DNA of 64,000 nt from Solirubrobacteraceae bacterium (GTDB lineage: Bacteria; Actinomycetota; Thermoleophilia; Solirubrobacterales; Solirubrobacteraceae): assembly GCA_017882455.1 (NCBI GenBank), contig JADGPL010000006.1, positions 1 to 64,000 on the forward strand. The letters are read 5' to 3'. How positions within the stretch are numbered: position 1 is the stretch's first letter; every line of letters starts with the position of its first letter. The notes under the pieces are model-generated. The model made no database searches and was not told the origin of the DNA. It saw nothing but the letters and a program-made list of their open reading frames with translations. Shown here piece by piece: positions 1 through 64,000 of the stretch. The position numbers and the translations under genes were made by a program.

Positions 1-168
1 CCCGCCGACCAAACCCCCACAACCCCCGAGAACCAGCCAACGACGACCCAGCAACCCAAGGGACACCACCCTCAACCCCACTACCAGCCTCAACACTCAA
101 AGCGGCCTCCTTGCGTTCGCCACGGGCGACGGAGAATGCCCCAAGCCCGATCGAGAGATGTCGAAATT
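1..168 (+). other. possible 3' end of a plus-strand gene (Pro/Thr/Gln-rich tail)
   Basis: Frame 1 is open from the window edge to a TGA at 166-168 and would encode a Pro, Thr, Gln and His-rich tail of about 55 residues. The first ~110 bases are unusually C/A-rich and G-poor on this strand. All three plus frames are open here, so frame choice rests only on composition. No domain is recognisable. It could equally be non-coding skewed sequence. Confidence 0.2.
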
Positions 169-264
169 TGGTGACCGAGCACCGCCCGATCGTCGCCGAC
201 GGGCTCGGGCATAGGGCCAGGTCACGGCATGTGAAGCCCTTGTGTTCGCGGTCCGGACAGAGGG

Positions 265-297
265 CTGCGCCCGGCGAGCGAGGCTCGCCGGGCGCAG
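265..297 (-). terminator. strong hairpin downstream of the first PstS-like gene
   Basis: A perfect 14-bp inverted repeat (265-278 with 284-297) with a 5-nt loop lies about 55 bp past the stop codon of the minus-strand gene at 351. There is no T run after it on either strand, so it is a terminator by position and stem strength rather than a textbook intrinsic one. Confidence 0.6.
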
Positions 298-307
298 TCT
301 GTACGTG

Positions 308-353
308 GATCTGCTGCTTGCTGTCGCCTAGATCTGCTGCTTGCTGTCGCCTA
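308..353. repeat. perfect 23-bp tandem duplication across a stop codon
   Basis: Positions 308-330 and 331-353 are identical 23-mers. The copy at 331-353 contains the TAG stop (351-353) of the PstS-like gene; the other copy lies just downstream and carries a second TAG. It looks like a recent slippage duplication that did not alter the protein. Confidence 0.9.
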
Positions 354-1736
354 GAACTGAACCGCCGCCGCTCCGGCGATGAGCGCCGTGTCGACCGCGC
401 CCTTGGGCACCGCCAGATAGTCCGCACCGGCGAGCTCCGCCTGGCCACCCTTCTTGTCGGCGACGAACTTCAAGAAGTTGTCGACCGACGTGGCCTCTCC
501 CGGCGTGGTGCTGGGGAGCAGCGAGTAGGTGGTGAACGCCAGCACGTAGGTGAAGTTGCAGAGCGTGTAGCTCTTCTCCTTCACCGTCGATGGCGGGACC
601 GCCGTCGTCACTTCGTTCCAGAGCCCCGTCACCGATGGCGGCGGGAACGGGTTGGACCCATTGGTGTAGCCGGTGCTCTTGCAGTTGGCGCTCGCCGCGG
701 GACCTGTATCACCGTTGCTCGACGGATCCGCATAGGTCACTTTGGCTTTGGTGCCGCTGCCCTTCGAGCCGTTCTCGATCTCGACCCAGAACTTAGCCGT
801 GCCCGCGCCGTTTCCGGCCCCACTGAACAGGGCCGTTTCACGAAGTTCGGCAAGGTTCGAGTAGCCGATGCTGCCCGGCGTTTCTGAGACCTTTTTGGCC
901 TCTTCATTGTCGCCTTCCGCCGTCGTCTTGACCAGCGACAGTGCCGTGGGCCAGACGATGTTGAGCGTGCTGCCTTCCGAGAGCTGCTGCCAGGTCTCGC
1001 TGCCAGACGCTGTCGTGAGCGTCGATTTGTTGATCAGGTAGAGGTATTTCTTGAGAACGTTGGTCGTGCCGGCTTTTTCCTTGCGCACGACCGCCGTGAT
1101 CGGGTCCGAGGAGCAGCCGGCCCCGGTGATCGTGTCACCGTTGTCGGCTATCTGGCCCCACGTTGTGATCGTGCCGGCGTAGATGCCCTGAAGCGTGGCG
1201 TCGCTCAGCACGAGACGCCCCGGAGCCGGGGCGCTCGTCGCCGTGCAGCCGGTTGGGAGATTGACATAGACCGCGAGCGAGAACTGTGCGACCGGGAGCG
1301 TCTCGAGCGTTTTTTCGGTCGGGGTCGACTCCTGGTTGGTGATGTTTTTGACCTGGGTCGCGTTGGGTGCTTCCGCGGTCGCGACGTAGGCGTTGTTCGC
1401 GGCAAACCCGGTGACGGGGCCTGAGAGAGTTCCGGATTCGCCCCACGACTTCAGGCCGGCGCCGCTGCTGGTCCCGTTGTAGGTCACGACCGGCGATTCT
1501 TTGCTTCCCTGTTTGCCACTGCAGGCGAAGTTGTCGGTCGATTTGTTGAAGTTGCTCGTCCAGACACGCTGCGCGACGATCTCGACAGCAGCGCCCTGGC
1601 CGGTGATCGGCCCGCCCGAGCACTGCGTGCCGAGCGACGCACTCGCGGTCCCTGGCCCGGCCAGGGAAGCGATAGCCGCCGCGGTGATGATGCCCGCCGG
1701 CACTGTTCGCAGTCGGCGGGTGGTGATGACCTTCAT
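351..1736 (-). CDS. secreted PstS-like solute-binding protein (paralogue 1)
   Basis: This 461-aa protein has a signal peptide (basic n-region, Ala-rich core ending near ASAS) and no lipobox, so it is probably secreted or wall-associated. The body has PBP-like/PstS signatures: a GSGAG-like phosphate loop (SSGAGLKSWG), the LSDATLQGIYAGTITTWGQI segment and a GTTNVLKKYL motif. It is longer than usual PstS (about 350 aa). The ATG at 1736 is chosen because GGAGGT lies 9 nt upstream and the signal peptide starts there; the frame is open further upstream. It is paralogous to the gene at 2119-3489. A PHO-box-like pair lies 111 bp upstream. Phosphate binding is inferred from family; a non-transport role is possible, since no permease genes adjoin it. 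Confidence 0.8.
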   Translation of the reverse strand: MKVITTRRLRTVPAGIITAAAIASLAGPGTASASLGTQCSGGPITGQGAAVEIVAQRVWTSNFNKSTDNFACSGKQGSKESPVVTYNGTSSGAGLKSWGESGTLSGPVTGFAANNAYVATAEAPNATQVKNITNQESTPTEKTLETLPVAQFSLAVYVNLPTGCTATSAPAPGRLVLSDATLQGIYAGTITTWGQIADNGDTITGAGCSSDPITAVVRKEKAGTTNVLKKYLYLINKSTLTTASGSETWQQLSEGSTLNIVWPTALSLVKTTAEGDNEEAKKVSETPGSIGYSNLAELRETALFSGAGNGAGTAKFWVEIENGSKGSGTKAKVTYADPSSNGDTGPAASANCKSTGYTNGSNPFPPPSVTGLWNEVTTAVPPSTVKEKSYTLCNFTYVLAFTTYSLLPSTTPGEATSVDNFLKFVADKKGGQAELAGADYLAVPKGAVDTALIAGAAAVQF

Positions 1737-1846
1737 TGCAGGACTACCTCCGATCGAGACTCGTTTCCCCCCGTGCGCTGCCACGGGCAAATCCTCACCA
1801 TTCTGGTAAGGCTTGTCGGGAGTATTTCTCACGGTCTCGGTGAGGA

Positions 1847-1864
1847 TGTACAGTTCCTGTAAAC
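1847..1864 (-). promoter_or_regulatory. PHO-box-like direct repeat upstream of PstS-like paralogue 1
   Basis: On the minus strand two half-sites, GTTTACA and CTGTACA, are spaced 11 bp apart and face the gene starting at 1736. The pattern matches the 11-bp-phased TTCACA-type repeats found at other promoters in this window. One of the weaker copies. Confidence 0.5.
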
Positions 1865-2044
1865 ACGCGTGTCGCCGAGCGGCGGCCGCGGAAGGGCGCC
1901 GCGGGCCCCTTGGATCGAGCGGTTGTCGGGCGCGATCCGGCAGGGGCCGGTGGCATCATCGATCGGTGCCGCATGGCCGCCCCACGGCTGCACCGAGGCG
2001 CGCACACATCCGGCGGTGCGGCCCACCGACCGCGAGCATGAAAA

Positions 2045-2078
2045 GGGCCGGACCCCGCATACCTGCGGGGCCCGGCCC
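2045..2078 (-). terminator. intrinsic terminator of PstS-like paralogue 2
   Basis: A 15-bp stem (2045-2059 with 2064-2078, one G-U pair on the minus strand) with a 4-nt loop is followed on the minus strand by TTTT. It lies about 40 bp after the stop codon at 2119. This is a good rho-independent terminator. Confidence 0.8.
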
Positions 2079-2118
2079 GAACTGCATCTGCCTCGGCTCC
2101 CGGAGCCGATGGTCCCCT

Positions 2119-3489
2119 CTAGCCGATTGACGCGGCTCCTGCGACTGCCTCACTGGTGACTGCGCCCTTCGGCAGCGCCAGGTAGTCGTGGCCGGCCAGC
2201 TGTGACTGACCGCCCTTCTTGTCCGTCACGAACTGCAGGAACGCCTTGACCGTTTCGGTCTCTTTCGCGCTCGTCCCCGTCAGCAGGGAGTATTTCGTGA
2301 ACGCGAGGTCATAGGTCAAACCGCAGAGGGCGTATGCCTTCTGCGTCACCGACGTCGTCACGCTGTCCCACGGCGCGGTCGCTGCCGGCGGCGGGAACGG
2401 AGTGCCTTTCTGGTCCACGTAGGTCACCTTGTTGCAGTTGGCGTCCTGTGCCGTGGCGGTCGTGTCTTCCGCGCCCGTCGACGGGTCGGAGTACGTGGTG
2501 TTCTTGCCCTTGACGCCGTTCTGGAGCTTGGCCCAGAACGTCGTGCTCGTCGCCGGGGCGAATCCTTTCGCCCTGCCTTCGAACAGGTTGATGTAGCCGA
2601 TGCCACCTTCGGTCGCGAGGACTTTGGTCGCGAGGGCGCTACCGCCGTTGCCACCCGCGGGAGTCACGTTGGCGGCCGTCGGCCACACGGTGTTCAGCGA
2701 CCCCTCGGACAGCTGCTGCCACGTCTCGCTGCCTTCGGACGTCGTCAGCGAGCTCGGGTTGATCTGGCCAAGGAACTGCTTGAAGATGTGCGTCGTGCCT
2801 GACGAGTCCTGACGCACGATGACGTGGATCGGGTCCGCGCCGCAGCCGGTGCCGGTGATCACGTTGCCGCCTTCGGCTTCAAGCGCGCCCCACGTGGTCA
2901 CGGTGCCCGCGTAGATGCCCTGGAGCTCTTTGTCGGTGAGTGACAGGCGTCCGGCCGCCGCTGGGCTGGTCGCCGAGCAGCCCGCCGGCAGGTGCACGAC
3001 GACCGCCAAAGACTCCTGCGCGACTGGTACGGTCAGCAGGGTTTTGGTGGTCGGGGTCGACTCCTGTTTCTCGATGTTAGTGATCTGCGTCGCGCTCGGC
3101 GGTTCGTCGGTCCCGACGAATGCGTTGTTGTCCGCGAAGCCGGTCGTGGCGAATTTGCCGGGTTCGTATTCGGATTCAAGGGAGCCTTCGGCACCCCACG
3201 ATTTCATGCCGGCGCCGCTGCCGTCCGAGGTGTAGGTCACGGTCGGCTCTTCACCGGGGGTTTTGCACGCGAACTTGCTCGAGGTCACCGGGGTTCCGTT
3301 GAAGCCTTTGTCCCACAGCGTCTGCTGCGCGCCTTTCTGCAGCGACGAGCCCTGCCCGATGATGTTGTCACCGAGACAGTGCGACGTCGAGGTTTTTGCG
3401 CTCGCAACGCCCGGTGCTACCAAAGCAGCTACCGCGAGGGCCGCGACCGCGCACGCCATCAAGATACGGCGCGCAGATGAAGGATGCAT
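2119..3489 (-). CDS. secreted PstS-like solute-binding protein (paralogue 2)
   Basis: This 456-aa protein has a classical signal peptide (MHPSSARRILMACAVAAL..., cleavage near VASA-KT). It shares with paralogue 1 a DGSGAGMKSWG phosphate-loop motif, a LSLTDKELQGIYAGTVTTWG segment and an SSGTTHIFKQFL motif, all typical of PstS/PBP-like-2 folds. The start at 3489 follows an AGGAGGT ribosome site; the frame extends upstream without coding character. No lipobox is present, unlike the PstS at 27645. It is a single-gene unit ended by the terminator at 2045-2078. A five-half-site PHO box array lies about 180 bp upstream. Family assignment is firm; ligand is inferred. Confidence 0.82.
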   Translation of the reverse strand: MHPSSARRILMACAVAALAVAALVAPGVASAKTSTSHCLGDNIIGQGSSLQKGAQQTLWDKGFNGTPVTSSKFACKTPGEEPTVTYTSDGSGAGMKSWGAEGSLESEYEPGKFATTGFADNNAFVGTDEPPSATQITNIEKQESTPTTKTLLTVPVAQESLAVVVHLPAGCSATSPAAAGRLSLTDKELQGIYAGTVTTWGALEAEGGNVITGTGCGADPIHVIVRQDSSGTTHIFKQFLGQINPSSLTTSEGSETWQQLSEGSLNTVWPTAANVTPAGGNGGSALATKVLATEGGIGYINLFEGRAKGFAPATSTTFWAKLQNGVKGKNTTYSDPSTGAEDTTATAQDANCNKVTYVDQKGTPFPPPAATAPWDSVTTSVTQKAYALCGLTYDLAFTKYSLLTGTSAKETETVKAFLQFVTDKKGGQSQLAGHDYLALPKGAVTSEAVAGAASIG

Positions 3490-3662
3490 CGTTCTACTAC
3501 CTCCTGGTATGCAGTTCGCCGCCCCGGACAGCAGCGCCCCCCGAGATCGGCCAGAGTGGCAGCGTCTTGCTGCCGACTGGCACTCTCGTGAACTGACCCG
3601 TTGACAAGGTTGTCGAGCGGTGACTGTCCCGCCGTTTGCGGCTCGTGGGCCAGATGCTGATG

Positions 3663-3710
3663 ACACCTGATTACAGCGTGTTTACATAAGTTCACACGCT
3701 GTTCACATTC
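3663..3710 (+). promoter_or_regulatory. five-half-site PHO box array
   Basis: ACA cores occur at 3663, 3673, 3684, 3694 and 3705, i.e. every 10-11 bp, within half-sites TGACAC, TTACA, TTTACA, TTCACA and GTTCACA. This helical phasing on one DNA face is characteristic of PhoB/PhoP-type tandem binding. The array reads on the plus strand, opposite to the nearest downstream gene (start 3489). The rest of the 3490-3866 gap shows no gene. Confidence 0.65.
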
Positions 3711-3820
3711 GGCCGATACCAGCAGAACGGATGACGGGCCGCGCAACGGTGACGACGGCCTGGGCCGGAGCGCCCGCGCCGCCGGGCGGAGCCGCGTGAG
3801 CCCCGCCGCCGGTGTGCTGC

Positions 3821-3842
3821 CGGGGCGCCACGTGGCGCCCCG
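3821..3842 (-). terminator. 22-bp perfect palindrome after the NHL-propeller gene
   Basis: A 22-bp perfect palindrome centred at 3831/3832 sits 25 bp beyond the stop codon at 3867. Its position fits transcription termination of the minus-strand gene. There is no T run and no loop, so a protein-binding site is an alternative. Confidence 0.45.
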
Positions 3843-3866
3843 ACAGCTCCCGAGTAGACCTCTTCG

Positions 3867-6563
3867 CTAGTGGTGCTTGGCGGCGCGCAACGTGACGGTC
3901 GCCGTGGTCGTGTGGGTGGCGCCTGCCGGGTCATGGGCCACGAGCGTGGCTCGTGACGGGATCACGTGCAGCTTCGCCAGGAGCGAGCGCGCCTTCGCCG
4001 ACAGGTGCAGCGTAACGGTCTTGGTCTGTCCGCCCGCGACCGAGAAGGCGCCCGTGGCGAGCGTCAGGATCGACGCCTTCGCCTTGGCCTGATGGCCGAC
4101 GCTGGCCACCACCGCCTTGAGCGTCTTCAGGGTCACCGCGCCAGAGCAGCTGCTCTCGCCGGCCGGGCAGGACACCTTGAGCGTGAACGCTCCCGCGCTG
4201 CTCACCGACGCCGAGGCGCCGGCCAGTGTCGCGATCGGGACGGGCGGTGGTTTGACGACCACGTTGCCGAGGACACCGCCGCCTGGGGCGCCGCCTCCGG
4301 TGCCGCCACCGCCTTCACCGCCGCCACCGCCACCGCCGCCGCCACCGCCACCGCCACCGCCACCGCCGCCACCACCGCCACATCCGCTGGTGCAGACGAC
4401 GGTGCCAGTGGTGGTGAACGTGAGTTCCGTTCCCTGGCTCTTGCCGCTGGCGTTGGCAGCCACGAGCAGGAATTTGTATGTCGTGTGGGCGCTCAGCCCC
4501 GTCAGTGAGGCGGACACGGCGACCGGAGTGGAGCCCGAGCCCAGCCCGGCCGGCGAGCACGGTTCGGTGTGTTCGCTCACGCTGGCGGTGCCGTACTCGA
4601 ACTGGCATTTCGTCAGCGCGGCACCCTGGGGGTTGACGGTGCCGTGCGCGGTCGCCGTCGTTTCGCCCAGGCTCGTCGCCGCTTCCGTCGCGACAGCGGG
4701 TGTCGGGCCGGTCGTGAACGTCCCGTCGAGCCCTTCACCGGCTCCGCCCGCGTTTTTCGCGACCAGCCGGAAGTGGTAGGTCGTGTGCGCCGTCAATCCG
4801 GTCACAGCCGCAGTCACCGCGGTCGCGCTCGAACCGGATCCGCCCGGTTCTTTCTGCGCGCATGGCGCGCTCGCGGTGTAGGAGGTCGTGGTCCCGTATT
4901 CGAACTTGCATTCGCTCACCTTGGCGCCGTTCGGGTTGACCGTGCCGTTGAGCGTCGCCGTCGTGCTCCCGATCGGATTCGCTTCACCGGTTACAGCGGC
5001 CGGGCCGGGGGCCTGGATGTTGATTTTGCCGTGGATCACGAGTTCCGGTTCGGCCAGGACGTCCGTGTGGATCTTCTCGGTGACTTCGAGCGCACCCGCC
5101 TGGGTGAATTTGTGCGTGACTTCGGTCGTCTGGAACTCGTCAGCGCTCACCGTCTGCTTGGTCCCGTCGCCGAATTCCCATTCCACGCTCAGCGCGTTGC
5201 CCTGCGTCAGCTGCGAGGACAGCGCGACCGTGTCGCCGATCGGGATCGGTTCCGCTTCCGGGACACCGATGCCGTTGACGCTGTGCGTCGGTTTGGTCGC
5301 GCTCGGCTTCGCGCAGCCTGTGCCGCCCGGCCCAAACTCGATGACTTTGGGTTTGGTGAATGTCGAGTCGTACACGAAGACGTCGTGGTTCTTGCCGGCG
5401 GCGAGTTGAGACTGGGCGCTGTAGCCGATCTGGCACGGCCCGTTTTCGCCGACGGTCGCGGCGCTCTGGCCGCCCGTCCAGCCTTCCTCCACGCCGGCGG
5501 AGCTGAACTCGAGCACGCCGGGGTAGCGATAGCCGGTCTTTTCGCCGTTGAGTTGCTGCACGATGCCGGCCTTCGTGTAGATCGTCCCTTCAGGACCGAG
5601 GGAGAGACCTCCCCCCGCTTCCGGCAGCGGGTTGCCTGGGAATTCGACGAGAGTTTCGGATGCTGCTTCGAATTCGATGATCGGTTTGGGCGCGGTTTTT
5701 TCAGCGAAGCTCGACGGCACTTCGTCGATTTCGTCGACGTTGTCGACGAGCACCTTGCCCGCGGGCGTCACGACAGGAGACGTGGCTCCTTCGCCTTCGA
5801 AGTAGTTCGTGGTGTCCACCCAGCGGGGCTCTTTGCTCTTGCCGCCCAGTGCCCCCGTTTCGCTGACTCGCTCCATCGCGATCAATGTTTCGCCGAGGGC
5901 GTGCCCGGGGTCTTCCCCGCCGAGGAGGATGATGTCGTGGTTGGTCGGGTCCACGGCGATGCCCGCTGGTTCGAGCAGCGATTCGCCCTGTTTTTCAGAA
6001 AGCGGTTTCAGGATTTTCGGACCGGCCAGCACGCCCGTTTCTTTGCCCGTCGCGGGCGTCCCCGAGGCCGGCAGCAGCTTGCCTTCGCTAGGTTCGGTCG
6101 AGAATGCGTACAGATCCGCCGCGCCGACTTTTTCGGGGTCGATCTTTTCCGACGGGCGCAGCTCGCTGGCGAGCACGTACACGCGTTTGAGGACAGGGTC
6201 GATGACGACATTGTCTACAACGTCGGCTTCTTCGTTTTTTGCTTCGGTGTCCTGCGGCCTGAACTTCACAGAGGCGACGGCCGTGTACTTGCCTTCACCG
6301 TTTACCGTGAACTTCTGCAGACGGAATTCGTCCTTTTCGTCCGGGAGATCGACGACATAGACGCTGTTGTCGGTCGGATCCACACCCATGCCTGCCGCTT
6401 CTTCAAAGGGTTCCAGCTGACCGGTGCCTTTGCCCGCGGATCCGAAACTCGCGATTTCTCCGTAGTTGTCCGCCTGGGCCGCTCCCGCCGTCATGGCGAC
6501 CGCGAAGGCGCTCAACGCCAGCGTGGCTGTCAGGCGGCGGACGAGGCTTACGAGGTCAGACAT
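3867..6563 (-). CDS. secreted NHL-type beta-propeller with PKD and Fn3-like domains
   Basis: This 898-aa protein starts at the ATG at 6563 (GGAG upstream) with a signal peptide ending near AAQA-DNYG. The N-terminal ~430 residues carry NHL/SMP-like repeats with phrases such as GVDPTDNSVYVVD and GIAVDPTNHDIILLGG. A PKD-like module follows (WEFGDGT), then two Fn3-like repeats, each with a TVNPNGA/TVNPQGA plus CxFEYGT signature. Next is a poly-Gly tract of about 25 residues opening with CTSGC, and a C-terminal all-beta domain ending in HH. It is probably an extracellular or wall-exposed protein. A TTCACG pair spaced 11 bp lies about 155 bp upstream, so phosphate control is inferred. Catalytic function is not evident. 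Confidence 0.8.
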   Translation of the reverse strand: MSDLVSLVRRLTATLALSAFAVAMTAGAAQADNYGEIASFGSAGKGTGQLEPFEEAAGMGVDPTDNSVYVVDLPDEKDEFRLQKFTVNGEGKYTAVASVKFRPQDTEAKNEEADVVDNVVIDPVLKRVYVLASELRPSEKIDPEKVGAADLYAFSTEPSEGKLLPASGTPATGKETGVLAGPKILKPLSEKQGESLLEPAGIAVDPTNHDIILLGGEDPGHALGETLIAMERVSETGALGGKSKEPRWVDTTNYFEGEGATSPVVTPAGKVLVDNVDEIDEVPSSFAEKTAPKPIIEFEAASETLVEFPGNPLPEAGGGLSLGPEGTIYTKAGIVQQLNGEKTGYRYPGVLEFSSAGVEEGWTGGQSAATVGENGPCQIGYSAQSQLAAGKNHDVFVYDSTFTKPKVIEFGPGGTGCAKPSATKPTHSVNGIGVPEAEPIPIGDTVALSSQLTQGNALSVEWEFGDGTKQTVSADEFQTTEVTHKFTQAGALEVTEKIHTDVLAEPELVIHGKINIQAPGPAAVTGEANPIGSTTATLNGTVNPNGAKVSECKFEYGTTTSYTASAPCAQKEPGGSGSSATAVTAAVTGLTAHTTYHFRLVAKNAGGAGEGLDGTFTTGPTPAVATEAATSLGETTATAHGTVNPQGAALTKCQFEYGTASVSEHTEPCSPAGLGSGSTPVAVSASLTGLSAHTTYKFLLVAANASGKSQGTELTFTTTGTVVCTSGCGGGGGGGGGGGGGGGGGGGGGEGGGGTGGGAPGGGVLGNVVVKPPPVPIATLAGASASVSSAGAFTLKVSCPAGESSCSGAVTLKTLKAVVASVGHQAKAKASILTLATGAFSVAGGQTKTVTLHLSAKARSLLAKLHVIPSRATLVAHDPAGATHTTTATVTLRAAKHH
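4297..4383 (-). repeat. poly-glycine codon repeat
   Basis: An almost uninterrupted run of GGN codons (GGC/GGT) on the minus strand encodes a glycine linker of more than 20 residues, broken only by Glu and Thr near its C-terminal end. It separates the Fn3-like repeats from the last domain of the NHL protein. Such triplet runs are prone to slippage and assembly error, so the exact length is uncertain. Confidence 0.85.
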
Positions 6564-6713
6564 CTTGCTCCGATCTTTTCGCTGGTTGAGAATCCAGGCC
6601 CACTGAGGACCGACCCCACGGCGGTGACGCTTGGTTACCGGCCGAATTTCCCTGCCGGCATTGCCGGCCGCGGTCAATGCTGGCGGCCGAAGCGAGCGTC
6701 GTCGTGTTAAAGC

Positions 6714-6730
6714 CGTGAACAACGCGTGAA
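6714..6730 (-). promoter_or_regulatory. PHO-box-like pair upstream of the NHL-propeller gene
   Basis: Two TTCACG half-sites on the minus strand (6730-6725 and 6719-6714) are exactly 11 bp apart and point toward the start at 6563. The site lies in the 174-bp gap separating this gene from the FtsH operon upstream, where an independent promoter is expected. Confidence 0.55.
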
Positions 6731-6737
6731 GGCGCCA

Positions 6738-9700
6738 TCACCATGGCCGGCCCCTGCGATCTTGAAAACGTCGCTGCGAGCGCAGCGAGGAGATCGTCGC
6801 GGGCGCGAGGCGCACCTCGCGCCGGCGGCCCGGGCGACCGCGGACCGCCGCGCCGGCGACGGCCGCCAGCACTACGAGTCCGAGGATGTATGGAGCCGTC
6901 GGCTCGTGTTCGGGTGCGCGATAGGCTACCGCCTCGTTGCTGACCGACTCGGGCGCAGCCTCCTCTTCCTCTTCTTTCTCAGGCGCCTCCACCGGCGAGG
7001 TCACGGCAGAGGTCCCGCTCGGCGGCGTCGGGCGCGCGGGCTGTGGCAGCGGTGCGGGCACAAAGGCGGGGACGAAGCTGGCAAAGGACGGGGGCACGAA
7101 GAAGTTCGTGGCCGCAACCGGGTGCGAGGCCGGGGCAGCCGGCGGCGGGGCGGCCGGGGCGGCCGGCGGCGGTAGGGGCAGCGGCACGGCGGCGCCCGGC
7201 GGAGCGCTCGCGGGGGCCGGCGCCGGAGCGGGAGCGGGAGCCGGAGCCGACTGGCTGGCGCTCGAGAGTGGCGCTTTGGGAGCCGGGACGGTCCCGCACG
7301 GCTCACGCACGCTTCCGGGCTGGACGGTCACCGGCAGCGAGGAGGACAGCCCGCCCGCGGTGATCGTCACGATCGTGGTCCCAGGGTTGTAGGCGCAGAA
7401 CAGCCCCGACTGCGGGTCGGGGATCGGTTCGCCGGTGGGTCCCTGCAGCACGGCCAAAGGGTTGGACAAGGCAAGGTTGGGCTCGACGAAGTTGCCGACT
7501 TCCGGACGCGAGGAGGTGAAGGTGTATTCAGGGAACAGTCCGTGCGCGCAGGCGTTCCCGACGCAGTTGGAGGGAATTGGGATGTAGGGATCGGTTTCCG
7601 GGGTCGTGGAGCTGTTGTGGGCGACGTTGCCCGAGCGTGGGCGCCGAGCCAGTCCCTCGAAGCGCGCGACCTGACTGCGCCGCAGCAGCGTCCCGTCCTC
7701 GCCTTCGAGCGCCAGTTCTCCGATGTTGGGGACCAGCCGGACGCTGACGGGCGCCACGTTGGTCGCTGGGTTGCGGGCGGCAACGTTGATCTGCGCCAGC
7801 ATGAACCCGCTCGCACCGATGAAGTCGTTCAGCGCCTGCTGGGCGAAGCTCACGTATCCGAGCGTGCCCGAGCCGAAGGACGGGATCGAGCCCGCGCTCG
7901 TCTGCAGCGCAAGCGTCACGTTCTGTTCCGGCGAGTTGAAGAAGTAGGCCGAGGCGCCACCGGCAACGAGCAGCTGCACGACCGCGCTCGCGCCGGCTTC
8001 CCCCGCTGCCGCCTGTGCCCGAAGATCGGCGTTGCCGAGGACGATCGCGGGCATGCTGTTCGCCTTTGCTTCGCTGAGCTCGGCCGCGAGCCACACCAGT
8101 TGCGCTTCCCCGACCGGCGTGCTGTCGTCGAGCACGATCACGCGCACCGGGCCCGCCGGTCCGTTCGAGTTCATCGCGTAGTAGGCGCACTGGCTCCCCA
8201 CAGCGGCGCAGCTCTGCGCCGAGCGACCGGCCGATTCGAGCCCTGGAGCCGACCCCGCGTTGCCGAACGGTTCGGGGAATCCGCTGAAGGCGAGCGAGAA
8301 CGACTGCTCGCTGTGGCTCGCATCGAGGTCGGTCGCCGACGGAGCCACGTAGGTAGGCATCCCGCTGGAGCCGATGATCCCGGCGTAGCGGTTGAGCTCG
8401 CGTGCGTAGGGAACCTGAAGCGTCGCGGGCCCCGCGGTTTTGCCGGTGGTGACCCGCGCTCCCGTGTAGAGGAAGGCACGAACGCCCGTGATCTGGCCGG
8501 CAAGCTGGAGCGCGTGGCGCAGCCACACGTCCGGTCCGATCTGAGCCTGGTTGCGCTCAGCGCAGGGGGCGGCGCACTGGGCGCCGCCGGCGATCGCGAA
8601 CGTCGCCTGCTTCGGCGTCGCCGGCACCGGTGCCGAGGCGACGCCTGTCGGCTGGACGCCATCGGCCGGGTAGCGCCACACGTCGGCCGTGTCCATCTGT
8701 TCGTTTTCGTTGTCGACGATTCCCCCGACTGCCCAGCCCAGAGCTCCGCTGGAGTTGACCAGCAGCGCCGCCACGGGATCCGGCTGGTAGACCGTGTCGT
8801 AGCGTTCGTATTCCCCGGGCGGCTGCTGGACGTCGTTCAGTTCGTGCTCCTCGTCGCTCCAGCCCGTGGCCGTCTGGCGTAGCACCCCGGTTTCCTGGTT
8901 CGAGGACAGCGGATAGGGGTCGATCAGCGTCGGCGGGAACCCTGGCGGCGGACTGGGCACGTTGTCCACGGCAAAGGTGTTGGGGGCGCTGCCGACGGCG
9001 ACCGCGCGCAGCGCACCTCCTTCACGAAACAGCGCGACCGACGCCGGCGAGGCGTCAGCGGGATAAGGCGTCGGCGTGGCCTGCCACGCCGATCCGGTTG
9101 ACTGACGCTCATACACCTGCCCGCCTTCCCCCACGCCCGAGGCCGTGAAGGCCGCGCCGCCGTCGGGCAGCCCGGCGACCGCCCAGGGAGAGTTCTTGCC
9201 CATCACGGCGGCTGCGCCAGTGTCGAGGCGCCAGCCGGAGCCGTCGTTGACGATCAGCCCGCCTTCGTAGCGCTCTGAGGAGGGAACTATCTTGCGGTAG
9301 GCGACGATCGCTTCCGAGCCGGCGAAGGCGATCGAGGAGTAGCTCGCGCCCCGCGCCGACGGCGGGATGTCTTCTTCGGGTTCCTGCGTCCAGGTCTTGC
9401 CGTAGTCCAGCAGCACGCCGTTCTGCCCAACCGCATAGCCACGAGCCGAGTTGCTCGGATCGAAGGCGATGCCGAGCAGGTTCCCGCGGAAGTTCACGGG
9501 CGCCGCCGGATCGGGTTCCCACAGACCGGTTTCGCCTCGCCACAACCACATCTGGCGGAGGTTCGTGGGCGCGTCCCCGACCGCATAGGCGCGACCCGGG
9601 GTGGGCCACGCGACGGCTCGCAGCCGTGGGGTTTCGTGACCTCCGCCGGGGCCCATCAGGCTTTCCGGCACCCATCCCTCGCCCGGCTTGAAGCGCGCGA

Positions 9701-11237
9701 CCTCGCCCCGATCGCCGACCGCGAGCGCTTCGCTGGAGAGCGCGCCGAGCGGCTGCCCCGGAGCGGGCGCGACCGCGAGCAGCGCGCGGCGAAACGAGGC
9801 GGGCCAGGGGGTGAGACGGCTCGAGACCGGGTTGAGCGTCAGGTGCACGGGCAGCCGTTCCTGCCCCAGCCATCCCTCGTGCGGGTTGGAGAACGCCGAG
9901 CCGAAGCTCCCGCCGACGTCAGCGGGTGCAGGAGAGCCTCCAAGCGCGGTCACGCGCGTGAGCTGCGTCCCGTCCAGGCGCAGGCTCACGCCATCGGGAA
10001 AGCCGGTGATGACGCGTTCGCCGATGGCTTCCGGGGTGGAGGAATTGGCCCAGGCGAAGCTGCGCACGCGCGCGGTCGGCAGTTGTTCGGGGAGTTCGTG
10101 CGTGCACGGTTCGCTCGCGCCGGACCCCGCCGGAAGCCCGCACCAGGACGCCACGAACCTGCCCGACGCTTCGCCTTCTCCCTTGAAGAACATCGTGGCG
10201 GAGGTCTGCAAGTCGGTGCGTTCCCCGTCGATCCAGACGCCGTCCGAGGTGGCCGTCAGCAGCTGGGACTGGACGCGCTGGGGCACGGTGAAGGGCTCTC
10301 GCGCGCCTTCCCTGCCTTCGACGAAGATCGGTTCCCCCGATTCTCCACCAGCTCTGAGCGTGACCGGCTGCCAGCTCGCAGGTTCTCCGCCCGTCCCCGG
10401 CCGGCGGCGGAACAGCGCGATCGAGCCGGCGGGATAGTGCGAGGAGAGCCTTGCGATCAGCCAAGCATTCTGGGGAGAGCTCGCGCTGATCGCCAGCACC
10501 TGGAATTCTTCCTTGCTCGCCGCGGGAACCTCGATCGGCTCCACGCTCCATTCGCTGCCGTCCCAGTGCAGCACGCGCTCTTCCTTGCCTTCTCCTTCGC
10601 TCACGGGGACGACGAGTGCCCCGGCGTGGCCGCCTTCGTCCAGCGCGGCGATCATCGGCGCGCGGTTGACGCCGAGCAGTTTTTCGCCTTCTTTCAGCGC
10701 CGCTTCGCCTGCGGGCGGCGCGAGCTGCTGGAAGGCCCCGCCGGGGTTGCGCACGAGCAGCACCCGTTCGACGGCGCCGCTCGATTCCGACGACGGGATG
10801 GTTCCCCCGAGGACGCCATCGCCCGCGGCTGTCATCTGCCCGGCGAGGGGACTCGGAGTGCTGAACCTGCCGCCTTCCGGCTGATCGAGCTTGAAGCCGG
10901 AGAGGGGATGACCTGCGTGGTCGAGCAGCGCGGGCGCTGTGCTCCACCCCGTTTCCCGGGTGTAGCGGACGAGCGTGGAGGCACCGCTCTCGATCCCGAG
11001 CCCCCACGTCTCGTCGGGCGCCTCAGCGGGAGAGGCACCGAACATCGTGACGCTGGTGGCCGGGACCGAGGCGTCGGTCTGCGGGACCGGTTCGCCCGCA
11101 GATTCGGCCGCGCGTGAGCTCGCGCCAGGCCCCGGCAGGCCAGCCATCAGCGCCGCCGCAAGGGCTGCGCCGATCGCTGCGATCACGGCGAGGGCGCGCC
11201 GCGAGCGCGGGCGTCGGGATCGGGGCAGCGGTCTCAA
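6738..11237 (-). CDS. giant secreted propeller protein with a degenerate metallophosphatase-like domain
   Basis: This 1499-aa protein has an Arg-rich signal peptide. About the first 900 residues contain propeller/BNR-like blades (for example ARGYAVGQNGVLLDYGKTW). Residues ~930-1200 resemble the calcineurin-like phosphoesterase layout (a YYxxxSNGPAGPVRVIVLDDS core), but the metal-binding GNHD and GH positions read PSATD and LGNAD, so it looks catalytically dead. Residues ~1225-1290 resemble a bacterial Ig-like module, followed by a Pro/Ala-rich stalk, one membrane helix (ILGLVVLAAVAGAAV) and a basic tail, giving a type I membrane topology. Its ATG overlaps the preceding stop by 4 nt; it is the last gene of the FtsH operon. 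Function is unknown. Confidence 0.75.
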   Translation of the reverse strand: MRPLPRSRRPRSRRALAVIAAIGAALAAALMAGLPGPGASSRAAESAGEPVPQTDASVPATSVTMFGASPAEAPDETWGLGIESGASTLVRYTRETGWSTAPALLDHAGHPLSGFKLDQPEGGRFSTPSPLAGQMTAAGDGVLGGTIPSSESSGAVERVLLVRNPGGAFQQLAPPAGEAALKEGEKLLGVNRAPMIAALDEGGHAGALVVPVSEGEGKEERVLHWDGSEWSVEPIEVPAASKEEFQVLAISASSPQNAWLIARLSSHYPAGSIALFRRRPGTGGEPASWQPVTLRAGGESGEPIFVEGREGAREPFTVPQRVQSQLLTATSDGVWIDGERTDLQTSATMFFKGEGEASGRFVASWCGLPAGSGASEPCTHELPEQLPTARVRSFAWANSSTPEAIGERVITGFPDGVSLRLDGTQLTRVTALGGSPAPADVGGSFGSAFSNPHEGWLGQERLPVHLTLNPVSSRLTPWPASFRRALLAVAPAPGQPLGALSSEALAVGDRGEVARFKPGEGWVPESLMGPGGGHETPRLRAVAWPTPGRAYAVGDAPTNLRQMWLWRGETGLWEPDPAAPVNFRGNLLGIAFDPSNSARGYAVGQNGVLLDYGKTWTQEPEEDIPPSARGASYSSIAFAGSEAIVAYRKIVPSSERYEGGLIVNDGSGWRLDTGAAAVMGKNSPWAVAGLPDGGAAFTASGVGEGGQVYERQSTGSAWQATPTPYPADASPASVALFREGGALRAVAVGSAPNTFAVDNVPSPPPGFPPTLIDPYPLSSNQETGVLRQTATGWSDEEHELNDVQQPPGEYERYDTVYQPDPVAALLVNSSGALGWAVGGIVDNENEQMDTADVWRYPADGVQPTGVASAPVPATPKQATFAIAGGAQCAAPCAERNQAQIGPDVWLRHALQLAGQITGVRAFLYTGARVTTGKTAGPATLQVPYARELNRYAGIIGSSGMPTYVAPSATDLDASHSEQSFSLAFSGFPEPFGNAGSAPGLESAGRSAQSCAAVGSQCAYYAMNSNGPAGPVRVIVLDDSTPVGEAQLVWLAAELSEAKANSMPAIVLGNADLRAQAAAGEAGASAVVQLLVAGGASAYFFNSPEQNVTLALQTSAGSIPSFGSGTLGYVSFAQQALNDFIGASGFMLAQINVAARNPATNVAPVSVRLVPNIGELALEGEDGTLLRRSQVARFEGLARRPRSGNVAHNSSTTPETDPYIPIPSNCVGNACAHGLFPEYTFTSSRPEVGNFVEPNLALSNPLAVLQGPTGEPIPDPQSGLFCAYNPGTTIVTITAGGLSSSLPVTVQPGSVREPCGTVPAPKAPLSSASQSAPAPAPAPAPAPASAPPGAAVPLPLPPPAAPAAPPPAAPASHPVAATNFFVPPSFASFVPAFVPAPLPQPARPTPPSGTSAVTSPVEAPEKEEEEEAAPESVSNEAVAYRAPEHEPTAPYILGLVVLAAVAGAAVRGRPGRRREVRLAPATISSLRSQRRFQDRRGRPW

Positions 11238-13129
11238 AACCGTGTTTCCGCCCCGAGCGGGCCACCCTGCAGGATCGCGCGTGCGTTGGGGAACGCCAGC
11301 GAGGTGGAGACGCTGTTGGTGTTCGCTTCCTGGGTCGACTTCGTGGGCAGGGGGGCGAGCGCGTGTGTCTGCAGGTCGAGCTTGGTCGGCCAGCGCTTTG
11401 CGTTCAGGCGCAGCAGCAGCTTGCGCCTGCCTGCGGCGAAGGTGTGCGTCGGCGTGCTTGCGACCACCTTGTGCTTGCGCTCGGCGAGCAGGCGCACGCG
11501 CGCCGTGACGGCCAGCTGGAAGCTCAGTTCGAGTTCGGTCTTGTGGATCAGTCGCGAGCGCATGTGCGAGAGCAGCGGTACCGCCACGCGGGCGAACGGG
11601 TTCACCACCTGCGCGACCACAGGTCCTTCCGAGGCCGCCCCTTCCGAGAGGCCCGAGTTGTCCACGGGCACCGCATCGGAGGCCTCCCGCGGCACCCCTT
11701 CGTCGGCGGGGCGTGCCGTGATCAGGTTTTCACCATCGAAGGCGGGGTCGCCGTCGCGCTGGGGGTGAGCGCGTTCTTCAGCGGTGCTGAGATGAAACAG
11801 CCACCCGCGCGTGCTCGCCATCCAGCAGTCGTGGACCGCCGGGCACACGATCTTTTCCGCCGCTCCCTTCGGGCCATCCTGTTCGCCGGCGAGGGGCAGT
11901 TGCAACCTGTCCGAGATCGATCCTTCGGCGGAGATGTGGGCGACGGTCGCCCGCGCGAGCGGATTGGGACCGCGTGATGCTTCTTCCTGGGACTCGAGGG
12001 CGAGCCAGGCGCTGTGCGTGCCCGGCTCGCCGGCAACCGCGTTGACGATCTGATCTTCCGAGAAGGCTTCGAGACCCGAAGGTTCGCTCTGCGGACCGAG
12101 GACCTGCACCCAGCTGGGGGATCCTTCTTCGAGGTATTCGTGGCTTTCCTTGGAGTACTGGACCTTCGAGTAGCGCAGAACGGTCACGCCCGCTTCGGCC
12201 GATTTTTCGGGCGGTTCGATCACCGTGCCGGCCGCCGCCCACATCGCGTCCGCATCGCTCGAGAGATGCAGGAAGTCCAGGGCGTAGGGGAACTCGCCCG
12301 GCCCGTAGAGGGGCAGGCCCGTGACCGGTTCGAATGAGGTTGTGCCTTCGCCGTCGAGGGCGTGCATGGCCGGCACTTCCAGCGAGCGCTTGATGAAGCG
12401 ATCCGAGGCGGACAGGCGCAGGCTCTCGAACAGGCCGCCTTCGAAGGTGCGCAGATCCTCCACCGCGTGACCTTCCGGCAGATACGGTTCGGCCGTGAGC
12501 GTGCGGCCGTTCCAGTGGAGCTGGAAGGAGCCGATCTGGGGTTCCGGCAGCGAATCGCCGGCGAACCAGCAGTCGCTGGCACTCAGGCAGCTGGCCGCAT
12601 GCATCGCCTGGTAGGAGGTCGACTGGAAGGCCAGCGAGGCGTAGGAGTCGACCACTTCGAGATTGCCCGTGCCGGGGTTCAGGGCAAAGCGACACAGCGT
12701 GTTGTCTTCGAGCGGAGGCGCGAAGCCGCGCGATTCGGAGGCCTGGCCGGGTCGCCCGTCTGAGACCGTCCAGAATTCGTTGGGGCCCGCCCACGCGATG
12801 CGCCCGTCGCTCGCCCCGCACACGTTCGCGAGCTCGTGCCAGCCTTCGCCGTCGTAGGCCCACACGCCCGCGGGCACCGTGCTTCCGTTCCCAGCTGTGA
12901 TCAGAACGCCGCGGTTCGGCGACCAGAATTGGATGTCGCCGATCTTGCCGAGCCCCACGGGAGCGTTCGCGCCTTCGACCCCGCTAGGTGGGCTCGGCGG
13001 GCTCGGCTGTTCCAGGCGCCATTCGGCGTTGCCGTCGTCGGCGAGTTCCGCGGCGTTGGCCGCCGCGCCACCGAGCAGCGCCGTGATCAGCAGCGCGAGC
13101 AGGAGGGCATACAGGGCGCGGGCGCTCAT
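11234..13129 (-). CDS. secreted propeller-like protein of the FtsH operon
   Basis: This 631-aa protein has a signal peptide (MSARALYALLLALLITALLGG, cleavage near ANAA). It shows irregular repeats with Trp/Ser/Gly blade motifs and a C-terminal beta-rich domain (about 510-610) with AVTARVRLLAERKHKVVAS, a pattern common in wall-associated actinobacterial proteins. It overlaps the neighbours on both sides by 4 nt, implying translational coupling. I do not recognise a specific family. The N-terminal ~450 residues resemble those of the 1499-aa downstream product in style, suggesting a shared origin; this is not verified by alignment. Confidence 0.7.
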   Translation of the reverse strand: MSARALYALLLALLITALLGGAAANAAELADDGNAEWRLEQPSPPSPPSGVEGANAPVGLGKIGDIQFWSPNRGVLITAGNGSTVPAGVWAYDGEGWHELANVCGASDGRIAWAGPNEFWTVSDGRPGQASESRGFAPPLEDNTLCRFALNPGTGNLEVVDSYASLAFQSTSYQAMHAASCLSASDCWFAGDSLPEPQIGSFQLHWNGRTLTAEPYLPEGHAVEDLRTFEGGLFESLRLSASDRFIKRSLEVPAMHALDGEGTTSFEPVTGLPLYGPGEFPYALDFLHLSSDADAMWAAAGTVIEPPEKSAEAGVTVLRYSKVQYSKESHEYLEEGSPSWVQVLGPQSEPSGLEAFSEDQIVNAVAGEPGTHSAWLALESQEEASRGPNPLARATVAHISAEGSISDRLQLPLAGEQDGPKGAAEKIVCPAVHDCWMASTRGWLFHLSTAEERAHPQRDGDPAFDGENLITARPADEGVPREASDAVPVDNSGLSEGAASEGPVVAQVVNPFARVAVPLLSHMRSRLIHKTELELSFQLAVTARVRLLAERKHKVVASTPTHTFAAGRRKLLLRLNAKRWPTKLDLQTHALAPLPTKSTQEANTNSVSTSLAFPNARAILQGGPLGAETRF

Positions 13130-15393
13130 GTCCTCTTGGCCTTGCTCTTCTTGGAGTTGGCCGTCTTGGACCTGGCCTTCGTCTTGGCCTTGCGCACGAA
13201 CGTCACCGCGACGCTCTCGTGCAGGGTCGGTCGCCCAGGCGCGGTGAAGGTCACGTTCGTGGTCGCCGACAGTCCGCCCGCGCGAGCGGCCAACGGCGAG
13301 TACTTCGATCCGGGGGCGAGCGTGATCGTGCTCAGCCCGGCGCCGGCCTCGTGGAGCTGTCTGCTCGCGGCGACCGTGCGCGTCAGCACCGTGGTACTGG
13401 TGCGCGCTCGTCGCTTCGTCCGCTTTGCGCCATGTGCGCTGCCGGCCGAGGTGGAGCGGATCGTGCTGCTCGCGCTCGCGTGCAGATATCCCGCCCCCGG
13501 GAGCTCCACGTACAGCTGGACCTTGCCGTTTGCGAGCGAGCGGGCCGTCACCCCGAGGCTCCAGCTCGGCTGCGGCGCCGGGTTGGGCGGCGCTTCCGAG
13601 ATGATCTGCGGTCCTGGGTTCTCTGCGAAGACGACGCGGTGGACGGCGAAGGCGTCGGCTCCGTCGAGGTGGTTGTCGCCCAGCGGCGGCGTGTTGCCGT
13701 CGCCGTAGACCAGGTTGGAGGCGGTCGAGCTGAACGCGAGCGTGTTGCCGTCTTCTGAGAAGGACGGCGACAGGGCTCCGTCTCCGCGCTGCAGGTACTG
13801 GTCCTGGTCGCTCGCGGGCACCGGTTCGTGGGGGTGTTCGCTGGCGTCGCCTTCATAGCCCTGGGTGACGCGTGTCAGCGTGTCGTTGAGCAGGTCCACG
13901 TCGAAGAGCTCGAGCATGCCGGGGACGCCGGCAGGTGCGCTCACGTACGCCGGGGAGCCGAGCGGGAAGACCGTACGCCTCGTGGTGAAGGCGACCTGAT
14001 CGCCGGCGGTGTCGATGCCGAGTTCCACGATCGGGGCGTTGGTGGCGATGTTGCCTTCTTCACCGCTCGCCAGCTCGGTCAGGGTCCGCAGGGCCTGCAC
14101 GCGGGTGAGCCCTTCGTGCATGTTCGCGACGTACAGATCGCTGTTGCGGTTTTCGGCGTCCACCCCGAAGTCGCTGCCGAGGGAGAGCAGTGGCGCGTTG
14201 GCGATGAAGGCCACCATGTAGCCGTCGCTGCTGAGACGCGGCAAGAAATCGCCTTCACCGCCCGTCCACACGCCCAGCGAGCGTTCGGTCGAGAACGGCC
14301 CCTGGCAGGGGTCGGAGGCGGAATGCACCTGCGGCAGGGCGGCCTCGCCGCTCGCGACGCACGCGGGGCTTTCTGCGTCCGCGCCCCCCGTGACCGACCG
14401 TGTCGGGGCGAGCTCGCCGTCGGCGACGCGCCGCCACAGCGGCTCGCTGAAGCTCGCCCTGAGCGGTTCCCCCGGAAGCGTCCGCACCTGCTCGCCGACG
14501 TCCTGGCCCGGCCAAGCGGCCGTCGATCCGTCAGCGCTGATGGAGGCCCCGATCGCGGGCTCGAGCGAATACGCTTCGGGCGGCCGGAACGGTGGCGCGC
14601 CGCCGGCGCTGTAGACGGCGCCGAAGGTGGAGCGACCTTCCGTCTGGGAGGGAACGGGCTTGGTCTGGCCCGATTCGTCGAGCGCCGGCCTGCCCGTCGC
14701 CGGGTCGTATTCGACGCTCACGAGCTCGGTTGTGTGGGTGTCGAGGTTGCGCAGCGCGACCTCGAGGGCCGGCGTTTGCACGCCGTCAAGGTTCGATCTG
14801 GCGGTGGTGACGAACACGGCCTTGCGCCCGTCGGCGCTGAGCGCCGTGCGCCCGGCGGCCACCGAGCCGTACCGTTCTTCTTCGAATTCGAGGCCTTCCC
14901 CACCTTCGTATTCGTAGTGCAGCGTTTCGAGCGATCCGCTCGCGGCGGATACGGGTTCGAAGGCCGCACCGTCCGCTGCGGGCAGCGCCATGTTGCGGAC
15001 GTACACGTTTGGCGCTTCATGCGTCTGGTGCAGCGGATCGGGGAGCCCGTTCGTGATTTCGCTGAGATGCGCACCCTCGTTGGTGGTGAAGCTCACGTAC
15101 TGACCGTCGGCGCTGATCGAGGGAAGCTCAGAATCGCCCCCGGCCACCTCCTGGAGTTCCCCGCCGGGACGGTTTTCGCGGCGCCACACACCGGTGACCC
15201 CTCCGACCGACCCGTCGAAGACCACGTAACGCCCGTCGCCGGAGATCGCCGGATCGTGCGCGTAGTCGGCCTGCTGGAAGGGGCTGGCCGACAGCAGCGT
15301 GATCGACCCGAACACATCGGCGCTCGCCGTTGCGCTCAGCGCGAGCGAACCCACGAGCATGCAGGCGAGCAGAAGCACGGCGGCGCGCCTCAC
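13126..15393 (-). CDS. secreted TolB/WD40-like beta-propeller protein
   Basis: This 755-aa protein has a signal peptide (MRRAAVLLLACMLVGSLALS, cleavage near ASA-DVFG). Repeats of the TolB/PD40 type are clear: AISGDGRYVVFDGSV, SISADGQYVSFTTNE, TALSADGRKAVFVTT and SFSEDGNTLAFSSTASNL. The last ~110 residues form a beta domain followed by a Lys/Arg-rich tail (KSKAKRT) that could contact anionic wall polymers. There are 4-nt overlaps with both neighbours. It is probably extracytoplasmic; the ligand is unknown. Confidence 0.75.
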   Translation of the reverse strand: MRRAAVLLLACMLVGSLALSATASADVFGSITLLSASPFQQADYAHDPAISGDGRYVVFDGSVGGVTGVWRRENRPGGELQEVAGGDSELPSISADGQYVSFTTNEGAHLSEITNGLPDPLHQTHEAPNVYVRNMALPAADGAAFEPVSAASGSLETLHYEYEGGEGLEFEEERYGSVAAGRTALSADGRKAVFVTTARSNLDGVQTPALEVALRNLDTHTTELVSVEYDPATGRPALDESGQTKPVPSQTEGRSTFGAVYSAGGAPPFRPPEAYSLEPAIGASISADGSTAAWPGQDVGEQVRTLPGEPLRASFSEPLWRRVADGELAPTRSVTGGADAESPACVASGEAALPQVHSASDPCQGPFSTERSLGVWTGGEGDFLPRLSSDGYMVAFIANAPLLSLGSDFGVDAENRNSDLYVANMHEGLTRVQALRTLTELASGEEGNIATNAPIVELGIDTAGDQVAFTTRRTVFPLGSPAYVSAPAGVPGMLELFDVDLLNDTLTRVTQGYEGDASEHPHEPVPASDQDQYLQRGDGALSPSFSEDGNTLAFSSTASNLVYGDGNTPPLGDNHLDGADAFAVHRVVFAENPGPQIISEAPPNPAPQPSWSLGVTARSLANGKVQLYVELPGAGYLHASASSTIRSTSAGSAHGAKRTKRRARTSTTVLTRTVAASRQLHEAGAGLSTITLAPGSKYSPLAARAGGLSATTNVTFTAPGRPTLHESVAVTFVRKAKTKARSKTANSKKSKAKRT

Positions 15394-17378
15394 GGCACCC
15401 TCACCAGCCTGCGGACGATGCCCTGGTTGCCGATCTTGTCGCGTACCTGGGCCACGATCGTGTAGAACCCGGCGCGACTGTAGAGGTGCGTGAAGAGCGA
15501 TCTCCCCGATGCGCGCTGACCGTCGCCGAACTGCACGCTCACCGCGCGGGCGTCCACGCCGGACTGGGGGTCCCGGATGCGCACCCTGACGCCGTGCCCA
15601 CCGTGTGTCCGCGTGACCGTCACCGCGGGCGCCTGGCCGTCGATGCGCAGCTTGGAGGGAGCGGTCAACGTCGCCTGCCCGAAGATGTCGGTGGCGAGCA
15701 TCTGCACCGCGTGCACTCCGCTGCCGAGACCGCGCGGATCGAACTGAAAGGCGCTCGCTCCCGGTGTCGTCGGATACACGTGGCCGTCGAGCACGGCGCT
15801 GTAGCGCAAGGGTCCGTTCGCGCTCGGGGCCGCTTCCCAGGAGATCTGCGCCTGGGACGGCTTGAGCCAGCCCTTGGTCACGCTGATCACGAAGTTCTCA
15901 GGCTGCGCCGTGACCTGGGCCGCGACGATGGCCGCATTGCCCAGCGGTCCCTGCTGAAAGGCGACGAGCCCGTCGCCGAGACCCGAGCGCCCCACGGCCA
16001 GGGCGCCGATCGGACCGCCGGCTCCGCCCGTGACAAGCCCGGTCTGGACCGCTGCGCTTGGAAAGTCCTCACGCACGGCCACGCCGGGGGCTCCCTGGGC
16101 GCCCGCGCTCGGCCAGGCCGAGATCCCTCCGCCTTCGGGATTCATGACGCTCGCCGAGGGAAGTTCGTCGGCTGGGACGAGCTGGGAGCCGACGAAGGGC
16201 GAGCCGAGCGAGAGCGTGCCGGAGGGTCCAAGGTCGTTGCGCTCCACGACCCGCGGCTGACCGTTGCTGTCGTAGAGCAGCCGTGCTTCCTGCTTTTCGT
16301 CGAGGTCGATGCTCGGTCGTCCGACCTGAGCCGCCCGCCCACCCGCGACCGCCGAATCCGCGATCGCCGCGCCCTGGAACTCCGCCCCCTTCGCGGCTTC
16401 CCCGTCGGGCAGGACGTTGAGGAAGATCCGCGGTCCCGGCAGCGGTGCGCCGCCGCGCACCTGCCGATAGGCGACCTCGGCCTGACCGAGGCGCGAGACG
16501 GCGACGGTCGGGGCGTCGGCGTCTTCGGTGATGGGCGCTCCTCCGAACGAGCTCGCGCTGACCGGCATCACGTAGTTGAGGGTCGAGCCGAACAGGCGCC
16601 GCGCCCAGATGCGTGCCACACCTTCGATTTCCGGCTCCTGCCACACGACGACCCCGTTGCCGGTCGGCCCGATCGTGATCTGCGGGGCGTTGGCTTCGCT
16701 CGGAGGGCGCATCGAGACTCCGGGGTCGCGATTGATGGCCCCGAGCTGCGTCCATCTTTCGCCGTTGAAGTGCGCCACTTGCACCTTCTCGCTGACATCG
16801 CCGGGGCGAAGCAGCGCGGTGCTTCCGTGCGGACTGACTTCCCTGTAGACGACGTCGGCCTGGCCGGTGGAGCTCATCGCGAGGTCGGGGCTGGTCCCGG
16901 TCGCTTCACCGATGTTCGGATCGATGATCACCGCCGGCCCGAAGCGGCTCGCGCCGGGTCCCATCGTGGCCGAGAGAAGCTCTGAGACGGGACGCTGCGA
17001 GACGGTGGCGTAGGGCGTCGTCCAGACCACCACGAGCTCTCCACCGTCGGCGGCGCCGATCCGCGGCCAGCTGGCCGCGTAGCGCTCTTCGTCGTCGATC
17101 CTGATCGGGGCCAGCCAGTGGCCGGCGAGATAGCGGGCGACGAACACGTGGGCCACACCTTCGACCCGCTTGAGGTAGACGAGACCGCCGGTTCCGTCTT
17201 CCGCCATCGCGACGCCGCCGAAGCCGACGATGTTCTCGTTCGGGCCGTCGATCGTCTGCGCCGGGAGGATCACGGCGTCAGCTCGCCGCGCGCAGGCAAG
17301 CAGGACGAGCGCGAGGCCGGCCACGAGAGCCACGACGAGTCGAAGTTCCGGGTGGGTCCGCCAGACCTTGCCGAGCAC
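15390..17378 (-). CDS. secreted propeller protein with C-terminal PKD-like domain
   Basis: This 662-aa protein starts with GTG at 17378, immediately after the TGA of the upstream gene. The N-terminus has one hydrophobic helix (LRLVVALVAGLALVLLACARRADA); the LLAC is a poor lipobox, so ordinary cleavage after ADA is as likely. The body has seven or so repeats in which a Gly/Val/Trp strand motif recurs (GNGVVVWQEP, GGISAWPS, GDGLVAFQQG). The last 60 residues form a PKD-like fold (VSVQFGDGQRASG...FTHLYSRAGFYTIVAQVRD). Its stop overlaps the next ATG by 4 nt. Function is unknown. Confidence 0.72.
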   Translation of the reverse strand: MLGKVWRTHPELRLVVALVAGLALVLLACARRADAVILPAQTIDGPNENIVGFGGVAMAEDGTGGLVYLKRVEGVAHVFVARYLAGHWLAPIRIDDEERYAASWPRIGAADGGELVVVWTTPYATVSQRPVSELLSATMGPGASRFGPAVIIDPNIGEATGTSPDLAMSSTGQADVVYREVSPHGSTALLRPGDVSEKVQVAHFNGERWTQLGAINRDPGVSMRPPSEANAPQITIGPTGNGVVVWQEPEIEGVARIWARRLFGSTLNYVMPVSASSFGGAPITEDADAPTVAVSRLGQAEVAYRQVRGGAPLPGPRIFLNVLPDGEAAKGAEFQGAAIADSAVAGGRAAQVGRPSIDLDEKQEARLLYDSNGQPRVVERNDLGPSGTLSLGSPFVGSQLVPADELPSASVMNPEGGGISAWPSAGAQGAPGVAVREDFPSAAVQTGLVTGGAGGPIGALAVGRSGLGDGLVAFQQGPLGNAAIVAAQVTAQPENFVISVTKGWLKPSQAQISWEAAPSANGPLRYSAVLDGHVYPTTPGASAFQFDPRGLGSGVHAVQMLATDIFGQATLTAPSKLRIDGQAPAVTVTRTHGGHGVRVRIRDPQSGVDARAVSVQFGDGQRASGRSLFTHLYSRAGFYTIVAQVRDKIGNQGIVRRLVRVP

Positions 17379-18155
17379 TCAGGATTCCGGCTTGCTCAGG
17401 GCACCCGGCGCCTTGTTGAAGGCGCACCGAAAGTTCTCGGCGGCGGCGACCGGCTCCGAGCCGGCGAAGCCGCCCAGGTTGCCGTTGTCGTAGACCGTCA
17501 CGTACTGGAGCGATTCGGGCAGTGGGTTGGCTGGCAGCGGAACGGGGTTCGCCTGTCCCTGGCGAGGGTTGCCGGTGGCGCCTTCGCTGACCCCCTCCGA
17601 GCCGGCGGCGGCCGATCCTGCCTCGGTCGTCACGAGCGTCGAGCTCATCTCGCGTTCGTCCTTCAGGCCGCGACTGGGGTCGAGGTCGATCGTGGCTGTG
17701 AGTTGGGAGTCGTGGATCGTGGACTCGAGCTTGACGCGATCCGCTGCGCCGACGAGCTGTGCGGCGGTGGGCAGCCACCCTCCTTCGGCCTCGCACGCTT
17801 TGCTCGCCCAGATGTAGTTGTTCTTGCCGGCCTGCGCGTTGGTCAGCGGATACGGCGCGGTGTCGAGGCACCACGTCCCGAGATCGACGGTCTGAGGCGG
17901 GCAGGTCCCGGCGAGTTCTTCGGCCGTCTTGCCATCGACCCGTGCAGCATCTTTGACGGTGGGGATCGCGGCCGCCGGGAATTTCCTGTTCTTGCCGAGG
18001 ACCAGGATCCCGCCCGCGTATGGCTTGGTGCTGACGCGGTGGCCAGCGAAAGCACTGACCACTGCGCGGCGCGCGGCGTCGGCGAGCCCGGTAGTGGAGA
18101 GCACCAGAGCCACCAGCGCGACGACCATCGCCGGCGAGGGCAGGCGGCGCCTCAT
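17379..18155 (-). CDS. secreted protein with Lcl/FGE-like Cys-rich motif
   Basis: This 258-aa protein has an N-terminal signal ([27 protein letters not shown]), a leader style common in Thermoleophilia secreted proteins. The middle has CPPQTVDLGTWCLD, then NYIWASKACEAEGGWLPTAAQL, which recalls the Ala-x2-Cys-x3-Gly-Gly-x-Leu-Pro-Thr signature of DUF1566/Lcl and formylglycine-generating-enzyme-like folds. No catalytic cysteine pair of true FGE can be assigned. The C-terminus is Gly/Ser/Pro-rich. It overlaps the ftsH stop by 4 nt and is the second gene of the operon. Role unknown. Confidence 0.65.
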   Translation of the reverse strand: MRRRLPSPAMVVALVALVLSTTGLADAARRAVVSAFAGHRVSTKPYAGGILVLGKNRKFPAAAIPTVKDAARVDGKTAEELAGTCPPQTVDLGTWCLDTAPYPLTNAQAGKNNYIWASKACEAEGGWLPTAAQLVGAADRVKLESTIHDSQLTATIDLDPSRGLKDEREMSSTLVTTEAGSAAAGSEGVSEGATGNPRQGQANPVPLPANPLPESLQYVTVYDNGNLGGFAGSEPVAAAENFRCAFNKAPGALSKPES

Positions 18156-20332
18156 GGTGCTTGCTTGGGGTCGCGTGCCGGGCTGGCCCGGCGCACGTCG
18201 CGCAGATCGTCGAGAGTGAACCCCTGGACAGTGGAGAGCACCGCATCCAGGGCTACACCGGAGAGCGTCTCCTGCTCGAGCAGGGCGCTCGCTGTCTCCT
18301 CGACCGTGTTCCAGTTGCGATCCAGGACCACCGCGGCGCGCGCCTCGGCGTCACCGACCAGCCGCTCTACCTCGTTGTCGATCAGGTTCAGCGTCGCCGG
18401 ACCCACCGAGCCGAGGTCCTGGAGCGAGGCCCCTAGGAACACCTCGCCGCTCTTCTCGCCGATCGTGACCAGGCCGAGGGCCTCCGACATCCCGAACGAG
18501 GTGACCATGCTGCGCGCGAGCGCGGTCGCCGCGTGCAGGTCGTCGTTGACGCTCGTCGAGGTGTGCCCAAAGGCGATCCGCTCACCCGCCAGCCCAGCGG
18601 TGATCACGATCAGCTGGCTCTGCAGGTCGGGCTTGGTCATGATCGTCTGGTCGCGGTCGGAGAGCATGTGGGCGGCCGTCCCGAGCTGGCGCCCGCGGGC
18701 GACGATCGAGAGCTTGCGCGTCGAGGCCGTGTGCCCGAGGGCGTCGGTGACGACGGCGTGGGCGGCCTCGTGGATCGCGATCAGCCAGCGCTCCTGCTCG
18801 GTGAGGATGTGATGCTTGGCGGGTCCCGCGACGACGCGGTCGATCGCCTCGTCGAGCGTCGCCGCGTCGATCTGCCCGCGTCCGTCGCGCACGCTCAGCA
18901 GGGCCGCCTCGTTGATCACGTTGGCGAGCTCGGCTCCGCTGAAGCCGGGCGTCTGGCGCGCGACCTCCTCGAGCGAGGCATCGGGTGCCAGCGGGCGCTT
19001 GCCCCCGTGCAGGCGCAGGATCTCCAGGCGCCCGTGCACGTCGGGCACGTCGATCACCACCTGGCGGTCGAAGCGACCGGGGCGCAGCAGGGCCGGGTCG
19101 AGGATGTCGGGGCGGTTGGTCGCGCCCATCACCACGAGTCCGCCGTCGCCCGCGAAGCCGTCCATCTCCACGAGGATCTGGTTGAGCGTCTGCTCGCGCT
19201 CGTCGTTGCCCTGACCGATGCCCGCGCCGCGCTTGCGCCCGGCGGCATCGAGCTCGTCGATGAAGATGATCGCGGGCGAGGCCTTGCGGGCCTTGCGGAA
19301 CAGGTCGCGCACGCGGGCCGCGCCGACCCCGACGAGCGACTCGACGAAGTCCGAGCCCGAGAGTGAGAAGAAGGCCGCGTCGGCTTCGCCTGCCACGGCC
19401 TTGGCGAGCAGCGTCTTGCCGGTGCCCGGGGGCCCCACCAGCAGCACGCCCTTGGGCGCCGCCGCGCCAACCGCGAGGTACTTGCTCGGGTCGGCGAGGT
19501 AGTCGCGTATCTCCTTGAGCTCCGCGAGCGCTTCGCCCGCGCCGGCGACGTCGGCGAAGGTGATCCTGTCGGCGGTTCCCTTGCCCTTCTTGCGCCCCTT
19601 GCCCGTGAACTGCGAGAAGGCCGCGATCCCGCCGGCGCCGCCGTCGGCGCCGAGCCGCGTGAAGAAGGAGAACAGGCACACCAGCAGCAGGATCGGGATC
19701 AGGAACTGGACGACGATCGCCTTGGTCGGCTTGCCCGACTGCTGATCGACCGATACGACCGCCCCACTGCTGTCGAGTTCGCGCGCCAGCTCCTGCGTCT
19801 GGGCTCCGGAGGCCGGATAGGCCGCCCACAGCCGCTGCGCTTCGGCGACCGGTGCAGCGCCAGTGGCCGTGGTCGTGCCTCCGGTGGCACCCGTCGCACC
19901 GCCTTCGCTGCCTGCGACGGTGCCGGCCGGTGACACCACCGGTGCCGTGGACGTCGTGGTGATCTCCACCCGGCTGTCGTGATCGAGCAGGATCGCGCTC
20001 GCGATGTCGTGGCGCTTGGCCAGCGTCTGCACGGCGCTGAGCGGCACCTCCCGCCCGGAGCTGCCCGGCTTGATCTCCCCGAGGAGAGTCGAAAAGGCGA
20101 TGGCGAGCCCGATCGAGGCCAGCAGGAGGAACAACGAGAGCGGGTCGCGCAGGGCGATCCGCCGCAACGCCGAGAGGAAGCCGCTGATGGCCACCAGAAC
20201 CGGGCTGCGACGGTGCGCCAGGCCCGAGCGCACGGTCGCCGCAGCGGTGCCCCCGGGAGCTTTGCCGTTGGTGGACCCCTTGCCGCCGGTGGGTGGCGGA
20301 TCGGGTGCTGGTGTCGTGGGTTCGTCTGTCAT
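18152..20332 (-). CDS. ftsH: FtsH-type membrane AAA+ zinc metalloprotease
   Basis: The protein is 726 aa, longer than typical FtsH (about 610-650). It has a Pro/Gly-rich cytosolic N-tail, TM1 at ~63-85, an extended Gly/Thr-rich extracytoplasmic insert (~86-204) and TM2 at ~207-226. The AAA+ module follows: Walker A GPPGTGKT at 300-307, Walker B IIFIDE at 355-360, and the second region of homology with RPGRFDR near 417-423. The zinc site HEAAH is at 521-525 in the peptidase domain. It degrades misfolded or regulatory membrane and cytosolic proteins in an ATP-dependent way. It heads an operon of secreted proteins, an unusual setting. Four PHO-box pairs lie in the divergent region upstream. It may be an accessory paralogue, not the housekeeping FtsH. 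Confidence 0.93.
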
Positions 20333-20528
20333 TTCGAGCGCAGGGGGGCGATAGCTGGGATCGTCATGTTCGAGATCGATGCGACGGGCGGTGCACCCAG
20401 TCGCGTGGTCGAGATCTTCGGCTGGACTACATCCGAATCCCGAATATCACACGCCAGGGCAGTCGCGAAAGGCGGCCGACGAATCGATCGACGGCAGCCT
20501 CACACGCCGCAGACCGAAATGCAATGGC

Positions 20529-20646
20529 GTTCACAAAAACGACACAGGACCCGCCGAGGACCTTCACAAAACTTACACAACAGGTCTGCGTTCACAAAAA
20601 AGACACAAGCTGGAGGGGCGAGTCTGGCGTTCACAAAAACGAAACA
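20529..20646 (+). promoter_or_regulatory. cluster of four PHO-box-like repeats in the ftsH/pst divergent region
   Basis: Four units begin at 20529, 20562, 20590 and 20629. Each is TTCACA followed 11 bp later by a second CACA/AACA core (for example TTCACAAAAACGACACA). Starts of the units are 33, 28 and 39 bp apart. They read toward pstS (start 20791) and lie about 200-310 bp from the ftsH start at 20332. They are the only notable content of the 20333-20790 gap, apart from a weaker TTCACA at 20710. Number, phasing and position before a pst operon make PHO-box identity the most likely reading. Confidence 0.75.
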
Positions 20647-20790
20647 CCAACGGCGACCCGCATCGACAGGCTTCGCGTGGGGTGATGTTCATCGCGCATA
20701 CCGCATCGATTCACACCTCGCTCTGTTTGCACCCTGAGCGTCGTCGACGCTAGAGCAGTGCCAACTCCCGAAAACAAAGGAGCAAAGACT

Positions 20791-21618
20791 GTGCGCGCGC
20801 ATCGCACCCTCGCAGTTTCAGTAATCATTGGGCTCGTCCTGGCAGTGCCGGCCGGCGCTGCCGCAAAGCGGGTGATCATCGACGGCTCGACCTCGATGCT
20901 GCCGCTCGTCCAGAAACTCGCCAACGCCTACCACAAGGCCTACCCCAAGATCCCGGCGCCGAAAGTTGGCGGCGGCCAGACGGCGATCGGCATCGGCGAC
21001 GCGTCCGCGGGCAGGGTGGACATCGGTGACGCCTCCCGCGACCCGATCCCGGGCGTCGATCCCAAAGGCCTGGTCTTCAGCAAGATCGCCCGCGACGGCG
21101 TCTGCGTGATCACCAACAGCGCCAACCCCCTGCCCAACCTCTCGCAGGAAACCGTCCAGGGCATCTTCACCGGCTCGATCCGCGACTGGAGCAACGTACC
21201 GGGCGCGACAGTCACGGGACCGATCGACCTGTTCGACCGCGACGGCGCCTCCGGTACCCAGGACGCCTTCCGGAACATCTTCCTGGGCGAAAGCACACAG
21301 ATCTCCCCAAGCGCCACCGCCGAGAACTCCGAGGGCCTGGAGGTCAACGCCGTGGGCAGCGGCAACGACAAGAACGCCATCGGCTTCGTGTCGTTCGCGG
21401 CCACCATCGGCTCGAGCGTTCACACGGTCAACTACCAGGGGATCCCCTGCACGCTGCGCAACGCCAAGTCCGGTCAGTACGGAGGCGTGCGCAACTTCTG
21501 GATGGTCACCAAGGGCGTTCCGAAGGGCGAAGCCGCCAAGTTCATCAACTGGGTCACCAAGCCGAACAACACCACGGTCCGCGCGATCGTCAGCTCCGAG
21601 TGGATAGCCATCCACTAG
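20791..21618 (+). CDS. pstS: PstS-type phosphate-binding protein, operon 1
   Basis: This 275-aa protein starts at GTG 20791 with AAAGGAG 9 nt upstream; an upstream GTG at 20758 lacks a ribosome site. The signal peptide ends near GAAA-KRVI without a lipobox cysteine, so it is secreted or wall-held rather than a lipoprotein. Motifs: IDGSTSMLPLVQKLANAY (phosphate loop 1), VGGGQTAIGIGDASAGRVDIGDASR (family second loop region), and RDGASGTQDAFRNIF. It is short for PstS but typical of the compact PstS type. It leads pstSCAB plus a lipoprotein gene. Confidence 0.88.
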   Translation: MRAHRTLAVSVIIGLVLAVPAGAAAKRVIIDGSTSMLPLVQKLANAYHKAYPKIPAPKVGGGQTAIGIGDASAGRVDIGDASRDPIPGVDPKGLVFSKIARDGVCVITNSANPLPNLSQETVQGIFTGSIRDWSNVPGATVTGPIDLFDRDGASGTQDAFRNIFLGESTQISPSATAENSEGLEVNAVGSGNDKNAIGFVSFAATIGSSVHTVNYQGIPCTLRNAKSGQYGGVRNFWMVTKGVPKGEAAKFINWVTKPNNTTVRAIVSSEWIAIH

Positions 21619-21622
21619 CCCG

Positions 21623-22627
21623 GTGACTCTCCGCAGAGCACGACCCCCGCGGCAGATGACCGCGGGCAGGATCGACCGGCGCGTCGAGCTCACGCTCGGC
21701 GCGCTGGCGGTCGCGGTGCTCGCGATGATCGCGGCGATGACCGCGACGGTCATCGCGAAAGGCTGGCCATCCTTCTCTCACAACGGCCTCAGCTGGTTCG
21801 GACCCGGCGGCGATGTCGACACGCAGCTACGGGCCATGCAGGAAGCCAAGGCCCTCCCGGGACACTCGCTGTACTACTTCCGCGCCTGGCCGCTGATCTG
21901 GGGAACGCTCGTGACCACGCTCGCCGCCGTCCTGATCGCGTTGGTCATCTCCACGCTGGCGGCGATCTTCCTGACCGAGTTCGCACCCCCGGCGATGCGC
22001 CGAACACTCGACCCCGTGATCAGGTTGCTGGCCGGCGTTCCATCGGTGATCTACGGCCTGATCGGGATCCTCGCGATCGCCCCGTGGATCAACCAGCACC
22101 TGCTCAGCAACTCGCGCAAGGCCTCCGTCTCGATCGTCGTCCAACTCAACGGAGCCAATCTCACAACCGCCACGCTGATCCTGATCGTGATGATCCTGCC
22201 GATCATGGTCGCGATCAGCGCCAACGCGCTGGCGGCGGTGCCGCCAGCTTGGCGTGAGGGGTCGGTGGCCCTGGGGGTGAACCGTTGGCGCACGATCTGG
22301 CGTGTGTCGCTACGCACGGCGCGACCGGCCATCATCGCCGCGACCATCCTTGCCACCGCGCGCGCGCTCGGCGAGGCCGTGATGCTGGGGATGGTCTCGG
22401 GTGGACGCGGCTTTGCCGCCAACCCGCTCGACGGGATCACGTTCCTGTTCGAGCCCGTGCGCCCGCTCGCCGCGACGATCTTCCAGAACTCCGACGGCCT
22501 GACGATACCCGTGCTCGCGCACACGATCTACGCGATCGGGGCCGTGCTGCTCGTCTCCGCAGCGATGCTCTCGCTGGCGGGCTGGGCGGCGAAGCGCCAG
22601 CTCGGACGCTACGGAATCCGCGCCTGA
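21623..22627 (+). CDS. pstC: phosphate ABC transporter permease PstC, operon 1
   Basis: This 334-aa, six-helix inner-membrane permease carries the binding-protein-dependent transport (EAA) loop signature AVPPAWREGSVALGVNRWRTIW. PstC features include LLAGVPSVIYGLIGILAIAPW and a long N-terminal loop after TM1. The GTG at 21623 is 4 nt past the pstS stop; the ATG at 21656 is an alternative, and neither has a strong ribosome site. Its TGA overlaps the pstA ATG (TGATG). It forms the channel with PstA. Confidence 0.9.
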   Translation: MTLRRARPPRQMTAGRIDRRVELTLGALAVAVLAMIAAMTATVIAKGWPSFSHNGLSWFGPGGDVDTQLRAMQEAKALPGHSLYYFRAWPLIWGTLVTTLAAVLIALVISTLAAIFLTEFAPPAMRRTLDPVIRLLAGVPSVIYGLIGILAIAPWINQHLLSNSRKASVSIVVQLNGANLTTATLILIVMILPIMVAISANALAAVPPAWREGSVALGVNRWRTIWRVSLRTARPAIIAATILATARALGEAVMLGMVSGGRGFAANPLDGITFLFEPVRPLAATIFQNSDGLTIPVLAHTIYAIGAVLLVSAAMLSLAGWAAKRQLGRYGIRA

Positions 22628-23652
22628 TGGCCACCGGTCAGCTCGCACCCTCCCCGCCGCCGGGGCTGTCGATCGCGCGCACCGGTCGCGAAGGCACAGG
22701 CTCGTGGCCGCTCGTCGATCGGATCGCATTCTGGCTGTGCTGGATCACGGGCATCGGGCTGTGCGTGACCGCCATCGCGATCGTGCTGTTCATGATGGTG
22801 AAGGGCATCTCCTATCTGCACCTCGACATGCTCGTGCAGTCTCCAGCGCCGTCGGCGATCCAGAGCCAGAGCGGCGGGATCCTGGATCCGATCGTGGGAA
22901 CCTTGATCGTCGCGGCGATCGGCACGGCGATCGCGGCCCCGATCGGCGTGGCGCTCGCCGCGTGGCTGTCGGAGTACAGGCGCCCGGCCTGGCTGGCGCA
23001 CACAGTCGAGTCGGCGATCGAAATCATCGCGGGGGCGCCGAGCGTCGTGCTGGCGCTGTTCGGGCTGCTGATCTTCTCGCAGGGCTTTCTCGGATTCCTC
23101 TCCCAGACGGCCGCCAACGGAGCGGTCTACGGCCGCTCCTTCATCGCCGCCGGTGTGGTGATGGCCGTACTCGCGCTGCCCCTGATCGTCGGCTCCGTGC
23201 GCGAGGCCCTCGAGCAGCTGCCCGATCGCCTACGCGAGGCCTCCTATGCGCTCGGACGTACGCGCGCCACGACGATCCGGCGCGTCCTGCTTCCCTCGAT
23301 ACGCCCGAGCATCGCCACCGGAACGGTACTCGGAATGGGGCGAATCATCGGGGACACCGCGATCATCAGGATCCTGCTCGGCGTCTCGCTGACGAACCAG
23401 GGCGTAGGGCATCTGCCGATCATCGGAGCGCTCCGAGGCACAGGCTCGACGCTCACGAGCTACGTCTATGAAAACTCGCCGGCCGGCGAAGGCAACGCCC
23501 CCCAGAAGGCCTACGCGGCCGCCTTCCTGCTGCTCGTGCTCGTGCTCGCGCTCAACGGGCTTGTCACGTGGCTGACGAATGCCGGCGCGGGAGAACGACG
23601 TGGGCCGCGCACTGCATTTCGACTGCTGCGATTCTCGGGCGCGCAGGAATGA
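22627..23652 (+). CDS. pstA: phosphate ABC transporter permease PstA, operon 1
   Basis: The protein is 341 aa. The ATG at 22627 overlaps the pstC stop (TGATG); the longer open frame starting at 22285 is an out-of-frame shadow of pstC. It shows six hydrophobic segments, an EIIAGAPSVVLALFGLLIF segment typical of PstA, and the EAA loop LEQLPDRLREASYALGRTRATTIRRV. A longer than usual loop near residue 285 (YENSPAGEGNAPQKAYAAAF) is also typical of PstA. It pairs with PstC. Confidence 0.9.
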   Translation: MATGQLAPSPPPGLSIARTGREGTGSWPLVDRIAFWLCWITGIGLCVTAIAIVLFMMVKGISYLHLDMLVQSPAPSAIQSQSGGILDPIVGTLIVAAIGTAIAAPIGVALAAWLSEYRRPAWLAHTVESAIEIIAGAPSVVLALFGLLIFSQGFLGFLSQTAANGAVYGRSFIAAGVVMAVLALPLIVGSVREALEQLPDRLREASYALGRTRATTIRRVLLPSIRPSIATGTVLGMGRIIGDTAIIRILLGVSLTNQGVGHLPIIGALRGTGSTLTSYVYENSPAGEGNAPQKAYAAAFLLLVLVLALNGLVTWLTNAGAGERRGPRTAFRLLRFSGAQE

Positions 23653-23671
23653 GCCGACTCCAGGAGGACCG

Positions 23672-24583
23672 ATGGACCCGATGATGCCGCCACCGGTGCG
23701 GCGGATCGCGCTCGACCGCGATCCCTTCATCGCCCCCCCGAAGCCGATCGCAAATGGCGCCGCCCCCACCGCCGTCGCGGCGCGTCCACGCGCTGTCAGG
23801 GCTCCGGCGCCGATCGTACGCGAGCGCATGGCGGTGGAATCGGTGTGGCTCGCCTACGGCGAGAACTGGGTGGTGCGCGACGTGAGCCTGCCGGTGCGCC
23901 AAGGCGAGGTGCTGGCGATGATCGGCGCCTCGGGCTCAGGCAAGACAACGCTCTTGCGCTCGCTGAACCGTCTGACCGAGGTAACCGCCGGCGCCGCCCG
24001 CGCCGGGCGCATCAGCCTCGACGGCAACGATATCCACGAGCTCGAGGTCAACACCCTCAGGCGAAGGGTGACGATGGTCTTCCAGCAGCCCAACCCGTTC
24101 CCGATGAGCATCTTCGACAACGTCGCCTACGCCCTCGCCGAGCGCCCCGGGCGTGGCGGCAGGCGTCGGCGCAGGAGCGCCAAGATCGAGAGCGCGGTCA
24201 ATGACGCCCTCCAGCGCGCCGGGCTCTACGACGAGGTGGCATCCGATCTCGATCGCTCTGCGCTGCGGCTATCCGGCGGCCAGCAGCAGCGACTGTGCAT
24301 CGCGCGCGCGCTGGCGGCCGAGCCGGAGGTCCTGCTGCTGGACGAGCCCTGCTCCGCCCTGGATCCGATCTCCACGGCCATCATCGAGGACCTGATCGTG
24401 CAGCTGCGCGAGAGCGTGGCGGTCGTGATCGTGACCCACAACCTCCAGCAGGCCTTCCGCGTCGCCGACCACGTCGCCTTCATGCACCTCGGCGAGCTGA
24501 TCGAGTACGGCTCCAGCGAGCAGGTGTTCGACCGCCCCAAACGCGACCGCACGCGCGAGTACATAAGCGGAGCCTTCGGGTGA
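23672..24583 (+). CDS. pstB: phosphate ABC transporter ATPase PstB, operon 1
   Basis: The protein is 303 aa from the ATG at 23672, preceded by AGGAGG; the frame opens earlier but overlaps pstA. Motifs are Walker A GASGSGKTT, Q-loop FQQPNPFPM (the FQxPNPFP signature is diagnostic for PstB), ABC signature [15 protein letters not shown], Walker [13 protein letters not shown] and H-loop VTHNLQQA. An N-terminal Pro/Ala extension of about 50 residues and an Arg-rich insert ([12 protein letters not shown]) near 160 are unusual. Its TGA overlaps the GTG of the lipoprotein gene. Confidence 0.93.
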   Translation: MDPMMPPPVRRIALDRDPFIAPPKPIANGAAPTAVAARPRAVRAPAPIVRERMAVESVWLAYGENWVVRDVSLPVRQGEVLAMIGASGSGKTTLLRSLNRLTEVTAGAARAGRISLDGNDIHELEVNTLRRRVTMVFQQPNPFPMSIFDNVAYALAERPGRGGRRRRRSAKIESAVNDALQRAGLYDEVASDLDRSALRLSGGQQQRLCIARALAAEPEVLLLDEPCSALDPISTAIIEDLIVQLRESVAVVIVTHNLQQAFRVADHVAFMHLGELIEYGSSEQVFDRPKRDRTREYISGAFG

Positions 24584-25317
24584 GGTGGGCCGCTCTCGCC
24601 CTCGTGGCGCTGACGCTCACAGGCTGCGAGACGACCCAGGAAAAGGCAGCCAAGCTCGAAAAGATCGCCGAGCTTCACGAACGCGAAGCCGCCAAGCACG
24701 GCGCGCCCGGGAAACGCGGGCTGGCGATCGTTCACGAGAGCACCAAGGTGAGGATCCTCGCCACCTCGGTCCTGCACAGCTCCGAAGGCGTCGCCGCCGT
24801 GGTGACCCTACGCAACACCTCCGCCACCACGATGCGCAACGTTCCCGTGGCGATCACGCTCACGAGCGCAAGCGGTACGGCCGTGTACAGCAACAATGCA
24901 CCCGGGCTCTCCCCCGCGCTGGTCTCTGCCCCGCTGCTGCCGGCCCACGGGGAGCTGACCTGGATCGACGATCAGATCCCCGTCGGTGGAGCCCCCACGC
25001 GCGTGCGGGCGAAGGTGGGCGAAGGCGAAGCGACCAGCGTGGCGATCCCGCGTTTGAGCGTGCAGGGCGCGCACGTCTACGAAGACCCCACCAACGGGCC
25101 AGGAGCCGAAGGCGTCCTCGTCAACCACTCCAGCATCTCTCAGCAGGAACTCGTGGTGTACGCGGTGGCCCGGCGCGGCGCCGCGATCGTCGCGGCGGGT
25201 CGCGCGATCCTGCCCCAGGCCCCCGCGGGCGCCTCCATACGCTTCCAGGTCTTCTTCATCGGCGATCCCCGTGGGGGAAAGCTCGAAGTGAGCGCGCTGC
25301 CGACATCCCTCGGCTGA
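24580..25317 (+). CDS. lipoprotein encoded at the end of pst operon 1
   Basis: This 245-aa protein starts at GTG 24580, overlapping the pstB stop by 4 nt (GTGA). The N-terminus is a lipoprotein signal with lipobox LTGC (WAALALVALTLTGCETT), so it should be membrane-anchored outside the cell. A short charged helix (KAAKLEKIAELHEREAAKH) follows, then a beta-rich body like FxLYD/DUF4352-type immunoglobulin-like domains (VAAVVTLRNTSATTMRNVPVAITL). I do not recognise a named family. Tight coupling to pstB suggests a role in phosphate uptake or sensing at the cell surface; this is inference. Stop 25317 converges with the regulator ending at 25328. Confidence 0.8.
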   Translation: MRWAALALVALTLTGCETTQEKAAKLEKIAELHEREAAKHGAPGKRGLAIVHESTKVRILATSVLHSSEGVAAVVTLRNTSATTMRNVPVAITLTSASGTAVYSNNAPGLSPALVSAPLLPAHGELTWIDDQIPVGGAPTRVRAKVGEGEATSVAIPRLSVQGAHVYEDPTNGPGAEGVLVNHSSISQQELVVYAVARRGAAIVAAGRAILPQAPAGASIRFQVFFIGDPRGGKLEVSALPTSLG

Positions 25318-25327
25318 ATCGAGACCC

Positions 25328-26224
25328 CTAGGCAGCCAACAGATCTTCCGCGGGAGGAGCGCCGACGTGGAGGTCGTGAACGGCCGCGGCCTCCGTCGCC
25401 TCAGCGGCGAGACGGTAGCCGATCGCGAAGTGGGTGTGGACGTAGCGCCAGCCGGGTGAAGCGCGCTCGAGCTTCCTGCGGAGCTTGTGCACGAACACGT
25501 CCACTGAACGGTCGTTGCGAGCCATCTCGTAGCCCCAGAGGGATTCGTATATGCGCTCTCGCGGGAGCACCTCACCACCGGCGCGAGCGAGCAGGACGAT
25601 CAGCTGGTACTCGCGTCGTGTCAGGCGCACGCTGACTCCACGCACGAACGCCTGATATTGATCCGGGCGGATCTCCACCTCGCCCAGGGTCACGGGCGTG
25701 AAGTCACGCGCCTCCGCGCGACGACGGTGATGCGTGATCGCTTCGATGCGGGCGAGCAGCTCCTCCGGGTGGCATGGCTTGCTCAGCCAGTCGTCGGCTC
25801 CCAGGCGCAGGGCGCGCACGCGCTCTGCGGCGGTCGAGGCGCCGGTGCAGACGATCACCCTCAGGTCCGGGCGCTGCTCGCACAGCCGCCCCAGCCAGGT
25901 CCAGCGTCTGGACCCGAGGACCGCGAGGTCGAGGACCAGAACGTCCGCCTCGATCGCCGCGAGCGCCTTCGCCGAGATCCTCGAGGACAGCACCTCGTGT
26001 CTCCATCCTGGCCGCTCGAGCCGCTTGGCCAGCACGACCAGGAAGCCCGAGTCGCGATCGAGGATCGCGATCCTCAGCGCCCGCGGCTGCTCCTCCTCGC
26101 CGCCGGCCAGGAGCGCCGAGAGCGCGGGACTGGGCCGCTTGCTCGGCAGCCTGTTCGCGTGCCCTGCACTCGAGATCTCGGTCGCAGCCCGTACGCCGAG
26201 TTGAGAACGTCCCTGAGTCTTCAT
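25328..26224 (-). CDS. OmpR/PhoB-family response regulator (copy 1)
   Basis: This 298-aa protein has a Ser/Ala-rich N-extension of about 50 residues. A receiver domain follows with the acidic LDRD, the phospho-acceptor Asp in VLVLDLAV, Thr in VCTGAS and the Lys in SKPCHPEE. A winged-helix DNA-binding domain follows (LTRREYQLIVLLARAGGEVLPRERI, then RSVDVFVHKLRRKLE and HTHFAIGYR). It is a close paralogue of the regulator at 32565-33446 and converges with pst operon 1. A PHO box pair lies ~86 bp upstream, suggesting autoregulation. No kinase gene is adjacent. Probable phosphate regulator (PhoB/PhoP/RegX3 role). Confidence 0.85.
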   Translation of the reverse strand: MKTQGRSQLGVRAATEISSAGHANRLPSKRPSPALSALLAGGEEEQPRALRIAILDRDSGFLVVLAKRLERPGWRHEVLSSRISAKALAAIEADVLVLDLAVLGSRRWTWLGRLCEQRPDLRVIVCTGASTAAERVRALRLGADDWLSKPCHPEELLARIEAITHHRRRAEARDFTPVTLGEVEIRPDQYQAFVRGVSVRLTRREYQLIVLLARAGGEVLPRERIYESLWGYEMARNDRSVDVFVHKLRRKLERASPGWRYVHTHFAIGYRLAAEATEAAAVHDLHVGAPPAEDLLAA

Positions 26225-26309
26225 GCCCCCGTACTCCGATCTTCAAGCTAACAATGGGAGCGACTTGTATCTAAAAAATCTTCACAATGCAAGTCCGGAA
26301 TATGCGGAA

Positions 26310-26326
26310 TGTGAAGGCTTTGTGAA
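26310..26326 (-). promoter_or_regulatory. PHO box upstream of regulator copy 1
   Basis: Two perfect TTCACA half-sites on the minus strand (26326-26321 and 26315-26310) are spaced 11 bp and face the regulator start at 26224. A single plus-strand TTCACA also occurs at 26281. This lies in the 214-bp gap after the DUF47 gene. Confidence 0.7.
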
Positions 26327-26438
26327 AACGTCCATCCCGTGACGCTCCGATTCCCCCTCGCGCAGCCCCGAGACGACCATCGCGCGCGAGGTCAAGTGCA
26401 ACTTCCGCCGCGTGCGCGCAGGGCGAGCTGGGAGGGGC

Positions 26439-27074
26439 TCAGCGCGGGCGCCGGCGCTGCTTGAGCGTGATGCCCTCGAGCACGTGGGCAACCGTCTCAC
26501 AGGCGTCCACGGCGGCCTCGAGCGACTCGAAGATGTCCTTCCAGCGAATCACGACCATCGGGTCGATGCCGCCGGCGAACAGGGAGGCGACGCCGTCTCG
26601 CTGCAGGCGATCGCCCTCGTTCTCGAGACGGTGGATCTCGACCAGGTGCGGCCCGAGCTCGGTGCCGGTGCGCAACGAGCGCAGAGCCTGGGCGATCTGC
26701 TCACCGGCGCCGACGAGCACCTCGGTGAACTCCACGGCCTGCTCCATCGGCGCCTCGACGCCGTAGAGGCCGAGCTGTGCCGCCGCCTGCTCGGAGTGAT
26801 CGACGATGTCATCGAGCGCTGTCGCCAGCGCATAGCCATCGCCGGCGTCGAAGGGAGCCCGGACGCGTCCGCGCCCGGCAAGGCGGTGGATGATGTCGTG
26901 GGTGATGCGGTCGCCTTCCTGCTCGCAGACCTTCAGGTCCTGCGCCAGCGTTGCGTGCTCGGGATAGTCCACGAGCAGGTCGCGCAGCAGCAGGCCGCAT
27001 CGCTGGACGTTGCGTCCAGCCTCCTCGACGAGGCCCATCAGGGTGCTGTCTACGCCTCGCCGCGGAAAAACCAT
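26439..27074 (-). CDS. DUF47/PhoU-like phosphate transport regulator
   Basis: This 211-aa all-helical protein has the DUF47 (PhoU-like, Pit accessory) pattern: VKVCEQEGDRITHDIIHRL-like helix near residue 50, ALDDIVDHSEQAA (metal-binding E/DxxxD type) near 88, and IHRLENEGDRLQRDGVASLF near 147. It is a cytoplasmic regulator known mostly beside Pit-type low-affinity phosphate transporters, but no pit gene is in this window. A PHO box pair is about 40 bp upstream, shared with the divergent winged-helix gene. Confidence 0.85.
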   Translation of the reverse strand: MVFPRRGVDSTLMGLVEEAGRNVQRCGLLLRDLLVDYPEHATLAQDLKVCEQEGDRITHDIIHRLAGRGRVRAPFDAGDGYALATALDDIVDHSEQAAAQLGLYGVEAPMEQAVEFTEVLVGAGEQIAQALRSLRTGTELGPHLVEIHRLENEGDRLQRDGVASLFAGGIDPMVVIRWKDIFESLEAAVDACETVAHVLEGITLKQRRRPR

Positions 27075-27113
27075 TCAGCGAGGATATTGACGCACGCGAT
27101 ACGTTCCCGTTCT

Positions 27114-27130
27114 TTCACAGATTTTTCACG
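27114..27130 (+). promoter_or_regulatory. PHO box between DUF47 gene and receiver-less regulator
   Basis: TTTCACA and TTTCACG half-sites are 11 bp apart in the short divergent region. A GATAAC element that could serve as a -10 follows at 27135-27140 for the plus-strand gene. Confidence 0.6.
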
Positions 27131-27185
27131 ATTGGATAACCAGTTTGCAACGCCTCCCAGGCGCTGGCCTGCGACGCTCCGCGTC

Positions 27186-27560
27186 GTGGCGGCCTTCCCC
27201 GAGAGCGCGGATGTTCCCGCTGACATCCTCTATGCAGGCGAGCTCGAGATCAGGCTCGAGGAGGGGCTCGTGCTCGCCACCGGGCGCGCCCTCACCCTAT
27301 CGGTGCGAGAGTTCGCGCTGCTGGCCGCCATGGCCAGTCGTGTCGGGGCGATCATCACCCGCGAGGAGCTCTACCGAACCGTCTGGGGCGGCGAACTGCG
27401 TCCTGGAGACCGATCGGTGGACGTGTACGTGAGCAAGCTTCGCAGCAAGCTCGAAGCGGCGCTTCCAGACCGGCGCTTCATCCACACCCATCCGGGATTT
27501 GGATACCGGTTTCAGCCGCAGCCTTCACGAAATGTTCACATGGAGGCGACCGGGGCCTGA
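27186..27560 (+). CDS. receiver-less OmpR/PhoB-type winged-helix protein
   Basis: This 124-aa protein consists of a single trans_reg_C winged helix: LSVREFALLAAMASRVGAIITREELYRTVWGG, the recognition segment RSVDVYVSKLRSKLEAALP, and the wing HTHPGFGYRF. Every full-length relative carries a receiver of about 120 residues in front, and none is present here. The start is uncertain: GTG 27186 is chosen, while TTG 27132 would add 18 residues. It lies directly upstream of pst operon 2 and overlaps its PHO box. It may bind PHO boxes constitutively or compete with the full-length regulators. Confidence 0.75.
   Translation: MAAFPESADVPADILYAGELEIRLEEGLVLATGRALTLSVREFALLAAMASRVGAIITREELYRTVWGGELRPGDRSVDVYVSKLRSKLEAALPDRRFIHTHPGFGYRFQPQPSRNVHMEATGA
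27524..27540 (+). promoter_or_regulatory. PHO box upstream of pst operon 2
   Basis: TTCACG and TTCACA half-sites 11 bp apart lie inside the 3' end of the winged-helix gene, about 105 bp before the pstS start at 27645, and read toward it. Confidence 0.7.
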
Positions 27561-27644
27561 AGAGACTAGGTGCGTCACGCCGGTCCGGCGATGTGCCTTG
27601 TGCCTCGCGGCCCGTCAAGAGACCATCCAGTCAGAGGAGACGCA

Positions 27645-28790
27645 GTGATCAAGAACAAGATGGGCGCACTCGCCGGTTGCGCGGTGCTCGCATTGGGCCT
27701 CGCCGCATGCGGGAGCTCCAGTTCCAGCTCCAGCTCGTCGAGCAGCTCCAGCAGCTCGACGGCGTCGAGCACACCAAGCACCACCGCCACCGCCGTGAGC
27801 TCGGGGTCGGGAACGATCTCCGGGGCGGGCTCCACGTTCGCGGCCCCCGTCTATGAGCAGTGGGCCTCGTCGCTGTCCGGTCTGACCGTCAACTATCAGG
27901 CCGTCGGATCGGGTGCCGGGATCACCGCTGTCGAGACCAAGACGGTGGACTTCGGCGCCAGCGACCCGCCGCTGAAGCCCGCTGACGAAGAAGCGATCGC
28001 CAAGAACGGCAGCACCGCCGTGCAGATCCCGATGTTCCTCGGTGCGATCACGGTCTCCTACAACCTGCCAGGCGTGAAAGCCGGCATGAAGCTCGACGGC
28101 AAGACCATCTCAGACATCTACCTCGGCAAGGTCAAGACCTGGAACGACCCCGAGATCAAGGCGCTGAACCCGGGGCTCACCCTCCCCAGCACGCCGATCA
28201 CGGTCATCCACCGCTCGGACTCCTCGGGTACGACCTCGGGGTTCACCAGCTTCCTCGCCGCGGTTGATCCGGAATTCAAGAGCAAGGTCGGTGAAGGCAA
28301 GGACGTGCAGTGGCCCACGGGCACGGGCGCCAAGGGCAACGCCGGCGTGGCCGGCGCCGTGCAGCAGACCACCGGCGCCGTCGGCTACGTCGAGCAGGCC
28401 TACGCGCTGCAGCACAACTTCACCTATGCCGCAGTCAAGAACAAGGCCGGCCAGTTCGTCGCGCCGACCCTCGCCTCCGCCAGCGCCGCCGCTCAGGGCG
28501 TGAAGGTGCCGGCCAACCTCGGCATCAAGATCTCGAACCCGGCCGGGGCGGCCAGCTATCCGATCACCTCACAGACGTTCGTGATCGTGAGCAAGGACAT
28601 GTGCAAGGCCGGCATCCCGGGCGGCGAAGGGGCGGCCAAGGGCGTCGTCAAGTTCCTCGACTACGGGCTCGGCCAAGGCCAGGCGATCCTCTCGCAGGCC
28701 GACTATGCCGGGCTCCCGGCTGCGATCCTCGCCAAGTCCAAGGCGGCGGTCGCGGGCCTGCAGTGCAACGGCAGCTCCCTCGGCGGCTGA
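27645..28790 (+). CDS. pstS: PstS phosphate-binding lipoprotein, operon 2
   Basis: This 381-aa protein starts with GTG 27645 after AGAGGAGA. The lipobox LAAC gives a membrane-anchored lipoprotein, followed by a poly-Ser/Thr linker of about 30 residues. The mature domain has canonical PstS features: ISGAGSTFAAPVYEQWA, VNYQAVGSGAGI, VDFGASDPPL, VIHRSDSSGTTSGFTSFL and TGAVGYVEQAYA. It belongs to a different PstS subfamily from the short one at 20791, so the two transporters may differ in affinity. It leads pstSCAB-phoU. Confidence 0.95.
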   Translation: MIKNKMGALAGCAVLALGLAACGSSSSSSSSSSSSSSSTASSTPSTTATAVSSGSGTISGAGSTFAAPVYEQWASSLSGLTVNYQAVGSGAGITAVETKTVDFGASDPPLKPADEEAIAKNGSTAVQIPMFLGAITVSYNLPGVKAGMKLDGKTISDIYLGKVKTWNDPEIKALNPGLTLPSTPITVIHRSDSSGTTSGFTSFLAAVDPEFKSKVGEGKDVQWPTGTGAKGNAGVAGAVQQTTGAVGYVEQAYALQHNFTYAAVKNKAGQFVAPTLASASAAAQGVKVPANLGIKISNPAGAASYPITSQTFVIVSKDMCKAGIPGGEGAAKGVVKFLDYGLGQGQAILSQADYAGLPAAILAKSKAAVAGLQCNGSSLGG

Positions 28791-28828
28791 CGTGACGAGC
28801 CGGCCCCGGATTCGATAGACAACGGGGC

Positions 28829-29854
28829 ATGGAGGCAGCTTCGATTCCCAGTGGCGGCCGCGGGCTTCTCTCGCGGTCGCCACTGGCGCGCCTGCCCGAT
28901 CGGGCGCTGAAGTACGGGCTGACGGCGCTGTCCGCGCTGATCCTCGTCCTGATCGTCTACTTCTTCGTCCGTCTCGTGGGCGAGTCCAGCCCCGCGTTCT
29001 CCCACGCGGGGCTGTTCGGGTTCACGTTCAACAAAGACTGGAACGTCAACGCGGAACGCTTCGGCGCGCTGCCCCTGGTGGTCGGGACGCTGATCACCTC
29101 CGCGCTCGCGCTCCTGATCGGTGTTCCCGTGGCGGTCGCGGGGGCGATCTATGCCACCGAGCTGTGCCCGCTGCGCCTGCGAGCACCCCTGACCATCCTG
29201 GTCGAGCTCCTGGCGGCGGTGCCGTCGGTCGTGTACGGCCTGTGGGGCATCTTCTTTCTCGCTCCGAAGCTGCGGGGAGCCGAGCAGTGGGTGGCCGACC
29301 GCATCTCCTTCATCCCCTTCATCGGCGGCGGGCTGGTCACGATCCCCAACTACTTCATCACCGGCCTCGTGCTCGCGATCATGATCCTGCCGATCGTCAG
29401 CGCGATCAGCCGCGAGGTCATGGCCACGGTCCCCTCCGATCACAAGGAGGCGGCCCTCGGGCTCGGGGCGACCCGCTGGGAGATGATCCGCATGGCCGTG
29501 CTGCCCTACTGCCGCTCAGGGATCGTCGGCGGGGCCATGCTCGGTCTCGGCCGGGCCATCGGCGAGACGATCGCGGTGACGATCCTGATCGGCGACGCTC
29601 CCCAGCTCGGCAGCCACCTGTTCGGCCAGGGCTACAGCCTGGCGGCGGTCATCGCCAACGAGTTCGGCGAGGCTCAGGGCCTGCACCGCTCCGCCCTGTT
29701 CGCCGCCGGGCTCGTGCTGTTCGTGCTCACGCTGCTGGTCAACGGCCTGGCGCGGTTCTTCGTGGTCAGGGCCGCCCGCGGTGGGAGCACCACACCGACG
29801 GCCGGGGTGGGCGACGGCGGCGTGCTCGTGGCCGACGCGGTGAGCGGAGCATGA
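28829..29854 (+). CDS. pstC: phosphate ABC transporter permease PstC, operon 2
   Basis: This 341-aa, six-helix permease has [20 protein letters not shown] (PstC hallmark), [25 protein letters not shown] (EAA loop) and [15 protein letters not shown]. It follows pstS by 38 nt and overlaps pstA by 4 nt (ATGA at 29851-29854). The N-terminal cytosolic segment is longer than in E. coli PstC. Confidence 0.94.
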
Positions 29855-30747
29855 GCGCACCGAGCGGATCGAGCGATCTCCTCGGCCGCTTCGCGGTCAG
29901 CCCGGCGCGCAGGCGCAGGGACAGCCTCGCCCGCGGCTCGATCCTCGCGGCCACCCTGATCGCGCTCGTGCCGCTGGTGCTGATCATCTACTACCTGCTG
30001 CTCAAGGGCCTCGGCTCGTGGAGCTCGAGCTTCTTCACGACCGACCCCACCGGCAACACCTTCTTCAAGAGCTCGAGCATCGGCGGGATCAAGAGCGCGA
30101 TCCTCGGCACCGTGGAGATCGTGGCGCTCGCGTCGGTGATCGCCGTGCCGATCGGCATCGGCGTGGCGGTCTGGCTCGTCGAGTACGGCAGGGACAGCTG
30201 GTTCGCCCACACCGTGCGCTTCTTCGTCGACGTGCTCACGGGCGTGCCCTCGATCGTGTTCGGGCTGTTCATCTACATCGTGCTGATCGTCGGCACCGGC
30301 AGCACCTACGCCGGCTACAAGGGCGCGTTCGCCCTCACCCTGCTGATGCTGCCCGTGGTGATCCGCTCGGCCGAGGTCGTGCTGCTGCTGGTTCCCGGGG
30401 CCCTGCGGGAATCGGCGCTCGCGCTGGGCGCACCGCGCTGGCGGGTGATCTTCAGCATCGTGCTGCCCACGGCGCTGCCCGGGATGGTCACGGGGGTGCT
30501 GCTGGCGATCGCCCGCGCCGCCGGGGAGACGGCGCCGCTGCTGTTCACCGCCGGGGCTACATTGAAGACGAGCTTCGGCCTCGGCTCGTTCATGAACTCG
30601 CTGCCCGTGCAAATCTACAGCGACGTGACCTCCCCGACAGCATCGGTGGAACACCGGGCCTGGGGCGCCGCGCTCACGCTCGTCGTCATGATCCTGATCC
30701 TCAACCTGATCGCCCGCGTCGTCGCGCGAAGGAGTCGCCTTGCATGA
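29851..30747 (+). CDS. pstA: phosphate ABC transporter permease PstA, operon 2
   Basis: This 298-aa permease starts at the ATG overlapping the pstC stop; the longer open frame from 29164 is a pstC shadow. Motifs include [20 protein letters not shown] (PstA hallmark), [26 protein letters not shown] (EAA loop) and [19 protein letters not shown] overlap with pstB at 30744-30747. Confidence 0.94.
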
Positions 30748-31652
30748 CATCACCACGACCCACCACGAACGTGGCTGACGCGGACCCCGAGGCCCGCTCC
30801 GAGCTCGAGCCGAGCTCCGAGAGCACGCCGCGTCTGGTCCCGCCGCCGGCGCCCGCATCCGTCCCGGACAGCGAGCGCGGAGCTCTCGAGTCCAAGCGCG
30901 GCGTGAGCGTCAGGCTCGAGCAGCTCCGTGCCTTCTACGGCGCGGCCGAACAGGTCAAGGGCCTCGATCTCGAGTTTCGCCCCAACGAGGTGACGGCCAT
31001 CATCGGCCCTTCCGGCTGTGGCAAGTCGACGATGGTTCGCTGCATCAACCGCATGCACGAGGAGATTCCCGGAGCGCGCGCCGAGGGCAGGGTGATGCTC
31101 GACGACCTCGACGTCTATGACTCCTCGGTCGACGTCGTGGCGGTGCGCCGCGCGATCGGCATGGTCTTCCAGAAGCCCAACCCGTTCCCGACCATGTCGG
31201 TCTTCGACAACGTCGCCTCGGGCCTGCGGCTGACCTCGCAGCGGGGTGGCGACCTGCGTGGCAAGGTCGAGGCGGCGCTGCGCAGCGCCGGACTGTGGGG
31301 GGAGGTCTCCGACCGTCTCGACGAGCCGGGAGCCGGCCTCTCCGGAGGTCAGCAGCAGCGCCTGTGCATCGCCCGCTCGCTCGCCGTGGACCCCGAGGTC
31401 ATCCTCATGGACGAGCCGTGCTCGGCGCTCGATCCGATCGCGACGCTCAAGATCGAGGAGCTGATAGCCGAGCTCAAGCGCCGGGTGACGATCGTGATCG
31501 TCACCCACAACATGCAGCAGGCCGCCCGCGTGGCCGACCGCACCGCCTTCATGCTCGACGGCAAGCTCGTCGAGGTCGGCCCCACCCAGGAGATCTTCAC
31601 CAATCCCAACGACTCGCGAACCGAGGAATATGTCACCGGCAAGTTCGGCTAG
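30744..31652 (+). CDS. pstB: phosphate ABC transporter ATPase PstB, operon 2
   Basis: This 302-aa protein starts at the ATG with AAGGAG 10 nt upstream, overlapping pstA by 4 nt. It has an acidic/Pro-rich N-extension of about 55 residues, Walker [11 protein letters not shown]-loop [11 protein letters not shown], signature [15 protein letters not shown], Walker [14 protein letters not shown] and H-loop VTHNMQQA. It energises phosphate import. The phoU ATG starts inside its 3' end. Confidence 0.96.
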
Positions 31653-32412
31653 CAGCGAGAGCGACAGCTCGCCCGTACCCGCGCCCGCCGACCCTCAGGG
31701 CACTCTCCCGCACGGTCACGCCGAGGGTCGGGCGCACTTCCAGGCGCAGCTGCGCGAGCTCGAGACGCACGCGCTCGGCGGCCTGGACCTGATCGTCGAG
31801 CAGCTCGACCGCGTGCTCGAGGCGCTGCACCACCAGGACGTGGAGCTCGCCCAGATGGTGATCGCCGACGACGACCGCGTCGACGGGCGCTACCTCGAGG
31901 TCCACCAGGGGATCCTCTCGCTGCTCGCGCTGCAGGCGCCGGTCGCCGGCGATCTGCGCCTGGTGGCGGCGCTGCTGCACACGATCAAGCACATCGAGCG
32001 TATGGGCGATCAGTGCGTGAACATCGCCAAGATGATCCCGCTCTCGGGCCACGAGCCGCCGGTGCACGAGGAACTGCTCGAAGCTCTCGCCAAGATGGGC
32101 GCCTTCGCCCGCTCGGAGGTCGTCCAGTGCAAAGCCGCGTTCGCCGGGCGCGACGTCGGCCTGGCCGAGGACCTGGTGCGCCAGGACCGCGAAATCAACC
32201 GCCTCAACCGCGACATCTTCCGTCTTGCCATCGAGATCGGCGACGATCCCGACACGCGCGAGTGGGCCATGCACATGACCCTGGTCGCCCGCGCGCTGGA
32301 GCGAATCGGCGACAACGCGGTGGACATCGGTGAGCAGGTGGCCTTCGTGGTGACCGGTCTGTTCCGCGAGTTCTCGGACTCCTCGCGCCCCTACGGCGCG
32401 ATCCCGGATTGA
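31630..32412 (+). CDS. phoU: phosphate signalling protein PhoU
   Basis: The protein is 260 aa. It has two PhoU repeats: [16 protein letters not shown]...[27 protein letters not shown] in the first and [15 protein letters not shown]...[24 protein letters not shown] in the second, each with the E/DxxxD metal site. The N-terminal ~35 residues are a Ser/Pro-rich extension. The start overlaps pstB by 23 nt. PhoU links Pst activity to the PhoR-type kinase; that kinase is not in this window. Confidence 0.93.
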
Positions 32413-32496
32413 GATCCGGCTCCCCGCCGGGCTGAGATTCGGCCGATCCACGGAGGCGAGAGCGCCCGGCACCGCCGCAAATAGCGATGAGCGACT

Positions 32497-32556
32497 GTGA
32501 ACATCCTGTTACGTTCCTTGCGGGACTGTTGCCAGGCCCGATTCATCGCTTACACT
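32497..32556 (+). promoter_or_regulatory. candidate promoter and PHO-like site of regulator copy 2
   Basis: A minus-oriented half-site pair (GTAACA and GTTCAC, 11 bp apart) occupies 32497-32512. A sigma70-type promoter TTGCCA (32529-32534), 16-bp spacer, TACACT (32551-32556) follows. The predicted start point falls within a few bases of the ATG at 32565, so the mRNA may be leaderless or nearly so. The PHO assignment is weaker here than at other sites. Confidence 0.45.
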
Positions 32557-32564
32557 GCGCAGCG

Positions 32565-33446
32565 ATGACGGCAAGCGTGCGCGCCGAAGCCCAGGGGGGT
32601 CCGTCAGCGGCCCCCGAGGGTACGGCCTCATCTTCAGCGTCTCTTCGGATCGCCGTCCTCGATCGCGACAGCGGCTTCATCCAGGTTCTCTCCAAGCGCC
32701 TGGACCGACTCGGCTGGGAGCACCGCGTGCTCGCCAGCCCCGTGCCGGCCGAGGCGGTCGTCTCGATGCGCCTGAGCGCCCTGGTCGTCGACCTGGCGGT
32801 CCTCGGACCGCAGGCCTGGACCTGGCTGGAGCGCCTGTGCGAGGCCCTGCCCGAGCTCGGCATCGTCGTCTGCACCGGCCCCTCCACCGTGGCCCAGCGC
32901 GTTCGCGGCCTGAGGCTGGGCGCCGACGACTGGATCACAAAGCCATGCCACCCCGAGGAAGTGATCGCACGTGTGCAGAGCGTCGTGCGCCGCCGGCGTC
33001 GCAGCGCCTCGAGGACCGAGACCAAGCCGGTCGTGGCGGGCGATGTGGAGATCCGCCCCGACCGCTTCCAGGCCTACGTGTCCGGACAGAGCCTCGACCT
33101 GACGCGACGCGAGTTCGAGCTGATCGAGCTGCTCGCCTCGGCCGAGGGGCGCGTGCTCGAGCGTGAGGAGATCTACTCGCGGCTGTGGGGCTACACGATG
33201 GTCCGCGGCGACCGCTCGGTCGACGTGTTCGTGCGCAAGCTCCGCCAGAAGCTCGAGAAGGCCTCGCCGCAATGGCGCTACATCCACACCCACTTCGGCA
33301 TCGGCTACCGCTTCGCGGCCGAATCGCTCGAGGTCGTGGACCCGGGCGACGTGCCCTCCTCACCCCCCGCCGACTGGGACTCCGGCGATGAGAGCAAGCT
33401 CGCGGGGCCGCATGAGGACCGTGAGCTCACCACGCGCCCCCTCTAG
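32565..33446 (+). CDS. OmpR/PhoB-family response regulator (copy 2)
   Basis: This 293-aa protein starts at ATG 32565; the frame is open from 32487 but the promoter elements lie in between. The receiver has LDRD, the phospho-acceptor Asp in LVVDLAVLG, Thr in VCTGPS and Lys in TKPCHPEE. The winged helix has LTRREFELIELLASAEGRVLER, RSVDVFVRKLRQKLEKASPQ and HTHFGIGYRF. It resembles the copy at 25328 along its length (LRIAxLDRDSGF, RLGADDW, KPCHPEE). It follows phoU closely and its last 87 nt overlap the convergent sixA gene. Confidence 0.88.
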   Translation: MTASVRAEAQGGPSAAPEGTASSSASLRIAVLDRDSGFIQVLSKRLDRLGWEHRVLASPVPAEAVVSMRLSALVVDLAVLGPQAWTWLERLCEALPELGIVVCTGPSTVAQRVRGLRLGADDWITKPCHPEEVIARVQSVVRRRRRSASRTETKPVVAGDVEIRPDRFQAYVSGQSLDLTRREFELIELLASAEGRVLEREEIYSRLWGYTMVRGDRSVDVFVRKLRQKLEKASPQWRYIHTHFGIGYRFAAESLEVVDPGDVPSSPPADWDSGDESKLAGPHEDRELTTRPL

Positions 33447-33860
33447 GCGCACGATCGCAAGCCCCCCCTTCTTGAGGTCCGCGCGGGCGCCGGTCAGCGC
33501 GGCGATCACATTCGACAGGTCGGGCTCGTGTCCCACGAGCAGCAGGCGTCCGTCGGCGCCGAGACCGGCCAGCGCCTCGAGCGCCTGGGCCGCATCGAAG
33601 CCGCTCGCCAGCGGCGGGTGCGCCGCCAGGCGGGAGCGCTCCTGCTCGGACCATCCCTCGGCGGCAAGCTCGGCTGTCTGTCGGGCGCGAACCTTGGGAC
33701 TGAACAGGGTCGCCTCGAAGCTCGCCTCCAGGCGGGTGAGCGCCACTCCCGCGACCCGCGCCTGTGCCTCTCCCCGCGCCGTCAACCTGCGCGCAGAGTC
33801 CTCACGGGCGCCGTGCGGCTCGGCATCCGCATGACGAAGTAGCCATAGCTGACGAGCCAT
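33360..33860 (-). CDS. sixA: SixA-type phosphohistidine phosphatase (histidine phosphatase superfamily)
   Basis: The protein is 166 aa from ATG 33860. It opens with LWLLRHADAEPHG, the RHG phospho-His motif, and continues with the SixA-like SPKVRARQTAELA, LLVGHEPDLSNVIAALTG (second catalytic His) and KKGGLAIVRLEG. SixA dephosphorylates phosphohistidine on HPt or related domains; substrates here are unknown. Its 3' end is antisense to the last 87 nt of the response-regulator gene. It is divergent from ppk with a 96-bp gap. Confidence 0.85.
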   Translation of the reverse strand: MARQLWLLRHADAEPHGAREDSARRLTARGEAQARVAGVALTRLEASFEATLFSPKVRARQTAELAAEGWSEQERSRLAAHPPLASGFDAAQALEALAGLGADGRLLLVGHEPDLSNVIAALTGARADLKKGGLAIVRLEGARGELTVLMRPRELALIAGVPVGGG

Positions 33861-33956
33861 TTCGATCGGCTGCAGCCTAGCGTGCCGGACTCCACGCCCG
33901 TCCACTCCCGCCCAGCCGTTCAGGAATCGCGCCTCAACGTGTAGCTTGGAGAGCCG

Positions 33957-36167
33957 ATGCAAGACCGCGATCACGACACCGACCAGGGCCTGCTCACCGA
34001 CGAGCCCCCGCTCACCGACGAGCGCCTGCTCACCGCCGCTTCGCCCGAGGGCGACGAACACTCGCTCTACCTCAACCGCGAGCTCTCCTGGCTCGACTTC
34101 AACGACCGCGTCCTGCAGCTGGCCGAGGACGAGGACGTGCCGCTGCTCGAGCGCGTCAAGTTCTGCGCCATCTACACGACCAACCTCGACGAGTACTACA
34201 TGGTGCGCGTGGCCGGCTTGCGCGACCAGATCGACGCGGGTGTCGAGAACCCCAGCCAGGACGGCCTGATTCCCTCCGAGACGATCGCCCTGATCCGCGA
34301 GCGGGTGCTCGGGCAGAGCCGTCGTCTGACCGACTGCTTCGAAGCACAGCTGCGCCCGGCCCTGACCGCGCACGACATCCGCGTTGTCGGCGTCCAGGAG
34401 CTCGACGAAGAGCGGCGCGCCGAGCTCGCCCGCCACTTCCAGAAGGCCATCTTCCCCGCGCTGACCCCGCTGGCGGTGGCCCCCGGGCGACCCTTCCCCT
34501 ACATCTCAAACCTCTCGCTCAGCCTCGCCGTGCTGGTACGCGACCCGGTCAACGATCAGACGGTGTTCGCGCGCGTAAAGGTCCCGACCGAGATCCTTCC
34601 GCGCTTCGTCACGCTCAAGCAGCCCGCGCCCGAGCCGGCCCTGCTGGTGCCGCTGGAGGACGTGATCGCCCACCATCTCGACGCGCTCTTCCCGGGCATG
34701 GAGATCGCCGACTACGACGTCTTCCGGGTCACCAGGGACGCCGACCTGGAGGTCTCCGACGACGCTGCCGACCTGCTCCAGGCCGTCGAGGACGAGCTGC
34801 GGCGCAGGCGCTTCGGCGAGGTCGTACGCGTGGAGGTCGGCGCTAGCTGCTCCGAGCAGCTGCGTGAGGAGCTGCAGGGACTGCTCGGAGTCGAGGACGA
34901 TGAGGTATACCCGGTTGACGGCCTGCTCGACATGGGGTCGCTGTGGCAGATCGTGAAGCTCCCCGGCCACGCCGAGCTGCGCGAAGAGCCGATCGTGGGG
35001 ATCACCCATCCACGGCTGCTGCGCCACGAGAGCGACCGACCGGACGTGCTCGGGGCGATGCGCGAAGGCGACCTGCTCGTGCACCACCCCTATGTCTCAT
35101 TTGCCACCTCCGTCGAGCGCTTCGTGGAGCAGGCCGTGGCCGACCCCAACGTGCTCGCGATCAAGCAGACCGTCTACCGCACCAGCGACGACTCTCCCCT
35201 CGTCCCCGCGCTGATCGACGCCACCGAGCGCGGCAAGCAGGCGGTGGCGCTGGTCGAGCTGCAGGCGCGCTTCGACGAGCGCATGAACATCCACTGGGCC
35301 AAGGCGCTGGAGGAGGCCGGCGTGCACGTCGTCTACGGCCAGCCGGCGCTGAAGACCCACGCCAAGTGCGTGCTCGTGGTGCGCCGCGAGGGCGACGGCG
35401 TGCGCAACTACGTCCACATCGGCACCGGCAACTACCACTCGGCGACCGCGCGGCTGTACACGGACTTCGGCCTGTTCACCACCGACGAGCAGATCGGCGC
35501 GGACGTGGCCGACATGTTCAACTACCTCACCGGCTACGGGCGCCCGCTGCACTACCGCAAGGTGCTGATGGCCCCCAACCAGCTGCGCGAGGGCATCGTC
35601 GAGCAGATCGAGCGCACGATCGCCGCGCACTCCGAGGGCTCGCCCGCCCGCATCGCCATGAAGATGAACTCGCTCGTCGACGGACGCTGCATCCGCGCGC
35701 TCTATCGCGCCTCCCAGGCGGGGGTGAGGGTCGACCTCAACGTCCGCGGCATCTGCTGCCTGCGACCGGGGCTGGGAGGCCTCTCGGAGAACATCCGCGT
35801 GGTCTCGATCGTGGGTCGCCTGCTCGAGCACTCGCGTGTCTATGCCTTCGAACGCGACGGCGAGCACACGATCTACATCGCCTCGGCCGACCTGATGCCA
35901 CGCAACCTCGACCACCGCGTCGAGCTGGCCGTGCCGATCGAGTCAGAGGAGCTTCGCGCAGAGATCCTCGACACGCTGGAGCGCGCCTTCGCCGACAACC
36001 AGAGCTCCTGGGATCTGGACGGCGACGGCGTGTGGCACCGTCGCTCGCCCGGTCCCAGCGAGGAGCCACGCAACCTGCAGCTCGAGCTGGCCGAGATCTA
36101 TGCTGCCCGCGCCTCCAGCGAGCGGCCCGCCGAAGGTCGCGAGGCGACTGGCGCGCTGGGACGCTGA
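33957..36167 (+). CDS. ppk1: polyphosphate kinase PPK1
   Basis: This 736-aa protein is close to the standard PPK1 length. The N-domain opens with YLNRELSWLDFNDRVLQLAED and TTNLDEYYMVRVAG. The catalytic core has IKQTVYRTSDDSPLVPALIDA, the phospho-His segment LKTHAKCVLVVRRE and VHIGTGNYHSATARLYTDFGLFT, followed by DLNVRGICCLRPG. It reversibly transfers the ATP gamma-phosphate to polyphosphate at the inner membrane. It is placed in the phosphate island next to regulators; no PHO box is obvious in its 96-bp upstream gap. Confidence 0.96.
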   Translation: MQDRDHDTDQGLLTDEPPLTDERLLTAASPEGDEHSLYLNRELSWLDFNDRVLQLAEDEDVPLLERVKFCAIYTTNLDEYYMVRVAGLRDQIDAGVENPSQDGLIPSETIALIRERVLGQSRRLTDCFEAQLRPALTAHDIRVVGVQELDEERRAELARHFQKAIFPALTPLAVAPGRPFPYISNLSLSLAVLVRDPVNDQTVFARVKVPTEILPRFVTLKQPAPEPALLVPLEDVIAHHLDALFPGMEIADYDVFRVTRDADLEVSDDAADLLQAVEDELRRRRFGEVVRVEVGASCSEQLREELQGLLGVEDDEVYPVDGLLDMGSLWQIVKLPGHAELREEPIVGITHPRLLRHESDRPDVLGAMREGDLLVHHPYVSFATSVERFVEQAVADPNVLAIKQTVYRTSDDSPLVPALIDATERGKQAVALVELQARFDERMNIHWAKALEEAGVHVVYGQPALKTHAKCVLVVRREGDGVRNYVHIGTGNYHSATARLYTDFGLFTTDEQIGADVADMFNYLTGYGRPLHYRKVLMAPNQLREGIVEQIERTIAAHSEGSPARIAMKMNSLVDGRCIRALYRASQAGVRVDLNVRGICCLRPGLGGLSENIRVVSIVGRLLEHSRVYAFERDGEHTIYIASADLMPRNLDHRVELAVPIESEELRAEILDTLERAFADNQSSWDLDGDGVWHRRSPGPSEEPRNLQLELAEIYAARASSERPAEGREATGALGR

Positions 36168-36249
36168 GCCCCACCTTCCAGCACTCCCGCTCGCTCGCCC
36201 ACCTGATCCGCGGCGACGCCGTCTCGCGTGACGGCCCAGCGAGAGCCAG

Positions 36250-36540
36250 ATGCTGAGCTTGGTGGCCCGCTTCATGAGCACCGGCGGTGTTGGCGAGGTC
36301 CTCCACGTGGTCTCTGAACAGCACATAGCGTCCGTCTTCGGAGACGGCCTCGGCTTCTGCTCCGCGTTCGTCGAGGATCTGGCCTTCGCGCCCCGTAACC
36401 CGGTCAACGAGGGTGGTTTCACCGGTCTGGAGGTCGCGCCGGTAGACGTGCAGGGGGTGTTCCGCCGGTTCTTCGCTGGCGGGCAGGCCGCTGATGCCGC
36501 CGTCGTCTGCGGGGCTACAATCGACCGGGCTATGCGTACA
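36250..36540 (-). pseudogene. fragment of a TolB/WD40-like propeller gene
   Basis: On the minus strand an open frame reads HVYRRDLQTGETTLVDRV, then AEAVSEDGRYVLFRDHVED, the typical repeat of secreted PD40/TolB-like propellers. It has no start codon, signal peptide or further blades, and the frame runs into sequence antisense to the ppk end. I read it as a gene remnant. It is the only content seen in the 36168-36587 gap. Confidence 0.45.
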
Positions 36541-36587
36541 TCGGCACCCGCCGCACTGGATGGAACCGCAGCCAAGGAGCGGGGAGG

Positions 36588-36914
36588 ATGAACGCGGTCG
36601 CCGCAGAGGCGCTGATCGAGCGTGCAGGCCGTGCGCTGATCGACGCGGCGTCGACGCCTGCCAAGGTGATCCTGTTTGGCTCGCATGCTCGTGGAGATGC
36701 GGGTGAGGGCAGCGACTTCGACTTCTTGGTGATCGAGCGCGAGGTTGGCGATCGTCTCGCGGAGGCCGTCAAGCTCCGCCGCGCCCTACGAGGGTTCGGC
36801 GTCCCCGTGGATGTGATCGTGATGGACGAAGGGCTTGTCGAACGACGCTCCAAGGTCAAGGGCACGATGGTCGATCGCGCTCTACGCGAGGGGCGCGTTG
36901 TCGCCGAGTCCTGA
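36588..36914 (+). CDS. MNT-type minimal nucleotidyltransferase (antitoxin-like)
   Basis: This 108-aa protein carries the MNT signature GS-x10-DFD (FGSHARGDAGEGSDFDFLVIE) and the third acidic position in VPVDVIVMD. Such minimal nucleotidyltransferases pair with HEPN proteins and in studied cases AMPylate the HEPN partner. Start ATG 36588 with AAGGAG 8 nt upstream. It overlaps the following HEPN gene by 17 nt if that starts at TTG 36898. Confidence 0.85.
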   Translation: MNAVAAEALIERAGRALIDAASTPAKVILFGSHARGDAGEGSDFDFLVIEREVGDRLAEAVKLRRALRGFGVPVDVIVMDEGLVERRSKVKGTMVDRALREGRVVAES

Positions 36915-37263
36915 GCAGATCGAGTACGCGGACATGTTGCATCGCCTCGCGGCGGGGGACCTCTACGCCTGCCACAAGCTTGCCGACGACGCCGAGGTTG
37001 ACGACCACATCATCGGGTTCCACGCACAACAGGCCGTCGAGAAGGCGCTCAAGGTGGCGCTCGTGCTGGCCGATTCGGAGCTGCCGCGCACGCATGATCT
37101 TGAGCTGCTCGTGGAACAGGTCAAGGAGGCAGGGACAGAAGTGCCTGACGAGCTATCGGACACCGAATGGCTCACGCCTTGGGCAGCCGAGCTCCGCTAC
37201 GACGAGCCGGCCACGCTCGACCGCACCGTCGCGCTCACAGCGGCCGACAGCGCAAGCGGCTAA
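36898..37263 (+). CDS. HEPN-domain protein (toxin-like partner of MNT)
   Basis: This 121-aa protein has the HEPN (PF05168-like) pattern: LYACHKLADDAEVDDHIIGFHAQQAVEKALKVALV and PRTHDLELLVEQ. The start is uncertain: TTG 36898 keeps helix 1 intact, ATG 36934 is the alternative. The RX4-6H ribonuclease motif of toxic HEPN proteins is not evident, so toxicity is doubtful. With the MNT gene it forms a standard two-gene module, usually mobile. Confidence 0.8.
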   Translation: MSPSPEQIEYADMLHRLAAGDLYACHKLADDAEVDDHIIGFHAQQAVEKALKVALVLADSELPRTHDLELLVEQVKEAGTEVPDELSDTEWLTPWAAELRYDEPATLDRTVALTAADSASG

Positions 37264-37652
37264 GCGGCGTCGCTACTCGCAGACGCGAAGCGCCCCCAAC
37301 CCGATCCCGGGAGGAAATCTCGGGAGGAAGCTCGGCCAGCGCCCGAGCCCTAGAACCACGAAAGTCCCCGAGTTTCCAGGGCTTTTGCTTCATAGCGGGG
37401 GGACGATCCGCTCCCATTAGCGACCTCTCGGTACCCGTCGGTCGAGCCGTGCCCGGCTGGCCTGGGTCGTAGCATCGGACTTGGGACGCGGACAAGGCCG
37501 AGAGGGTGCTCCCAGGGCCGCCGCGCCAGGCAAAAGGCGACGACCTCGACCTCCTTCTCGTCCAACTCGGGCGTCTGCTCGGGTCCAGCGTCGACGCTCG
37601 CTCAGCCTCACAAGGCGGTAGCCACAGGGCCTGCGTGATACTTCGTTGCCTG
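37264..37652. other. non-coding interval with a weak hairpin
   Basis: No convincing gene is seen. An imperfect AAAGTCCCC ... GGGCTTTT inverted repeat at about 37359-37386 could act as a terminator for the HEPN gene. The short direct repeat CTCGGGAGGAA occurs near 37305 and 37320. The frame leading into the next gene is open from 37506 but has no coding signature before ATG 37653. Confidence 0.4.
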
Positions 37653-38069
37653 ATGTCTGAGGAGTCCACGACCCCCGATCCGGTTGAGCTTCTGGGCAGG
37701 GCGTTGGAGGCCGCAAATCGTCGTGATCTCGACGCGGTGTCCAGCAGCTTCGCCGAAGATGCGACCTTCGACGGCAGGGCGTTGGGGGACCACTTCCAGG
37801 GGCGGGCGGCCATTCGCAGCTTCCTTGAGGACTGGTTTGGCACGTACGAGGAGTTGGAGTTCGGGCTTGAGGAAGTCCGCGACCTCGGCAATGGGGTTGT
37901 GTTTGCCGTGGTCGTTCAGAACGGTCGTCCGGCTGGCAGCGCCGGTCACCTTCGACAACGCGAGGGATGGGTATTCGTCTGGGTACGAGGCTTGATCGCA
38001 CGCCTTACGATCTCCGAGGTCGACGAGGCCCGTGCTGCCGCCGAACGCCTCGCGCAGGAGCGGGGGTAG
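37653..38069 (+). CDS. SnoaL/NTF2-like protein (A1)
   Basis: This 138-aa cone-fold (SnoaL/NTF2-like) protein has LEAANRRDLDAVSSSFAEDATFDG, then the GRAAIRSFLEDWFGTYEELEF and LGNGVVFAVVVQNGRPAGS strands. Members bind small hydrophobic ligands or act as isomerases/cyclases; no catalytic Asp/His pair is certain. It is paralogous to the gene at 42481 (STTPD-VEL opening, identical AERLAQERG end) and is followed 3 nt later by gene B1. Confidence 0.75.
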   Translation: MSEESTTPDPVELLGRALEAANRRDLDAVSSSFAEDATFDGRALGDHFQGRAAIRSFLEDWFGTYEELEFGLEEVRDLGNGVVFAVVVQNGRPAGSAGHLRQREGWVFVWVRGLIARLTISEVDEARAAAERLAQERG

Positions 38070-38072
38070 GCG

Positions 38073-38471
38073 ATGCCGCAGGAGAACCTGAGATTGGTTG
38101 AGCGCGCGATCGCGGCGATCAACGCGAGGGACATCGAGAGCTATCGCGCCTGCTGCACTGAGGACGTCAAGTTGGAGACGCCAATGGCCGCCGTTGGAGG
38201 GGTGTACGAAGGAATCGACGGCATCAGGCGTTTCCTGACGGACGTCGAGGAAGCCGCACCCGATTTCCGGATGGAGCTTGACGGCGTGGAAGAGGTCGAT
38301 AGCAAGCGGGTGATCGCGTTCCTGCGCAATAACTCCACAGGCCGAGCCAGCGGCATTCGCATGGCATGGCCTCAAACCAACGTGTACGACCTGATCGACG
38401 GCAAGATCAGCCACGTTCGCATGTTCGTCGACCGTCAGGAGGCCCTCAAAGCCGTGGGGCTGGAGGAGTAA
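38073..38471 (+). CDS. SnoaL-like protein (B1)
   Basis: This 132-aa NTF2-like protein has VERAIAAINARDIESYRACCTEDVKLETPM, GGVYEGIDGIRRFLTDVEEAAPDFRMELD and a final AWPQTNVYDLIDGKISHVRMFVDRQEALKAVGLEE. The EALKAVGLE tail is typical of a SnoaL subfamily widespread in Thermoleophilia. It is paralogous to B2 at 42907, with identical EALKAVGLE ends. Ligand unknown. Confidence 0.78.
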   Translation: MPQENLRLVERAIAAINARDIESYRACCTEDVKLETPMAAVGGVYEGIDGIRRFLTDVEEAAPDFRMELDGVEEVDSKRVIAFLRNNSTGRASGIRMAWPQTNVYDLIDGKISHVRMFVDRQEALKAVGLEE

Positions 38472-38518
38472 CGGGCAGGAGCAGGTGCCCCATGAGACGG
38501 CGACGTCGGCGAACGCCC

Positions 38519-38571
38519 GACACGAGTGCTCCGTCATGGATGCGAGCGTGTCGGTGAGAACCGCCGAGACT
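38519..38571 (+). repeat. 53-bp intergenic repeat, copy 1
   Basis: This sequence, containing CACGAGTGCT and GTCATGGATGCGAGCGTGTCG, recurs at 43359-43411 with only a few mismatches. Both copies lie the same distance (48 bp) after the stop codon of a SnoaL B gene, so the duplication extends beyond the coding regions. Confidence 0.85.
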
Positions 38572-38687
38572 CCTTCATAGAGACGATACGCAAGTTCGCG
38601 CCCACCAAACGCTCAGACGCCGGCATGCGGGGGATCGGTGATACTCGCAGCGATGTCCATGACTCTTGCGATCTTGAGCTGAGCCCT

Positions 38688-41600
38688 ATGGGTCGCTGTT
38701 CGGCGTGTTCTGCTGAGAGTCCCGCCGAGGCGCGGTTCTGTATGGCGTGTGGAGCACCACTTGAGCGGCGCTGCGAGTCGTGCGGTGAGCCGGTGCCCGA
38801 GGGGGCACGCTTCTGTATGACTTGCGGCGCTCCGCTGAATGCGGCGAGCGCCGCAAGCGAGCCAGCCGCGAAGCAGAGCACTGCTGTTGACGCGGATGCG
38901 CCACGTGTCGCTCTTGCACCACCGACGTTTGATGAGCGCCGCATGGTAACGGTCCTCTTCGCGGACCTGTCCGGCTACACGGCCGTCGCGGCGAGGCTGG
39001 ACCCCGAGGCCGTGAAGCGTCAGCTTGAGCGGATTCTCGGGCGTCTCGGTGAGGAGGTCCTTGCCTACGGTGGGTATGTCGACAAGTTCATCGGCGACAA
39101 CGTGATGGCGATCTTCGGCGCTCCGGTCGCGCACGGCGATGACCCCGAGCGCGCGGTGCGCGCCGGCCTGGGTATGCAGGCCGCGATGGGCGAGGTCAAT
39201 GAGCCGTTGGCGGCCCAGCACGGGGTCACGTTCGAGCTGTGTGTGGGTATCAACACGGGCGAGGTGCTCGCGGGTCACGTCGGGGACAGCTACACGGTGA
39301 TCGGCGACACCGTGAACGTGGCAGCGAGGCTTCAGGCGGCTGCGCATCCTGGGAGCGTGACCGTCGGTGAGGCGACCTACCAGGCAACCCGCGAGACGAT
39401 CAACTACAGCGCTCTGGCGGAGCCGCTGGTGCTCAAGGGCAAGACCGAGCCGGTCCCTGCTTGGGAGGCGATTGGCGGCGACGGGCGGCCGGCGGGCGCC
39501 ACCTCGGCGGGCCCCGTGCGAGCTCCACTCGTGGGCCGCGCCGCCGAGCTCGCTCAGCTCCACGATCTGCTCGCGCGGGTGCAGCGCAAGCGCGGACCGC
39601 ATCTGGCGACGGTCATCGGCGATCCGGGCGTCGGGAAGTCGCGGCTTGTGCGCCAGTTCGAGCAGGAGCTGCACAGTGGGGAGGCCCGGCCGCTGGTGCG
39701 CGCCGGGCGTTGCCTGCCGTATGGGTCGAGCATCGTCTACTGGCCACTCGGCGAGGTCATTCGCACCGAGTGCGCGATCGTCGACGGCGATCCTCCTGCA
39801 GCTGCGTGGCAGAAGCTGTCCACCCGCATCGGTGAGCTGCTCGATGGCTCGGGGTCAGACAGCCGGTCCGCAGCGTCAAAGGCGGCCGTGGTCGGTCGCC
39901 TGCTCGGGATCGAGAGACCGGATGAACCCGTGGCCGCCGAGCGGGAGGATGCCCAGCAGGCGCGCGAAGTTTTCTTCGCGGCCGTGCGCTCGTGTGTGGA
40001 GGGCCTCGCGCGTGATGGGCCGCTGGTGCTTGTGTGGGAGGACATCCATTGGGCGGATGAGGGGATGCTCGATCTGATCGAGCATCTGGTGCAATGGGTG
40101 CGGGCACCGGTGCTTCAGATCTGTCTGGCCAGGGAAGAGCTACTGGAGCGCCATGTCGGGTGGGGGGGCGTGCGGCGCGATTCCACGACCATCTTCCTGG
40201 AGCCGCTCGGCGAGAGCGAGACGCGTGAGCTGATCTCCTCGCTGATGCGTGGCGCCGGCCCCAGCGACGGCGTGGTCGCTGCGGTGGCTGCCCGTGCGGA
40301 GGGAAACCCTTTGTTCGCTGAGGAGATGGTGCGCCGCCTTTCCGAGGAGGAGGGTGCGAGCGCCGCCGAGCTTCCAGCCACGGTGCAGGCTCTGCTCGCG
40401 GCCCGCCTGGACTCGCTGGAGCCCTTTCAGCGGCGCCTGCTCGCGCACGCGGCGGTGATCGGGCGGACATTCTGGGAGGGCGGTCTGACCTCTGTCGCGG
40501 AAGCTGAGGGGGGCGATCTGGCGGAGGCTCTTAGGGCACTGCGAGACAAGGACATCATCGTCGCCGGCGAGGGCACAGCGCTTGCCGGCGAGCCCGAGCT
40601 CGCGTTCAAGCACGCGCTGATCCGCGATGCGGCGTACGAGATGCTCCCGAAGGCCGTGCGAGCGCAGAAGCATTTCGAGGTGGCCTGTCTTATCGAGGAC
40701 GGCGCCGGGGAGCGTGTCGAGGAGGTCGTTGCGCTGCTCGCCGAGCATTACGGCAAAGCGGCGGAGCTCGGGGGTGAGCTCGGCCTGGCAGCCGCCGAGA
40801 TGGCGCCCTACCGCGCAAAGGCGCTCTCCTACCTGGAGGCCGCTGGTGACGCGGCAACCGCCTTCTACTCCAACGCGGACGCCTTCTCCAACTACGAGGC
40901 TGCGCTCGAGCAGGCCGGCGAGGATGCCGACGCGGTCGCCCGCCTCCTGGAGAAGCAGGGCGATGTCGCCCTGCGGCTTGGTCGGGTGGATGCTGCGATC
41001 GAGGTCTGGGGAGGGGCGCTCGACCACCACGGCGCGCGAGAGGATCTCGAGCACGTCGCCGAGCTACACCGAAAGATCGGCGCTGGGCTGGCCCACAAGG
41101 GAGAGCGTAAGAGGGCGATCGAGCACCACCAGCGAGGCATCAATCTGATCAAGGACGGCGAGCCGTCGCTCGCGCTCGTGCGCCTGTATGAGGAGGCCGC
41201 GTGGCTGTATATGCAGACGGGCGACAACATGCTGGCGATCTACGCTTCAGAGAAGGCGCTGCGGCTCGCCGAGCGCCTCGGCGAGGTTCGCGCCGCGAGC
41301 CGCGCACATGGCATCTTCGGTCGCGTCTTCGGGCGCATCGGAGACACTGCCAAGGCGCGTGAGAACCTGGAGCGCGCAGTCGAGCTTGCGCGCGGGTCCG
41401 ACGCGCATGAGACGGTCCTAGCGCTGATGGCACTCGGCCATCAGCTCGAGACCTCCGACGGCGACTACCCGGCCGCGGATGACTACTACCGCGAGGCGCT
41501 CGCACTCGCGCGGCAGGTCGGAGACGTGCCTGCCGAGATCGAGCTGCACGCCGCCGTCGCGCAGTTGGCGCTCTATGCGGCCGACTGGGAGACGGTGGTG

Positions 41601-42287
41601 CGCTCGAGTGACGCCAGCGCGGAACTGTCCGAGCGTGAGGGCCTGATCGGCAAGCTCTGCCTGCCCTACGCTCTCCGCGGGCGACTGCAGTGGCGCAGCG
41701 GAGAGTGGCAGGCGTCCGAGAGCTCGTACAGACGCGCCCACGAGCTAGCGGAGCAGATCGGCTGGTCGGAGGTGTGCTTCGACGCGCTGTACGGGCTCTC
41801 GAACACACTCCGCGACCAGGGCGAGCTCCTGGGCGCGGAGACCGCGCTCTCGCAGGCGCTTGATGTCTGCGAGAGCGCCGGGCTGATCGCGCAATCGATC
41901 CAGGCCAACTCCGCACAGGCCCTCCTACACACGCTCGCCGGTCGGCACGAGAAGGCGAGCGAGGCCGCACAGGAGGCGATTGCGCTCTCCGACCGCGTCC
42001 GCTACCCCGCTGGCGAGGCGGCCGCGATCGAAGCCGCGGGCATCGTCGGGCCCCTGCCGGGTGCGCTGACCGAACTCGAGCGCGCCCACGAAGCCTGGCA
42101 GAACCTCGGCCGCCCACTGGAGGCCGCCCGCTGCGACCTGCTGCTCGGCCAGCGACTACTCGAGGATGACCGCGAAGCAGCCCTTGTGTCGCTCGAGCAG
42201 GCCGCGAACGAGTACGACGAGCTGGGAGTCATCCACCTGGCAGCACGTGCCCGCGAGTTGGCGGGCTCAGACGCTGCCCGACGCTAA
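38688..42287 (+). CDS. zinc-ribbon / class III cyclase / ATPase / TPR signalling protein
   Basis: This 1199-aa protein has two N-terminal zinc ribbons (CSAC-FCMACG and CESCG-FCMTCG, residues 4-47). A class III nucleotidyl cyclase domain (~85-250) follows with metal Asp in LFADLSG and IGDNVMAIFG, substrate Lys in DKFIGD, and transition-state residues in GDTVNVAARL, so it looks catalytically competent. A STAND/AAA ATPase has Walker A GDPGVGKS near 311 and Walker B LVLVWEDIHWAD near 445. The C-terminal ~550 residues are TPR-like. ATG 38688 is chosen because the zinc ribbon starts there. It is probably a cytosolic signalling hub making cAMP; ligand and output unknown. It lies between two copies of the SnoaL pair. 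Confidence 0.88.
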   Translation: MGRCSACSAESPAEARFCMACGAPLERRCESCGEPVPEGARFCMTCGAPLNAASAASEPAAKQSTAVDADAPRVALAPPTFDERRMVTVLFADLSGYTAVAARLDPEAVKRQLERILGRLGEEVLAYGGYVDKFIGDNVMAIFGAPVAHGDDPERAVRAGLGMQAAMGEVNEPLAAQHGVTFELCVGINTGEVLAGHVGDSYTVIGDTVNVAARLQAAAHPGSVTVGEATYQATRETINYSALAEPLVLKGKTEPVPAWEAIGGDGRPAGATSAGPVRAPLVGRAAELAQLHDLLARVQRKRGPHLATVIGDPGVGKSRLVRQFEQELHSGEARPLVRAGRCLPYGSSIVYWPLGEVIRTECAIVDGDPPAAAWQKLSTRIGELLDGSGSDSRSAASKAAVVGRLLGIERPDEPVAAEREDAQQAREVFFAAVRSCVEGLARDGPLVLVWEDIHWADEGMLDLIEHLVQWVRAPVLQICLAREELLERHVGWGGVRRDSTTIFLEPLGESETRELISSLMRGAGPSDGVVAAVAARAEGNPLFAEEMVRRLSEEEGASAAELPATVQALLAARLDSLEPFQRRLLAHAAVIGRTFWEGGLTSVAEAEGGDLAEALRALRDKDIIVAGEGTALAGEPELAFKHALIRDAAYEMLPKAVRAQKHFEVACLIEDGAGERVEEVVALLAEHYGKAAELGGELGLAAAEMAPYRAKALSYLEAAGDAATAFYSNADAFSNYEAALEQAGEDADAVARLLEKQGDVALRLGRVDAAIEVWGGALDHHGAREDLEHVAELHRKIGAGLAHKGERKRAIEHHQRGINLIKDGEPSLALVRLYEEAAWLYMQTGDNMLAIYASEKALRLAERLGEVRAASRAHGIFGRVFGRIGDTAKARENLERAVELARGSDAHETVLALMALGHQLETSDGDYPAADDYYREALALARQVGDVPAEIELHAAVAQLALYAADWETVVRSSDASAELSEREGLIGKLCLPYALRGRLQWRSGEWQASESSYRRAHELAEQIGWSEVCFDALYGLSNTLRDQGELLGAETALSQALDVCESAGLIAQSIQANSAQALLHTLAGRHEKASEAAQEAIALSDRVRYPAGEAAAIEAAGIVGPLPGALTELERAHEAWQNLGRPLEAARCDLLLGQRLLEDDREAALVSLEQAANEYDELGVIHLAARARELAGSDAARR

Positions 42288-42480
42288 CGGCCGGCGCTCG
42301 CGCCTGGGGCGCGCAACCAAACACGAGCTGCCGCTCACCTCCACTCGAGAGAACGTCAGAGTAAGCCCTCTTCCACCGCCGCCGATGCTCTCGGGGATCG
42401 TCCAACGCGATAGCAGCGGGCCCGTCCCGCCAAACGCTCGCCTAGGTCCGGAAGCAGCGGTCCGGGATACTCACCGGAGG

Positions 42481-42903
42481 ATGCCCGACGAGTCCACGAC
42501 CCCCGATCTAGTGGAGTTGCAGAGGCGGCTCACCGCAGCTACCAATCGAGGCGACGCCGATGCGGTCGTGGCCTTCTACGCGTCGGATGCCGTGTATGAC
42601 ATGTCGCCGGTGGGTATGGGCGTCTTTGAGGGGCAGGCGGCGGCGCGTGGCTTCATTGCGGACTGGTGGACCTCCTACGAGGAGAGCGAGTTCGAGGCCG
42701 AGGAGACTCTCGATCTTGGCAACGGAGTTGGTTTTCGCGTGCTCGTTCACAAGGGCCGTCCAGTCGGCAGCAGCGGTGAGGTTCAGCTGCGCTACGGAAC
42801 CGTCAGCGTGTGGGAGGACGGCAAGATTGCGCGAATCACGAACTACACCGACATCGCCGAGGCCCGTGCTGCCGCCGAACGCCTCGCGCAGGAGCGGGGG
42901 TAG
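42481..42903 (+). CDS. SnoaL/NTF2-like protein (A2)
   Basis: This 140-aa paralogue of A1 has MPDESTTPDLVELQRRLTAA, GQAAARGFIADWWTSYEESEF, LGNGVGFRVLVHKGRPVGSS and the shared EARAAAERLAQERG end. Only ATG 42481 keeps the family N-terminus; the frame is open further upstream. Stop is 3 nt before B2, the same spacing as A1-B1. Confidence 0.77.
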   Translation: MPDESTTPDLVELQRRLTAATNRGDADAVVAFYASDAVYDMSPVGMGVFEGQAAARGFIADWWTSYEESEFEAEETLDLGNGVGFRVLVHKGRPVGSSGEVQLRYGTVSVWEDGKIARITNYTDIAEARAAAERLAQERG

Positions 42904-42906
42904 GCG

Positions 42907-43311
42907 ATGTCGGCGGAGAACGTGGAGATCGCCAAGCGAGTCACGGACGCTTACAACCGGCGCGACGTCGATACCGTGTTCGCCGAGCTCGCGACCCCTG
43001 ACTTCGAGTGGTGGCCAGCCCTGACGAGGGCCTACGAAGGCGGCTGCTACCGAGGACGCGAGGGCGCCGAAAGGTTCGCCGCGGATACCCGCGAGAACTG
43101 GGAGGAACTCCAAAGCGTTGCTGAGGAATATCGTGATCTCGGCGATCGGGTGCTTTTGCTGGGTAGGCTCAAGGGACGCGGCAAGGGCAGCGGCGCTCCG
43201 GTGGATCAGCCGTACGCGGCCATCTTCGACTTTCGCGGCGACAGGACCTGGCGTTTCCGGGCGTACTTCGATCGCGCCGAAGCCCTCAAAGCCGTGGGGC
43301 TGGAGCAGTAG
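42907..43311 (+). CDS. SnoaL-like protein (B2)
   Basis: This 134-aa protein has VEIAKRVTDAYNRRDVDTVFAELATPDFEWWPAL, GGCYRGREGAERFAADTREN and LGDRVLLLGRLKGRGKGSGAPVDQP, ending in EALKAVGLEQ. It is a SnoaL-like relative of B1, considerably diverged in the middle but with matching ends and downstream DNA. Confidence 0.8.
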   Translation: MSAENVEIAKRVTDAYNRRDVDTVFAELATPDFEWWPALTRAYEGGCYRGREGAERFAADTRENWEELQSVAEEYRDLGDRVLLLGRLKGRGKGSGAPVDQPYAAIFDFRGDRTWRFRAYFDRAEALKAVGLEQ

Positions 43312-43358
43312 CGGTCACCTGCCTGTGTTCGGTGTGAGGCCGAGGTCGGAGAACACAC

Positions 43359-43411
43359 GACACGAGTGCTTCGTCATGGATGCGAGCGTGTCGTTGAAGA
43401 TCGCCGAGACT
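43359..43411 (+). repeat. 53-bp intergenic repeat, copy 2
   Basis: Partner of 38519-38571, 4840 bp away; the B-gene stop codons are separated by exactly the same 4840 bp. It follows SnoaL B2 and precedes the tRNA fragment. Confidence 0.85.
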
Positions 43412-43480
43412 GCTGAGTTGGACGAGACGCGAGAGCGCGAGATCGTCCGCCAGCGGACGGTGTCACGGTCTCGAATCTCA

Positions 43481-43518
<38 letters not shown>

Positions 43519-43679
43519 ATTTCGGACGTGTCGTGGAGTCCGGTCGTTTGGCTCTATTGCTAGCGATTCGGCGCCGGCCAGCGCCGCCGCTGGCGCGGAA
43601 TGGCGTCGGGCATGTTTGCACTTTGTTTGCACTTTCCGCCGCACCGGTTCCGGCCGTCGGAGGCCCTCGTCGCTCGCGC

Positions 43680-43961
43680 TCAGTCGGGGAGCACCAGCAG
43701 CCGCTCTTCTCGCCGGCGCTCGCGCCCTTTCCACCAGCGCTCGACGAGCAATGGCGGGATTAGCGTCAGACCAGCGAAGATCGCGAATCGCATCGGCTTA
43801 TCGAGCCCATCACCGCTCTGGAGCACAAGTCCCGAGAGCGACCCCAGTGCGCCAGCAGGTGCCGCATAGCGCTTGGGAGCGCGCCCCTTTCCGGACCGAA
43901 GCAGCGAGCGCCACCACGGCACCGGCGTCTCCCCGAACGGATCGCATGCAAGCCCGCTCAT
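43680..43961 (-). CDS. small hypothetical membrane protein
   Basis: This 93-aa open frame has one predicted membrane helix (PMRFAIFAGLTLIPPLLVERWW) followed by a strongly basic stretch (KGRERRREE). ATG 43961 has no clear ribosome site. No family is recognised. It lies in a region of remnants, so it may not be a functional gene. Confidence 0.4.
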   Translation of the reverse strand: MSGLACDPFGETPVPWWRSLLRSGKGRAPKRYAAPAGALGSLSGLVLQSGDGLDKPMRFAIFAGLTLIPPLLVERWWKGRERRREERLLVLPD

Positions 43962-44171
43962 GGCACGCAGTCTAGGCGAGCGACGCCGAGGGATTGTCCG
44001 CCGCTACCTGCTCTCTTGGCCGGTCCTACTTGATAGTGCCGCGCGAGGTCGATCGAGCCGATTCCCGGGGCCAACCCGACGCGCCAGCGGTGCCCAAGTT
44101 GATTGGGACAGGTGCAGCGGCTATCGTCTGGGACGTAAACCGATGGCGGCCCGATGCCGACAAGACTAACG

Positions 44172-44351
44172 ATGGCTTCGACACTCGACACCCACACGAC
44201 GAGCCAGGGACAGGATCTGCCCGAGGAGATCGCCGCGGTGATAGACACGTCGGAGTTCGAGGCAGCTAGGCAGGACCCGCGCGTCCGGTCGTTCCTCACG
44301 GAGGCCGACGCCTACCTCGTCAAGCTCGAGCAGCAGGGCCGTAACCGCTAG
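44172..44351 (+). CDS. small hypothetical acidic protein
   Basis: This 59-aa protein (from ATG 44172) is acidic and helical, with DLPEEIAAVIDTSEFEAARQ and RVRSFLTEADAYLVKLEQQG. Codon usage has the strong third-position GC expected of a real gene. A longer start at 44154 is possible. No family recognised. Confidence 0.5.
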   Translation: MASTLDTHTTSQGQDLPEEIAAVIDTSEFEAARQDPRVRSFLTEADAYLVKLEQQGRNR

Positions 44352-44601
44352 TCAACTGGTTGTAGCGGCAGCCAGAGCCGCTTGGGCGTCCTCGTTTCGA
44401 CCGACGCCCTGAAGCCGTAGCGCTCACGCCACATCGCCGCCGTCGCGGGTGCGCTGGATCGACGCCCGGCCGCGCGAGCAGGCGGTTTGGGAGAAGGGCA
44501 TGTTCGCCAACCAGAACGTCGTCGCCAAGCTGCGACAGCCGTTTACGCTCCAGCGGCTGGCTGAAGTCTTCGGGACTCCCGCCAACGGGAGTCCCGCTTA
44601 G
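44348..44601. pseudogene. two abutting gene-end fragments with a perfect hairpin
   Basis: Minus strand 44434-44348 encodes a 28-aa tail (MWRERYGFRASVETRTPKRL...), and plus strand 44449-44601 encodes a 50-aa tail (EKGMFANQNVVAKLRQPFTL ... TPANGSPA). Both look like C-terminal ends with no upstream coding sequence, so they are probably remnants joined by deletion. The plus fragment ends in a perfect 10-bp hairpin (44572-44581 with 44586-44595), a possible terminator. This is all that is seen in the 44352-44654 gap. Confidence 0.4.
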
Positions 44602-44654
44602 TCAGGTGGGAGCTGGGCATCGAGGCCGATGCAGGTCGCTGTCGCCTGGTGCGG

Positions 44655-45524
44655 CTAAGGCACGAGCGCAGTGACGTACGCAACGCAGATCGCCTGTACA
44701 CGGTCCTCGGGGATCGCGGTTCGCAACGCTCTTGAGGCCATCTCGATGCCGGGGCGTCCACGTCTACCGAACAGCTCCTCGATGTAGGTGAGCGCCGCGG
44801 TCGTTGGAGGTCCCGCGATCGCATCCTGGGCGAGAGCGCTGAGCGTGGCGGCGATCTCGTCCGGCCTCGTCGTCTGCATGAGTCGCACGACATCGGAGGC
44901 GTCCTTGTCGTCGAGCCGGGCCGCGCGACCGCTTGCGACGCGATCGTGGAGCTTGTGGGCCTTTGCGACGAGCAGCGCGGCGGGACCGGCGACCCTCGCC
45001 TGTAGCGAGCGCTCGTCTCCCGGCTCCAGTGCTGCGATGGTCATCGTGCTGTTGTCCACCAGCGCGGCCTCGAGTCCGATGGCGCGTCGGGCGGCCCGAG
45101 TGCCGTGGACGCCGAGGCGGGCGGCACGTCTGCCAGTGCCCGACGCAGCGCCCTCGGGGACGATCAGATCGACGGGAACGAGGATCTCCTCTCCGGCGGC
45201 GAACACTCTTGCCAGCCAGATGCCTGGCTCGACGTGGCCGCCGGGCTGCTGCTGCAGATGGAAACCCGCGGCGGACATCCCGGCTTCGAGCTCCGGAGCA
45301 TCCCCGAGGAGCAGCGGGTTCAGTACGAGATCGCCGTCGGTGGTGTAGGGCGCGATGGCCAGGTCGGCGGTGCCCGTGTGGAGGTAGACGGCCTGGGCAC
45401 CGGCCAGGATGACGGCGTCGCCGTGCGGCGCGAGCACAGTCAACGCGTCGAGCAGGACGCGCCGCGCGGCTACGTATCGCGCGTCGAGATCCTGGTGCTG
45501 TGCGGCGTCGCTCGGGCTGGTCAC
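44655..45524 (-). CDS. AbiEii-like nucleotidyltransferase (probable toxin)
   Basis: This 289-aa protein starts at GTG 45524, overlapping the upstream HTH gene by 4 nt. The N-part has ILAGAQAVYLHTG and TTDGDLVL, matching the G-x-A/S and D-x-D layout of AbiEii/DUF1814 nucleotidyltransferases. The C-part has ALLVAKAHKLHDR and DKDASDVVRLM, like the K-lhAl..R..KDayDl region of that family. AbiEii toxins of type IV systems modify nucleotide acceptors and are countered by HTH proteins. Assignment is by motif and context only. Confidence 0.65.
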   Translation of the reverse strand: MTSPSDAAQHQDLDARYVAARRVLLDALTVLAPHGDAVILAGAQAVYLHTGTADLAIAPYTTDGDLVLNPLLLGDAPELEAGMSAAGFHLQQQPGGHVEPGIWLARVFAAGEEILVPVDLIVPEGAASGTGRRAARLGVHGTRAARRAIGLEAALVDNSTMTIAALEPGDERSLQARVAGPAALLVAKAHKLHDRVASGRAARLDDKDASDVVRLMQTTRPDEIAATLSALAQDAIAGPPTTAALTYIEELFGRRGRPGIEMASRALRTAIPEDRVQAICVAYVTALVP

Positions 45525-46657
45525 GCGTCCGCCTGAGAGAGGTACAGATCGGTGATCGAGGACAGCCGCCAGCGCGACTCGTTCTCCGCCATCCACGCGA
45601 TGAGCGCTTCGCCCTCGGCCGGCATGCGGCCGGTACCGGTCAGGCAATCGACGGCGGCCTGAGAGGGCGCGACGTAGCGAAGCCCCGCATCCTCTGTCTC
45701 CCGTTCCCAGACGACCGGATCGAACGCGCGGAGCAGGACGACGTTGACTCCCTCGTCGGCCGGAAGCAACCCGAGCGTCTTGGCCAACGCCTCGATCTCT
45801 TTGCAGTACGCAATGAGCAGAGCCGGCGCGGCGACGGGCGCAAGACGCACGGCGGCGAACGATCCAGTGACCGCCACCGACGGGCCGGACAGCTCGGCGA
45901 GCTGCGAGAGCGCATCGTTTGCCCCGCCCGGCGCGAGGAAGGTGGACGCATCGTTGCTCTTGAGGACGTCGTATGACTCCGCCCACCGCCGCAGCAGCCC
46001 CGCCATATCGGCGTCCTGCACCCGTCCTCGACGGGTGCGCTCGACGAGGGCGTCTCGGTCCAGCGCGTCGAGCAGCCGCGAGACGTAGCCCTGTGTTAGG
46101 CCCGTAACGGCTGCGATTTCGCTTACTCCGTAGGGCGGCCGTACGTCGATGAGCAGGCGGATGAGCCGTGCCGCCTTTGGCCCGCGGACCCTCGCCTGGC
46201 CGCGAGGCATGGGCTGGGGGTTCCTGGCGGCTCCGACGGCACTTATGTAGAGCGCGGGGTTCTCCAGCTTGATCCGCGCGTTACCGGTGAGGTCGATGAA
46301 GTTGATGCCCTCTTTGGCAAGCAGCTCTTGACTTCGAGAGCTCATCCACGGAGAGACCGCGAGGATCGGGATGTTGCTGGCCAGTGAGCGGATCACGCGC
46401 GAGAGCCCGCCAGAGAGTTGCCCGACGGCGCGAGGATCGAATGATCGCTTCGCCTCGACCGCGAGGGTCACATAGGTCCCCCTCGGGTCGCGAAGGTCGA
46501 TCGCGCCGTCCGCCAGCGAGCGCCCCTCACCCGAGTTTGCGGCCACCTCGGCCCTGTTCGATCGTTCTACGGTCCAGCTCGCCGGGAGCATCTGGCGTAG
46601 CTGCACAACAGCCGCGTCGATGAGATCTGTTTGCTCGATGGTTCCGTTTGCCAGCAT
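45521..46657 (-). CDS. AbiEi-like winged-helix protein (probable antitoxin/regulator)
   Basis: The protein is 378 aa. The N-terminal ~150 residues resemble a nuclease-like fold used in this family (TLAVEAKRSF; ILAVSPWMSSRSQELLAKEG; INFIDLTGNARI). A winged helix follows at ~165-215 (YGVSEIAAVTGLTQGYVSRLLDALDRDALVERT). A C-terminal domain of about 150 residues may contact the partner. ATG 46657 abuts an AT-rich inverted repeat, so the mRNA may be leaderless and autoregulated. It is coupled by a 4-nt overlap to the nucleotidyltransferase gene. Confidence 0.65.
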   Translation of the reverse strand: MLANGTIEQTDLIDAAVVQLRQMLPASWTVERSNRAEVAANSGEGRSLADGAIDLRDPRGTYVTLAVEAKRSFDPRAVGQLSGGLSRVIRSLASNIPILAVSPWMSSRSQELLAKEGINFIDLTGNARIKLENPALYISAVGAARNPQPMPRGQARVRGPKAARLIRLLIDVRPPYGVSEIAAVTGLTQGYVSRLLDALDRDALVERTRRGRVQDADMAGLLRRWAESYDVLKSNDASTFLAPGGANDALSQLAELSGPSVAVTGSFAAVRLAPVAAPALLIAYCKEIEALAKTLGLLPADEGVNVVLLRAFDPVVWERETEDAGLRYVAPSQAAVDCLTGTGRMPAEGEALIAWMAENESRWRLSSITDLYLSQADA

Positions 46658-46705
46658 AGCAAAACTAGGATATCAGAAAAGATTTTCTATGCTAGCTATT
46701 TTGCT
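46658..46705 (-). promoter_or_regulatory. AT-rich imperfect inverted repeat at the AbiE-like promoter
   Basis: Arms AGCAAAA (46658-46664) and TTTTGCT (46699-46705), plus inner AGAAAA/TTTTCT at 46675-46687, form an imperfect inverted repeat of 48 bp ending at the start codon. The segment is about one-third GC in a roughly 70% GC setting. It probably contains the promoter and operator for the HTH/nucleotidyltransferase pair. Confidence 0.6.
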
Positions 46706-46747
46706 GTCCTCGCAAATGTCCTCCTCCAGTAAACCTACGAGCACTCC

Positions 46748-47071
46748 TTACTCGAACAGCCTGCCCTCGACGTCCGGCCAGTACCTGTAGAGAGTCTTGG
46801 CCTGGTCGAGCACGAGCTCGGCAAAGTGGTTGATGTCCTGGACGCTCCCGCCCCCAGGCGGCGCAACTGGCAGCTTGTACTCGTGCTCGCGGAGGAGCCG
46901 CCTGATCTGGCGGCGAATGGCAGCCTCAGTCGATGCCCGGTCGGCCCAGTCGACGGTGAGGTCTTCCCTGATGCTTTTGACGAGGTCTCGCGCGATTTTG
47001 GCGAGTTGCGGGTCGACGTTGGGCACGTCGGTGCCACCGGCGAGCGCGTCGTAGAAGGCGGACCTGGTGCG
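46748..47071 (-). pseudogene. C-terminal remnant of a type I restriction enzyme HsdR
   Basis: The frame SAFYDALAGG ... QLAKIARDLVKSIREDLTVDW ... RQIRRLLREHEY ... AELVLDQAKTLYRYW matches the conserved C-terminal (DUF3387) region of HsdR, which in complete proteins follows more than 700 residues of nuclease and helicase domains. It ends in a natural stop but has no 5' part, being joined to unrelated sequence at about 47065. Confidence 0.7.
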
Positions 47072-47144
47072 GTTTGAGCTTGTGATCACGCCAGATCCGG
47101 TGCACCGTCGTAGGAGAAACACCGGTCGCGGTGGCCAGCCACCT
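47064..47144 (-). mobile_element. IS630-like transposase fragment
   Basis: In a second minus frame, WLATATGVSPTTVHRIWRDH followed by KLKPHQ matches the helix-turn-helix end of IS630-family transposases. Only ~27 residues remain; no DDE region or terminal repeats were found. Confidence 0.6.
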
Positions 47145-47269
47145 GCTCGCGCCACGCGGACGCCCTCCGCGCGCTCGCACAGATCCTCCAGCAGCGCCGT
47201 CTTGCCCACGCCCGGCTCGCCGCGCATCACGAGCATGCCGCCGCGCAGGAGTAGTTTTCCACAGAGCAC
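47145..47269 (-). pseudogene. N-terminal fragment of a LuxR/STAND-type ATPase
   Basis: The frame GGMLVMRGEPGVGKTALLEDL followed by CERAEGVRVARAGG carries a Walker A (GEPGVGKT) in the setting of LuxR-family or cyclase-linked ATPases. It stops being recognisable at the IS630-like fragment. It is a truncated remnant. Confidence 0.6.
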
Positions 47270-47321
47270 GATGCGGCTCGACCCGGATGAGCTCGAGTTA
47301 CGACCGATCTAGCTTGAGCGC

Positions 47322-47786
47322 ATGTTCTCCAGCGGCTCCGCGGCACGCGCCCATCTCAAACCCCAGCCTTGGCGCTGGAGCCACCCGCGGGTCCTCGTGG
47401 AGCACCCGGACGAGGCGACCGGCCTCGCGATCGCCTCCGGCTTGCGCTTCGCCGGCTACGCGGTCGCCATCTGTCCCGGCCCAGCCGGACACGGGCGCTG
47501 TCCACTGGCCGGACCCGCAGGATGCGCCCCAGCTCACGACGCCGATCTCGTTGTCAGCTCCCTGGGCTACGAGCGCGAGACGGCCCGGGAGGTGTTGCGC
47601 GCACTGCGCACGCACTATCCCGACACGCCTCTACTGGTCGAGGCGCCGTCGGACATGGACACGGGCATGCGCGAGCTCTTGGACGGTGCTCACCAGTTGC
47701 CGGCACCGGCGAGCACCGAGCAGATCGTAGCCGCCGTGCGGAGCCTGTCCGGCCACACCGCCGACGAGGGCCCCGCCGATGCGTAG
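47322..47786 (+). CDS. receiver-like (Rossmann) domain protein lacking phospho-Asp
   Basis: This 154-aa protein has a CheY-like alternation: PRVLVEHPDEATGLAIASGLRFAGYAVAI, DADLVVSSLGYE, YPDTPLLVEAPS and a final STEQIVAAVRSL. The usual acceptor Asp position reads VVSSLG and the Lys is absent, so it is a pseudo-receiver at best. It overlaps the next gene by 8 nt, suggesting co-expression. Confidence 0.55.
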   Translation: MFSSGSAARAHLKPQPWRWSHPRVLVEHPDEATGLAIASGLRFAGYAVAICPGPAGHGRCPLAGPAGCAPAHDADLVVSSLGYERETAREVLRALRTHYPDTPLLVEAPSDMDTGMRELLDGAHQLPAPASTEQIVAAVRSLSGHTADEGPADA

Positions 47787-48957
47787 CCCATTTCACAGCG
47801 AGCAGGAGGCCTTTCGGTCTGTCCTGCTGGCGACACTCGCTCTGATCGCAGTCGTGCTCGCCGCCGCGCTCGGCCCGACGTGGCTCGCTCCCGTTGTGCT
47901 TGCGGTCGTACTCGGCGCCGTAGCTGTGCGCGTAGCGCAAGTGCGCATGCGCAAGCTCCGCGGCCTTGAGCTGCCGGTCAAGATGGCCCCCGCGCACCTT
48001 GGCTCAGCGTCGGAGCGCCGCGTCCTCGTCGTCGCCAACGACACACTCAGCGAGGAGGCGCTCCTCAGCGAGCTCGAGCGGCTGGCCTCCGTACCGCATA
48101 CGCACGTGCTCCTGCTCGTGCCCGCGCTGATCTCCCCTGGAGCCCGCTTGACCGGCGCTGTCGACGGCCTCTTGGATCAGGCGCGCCTCCGCCTGAAGAC
48201 GGCCCTCGACCGCGTCGGCCACGACCTCGTCGTCGGGGGTGGGATCTCGGATGCAGATCCACTCGAAGCCGTCGAGGACGCGTTCGCCACCTTCGTGCCG
48301 GATGAAGTCATCGTCTCCACTGGCTGGGAGCGAGCCGCGAACGGACTCGAGCCGCAGCTCGCGGGTCTCGTGCGTGAGCGGTTCGCCGTGCCCGTTCGTC
48401 ATCTCGTCTTCGAGCCCGGGTCCGTCACGCAAGAACCAGACAAGGACACCGAGGCCAGATATCGGCACGAATTCGGTGAGGCAGCCGCCAGGAAGTTCGG
48501 GCTGAAGGCGCTCGCGGGCGCGGGGATCCTGGCCGCGGTGCTGTTGTCCGTGGTCGCAGTCGTCCAGAGCAGCGAACGAGACGAAGCACGCGCGGCATCC
48601 CAGGCCACCGCCGCGCAGACCGCGGGACTACCCCCGATCGCAAAGGTGGTCGATCTGTCGGTCATCCCGGAATACAAGCGCGGTCCGGAAGGCGAAAAGC
48701 ACGATGCCTTCACCACGACCGACTTCACCGTCCGGGCGGGCCAGCCCCAGCAGTTGAGGATCGACAACACCGATACGGTGCCTCACAGCATCACCGCGCC
48801 GGAAGCCGGCATCAAAATCGTCGTCATACCCGGCACCCACACCTACACGTTGCTCGTAAAGCAGCCTGGAAGGTTTCTCTGGTTCTGCAGCTTCGTATGC
48901 GACGAATGGGCGATGCAGCACCCGGGCTACATGAGCGGCTACATCAGCGCCATCTAG
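47779..48957 (+). CDS. membrane protein fusing a USP-like domain to a cupredoxin domain
   Basis: The protein is 392 aa. TM helices lie at ~14-60 (two segments). A Rossmann/USP-like region follows (~78-230; RRVLVVANDTLSEEALLSEL, VGGGISDADPLEAVEDAF, DEVIVSTGWER). A further TM (ALAGAGILAAVLLSVVAVVQ, ~246-265) leads to a C-terminal single-domain cupredoxin with ligand candidates His in VPHSITAPEAG and CSFVCDEWAMQHPGYM (Cys, Cys, His, Met). The Cys pair resembles the CuA layout of cytochrome oxidase subunit II but with a longer Cys-His gap. The cupredoxin faces outside; the USP-like part lies inside. Electron transfer or copper sensing is inferred. Confidence 0.75.
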   Translation: MRSPFHSEQEAFRSVLLATLALIAVVLAAALGPTWLAPVVLAVVLGAVAVRVAQVRMRKLRGLELPVKMAPAHLGSASERRVLVVANDTLSEEALLSELERLASVPHTHVLLLVPALISPGARLTGAVDGLLDQARLRLKTALDRVGHDLVVGGGISDADPLEAVEDAFATFVPDEVIVSTGWERAANGLEPQLAGLVRERFAVPVRHLVFEPGSVTQEPDKDTEARYRHEFGEAAARKFGLKALAGAGILAAVLLSVVAVVQSSERDEARAASQATAAQTAGLPPIAKVVDLSVIPEYKRGPEGEKHDAFTTTDFTVRAGQPQQLRIDNTDTVPHSITAPEAGIKIVVIPGTHTYTLLVKQPGRFLWFCSFVCDEWAMQHPGYMSGYISAI

Positions 48958-48978
48958 AGCTTGCCAGGGGGCTGGGCG

Positions 48979-49428
48979 CTACGCCCGGGCGGGAATGGCA
49001 TCGAGCGCAGCTTTGAGATCGTCCACCGACTGGTAGTCCAGCCCCAGACGGTGGTCGTGGCGGTGGCGCACCACGCCCTGCTCGTCGATGATGACGACGG
49101 CACGCTTGCCGCTTGCGCTGTACGCCTTGCCGACGGTCTTATCGACGTCAGCCAGCAGCGGGACCGTGAGGCTGTTCTTGAGGATGAAGCCCTCGTGGGA
49201 GGCCAGATCCTGCGCCGAGATCCCGACGACCGTCGCATCGAGCGCCGCGAAGTCGTCCGCCCGATCCCGGTACGAGCAGAACTGCTTTTTACACACCGGC
49301 GTGTTGTCGCCCGGGTAGAACAGCAGCACGACCCGCTCCCCGCGATGCTCTGAGAGCCGGAACGGACCGTCCGTGCCCGGCAGCTCGAAGTCCGGCGCCT
49401 GCTCGCCCACCTGTGGTGTCTTGGCCAT
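48979..49428 (-). CDS. bcp: thiol peroxidase of the BCP/PrxQ type
   Basis: This 149-aa protein has the AhpC/TSA fold motifs APDFELPG, VVLLFYPGDNTPVCKKQFC with peroxidatic Cys46 and resolving Cys51 (the atypical 2-Cys BCP spacing), and AVVIIDEQGVVRHRH. It reduces peroxides at thioredoxin's expense in the cytosol. ATG 49428 lies close to the divergent lipoprotein gene. Confidence 0.92.
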   Translation of the reverse strand: MAKTPQVGEQAPDFELPGTDGPFRLSEHRGERVVLLFYPGDNTPVCKKQFCSYRDRADDFAALDATVVGISAQDLASHEGFILKNSLTVPLLADVDKTVGKAYSASGKRAVVIIDEQGVVRHRHDHRLGLDYQSVDDLKAALDAIPARA

Positions 49429-49459
49429 GCTCGGACTCTATGCGCTAGAACGAGGACGC

Positions 49460-50980
49460 GTGCGCCCGTCCCGCCTCCGCTCCGCGCTTGCCCCCGCTCC
49501 CTGCCTGCTGCTCGTCGCGTGCCTCGTGCTCGCCGCATGTGGAGCGAGCGCACCCGCCGCCGCGTCCACGCCGAGCGCAAGCCGTGCGGCGATCCCTGCG
49601 GCCGGCGCCTCCGCCTCGCGGCTCCTGGACTGGCCCGAGTTCGGCCTGAATCCCCAGCGCGCCGACGTCAGCGAAGACGCCACCGGCATCACCGCGGCCA
49701 ACGTGGCGCACATGCGCCGCGTCACGGTCGCGCTCCCGGGAACGGTGGACTCCTCGCCCGTCTACCTGCACGGCGTCGCGGTGGACGGCTCGAGCCACAA
49801 CACGATCGTGGCAACGACCACCTACGGCAGGACGCTCGCGATCGACGCGAACACCGGCCGGATCCTGTGGACGTTCACCCCGCCCGGCATCTCCGGCTGG
49901 GCGGGCAGCGCCCAGATCACCACCGCCAGCCCCGTCGCGGACCCGGACCGGATGTTCGTCTACGCGGCCTCCCCCAACGGCCTCATCCACAAGCTCTCGC
50001 TCTCCGACGGAGGCGAGGATCGCAGCGGCGGCTGGCCCGTGCGGATCACGCGCGACCCAACCCACGAGAAGATCGCAGCCGCGCTCAACATCGACGGGAG
50101 CTCGGTGCTCGCCGCGACCGGCGGCTACTACGGCGATGCCCCGCCCTACCAGGGCCATCTGGTGGCGATCGACCGCTCGAGCGCTCGCCTGACGCGGGTC
50201 TTCAACACGCTCTGCTCGGGCCGACGCGAACTGCTCGTGCCGAGCAGCTGCCCGGCGAGCGACTCGGCGATCCTCTCCCGCGGCGGTGCCGTGGTCGAGC
50301 CGGGAGGCAAGCGCATCCTGATCGACACCGGCAACGCCCCGTGGAACGGCAGCAGCGACTTCGGCGACAGCGTGCTCGAGCTCACCTTCCCGTCGCTGAG
50401 CCTGCGCCAGTCCTTCACGCCCACCAACCAGGCCGAGCTCAACAGCAGCGACACCGACCTCGGCTCGAGCGCCCCCGTGCTGCTCGGCCACGATCGTGTG
50501 GCCGTGGCCGGCAAGGATGGGATCCTGCGCGTGCTCGCGCTCTCGCGCCTGGACGGCCGCCCGCCGTCAGCCCGCCACTCGCTCGGCGGCGAACTCCAGC
50601 GCCTTTCGATACCGGGCGGCGGCGAGCTGTTCACGGCGCCCGCGGTCTGGAGCCACGGCACCTACACCACCATGTTCGTCGCCGACGAAGGCGGGACCGC
50701 CGCCTACGCGCTGCGCGCCGGGCGCCTGTATCGGGTGTGGGAAGACGGGACGCCGGGCACGAGCCCGGTGATGGCCGGAGGCCTGCTCTACGTCTATGAC
50801 CCCGCGGCGGGCGGCATCGATGTCTATCGCCCGTCCTCGCCGCGGGCGATCGCCAAGCTCGCCGGCCAGCCGGGCCACTGGAACAGTCCGATCGTCATCG
50901 ACGGGCATGTGGTCGAGCCCGAGGGCAACGCCAACGACCACAAGCTCACGGGGACGCTGGAGATCTTCTCAGCGGCTTGA
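49460..50980 (+). CDS. lipoprotein with PQQ-type beta-propeller
   Basis: This 506-aa protein from GTG 49460 has a lipoprotein signal with lipobox LAAC (LLLVACLVLAACGAS). An 8-blade PQQ-like propeller follows: DWPEFGLNPQRAD, SSPVYLHGV, GRTLAIDANTGRILWTFTPPG, VLLGHDRVAVAGKDGILRVLAL and TAAYALRAGRLYRVWEDGTPG. The true PQQ-enzyme catalytic residues cannot be assigned, so a scaffolding or sensing role is as likely. ATG 49427 is possible but would overlap the divergent peroxiredoxin start. Its 3' end overlaps the sulfotransferase gene by 35 nt. Confidence 0.8.
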   Translation: MRPSRLRSALAPAPCLLLVACLVLAACGASAPAAASTPSASRAAIPAAGASASRLLDWPEFGLNPQRADVSEDATGITAANVAHMRRVTVALPGTVDSSPVYLHGVAVDGSSHNTIVATTTYGRTLAIDANTGRILWTFTPPGISGWAGSAQITTASPVADPDRMFVYAASPNGLIHKLSLSDGGEDRSGGWPVRITRDPTHEKIAAALNIDGSSVLAATGGYYGDAPPYQGHLVAIDRSSARLTRVFNTLCSGRRELLVPSSCPASDSAILSRGGAVVEPGGKRILIDTGNAPWNGSSDFGDSVLELTFPSLSLRQSFTPTNQAELNSSDTDLGSSAPVLLGHDRVAVAGKDGILRVLALSRLDGRPPSARHSLGGELQRLSIPGGGELFTAPAVWSHGTYTTMFVADEGGTAAYALRAGRLYRVWEDGTPGTSPVMAGGLLYVYDPAAGGIDVYRPSSPRAIAKLAGQPGHWNSPIVIDGHVVEPEGNANDHKLTGTLEIFSAA

Positions 50981-51962
50981 CGTCCACGGGCGCGGCATCG
51001 CCGTAGCCCCATAGGCTCACCAGATCGCGGCCCAGGTACTCGCTCAGGGCTTCGACCTCGGGCTTGAAGCGCCGGCGCAGCTCGAGCATGAAGGCCTCGT
51101 CGGGAGACTTGGGACGTCCGTAGATCATGCGGCCGCGGATCAGCTGGAGCGCCTCGCTGCGCAGGCGTGCCGGCGTCACGAGCTTCACGGCCCTCCTCAG
51201 CCTGCGCACGACCGGGCCGCGCCCGTATGCGAGGTTGCGCACGGTCTCATCCAGGCCCACCCTCCGGCGCACGGTCGGATTGGCCTCGAGCACCTCGATC
51301 GGCAGCGTGTCGTCCACGCCGAGAAAGCGCTCGACCGTGCGCACCGTGCCCTCGTTGTCATTGCGGAAGTCGTCATAGACCAGGACCAGCACCTGCTCCG
51401 CGGGGAACACCGCGTGGAAGCGACGCAGCTGATCCACGTAGCGCGCGCGCTCGCTGTACATCAGCACCTGCGGCCAGTTGGCGTTGACGCTCGGCAGCTC
51501 GCGCCCCTGGCGCCGCTCGTCTTCGAGCTCGATCGCCCGGCGCAGGCTCGCCACCTCCTCGGAGCGATGCTGCAGCAGCTGCAGATGGAGCGAGCGCACG
51601 AAGTCGGCGGGCTCGCGCAGGATCACGATTATGCGAGCCCCCGGCTGGGCCTGCGCGATCAGCGCGGGCGCCGTGTGCGACCAGATGTAGGCCGTCGAGG
51701 CCTCCCCCACGAGCTGCTCGGGCGTGGCTGCCGCGAACAGCGCCAGGTAGTCCTCGCGCGTTTCACCCGGCGCACCGGACGGACGCGGCTGGAAGGGCGA
51801 GGGAAGGTCGGTCGAGAAGAACCGCGGCTCCTTGCGCTCGGGCATGTAGATCTGCGGGTGGCGCCGCAGCATCTCGTAGAGGGCCGTCGTGCCGCACTTC
51901 GGGTGACCCACGATGAAGAAGTCGGGAACCCTGCCCGGAGGACCCTGCGCGGGGCTCGTCAC
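50946..51962 (-). CDS. sulfotransferase family protein
   Basis: This 338-aa protein has the PAPS 5'-phosphosulfate loop VGHPKCGTTALYEML at ~18-32 and the 3'-phosphate region ARIIVILREPADFVRSLHLQ. Further family motifs are EASTAYIW and EQVLVLVYDDFRND. It probably sulfates a glycan or lipid made with the neighbouring glycosyltransferase-like proteins. Last gene of a five-gene minus-strand run with 11-21 nt gaps. Confidence 0.87.
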   Translation of the reverse strand: MTSPAQGPPGRVPDFFIVGHPKCGTTALYEMLRRHPQIYMPERKEPRFFSTDLPSPFQPRPSGAPGETREDYLALFAAATPEQLVGEASTAYIWSHTAPALIAQAQPGARIIVILREPADFVRSLHLQLLQHRSEEVASLRRAIELEDERRQGRELPSVNANWPQVLMYSERARYVDQLRRFHAVFPAEQVLVLVYDDFRNDNEGTVRTVERFLGVDDTLPIEVLEANPTVRRRVGLDETVRNLAYGRGPVVRRLRRAVKLVTPARLRSEALQLIRGRMIYGRPKSPDEAFMLELRRRFKPEVEALSEYLGRDLVSLWGYGDAAPVDVKPLRRSPASP

Positions 51963-51977
51963 AGCCGCGAAGTGTAA

Positions 51978-52784
51978 CTATCGCCTGACATCGGCCAGCC
52001 AGTCCGGATCGCCTCGCGCGATCCGCGCGTGCAGCTCCTCGGAGTGGCGCAGGTAGCGACGCTGCACCCTGCGCTCCCACAGCCGCCTCCTGCCGGTTTC
52101 CAGGCGAGCAGCGACCGCGCCGGGCAGCGGAAGCCTCGTGCCCGGCGCGGGCGCGAGATCGCGATGGGCCCGGCTCAGCCCGCCGCCCTCCCCGGCGCCG
52201 TGGTGATAGACGATCTCACCGTAGATCGCGAAGAACAGCGGGTCCAGCCGCGTGGGGTTGGAGCGCAGCAGCTGCACCCATGGCGTTCCCGTCAGCTCGA
52301 GCCGGCGCAGGAGGTTGGCCCCCAAGCCCGTAACCCGCCTGCCCCTCTCGTCAGAGAAGACATACCCATCCGACCAGTCTCCCGCCAGCCGACGCCAGCT
52401 CGCCGCGCTGGTCACGCAGAAGCAGGGATGCGGCTGGGGATCCCCGGCGCTCTCCGCCCGCCGCACGGCGATCAGGGGCGCCGTTTCGAGCGCCGCCTCG
52501 ATCCTCGGCATCGGGTCGGCCACGGGGAATGCGTCGCCGTCGAGGAACATCAGCAGATCGTCCTCGTCGGCCTCCCGCAGGACCTCGACGGCGAGGTGGT
52601 TGAGCTTGCCCGCCTGGGCGCCTTTCTGATCGACGATCCGGTCGAAGTGCGCGCCATGGGCGGGGTCGATGAGCTGGATCGAAGCCCACGTCTGAAACGG
52701 CACCGAGATGTGCTGGCGCAGATGGCGCGTCTGGATCTCGATCCAGCGCGGCGAGATGGTGTGTGAGGTGAGGACGTGGAGCAT
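51978..52784 (-). CDS. GT-A-like glycosyltransferase family protein (copy 1)
   Basis: This 268-aa protein has MLHVLTSHTISPRWIEIQTRHLRQ at the N-terminus, then AGKLNHLAVEVLREADEDDLLMFLDGDAFPVADPM with a DGD motif like the metal-binding DxD of GT-A folds, and PHPCFCVTSAASWRRL. The donor sugar is unknown. It is paralogous to the next gene, suggesting tandem duplication. Confidence 0.7.
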   Translation of the reverse strand: MLHVLTSHTISPRWIEIQTRHLRQHISVPFQTWASIQLIDPAHGAHFDRIVDQKGAQAGKLNHLAVEVLREADEDDLLMFLDGDAFPVADPMPRIEAALETAPLIAVRRAESAGDPQPHPCFCVTSAASWRRLAGDWSDGYVFSDERGRRVTGLGANLLRRLELTGTPWVQLLRSNPTRLDPLFFAIYGEIVYHHGAGEGGGLSRAHRDLAPAPGTRLPLPGAVAARLETGRRRLWERRVQRRYLRHSEELHARIARGDPDWLADVRR

Positions 52785-52805
52785 CGGCTTGAGCCTCGGT
52801 CGATC

Positions 52806-53639
52806 TCAGATGAGATCCGCGAGCCACTCCGATCCGCCCCGCTCGATCTTCTCGAACATGCGCTGTGAGTCCTCCAGCAGCCGCTCGCGCTTCTCGCGTT
52901 CCCAGGCGAGCCTCCTGCGTTTGACGAGCGCGCGCCCAACCGGCGCGAGCACCCGCGACCGGTTGGGGCGAAGCAGCCGCTCGGGGAGCATCGCACGGTG
53001 GACCGCGCTGAGTTTCTCGGCGCGGAAGCCCGCCCCGTGGTGGTAGACGATGTCCCCGTACACGGCGAAGTACAGGGGATCGGGGTTCCTGCGATTGGAG
53101 CGCAGCACCTCGACCCATTCCATCCCGGCCAGCTCCAGCTCGCGCATCAAGAGACTGCCGACGTCGGTGATGTCCCATCCGTGAGCTCCGGGCCAGGTGG
53201 GGCCGGCGGACCAGTCGCCTGGAAGCGAGCGCCAGGTCCCCACCGTCGTGACGCAGAAGCACGGATGCGGCTGCGGCTGATCGACGTTCTCGGCTCGCCG
53301 TACAGCTATCAACGGGGCCCGCGAGAGACCCTCCTCGATGAACGGCATCGGGTCGGCTATCGGGAAGGCGTCACCGTCGAGGAACATCAGCAGATCGCTG
53401 TCCGCGGCCTCCTCGGAGATCTCCATCGCGAGGTGGTTGAGCTTTCCCGAGTGGCTGCCCAGCTGCTCGATCGTGCGATCGAAGTGAGCGCCGCGATCGA
53501 AGTGAGCGCCGTAGGACGGATCGATCCCCTCGAGCGAAGCCCACGTCTGGTACGGGACCGAGATGTGCTCGCGCACGTGCCTCGTTTGGATCTCGACCCA
53601 CCGCGGGGACAGGTAGTGGGCGGTGGCGATGTACAGCAC
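52806..53639 (-). CDS. GT-A-like glycosyltransferase family protein (copy 2)
   Basis: This 277-aa protein has the same pattern as copy 1: SPRWVEIQTRHVREHISVPYQTWAS, SGKLNHLAMEI, DLLMFLDGDAFPIADPMP, PHPCFCVTTVGTWRSLPGDW and YHHGAGF. It contains an 18-bp tandem duplication that repeats GAHFDR. Gaps to neighbours are 21 and 14 nt. Confidence 0.7.
   Translation of the reverse strand: MLYIATAHYLSPRWVEIQTRHVREHISVPYQTWASLEGIDPSYGAHFDRGAHFDRTIEQLGSHSGKLNHLAMEISEEAADSDLLMFLDGDAFPIADPMPFIEEGLSRAPLIAVRRAENVDQPQPHPCFCVTTVGTWRSLPGDWSAGPTWPGAHGWDITDVGSLLMRELELAGMEWVEVLRSNRRNPDPLYFAVYGDIVYHHGAGFRAEKLSAVHRAMLPERLLRPNRSRVLAPVGRALVKRRRLAWEREKRERLLEDSQRMFEKIERGGSEWLADLI
53475..53510. repeat. 18-bp in-frame tandem duplication
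   Basis: Positions 53475-53492 and 53493-53510 are identical, adding six residues (GAHFDR twice) to copy 2 of the glycosyltransferase pair. Copy 1 has the motif once (GAHFDR), so the duplication postdates the paralogue split. Confidence 0.92.
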
Positions 53640-53653
53640 TTGCGACGCGCTGA

Positions 53654-54463
53654 TCAGCGTGAACGGCGCACCCGCCGCGCCGTCCTCGCCGCGGCGGCAA
53701 GCCAGGCGTTGGGCGGCATCGGCGGCTCGGCTGCGAGCGTGCTCACAGACCCGCCCTTCGAGCAGATGAACGCAAGTCGGCGATCGTCGCGGTAGTCGTC
53801 CATGCTCGTGTAGTCGGTGATGTTCAGGGCCAGGGCAACCGTGTTGTAGCCGAAGCGCCCCGCGAGCTCCACGACGGCATCCCGCGTGGGGATGAGCACG
53901 ATATCGGAGCCCACCGCGTTGCGAGGCTCGAGCAGACGCGAGAGCTCGAAGAACGCAGATGGGACGCGCGAGAGGCCCGTGTCGATCACGATCGTCTCGG
54001 CGCCCACGCCCGCCATCAGCTCGAACAGCTCGACGGGCTTTGCGACGACGTTCAACAGCCCGAGGCAGAGCACGATGTCAAAGCTCTCCTCGATCGGGTG
54101 CTCGAAGAGGTCGCCAACCTCGAAGCGGTATCCCCGTGGGTCGATTCCCTTGGCCTCGAACACGAGGCTCGCCTGCTCGATGTAGTCCTGGCGGGCATCG
54201 AGGCCGAGCACGAAGTCGGCCTGCGCCTCGACGGCCTCGAGCGACCAGAACCCGGCGTTGCATCCCAGGTCAAGCACCCTGCGCCCCTGCAGCGAGCCGC
54301 CCATCAGCCTCAGCAGCGCGGCGAAGAAGTACCTGCGCCGCTGCTCGTGGCGATTGACCATGCCCGGGTCGGGCATCGGGGTGCTCACGCCCCCGTCGAA
54401 CTCGAACCGGTAGTGCCAGCGTGGAAATGCTGCGATTCGCTCCTTTAGCTCCCCGGTCTCCAC
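53654..54463 (-). CDS. class I SAM-dependent methyltransferase
   Basis: This 269-aa protein starts at GTG 54463; upstream codons overlap the reductase gene. Motif I is VLDLGCNAGFWSLEA, followed by FVLGLDARQDYIEQA (motif II) and SFDIVLCLGLLNVV (motif IV). The overall layout is like the DUF1698/CmoB-like group. It could methylate a glycan or lipid in the cluster's product. The N-terminal WHYRFEFDGGVSTPMPD segment is common in polysaccharide-associated methyltransferases. Confidence 0.78.
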   Translation of the reverse strand: METGELKERIAAFPRWHYRFEFDGGVSTPMPDPGMVNRHEQRRRYFFAALLRLMGGSLQGRRVLDLGCNAGFWSLEAVEAQADFVLGLDARQDYIEQASLVFEAKGIDPRGYRFEVGDLFEHPIEESFDIVLCLGLLNVVAKPVELFELMAGVGAETIVIDTGLSRVPSAFFELSRLLEPRNAVGSDIVLIPTRDAVVELAGRFGYNTVALALNITDYTSMDDYRDDRRLAFICSKGGSVSTLAAEPPMPPNAWLAAAARTARRVRRSR

Positions 54464-54474
54464 GGCGGCGTAGG

Positions 54475-55899
54475 CTACTCCACGCGCGAGCCGCTCACCT
54501 CCGGGCGCCGGCGCTGCTCCTCGTCGGATTCCAGCAGTCCGAGCCACACCTCGCTGCGAGTCGGAAAGCAGGGAACGGCGTGCGCCAGGCGCTCGAGCGG
54601 GACCTCGCCGATGATCGCGACCGTCGCGGCGTGGAGCGACTCGGCCACCTCCACTCCGGTGAACGTCGCGCCCACGGGCACGCCCCGATCGACATCGACC
54701 ACGAGGCGCACGCTCCCCGGCGCTCCGTGCCCGACGAAGCTACCGCCGGCGTTGGCGCCGACCGGGCGATCGAGTGCCCGCACGTTCAGACCCGCCTCGC
54801 GCGCGCCGGCGAGGGTGTAGCCGACGGCCGCCACCTGTGGCTCGGTGAAGATCACCCGCGGCGAGAGCCTGCCGTCGGCGCGCAGGGAGACCTCGCGACC
54901 GAGGATGTGGTCGGCGGCCAGGCGCGCCTGGTACTTGCCCATGTGGGTCAGGAGCACCCTGCCGTTGGCGTCGCCCACCACATACAGCCACTCGTGGCCG
55001 GGAACGCGCATGGTGTCGTCCACCGCGATCGGCTTGCCGGGCTCGAGCCCGAGCGCCTCGACCCCGAGCGAGTCCGTCAGCGCCCGGCGCCCGACCGCGA
55101 CGAGGATCTCATCCGCCGTGAACGAGCGGCCGTCCTGGAGCTCGAGCGTCACCGTCCCCCGCCGCTCCGGCGAGTCCGCGCGTTCGACCGCGCTCGCCTT
55201 GGCGCCCAGGACGACCTCCACACCGAGTCCTTCGAGCCCTTCGCGGACCTCCTCGGCGGCGAAGTCCTCCTCGGCCGCGATCAGGCGCCCCAGCGCCTCG
55301 ATCAGGGTCACACGCGCCCCCAGCGAGGCGTAGGCCTGGGCCATCTCCACCCCCACGACGCCGCCGCCCAGCACCAGCAGCGAGCCGGGGATCGCCTCGG
55401 CGGTGGTGGCCTCGCGGTTCGTCCACGGCCCGGCCTCGGCCAGCCCCGGGATCGGCGGGAGCGCCGCGCGCGTGCCCGGAGCCAGGACCACTGCCCGGCG
55501 CGCGCGCAGCAGGGCCTCCCCCACCCGCACCTCGCGCGCGCCCGCGAGCGCCCCATGTCCGCGCACCAGCTCGATGCCGCGATCCTCCAGCCACGGCAGC
55601 TGGGCGGAGTCGTCGCGGTCGTGGATGATCTCGTCGCGTCGCTCCAGCGCCGCCCGCACGTCCAGCTCGCCCGCGGCCGCCTGCGCGGCGCCCGGGACGC
55701 GCCGCGCCTCGGCCAGCGCCTGCGCGGGACGCAGCAGCCCCTTGGAGGGCATGCAGGCATAGAACGAGCATTCCCCGCCCACCAGGTCCTGCTCGACGAG
55801 CGCGACCTCGAGTCCGTTCTGTGCCAGGCGACCGGCGCAGACCTCGCCGGCGGGGCCGGCTCCGATCACGACCACGTCGAGCTCCCGTACCTCGCTCAC
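54475..55899 (-). CDS. FAD/NAD(P) disulfide oxidoreductase (lipoamide dehydrogenase-like)
   Basis: This 474-aa protein from GTG 55899 (AAAGGAAGG upstream) has the FAD site VVVIGAGPAGEVCAGRLA, the redox pair in GGECSFYACMPSKG (CxxxxC as in the family), the NAD site LLVLGGGVVGVEMAQAYASLG and the second FAD site VVGDANG. The C-terminal catalytic HxHPTxSE is replaced by HAVPCFPTRSE, so it is not a standard lipoamide dehydrogenase. It may be a mercuric/mycothione reductase-like enzyme. It heads the minus-strand run. Confidence 0.85.
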   Translation of the reverse strand: MSEVRELDVVVIGAGPAGEVCAGRLAQNGLEVALVEQDLVGGECSFYACMPSKGLLRPAQALAEARRVPGAAQAAAGELDVRAALERRDEIIHDRDDSAQLPWLEDRGIELVRGHGALAGAREVRVGEALLRARRAVVLAPGTRAALPPIPGLAEAGPWTNREATTAEAIPGSLLVLGGGVVGVEMAQAYASLGARVTLIEALGRLIAAEEDFAAEEVREGLEGLGVEVVLGAKASAVERADSPERRGTVTLELQDGRSFTADEILVAVGRRALTDSLGVEALGLEPGKPIAVDDTMRVPGHEWLYVVGDANGRVLLTHMGKYQARLAADHILGREVSLRADGRLSPRVIFTEPQVAAVGYTLAGAREAGLNVRALDRPVGANAGGSFVGHGAPGSVRLVVDVDRGVPVGATFTGVEVAESLHAATVAIIGEVPLERLAHAVPCFPTRSEVWLGLLESDEEQRRRPEVSGSRVE

Positions 55900-56012
55900 G
55901 TTGAAGCCTTCCTTTCGATCTGTTGAGGAGTGTCGAGCGCGGTCGGCGATCATCTACCCGAGCGCGACCCCGGCCAACCCTGTGCGACACGAGCGCTAGC
56001 CTCAGGGAGATC

Positions 56013-56561
56013 ATGGAGGAATCGCTGACCGGCCAGCTGCTGCTCGCCTCCCCGGCGCTTCGCGACCCCAACTTCGCGCGCACCGTCGTGCTGATCGGCG
56101 TGCACAGCGAGGAGGGCGCCATGGGCGTCGTGCTCAACCGACCCTCGGCGGTGACCGTGGGCGAGGCCGTGCCGCAGCTGGAGCCGGCGCTGGACGAGCA
56201 CGAGCCGGTGTACATCGGCGGTCCGGTACAGCCCGGCTCGATCGTGCTGCTGGCCGAGTTCCTCGACCCCGCGCCGGCCGGCCTGCTGGTGCTCGGGCGC
56301 ATCGGCTTCCCCGCCCCTGACGCGGATATCGAGGAGCTGACCCGCGCGACCGCGCGCGGGCGCGTGTTCGCCGGATATGCGGGCTGGGGCGAGGGACAGC
56401 TCGATGCCGAGCTCGAGCAGGGGGACTGGATCGTGCAGGCCGCCGAGCCGCAGGACGTCTTCTCCGAGGACCCCGAGGACCTGTGGGGCGAGGTGCTCAC
56501 GCGCAAGGGCGGGAGCTACGCGCTGATCGCGCGGATGCCGGAAGACCCGAGCGTCAACTGA
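56013..56561 (+). CDS. YqgE/AlgH family protein
   Basis: This 182-aa protein opens with LTGQLLLASPALRDPNFARTVVLIGVHSEEGAMGVVLNRP, the diagnostic AlgH/YqgE beginning. It continues with VYIGGPVQPGSIVLLAEF and GYAGWGEGQLDAELEQGDW. ATG 56013 follows an AGGGAGA. The biochemical role of the family is unresolved. Confidence 0.92.
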   Translation: MEESLTGQLLLASPALRDPNFARTVVLIGVHSEEGAMGVVLNRPSAVTVGEAVPQLEPALDEHEPVYIGGPVQPGSIVLLAEFLDPAPAGLLVLGRIGFPAPDADIEELTRATARGRVFAGYAGWGEGQLDAELEQGDWIVQAAEPQDVFSEDPEDLWGEVLTRKGGSYALIARMPEDPSVN

Positions 56562-56564
56562 AAG

Positions 56565-56581
56565 CGCCCCTCGTCGGGGCG
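56565..56581 (+). terminator. small GC hairpin after the AlgH-like gene
   Basis: CGCCCC/GGGGCG with a 5-nt loop begins 4 nt after the stop codon. There is no T run. Termination is plausible from position. Confidence 0.4.
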
Positions 56582-56725
56582 GCGAGGCGCTCCCTAAGGG
56601 CGATCCCCGATCGTGCCGGGGGAGCCCGGCGCTACAGTCCGATGAGCACCCTCGTCGCTCGCTCGCGGGTGGCTACCCTTAGCCGAGTCCCCGGCATCGA
56701 CTAACCCCCCTCTCGGAGACAAGCC

Positions 56726-59056
56726 ATGCTCAAGCTCGCCCGCTGGTCGACCACCCACCGCAAGTACGTCGTGATCGGCTGGATCCTGCTGCTCGTCGCG
56801 GTCAACGCCTTCGCCCAGTCGGCCGGCACCAGCTACTCGAACAACTTTACGCTGCCCAACTCCGGCGCCCAGCGTGCGGCCGACCTGCTGCAGAAGAGCT
56901 TCCCGGCCCAGGCCGGCGACCGTGACACGATCGCGTTCAAGGCCAGCTCCGGCAGCGTCACGGACCCGGCGGTGCGCGCGCGCATGAGCGCGATGTTCGC
57001 CGAAGTCGCAAAGCTCCCGCACGTCACCGCCGTGATCAGCCCCTACGCGCACTCATCCGCCGGCAGGGCCATCTCCGCGAACGGCAAGATCGCCTTCGCG
57101 ACGGTCGTGTTCGACGAAAAAGCCAACCTGCTGCCCAAGAGCGCGCCCGAACGGGTCGTGCAGGTGGCACGCGCGGCCCAGCGCCAGGGCCTGCAGGTGG
57201 ACCTCGGCGGACAGGCGATCGAGGCGACCGAGCAGGTCGGCTTCGGGGTCTCCACGGCCGTCGGGCTGGTGGCGGCGATCGTGGTCCTGCTGCTGACCTT
57301 CGGCTCGCTGATCGCGATGGGCCTGCCGATCGTGACCGCCCTGTTCGGTCTCGGCACGGGCCTGGGGGCGATCGCGCTGTTCACGCACGTCGTCGACACC
57401 CCCAACTTCTCCTCCGAGCTCGCGGCCATGATCGGGCTGGGCGTCGGGATCGACTACGCGCTGTTCATCCTCACCCGCTTCCGCGAGGCCTATGCCACAC
57501 CCGGGCCGACCTTCCAGAACGCGCACGAGTCGGTGGTGCAGGCGATCGACACGGCCGGGCGCGCGGTCCTGTTCGCCGGCTCGACCGTGGTGATAGCGCT
57601 GCTCGGCATGATGCTGCTCGGCGTTACCTTCCTCTATGGCGTGGCCATCTCCGCCTCGATCGGCGTGCTGCTGGTGATGCTCGCCTCGCTGACCCTGCTG
57701 CCGGCGCTGCTCACGCTGAGCGGCGCCCGCGTGGCCGCGGGCGGTCGCAGGGCGCGCAAGCGGGCGGCGGCGCTCGCCGCGAACGGCGGCTCGGCAGCCG
57801 CCTCCGCGAGCGCGAGCGCGGCCGGAGCGGGATGGCTGCGCTGGAGCGCCTTCGTGCAACGCCGCCCGCGCACGATCGCACTCGCCTCCGCGCTCGTGAT
57901 GCTGGCGATCGCCGCGCCCGCCACCGCCCTGCGATTGGGCTCCAGCGACGCCGCCAGCGATCCGGCCGGGCAGACCACCCACCGCGCCTACGAGCTGCTC
58001 GCGGCGGGCTTCGGCGAAGGCTTCAACGGCCCGCTGCTGGTCGTCGCCAAGGTGCCGAACCCCAAGCGCGAAGCGGCCGAAAACGGCGTTCTGCTGACCG
58101 AAGCGCCCCGCAACGGCAAGGCTCCCGTGGAACAGCTCCGTGGCGCGATCAACGCGACCGCGGACGTGGCCGCGGTCGCCCCGGCGAAACTCAACCCGAC
58201 CGGCGAGGTCGCGACGATCTCCGTGTATCCGCGCTCCTCGCCCCAGGCCTACGCCACGACCCAGCTGGTCGAACGCCTGCGCGGCAAGGTGATCCCACCG
58301 CTCGCGAAGAGCACGGGGATGACCGTGTACGTCGGCGGGGTCACCGCCGGCGCGGTCGACTTCGCCACGACCCTCGGCCACAAGCTGCCGCTGTTCATCG
58401 GCGTGGTCGTGCTGCTCTCGGCCCTGCTGCTGCTCGTCGTGTTCCGCTCGCTCGTGATCCCGCTGCAGGCGGCCGTCATGAACCTGCTCAGCATCGGCGC
58501 CTCGCTGGGCGTGATCGTGGCGATCTTCCAGTGGGGCTGGCTGGGGAGCCTGATGGGGGTCCAGAAAGGGCCGATCGAGTCGTTCATCCCGGTGATGCTG
58601 TTCGCGATCGTGTTCGGCCTGTCGATGGACTACGAGGTGTTCCTCGTCTCACGCATCCACGAGCGTTGGACGCACACCCGTGAGAACTCGCGTGCCGTGG
58701 CCGAGGGCCTTGCGCTGACGGGCCGTGTGGTCACGGCGGCCGCGGCGATCATGGTGTGCGTGTTCCTCTCCTTCATGCTCGGCGAAGACCGTGTCATCAA
58801 GGAGTTCGGCCTGAGCCTCTCCAGCGCCGTGTTCCTCGACGCGCTGGTCGTGCGCTGCCTACTGCTGCCGGCGACGCTGCATCTCGTCGGGGCCACCACC
58901 TGGCGGCTCCCCGGCTGGCTGGGGCGCGTGCTCCCGCGCGTGAACATCGAGGGCACGCTCTCGACCCCGGCCGCCGAGGCCGACGGGCGGGGAACGATCG
59001 CCCACGGCGGCCTGCCCTCCTCCCAGCGCCCCGCGACCGAGGGAGTGGAGGTCTGA
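56726..59056 (+). CDS. MMPL/RND-type membrane transporter
   Basis: This 776-aa protein has two halves, each with an MMPL domain: after TM1 a large outer loop, then five helices (AMIGLGVGIDYALFILTRFRE in the first, VFGLSMDYEVFLVSRIHERW in the second, both with the RND-type G-x-x-x-D-Y core). A Gly/Ala-rich linker with basic residues joins them. It exports lipids or hydrophobic molecules using the proton gradient. Start ATG 56726 follows GGAGA. The following gene overlaps its stop. Confidence 0.9.
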   Translation: MLKLARWSTTHRKYVVIGWILLLVAVNAFAQSAGTSYSNNFTLPNSGAQRAADLLQKSFPAQAGDRDTIAFKASSGSVTDPAVRARMSAMFAEVAKLPHVTAVISPYAHSSAGRAISANGKIAFATVVFDEKANLLPKSAPERVVQVARAAQRQGLQVDLGGQAIEATEQVGFGVSTAVGLVAAIVVLLLTFGSLIAMGLPIVTALFGLGTGLGAIALFTHVVDTPNFSSELAAMIGLGVGIDYALFILTRFREAYATPGPTFQNAHESVVQAIDTAGRAVLFAGSTVVIALLGMMLLGVTFLYGVAISASIGVLLVMLASLTLLPALLTLSGARVAAGGRRARKRAAALAANGGSAAASASASAAGAGWLRWSAFVQRRPRTIALASALVMLAIAAPATALRLGSSDAASDPAGQTTHRAYELLAAGFGEGFNGPLLVVAKVPNPKREAAENGVLLTEAPRNGKAPVEQLRGAINATADVAAVAPAKLNPTGEVATISVYPRSSPQAYATTQLVERLRGKVIPPLAKSTGMTVYVGGVTAGAVDFATTLGHKLPLFIGVVVLLSALLLLVVFRSLVIPLQAAVMNLLSIGASLGVIVAIFQWGWLGSLMGVQKGPIESFIPVMLFAIVFGLSMDYEVFLVSRIHERWTHTRENSRAVAEGLALTGRVVTAAAAIMVCVFLSFMLGEDRVIKEFGLSLSSAVFLDALVVRCLLLPATLHLVGATTWRLPGWLGRVLPRVNIEGTLSTPAAEADGRGTIAHGGLPSSQRPATEGVEV

Positions 59057-61047
59057 GCCCAATCCGGTGGGGGGCGGCGGCTGCCCTCCTCTGCGCGTCC
59101 GTGCTCCTCGCCTGGGCGCTCCCGGCAGGAGCGCTCGGCGCGGCTCCGCAGCCGTCGGTGGTGCTCGCGTTCGCGCCCGCTGAGGAGTCCGAGCTCGCGC
59201 TCGTGCCCGGCGCCTCGGTGGGCATGGCCTCGGCCAGCCAGGGTCGCTATTCGATCGCGCAGCTGGCGCTCGACATCGGACAGGGCGCTCGCATCGCAAC
59301 ATCGGCCTACACCACGCCCGCGACGCCTGCGCTCAGCTTGCGTCGGCTCGCCACGGCCGGGACCATCGAAGGCTGGAGCAAGGCGCTCGCGCGCGCGGAT
59401 GCGGCCCCGCAGCTGCTGAGTCCGGGGCTGCTCGCCTCTCAGATCCCGGGAGGCGCCGCCTACGTCGGCATCGACGGAGCTGGGAGCCCGGACGCGGCCG
59501 TGGCGGCCGACCGCGGCGGGCGCGTGGCCGCGGTCTCGATCGGAGCGCCCGCGGGCGAGCTCGCGCGCGTGGCCGCTCTGCGCACGGTCAAGCAGCTGGT
59601 CGTCGTGGATCTGCCGGGTGGCCAACCGGGCAGCGAGGCGCTGCGGACGCTCGGCGCCGAGCGCGCGCCCGGCGAGCTGCTGCTGCTCGTGCAACGCACC
59701 GCCGATCCGCATACCGGGGCGCTGCTGTGGACGGCCGCCTCCGGCCTCGCCGGAGGGGGCGGACGGGAGCTCACCTCGCAGAGCACCGATCAGCGCGGTC
59801 TGATCGTGTCTGTCGATCTCGCACCCACGATCCTGGCTCACCTCGGGCTGCGCCTCCCCGCCGAGATGCGCGGCAGGCAGATCGCGACCGACGGTGCGCT
59901 TCACTCGGCAAGCCTGCGCGCGCTGATGGCACGGCTGCGCGTCGTGGGACCGCGGCGCCTGAGGGCGCTCGCGTGCCTGCTGGGGGCGTGGGCTCTGCTG
60001 GCGCTCGCAGCCGCGCCCTGGCCGCGGGCTCGCGCCCGCGCGATGCGAGCGGGAGCGCTCGGCGTGCTGTGGGCGCCCGTCGCGGTCCTGATCACCGCCG
60101 CGATCGAGCCCTCAGCGGCGGTGGAGTACATGACGATCGCTTTGGCCTGCCTGGCTCTGGGCTCGCTCACCGACGTCCTCGTGCCGTGGCCGCGTGCGAT
60201 GCTCGCCCCCGCGATCGGCGCCGTGATCGCGCTCACCGGGGACGCGTTGGCGCACACACAGCTGCTGATGCGCTCGGTGCTGGGCCCAGACCCGATTCTC
60301 GGCGCGCGCTTCTACGGCATCGGCAACGAGCTCAAGTCGGGGCTGGCCGTGCTCGTGCTCGGCGCGGTCGCCGGCGCGCTGTACCCGGCCCGGCGCGGGC
60401 GGGGAGCCGCGGCGAGCATGGTGGCCGCCGGGGTCGTGCTGGCCGGCATCGAGGGCTCGGCGCGCATCGGCGCGGGCGTCGGCGGCGTGATCCTCGTCGC
60501 GGCCGCCTTCGCCGTGGCGGCGGCGATGCTCGCGCCCGGCGCCGTGACCCGCAGGCGTGCGCTGATCGTGCTCGTCAGCCCCGTGCTCGCCCTGGTCGCG
60601 CTCGCCGTCCTCGACCTGCTCACCGCCCACGGCGGCGGGCACTACACGGGCAGCGTCCTGCACGCGAGCTCCCCGGGCGAGCTGCGCGACATCATCGTGC
60701 GTCGCTACGGCGCCGCATGGGGCGAGCTGCACAACCACGTGATGCCCGTCGCCACCGCCCTCGCGCTGGCATGCGCGTGGTTCGGGGTGCGCCGGCGCGA
60801 GCAGCTGCTCGCGCCCGTCGGCGCAGACCCCGCCTGGCTGGCCGCGCTCGCCGGCGGGCTTGCGGCCGGGGTGGTCGGCGCCCTCGTGGAGGACTCGGGC
60901 CCGGTGCTGCTGGTCGTGGCCGTGTTCGCGCTCGGCTGCGTGACGAGCTATCTGTGGGGCCGTCCCCCGCTCAGCCCGCACAGTCGCGACAAGACCCGTG
61001 AATCACGATCTCGTGCTCGGAGACCGTCAGCGCCAGCCGCTCGCTGA
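59053..61047 (+). CDS. polytopic membrane protein with alkaline-phosphatase-like extracytoplasmic domain
   Basis: The frame continues directly from the MMPL stop. The N-terminal signal (GAAAALLCASVLLAWALPAGALGA) is complete only if translation starts at CTG 59053, which has GAGGGAG 8 nt upstream and a CTGA overlap; GTG 59101 would leave a short signal. Residues ~30-280 resemble alkaline-phosphatase-superfamily folds (GLIVSVDLAPTILAHLGLRLP ending), with incomplete metal ligands. The remaining ~380 residues hold about 9-10 helices. Length is ~664 aa. The 3' end overlaps the convergent Fur gene by 77 nt. Confidence 0.7.
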   Translation: MSPIRWGAAAALLCASVLLAWALPAGALGAAPQPSVVLAFAPAEESELALVPGASVGMASASQGRYSIAQLALDIGQGARIATSAYTTPATPALSLRRLATAGTIEGWSKALARADAAPQLLSPGLLASQIPGGAAYVGIDGAGSPDAAVAADRGGRVAAVSIGAPAGELARVAALRTVKQLVVVDLPGGQPGSEALRTLGAERAPGELLLLVQRTADPHTGALLWTAASGLAGGGGRELTSQSTDQRGLIVSVDLAPTILAHLGLRLPAEMRGRQIATDGALHSASLRALMARLRVVGPRRLRALACLLGAWALLALAAAPWPRARARAMRAGALGVLWAPVAVLITAAIEPSAAVEYMTIALACLALGSLTDVLVPWPRAMLAPAIGAVIALTGDALAHTQLLMRSVLGPDPILGARFYGIGNELKSGLAVLVLGAVAGALYPARRGRGAAASMVAAGVVLAGIEGSARIGAGVGGVILVAAAFAVAAAMLAPGAVTRRRALIVLVSPVLALVALAVLDLLTAHGGGHYTGSVLHASSPGELRDIIVRRYGAAWGELHNHVMPVATALALACAWFGVRRREQLLAPVGADPAWLAALAGGLAAGVVGALVEDSGPVLLVVAVFALGCVTSYLWGRPPLSPHSRDKTRESRSRARRPSAPAAR

Positions 61048-61411
61048 GACCCGCTATCGCCAGCTCGAGCGCCGGATCGGAGAAGGGCATCACCACGCCG
61101 CACTCGTCGCAGACGAGGTGGTGATGGTGCTGCTCGTGCCCGCCGGTGCGCTCGTAGCGCACCATCGCCTGGCCGGTCTCCACGCGCTGCACCAGCCCCA
61201 GCCGCTCGAGCTCGTCGAGGATCCGATAGACGCTCGCCCGACTCACACGGCGCGAGGCCGCGTCTCGCAGCGCATCCTCGATCTCGAGCGCCGTCAGGGC
61301 GCACTCCTGAATGCCGAGAAGCTCGAGGACCGCCCGCCTGGCGCCGCCGCGCTTGTGCCCGGCCTCCGCCAGGCGCTCCTCGGCGCTGCGCACCCACGCC
61401 TCGGCGCTCAT
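60971..61411 (-). CDS. Fur-family metalloregulator
   Basis: This 146-aa protein has a winged helix (RGGARRAVLELLGIQECALTALEIEDALRDAASRRVSRASVYRILDEL), the metal segment GGHEQHHHHLVCDECGVVM and a C-terminal CRDC, giving two Cys pairs for structural zinc. It ends a metal ABC operon (4-nt overlap with the permease), which points to Zur- or Mur-like control of zinc/manganese uptake. Confidence 0.9.
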   Translation of the reverse strand: MSAEAWVRSAEERLAEAGHKRGGARRAVLELLGIQECALTALEIEDALRDAASRRVSRASVYRILDELERLGLVQRVETGQAMVRYERTGGHEQHHHHLVCDECGVVMPFSDPALELAIAGLSERLALTVSEHEIVIHGSCRDCAG

Positions 61412-62235
61412 ACGAGAAGCACGGATCCGTAGTAGATGGTCGCGGCGATCGCCACCACGGCGCTGCTCGGCGGAAGCGACGGCACGGCGTAGGCGAGGAC
61501 GAGCCCGCCCCAGACGGACACCAGCGCGAAGGCGCCGGCGAGAGCTATCCCGACTACGGGACTGCGGGCGATCCGATGAGCCGCGGCTGCCGGAGCGGCC
61601 AGCAGGCCGAGCAGCAGCAGCGCCCCGACCGCCTGTGTCGCCTCGGCCGCCACCACCCCGAGCAGAACCAGGAAGCCGATCCCGAGCAGGCGCGTGGGCA
61701 CCCCCCGCGCGCCTGCCACCTCGGGCGTGACCGAGGCGAACAGCAGCGGGCGCGAGATCGCGACCGTGGCGACGGTCACGACCAGTGCGACGGCGGCGGC
61801 CAGCCGCGCTTCGCCCGCGCCGAGCCCGAAGATCGACCCGAACAGCGTGTGGGCGGCCTGGATGCCGCTGGCGCCGCCCGAGCTCAGGCCGAAGCGCGTG
61901 AGGAAGAACAGCCCGAGCCCGAGGATGAACGTGAAGGCGATTCCGATCGCCGTGTCATCGGCCGCCAGCGCCACGCCGCCGCCACGCCCGCTCAGCGTGG
62001 CACGTCCGAGCACACCGATGCCGGCGCCCACGATCACCGTGGCGAGCACGAGCCCGAGGCGCTGATCCACGCCGGCGGCGGCCGCCGCCAGCGCACCCGG
62101 AAAGGCGACGTGGCTGAGCGCATCGCCGGCGAACACCTGGCCACGCAGGACCACGAACCACCCGCTGACGCCGCAGGCCAGCGCCACGAAGGTCCCCGCC
62201 AGCAGGGCGTTGCGCATGAATTCCTGGGAGAGCAT
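61408..62235 (-). CDS. zinc/manganese ABC transporter permease (copy 2)
   Basis: This 275-aa ABC-3 family permease with about eight helices has GWFVVLRGQVFAGDALSHVAFPGALAA, TLFGSIFGL and VAGARGVPTRLLGIGFLVLLGVVAAEATQAVGALL. It is a ZnuB/TroC-type channel. TGATG overlap with the other permease and ATGA overlap with the Fur gene. Confidence 0.9.
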   Translation of the reverse strand: MLSQEFMRNALLAGTFVALACGVSGWFVVLRGQVFAGDALSHVAFPGALAAAAAGVDQRLGLVLATVIVGAGIGVLGRATLSGRGGGVALAADDTAIGIAFTFILGLGLFFLTRFGLSSGGASGIQAAHTLFGSIFGLGAGEARLAAAVALVVTVATVAISRPLLFASVTPEVAGARGVPTRLLGIGFLVLLGVVAAEATQAVGALLLLGLLAAPAAAAHRIARSPVVGIALAGAFALVSVWGGLVLAYAVPSLPPSSAVVAIAATIYYGSVLLV

Positions 62236-63149
62236 CAGGCGATCACGCCATCCACAGGCATCGGATCCGCCGGCCGCGCCCGGCGCACGCCGAGCAGCGC
62301 CGCCCCGGCGCGCACCAGCACGTAGCCGGCGAAGGAGATCGTCGCGATGAAGAACCCCGCCGGGTAGACCGAGAAGTAGGAGATCCCCAGGCCGAGCCAG
62401 GTGACGCCGACGCCGAACAGGAGCGTCAGCGCGAGGCTTGGGATCGGTCGCGCGGTGATCGTCTGGGCGCTCGCCGCCGGCATGAGGAGCAACGCGAAGA
62501 CGAGCAGCGGACCCGTGATCTGGCTGGTCGCGGCCACCGCCAGCCCGAGGACCGCGAGGAACACCACCGACAGAGCACGCACGGGCACCCCCCGTGCTCC
62601 CGCCACATCCGGGTCCACCGACGCGAACAGCAGTGGGCGGGCCAGCACCACGAGGACGGCGAGGCTCGCCGCGGCGACTGACGCGAGCACCAGCACCTGC
62701 CCGTCGGAGATCCCGAGGACGTCGCCGAACAGCAGGCTGTCGAGGTCGCCGAGAACGCCGCCGTAGAGGCTCACGAACAGAAACCCGGCGGCCAACGCGA
62801 CCGCCTGGAAGGTGCCGATGCTCGCCGACTCCTCGCTCCAGGTGCGCCGCTCGGAGCCCCCGACGCGGCCGATGATCAGAGCCCCGGCGCCGCAGAACGC
62901 GAAGTAGCCCCAGGCCACGGGTAGGCCCGCGAGCGTCGCCGCGCTCGCGCCCGGGAAGGCCATCATCGAGAGCGTGTGCCCGGCGAAGGTCTGGCGGCGC
63001 AGGACCATCACCCAGCCGACCGCCGCGGACATCACGGCCACGATCGCGCCCGCCAGCAGGGCATTGACCATGAAGTGGTATTCGACGAGCTCGCCCACAT
63101 CGCGCAGGACGTTCCAGCCGAGGCGGGGATTGGCCGGGTCAGCCGACAT
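62235..63149 (-). CDS. zinc/manganese ABC transporter permease (copy 1)
   Basis: This 304-aa ABC-3 permease starts at ATG 63149, overlapping the ATPase stop by 11 nt. Motifs are GWVMVLRRQTFAGHTLSMMAFPGASAATLAG and PDVAGARGVPVRALSVVFLAVLGLAVAATSQITGPLLVFAL. With copy 2 it may form a hetero-pair, as in TroCD-like systems. Confidence 0.9.
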   Translation of the reverse strand: MSADPANPRLGWNVLRDVGELVEYHFMVNALLAGAIVAVMSAAVGWVMVLRRQTFAGHTLSMMAFPGASAATLAGLPVAWGYFAFCGAGALIIGRVGGSERRTWSEESASIGTFQAVALAAGFLFVSLYGGVLGDLDSLLFGDVLGISDGQVLVLASVAAASLAVLVVLARPLLFASVDPDVAGARGVPVRALSVVFLAVLGLAVAATSQITGPLLVFALLLMPAASAQTITARPIPSLALTLLFGVGVTWLGLGISYFSVYPAGFFIATISFAGYVLVRAGAALLGVRRARPADPMPVDGVIA

Positions 63150-64000
63150 GGGCGTGGCTGTGGTCGTGTCGATCGTGGTGATGAGCCGGAGGCTCGGGCT
63201 GGCCAACCACCACCAGGCGCCCGTCCGAGGCCTTGAGCACCTCCACCGGAAGTCCGTAGAGCGCGGTCAGGGTCTCGCTCGTTATCACCTGCTCGACCGG
63301 ACCCTCGACGGCCCGGCCGCGGGCGAGGTAGACGACGCGGTCGAGGTAGGGCAGCAGCGGGTTGACGTCGTGGGCGACGAGCAGGACCGCGACGCCGGTG
63401 CTGCGGCACAGCTCGGCCACGAGCGCCGCAACCGCGGCCTGGTTGGGCAGATCGAGGCTGTCGAGCGGCTCGTCGAGGAGGAACAGCTCGGGCCTGCCGA
63501 CGAGCGCCTGGGCGATCAGCAGCCGCTGCTGCTCGCCGCCCGAGCACTCGCCGATCGAGCGCTCGGCGTATCCGTCTGCGCCGACCATCGCGATCGCTGC
63601 CTCGACGCGCAGCGCGGCCGCGCGCCCACGCGCTGCGCCGCGACCCCAGGGCGCTCTCACGGGCAGCCCCCACCGATCGCCGTCGAGACCCAGCCTGACG
63701 ATGTCGCGCCCGCGCAGGCGCGTGCCGGCGTCGAAGGCCCGCCGCTGTGGCAGGTAGCCGATCGAGCGACTCGCCTCGCCGGGCGCGCGGCCGAGGACGC
63801 TGGCTCTGCCGGCGCTCAGCGCGAGCGTCCCCAGCGCCACCTTCAGGAGCGTCGACTTGCCCGAGCCGTTGGCGCCCAGGAGCGCCACGAACTCTCCGGG
63901 GCCGACGCGCATCGAGACATCGCTCCACACGGTCCTCCCCCCCAGGCGCACGGCTGCGCCATCCAGCTCGAGCGCGGGGCCGCTACGGCGCTCGTGCTCG
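63139..64000 (-). CDS. zinc/manganese ABC transporter ATPase with His-rich tail (5' end beyond window)
   Basis: The frame is open to the window edge, and the N-terminal beta strands (ALELDGAAVRLGGRTVW) precede the internal GTG at 63951, so the true start is outside. Motifs: Walker A GANGSGKST, Q-loop LPQRR, signature CSGGEQQRLLIAQAL, Walker B LFLLDEPLDSLD and H-loop AHDVN. The C-terminus ends HHHDRHDHSHAHVG, a probable metal-binding tail. First known gene of the operon ending in fur; no binding-protein gene is in view. Confidence 0.9.
   Translation of the reverse strand, partial: EHERRSGPALELDGAAVRLGGRTVWSDVSMRVGPGEFVALLGANGSGKSTLLKVALGTLALSAGRASVLGRAPGEASRSIGYLPQRRAFDAGTRLRGRDIVRLGLDGDRWGLPVRAPWGRGAARGRAAALRVEAAIAMVGADGYAERSIGECSGGEQQRLLIAQALVGRPELFLLDEPLDSLDLPNQAAVAALVAELCRSTGVAVLLVAHDVNPLLPYLDRVVYLARGRAVEGPVEQVITSETLTALYGLPVEVLKASDGRLVVVGQPEPPAHHHDRHDHSHAHVG

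What the first reader, a model, noticed from the sequence alone, without database searches (positions are those of the whole stretch)
47779..48957. Membrane fusion of a USP-like cytosolic domain with an external cupredoxin
The C-terminal Cys-x3-Cys-x6-His-x3-Met motif differs from CuA (shorter Cys-His gap) and from blue copper proteins. Joining it across the membrane to a nucleotide-binding-like domain suggests copper- or redox-controlled signalling. A pseudo-receiver gene overlaps it upstream and a peroxiredoxin lies downstream.
Basis: partly seen in the sequence, partly recalled or inferred. Interest (0 to 1): 0.6.

Follow-up and report, generated by a model that had tools for sequence, protein, structure and literature searches.

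The report
Membrane copper-protein fused to stress-protein-like domain
In one genus of soil bacteria a small family of membrane proteins really does join a cytosolic domain related to universal stress proteins to an external copper-protein domain with an unusual, CuA-like two-cysteine loop; what it does is untested, but it is probably a copper or redox sensor, or an electron carrier, tied to a regulator.

Summary
The gene at 47779-48957 is real: a transmembrane hairpin, a USP-like domain, a third transmembrane helix and a C-terminal cupredoxin. It is a genuine fusion of two genes that otherwise stand alone, found full length in 4 of 24 genomes of one Solirubrobacteraceae genus, under purifying selection, and nowhere else searched. 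An unfused receiver + USP operon survives in the same genus. Homologues support opposite sides of the membrane. The motif is H336-x33-C370-x3-C374-x6-H381-x3-M385; H336, both Cys, M379 and M385 are invariant, H381 is not (35 of 45). 'Nucleotide-binding-like' is not supported: none of 28 relatives has the USP ATP motif, and the fusion clade lost its family's S-x-W-L signature. The upstream pseudo-receiver is confirmed (no phospho-Asp) and accompanies every fusion; the peroxiredoxin is not conserved. Copper- or redox-controlled signalling is the most likely role but is inference; electron carrier and copper chaperone remain open. New variant of a known kind.

The parts
47322..47786 (+). Pseudo-receiver (response-regulator-like) protein, 154 aa; phosphoacceptor Asp replaced by Ser/Cys; invariant C-x8-C-x7-C-x3-H insertion; overlaps the fusion gene by 8 bases
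   Evidence: Homologous to OmpR-type receivers; upstream of the gene in L098, L099, L101, L045 and of the unfused USP gene in L131
47779..48957 (+). Fusion gene, 392 aa
   Evidence: full-length orthologues in G380, G386, G387; dN/dS
47779..47970 (+). Residues 1-64: conserved N-terminus plus transmembrane hairpin (helices 8-31, 36-63)
   Evidence: same hairpin in stand-alone relatives L035-L039
48004..48420 (+). Residues 76-214: USP-like alpha/beta domain, predicted cytosolic
   Evidence: Profile hit to 2IEL (TT0030), E 1.8e-24; Pfam Usp in 7 of 28 relatives; five-strand alpha/beta in the model
48421..48441 (+). Fusion junction, residues about 215-221
   Evidence: Stand-alone USP genes stop here (L046, L131); stand-alone cupredoxin genes start here (MHVEVPDKETE in L034)
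48499..48573 (+). Residues 241-265: third transmembrane helix
   Evidence: Hydropathy, helix 222-265 in the model
48634..48954 (+). Residues 286-392: extracytoplasmic cupredoxin domain, CuA-like two-Cys type with a long ligand loop
   Evidence: PF13473 29.5 bits (cut-off 27) for the isolated domain; AF2 pLDDT 95; fold matches to nitrosocyanin, Cupredoxin_1 and CuA domains
48784..48786 (+). H336, predicted copper ligand (invariant)
   Evidence: 33 of 33 relatives; aligned to the first CuA His
48886..48933 (+). Ligand loop C370-SFV-C374-DEWA-M379-Q-H381-PGY-M385
   Evidence: C370, C374, M379, M385 invariant; H381 35 of 45

Best explanation
A genus-specific membrane protein made by fusing the 3' end of a hairpin/USP-like gene (already in an operon with a pseudo-receiver) to a copy of a stand-alone membrane-anchored cupredoxin gene. 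The cupredoxin lies outside the membrane and is predicted to bind copper with H336, C370, C374 and one or both of M379/M385, a CuA-like two-thiolate set on a longer loop. The most likely mechanism is that copper loading or the redox state of this external site changes the conformation or assembly of the protein and is passed through the third helix to the cytosolic USP-like domain, which acts as a protein-protein docking module (not an ATP switch) for the receiver-like partner. Shown: the ORF and its homologies, fusion history, ligand conservation, partner conservation. Inferred from homology: topology and copper binding. Inferred only: signalling, its direction and the partner contact.
For: Full-length fusions in four genomes; purifying selection on both halves. 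The receiver-like gene accompanies all four fusions and the truncated copy in L045, and also the unfused USP gene in L131. Cupredoxin fold and profile match of H336, C370 and C374 to CuA of CoxB (E 3e-7) and of the domain to NosZ (E 9e-9). Invariant H336/C370/C374/M379/M385 in 33 relatives. The receiver lacks its phospho-Asp and no member of the USP set has the ATP motif, which favours contact rather than catalysis. Sec-type or lipoprotein-like N-termini on cupredoxin relatives (read by eye); soluble USP relatives without transmembrane segments; Lys/Arg-rich segment after helix 2.
Against: No histidine kinase, sigma factor or regulated gene is conserved beside it. The USP half has moved away from its family signature, and the cupredoxin is missing or truncated in G381 and G400 relatives, so the path is dispensable. 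The stand-alone paralogues could be ordinary electron carriers. Copper binding and topology have no experimental support. No model coordinates were available to measure the metal site.
Confidence: 0.4

Rival explanations
1. Electron carrier: the cupredoxin shuttles electrons at the outer face of the membrane, for example between a bc complex or a dehydrogenase and a terminal oxidase, and the USP-like half only anchors it or lets the cell tune respiration.
For: Closest solved relatives by profile are CuA domains and other electron-transfer cupredoxins. Versions of the domain occur in most genomes of the genus, mostly as stand-alone genes with an N-terminal membrane segment. USP-like proteins of the same family sit in cytochrome c oxidase operons of this class: between CoxA and CoxC in the own genome, and beside CoxB/CoxA in L036 and L037.
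Against: No oxidase, bc complex or dehydrogenase gene is conserved next to the fusion; electron transfer does not explain why the receiver-USP operon was the fusion partner.
Confidence: 0.27
2. Copper chaperone or copper buffer outside the membrane: a Cys2/Met2/His site holds Cu(I) and hands it to CoxB, working like Sco or PCuAC.
For: Two invariant Met and two invariant Cys would suit Cu(I) (general knowledge); variable loop length and replaceable H381 fit a storage or transfer site at least as well as a tuned electron-transfer site.
Against: The fold is a cupredoxin with the CuA-type arrangement, not a thioredoxin-like Sco; no CoxB or copper transporter was seen conserved next to the fusion.
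Confidence: 0.2
3. A neutral or decaying fusion: gene fusion without a shared function, the two halves working (or failing) separately.
For: Restricted to part of one genus; the cupredoxin half is missing in G381 and truncated in G400; the USP half has lost its family signature.
Against: Four full-length copies with dN/dS 0.16-0.63 across both halves and the junction; ligands intact in all four; the receiver-like gene is retained in all.
Confidence: 0.13

Closest known systems
CuA domains (cytochrome c oxidase subunit II / nitrous-oxide reductase)
   Same: Cupredoxin fold, first His 33 residues before the first Cys (canonical 34), C-x3-C at the same place
   Different: Cys-to-His gap x6 or x10 instead of x3, His-to-Met x3 instead of x2, second His replaceable, extra invariant Met, no CoxA partner next door
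Pfam Cupredoxin_1 (PF13473), including Bacillus 4HCF/4HCI
   Same: All 33 relatives match; structure Z about 12
   Different: Two-Cys loop and fusion to a cytosolic domain; the ligand set of 4HCF was not compared here
Nitrosocyanin (red copper, 1IBZ)
   Same: Top structural match, Z 12.9, rmsd 2.7 over 96 residues
   Different: 12% identity; from general knowledge its ligands are Glu, Cys and two His, without a second Cys or Met
AcoP of Acidithiobacillus ferrooxidans (green cupredoxin)
   Same: Respiratory cupredoxin with an unusually long ligand loop, C-x6-H-x4-M (PMC4059628)
   Different: A single Cys in its stated copper motif; no direct sequence comparison made here; no USP or receiver partner known to me
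2IEL (TT0030) / universal stress proteins
   Same: USP-like domain profile matches 2IEL at E 1.8e-24
   Different: S-x-W-L signature lost in the fusion clade; membrane hairpin added; no ATP motif
PmoD
   Same: Non-canonical CuA-forming cupredoxin using an M-x-H pair (PMC6189053)
   Different: Its ligands come from a different part of the fold and from a homodimer

Membership tests
CuA cupredoxin | Cupredoxin fold | tested here: met
   AF2 pLDDT 95; CuA and NosZ chains at Z about 10
CuA cupredoxin | First His about 34 residues before C-x3-C | tested here: met
   H336-x33-C370-x3-C374, all three invariant; aligned to CoxB
CuA cupredoxin | Second His at C-x3-H and Met at H-x2-M | tested here: not met
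   x6 or x10 to H381, x3 to M385; H381 in only 35 of 45
CuA cupredoxin | Binuclear mixed-valence copper | not testable with these tools
   Needs copper loading, UV-vis and EPR
Type 1 (blue) copper protein | One Cys followed by His after 2-4 residues, then Met | tested here: not met
   A second Cys stands four residues after the first in all 33
Pfam Cupredoxin_1 | Score above the curated cut-off | tested here: met
   Isolated domain 29.5 bits against 27; whole protein 26.5, just below
Universal stress protein (ATP-binding) | G-2x-G-9x-G(S/T) motif | tested here: not met
   0 of 28 relatives
Universal stress protein superfamily (homology) | Homology to a solved USP-like protein | tested here: met
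   2IEL E 1.8e-24; Universal stress protein F only E 0.08
2IEL-like subfamily | S-x-W-L after the fourth strand (W in all 22 non-fusion rows) | tested here: not met
   A187/G189 here; Trp replaced in all six fusion-clade rows
Receiver domain (upstream gene) | Phosphoacceptor Asp | tested here: not met
   Ser or Cys at that column in all six full-length homologues

The most novel reading that the evidence does not exclude
A natural loop-extended CuA-type dithiolate copper site, outside any oxidase, used as an external redox or copper sensor whose state is read in the cytosol by a non-catalytic USP-like/pseudo-receiver pair.
Probability: 0.15. Interest if true: 0.75.

Novelty: new variant of a known kind. 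Interest (0 to 1): 0.45.

Why it matters
If it signals, it would be a way to carry copper or redox information across a membrane without a kinase, and it would show how an electron-carrier domain is recruited as a sensor. Independently, the two-Cys long-loop cupredoxin family (Actinomycetota, Bacillota and others) is a natural test of how far the CuA ligand loop can be lengthened and still bind copper.

Tried and rejected
Fusion as assembly artefact: rejected by orthologues in other genomes. Peroxiredoxin as conserved partner: no homologue beside the relatives whose flanks are held. PQQ-like propeller 49373-50980 as partner: near a cupredoxin gene only here and in G348, on other contigs or far away in the other genomes compared. 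Other apparent fusions (L052/L074, L053/L105): judged in-frame extensions of stand-alone genes in GC-rich DNA. Single versus repeated origin: G387's cupredoxin groups with stand-alone genes and G381's unfused copy sits among the fusions, but one clade of fused cupredoxins is not rejected (AU p 0.21) and the junction RYRHEF is shared by all full-length fusions, so one origin is favoured, not proven. USP fold hits in Foldseek did not show because the cupredoxin fills the list. Literature: no paper on a USP-cupredoxin fusion found among open papers. No homologue on plasmids.

Full report
What is there. The ORF 47779-48957 (392 aa) is an uninterrupted gene. Pfam sees only Cupredoxin_1 and a weak COX2 match at its C-terminus (26.5 bits for the whole protein, 29.5 for the isolated domain). 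The AlphaFold2 model of the whole protein has two N-terminal helices (8-31, 36-63), a five-stranded alpha/beta domain (80-211), one long helix (222-265), a low-confidence linker (about 264-282) and a beta-sandwich (290-391). The cupredoxin alone is predicted at pLDDT 95 and matches nitrosocyanin (Z 12.9), Bacillus Cupredoxin_1 (Z 12.5) and CuA/NosZ domains (Z about 10).

It is a fusion of two stand-alone genes. Residues 1-215 are homologous to a ~217-aa protein (same N-terminal motif, hairpin, USP-like domain) found across the class, including a paralogue in the own genome. Residues 218-391 are homologous to a stand-alone membrane-anchored cupredoxin, also with a paralogue in the own genome, whose probable start MHVEVPDKETE falls at the junction. 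Full-length fusions occur in G380, G386 and G387 of the same genus (82, 80, 69% identity). The three were also recovered as named Solirubrobacterales/Solirubrobacteraceae MAGs (L098, L099, L101). No fusion was seen among the other genomes searched in the phylum, class and family or in the GTDB contig scan (records of the own genome may be left out there). In G400 one copy is the unfused receiver + USP operon (L131), another copy ends after the third helix (L045), and in G381 the copy stops at the junction (L046). dN/dS is 0.16-0.63 in hairpin, USP, junction/helix and cupredoxin.

History. In trees the N-half of G381 (unfused) lies among the fusions and the cupredoxin of G387 lies with stand-alone copies, but a single clade of fused cupredoxins is not rejected (p-AU 0.21), and the derived junction sequence RYRHEF is common to all full-length fusions and absent from stand-alone cupredoxins. 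One fusion followed by losses is the simplest reading; two fusions are not excluded.

The ligand loop. In the window's numbering, H336, C370, C374, M379 and M385 are invariant in 33 relatives, as are D309, N330, D332, P351, G364, W368, G383 and G387. Across 45 loops H381 is His in 35 and Gln, Thr or Asn in 10, and the stretch between the second Cys and the [AS]M pair varies in length. Profile comparison aligns the segment through H336, C370 and C374 with CuA of CoxB from the same class (E 3e-7), and the domain profile finds NosZ at 9e-9. Canonical CuA is H-x34-C-x3-C-x3-H-x2-M (PMC6189053); here it is H-x33-C-x3-C-x6-H-x3-M. So the first half of the motif is CuA-like, the second half is longer and partly replaceable. 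A green respiratory cupredoxin, AcoP, also has a long loop, C-x6-H-x4-M (PMC4059628). Which metal state forms (binuclear CuA, mononuclear, Cu(I) transfer) cannot be told from sequence.

The cytosolic half. The USP-like profile finds 2IEL (TT0030) at 1.8e-24 and Universal stress protein F only at 0.08; Pfam Usp matches 7 of 28 relatives. None of the 28 carries the USP ATP motif. The family's S-x-W-L signature (Trp in 22 of 22 non-fusion rows) is lost throughout the fusion clade, including the unfused and truncated copies in the alignment. A nucleotide-switch reading is therefore not supported.

Topology.

Partners. The gene upstream (47322-47786) is homologous to OmpR-type receivers but has Ser/Cys in place of the phospho-Asp. 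It accompanies all four fusions, the truncated copy in L045 and the unfused USP gene of L131, at 63-79% identity, and carries an invariant C-x8-C-x7-C-x3-H. The peroxiredoxin and the PQQ-like propeller downstream are not conserved neighbours.

Reading. Because the fusion partner is a receiver-USP operon rather than a respiratory operon, signalling is preferred (0.4), followed by electron transfer (0.27), copper delivery (0.2) and no joint function (0.13). USP-like genes of the same family sit in the cytochrome c oxidase operons of these bacteria, so a link to respiration is a serious alternative. The finding is a new architecture built from known parts, with a little-studied variant of the CuA ligand loop.

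Noticed in passing
47322-47786 and homologues L098, L099, L101, L131, L045: The pseudo-receiver has an insertion with an invariant C-x8-C-x7-C-x3-H, a possible zinc or thiol redox site near the lost phospho-Asp.
   Followed up: partly
L165:3423-13353 (own genome C40): Cytochrome c oxidase locus with two CoxB-CoxA sets; a tandem two-domain USP-like gene (11879-12724) starts 17 bases after the second CoxA and before CoxC. Similar USP genes lie beside CoxB/CoxA in L036 and L037.
   Followed up: partly
L165:13795-14601 (-): Fusion of a cytochrome c domain and a plastocyanin-like domain, convergent with the cox operon.
   Followed up: partly
46748-47269 (-): Short ORF whose start looks like an AAA ATPase and whose end matches the C-terminus of a type I restriction subunit: probably a rearrangement remnant just upstream of the operon.
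   Followed up: partly
L041:3621-5579 (-), L040:6271-6930 (-): Related exported proteins with a C-x3-C-G-S-G...M loop, near LuxR-type two-component systems and (L041) a 4Fe-4S/NrfD-like operon; the L041 protein tested (3621-4388) has no Pfam or NCBIfam family above cut-off.
   Followed up: no
L034:8635-9138 (+): A classical-looking USP gene lies divergently beside the own-genome stand-alone cupredoxin.
   Followed up: no
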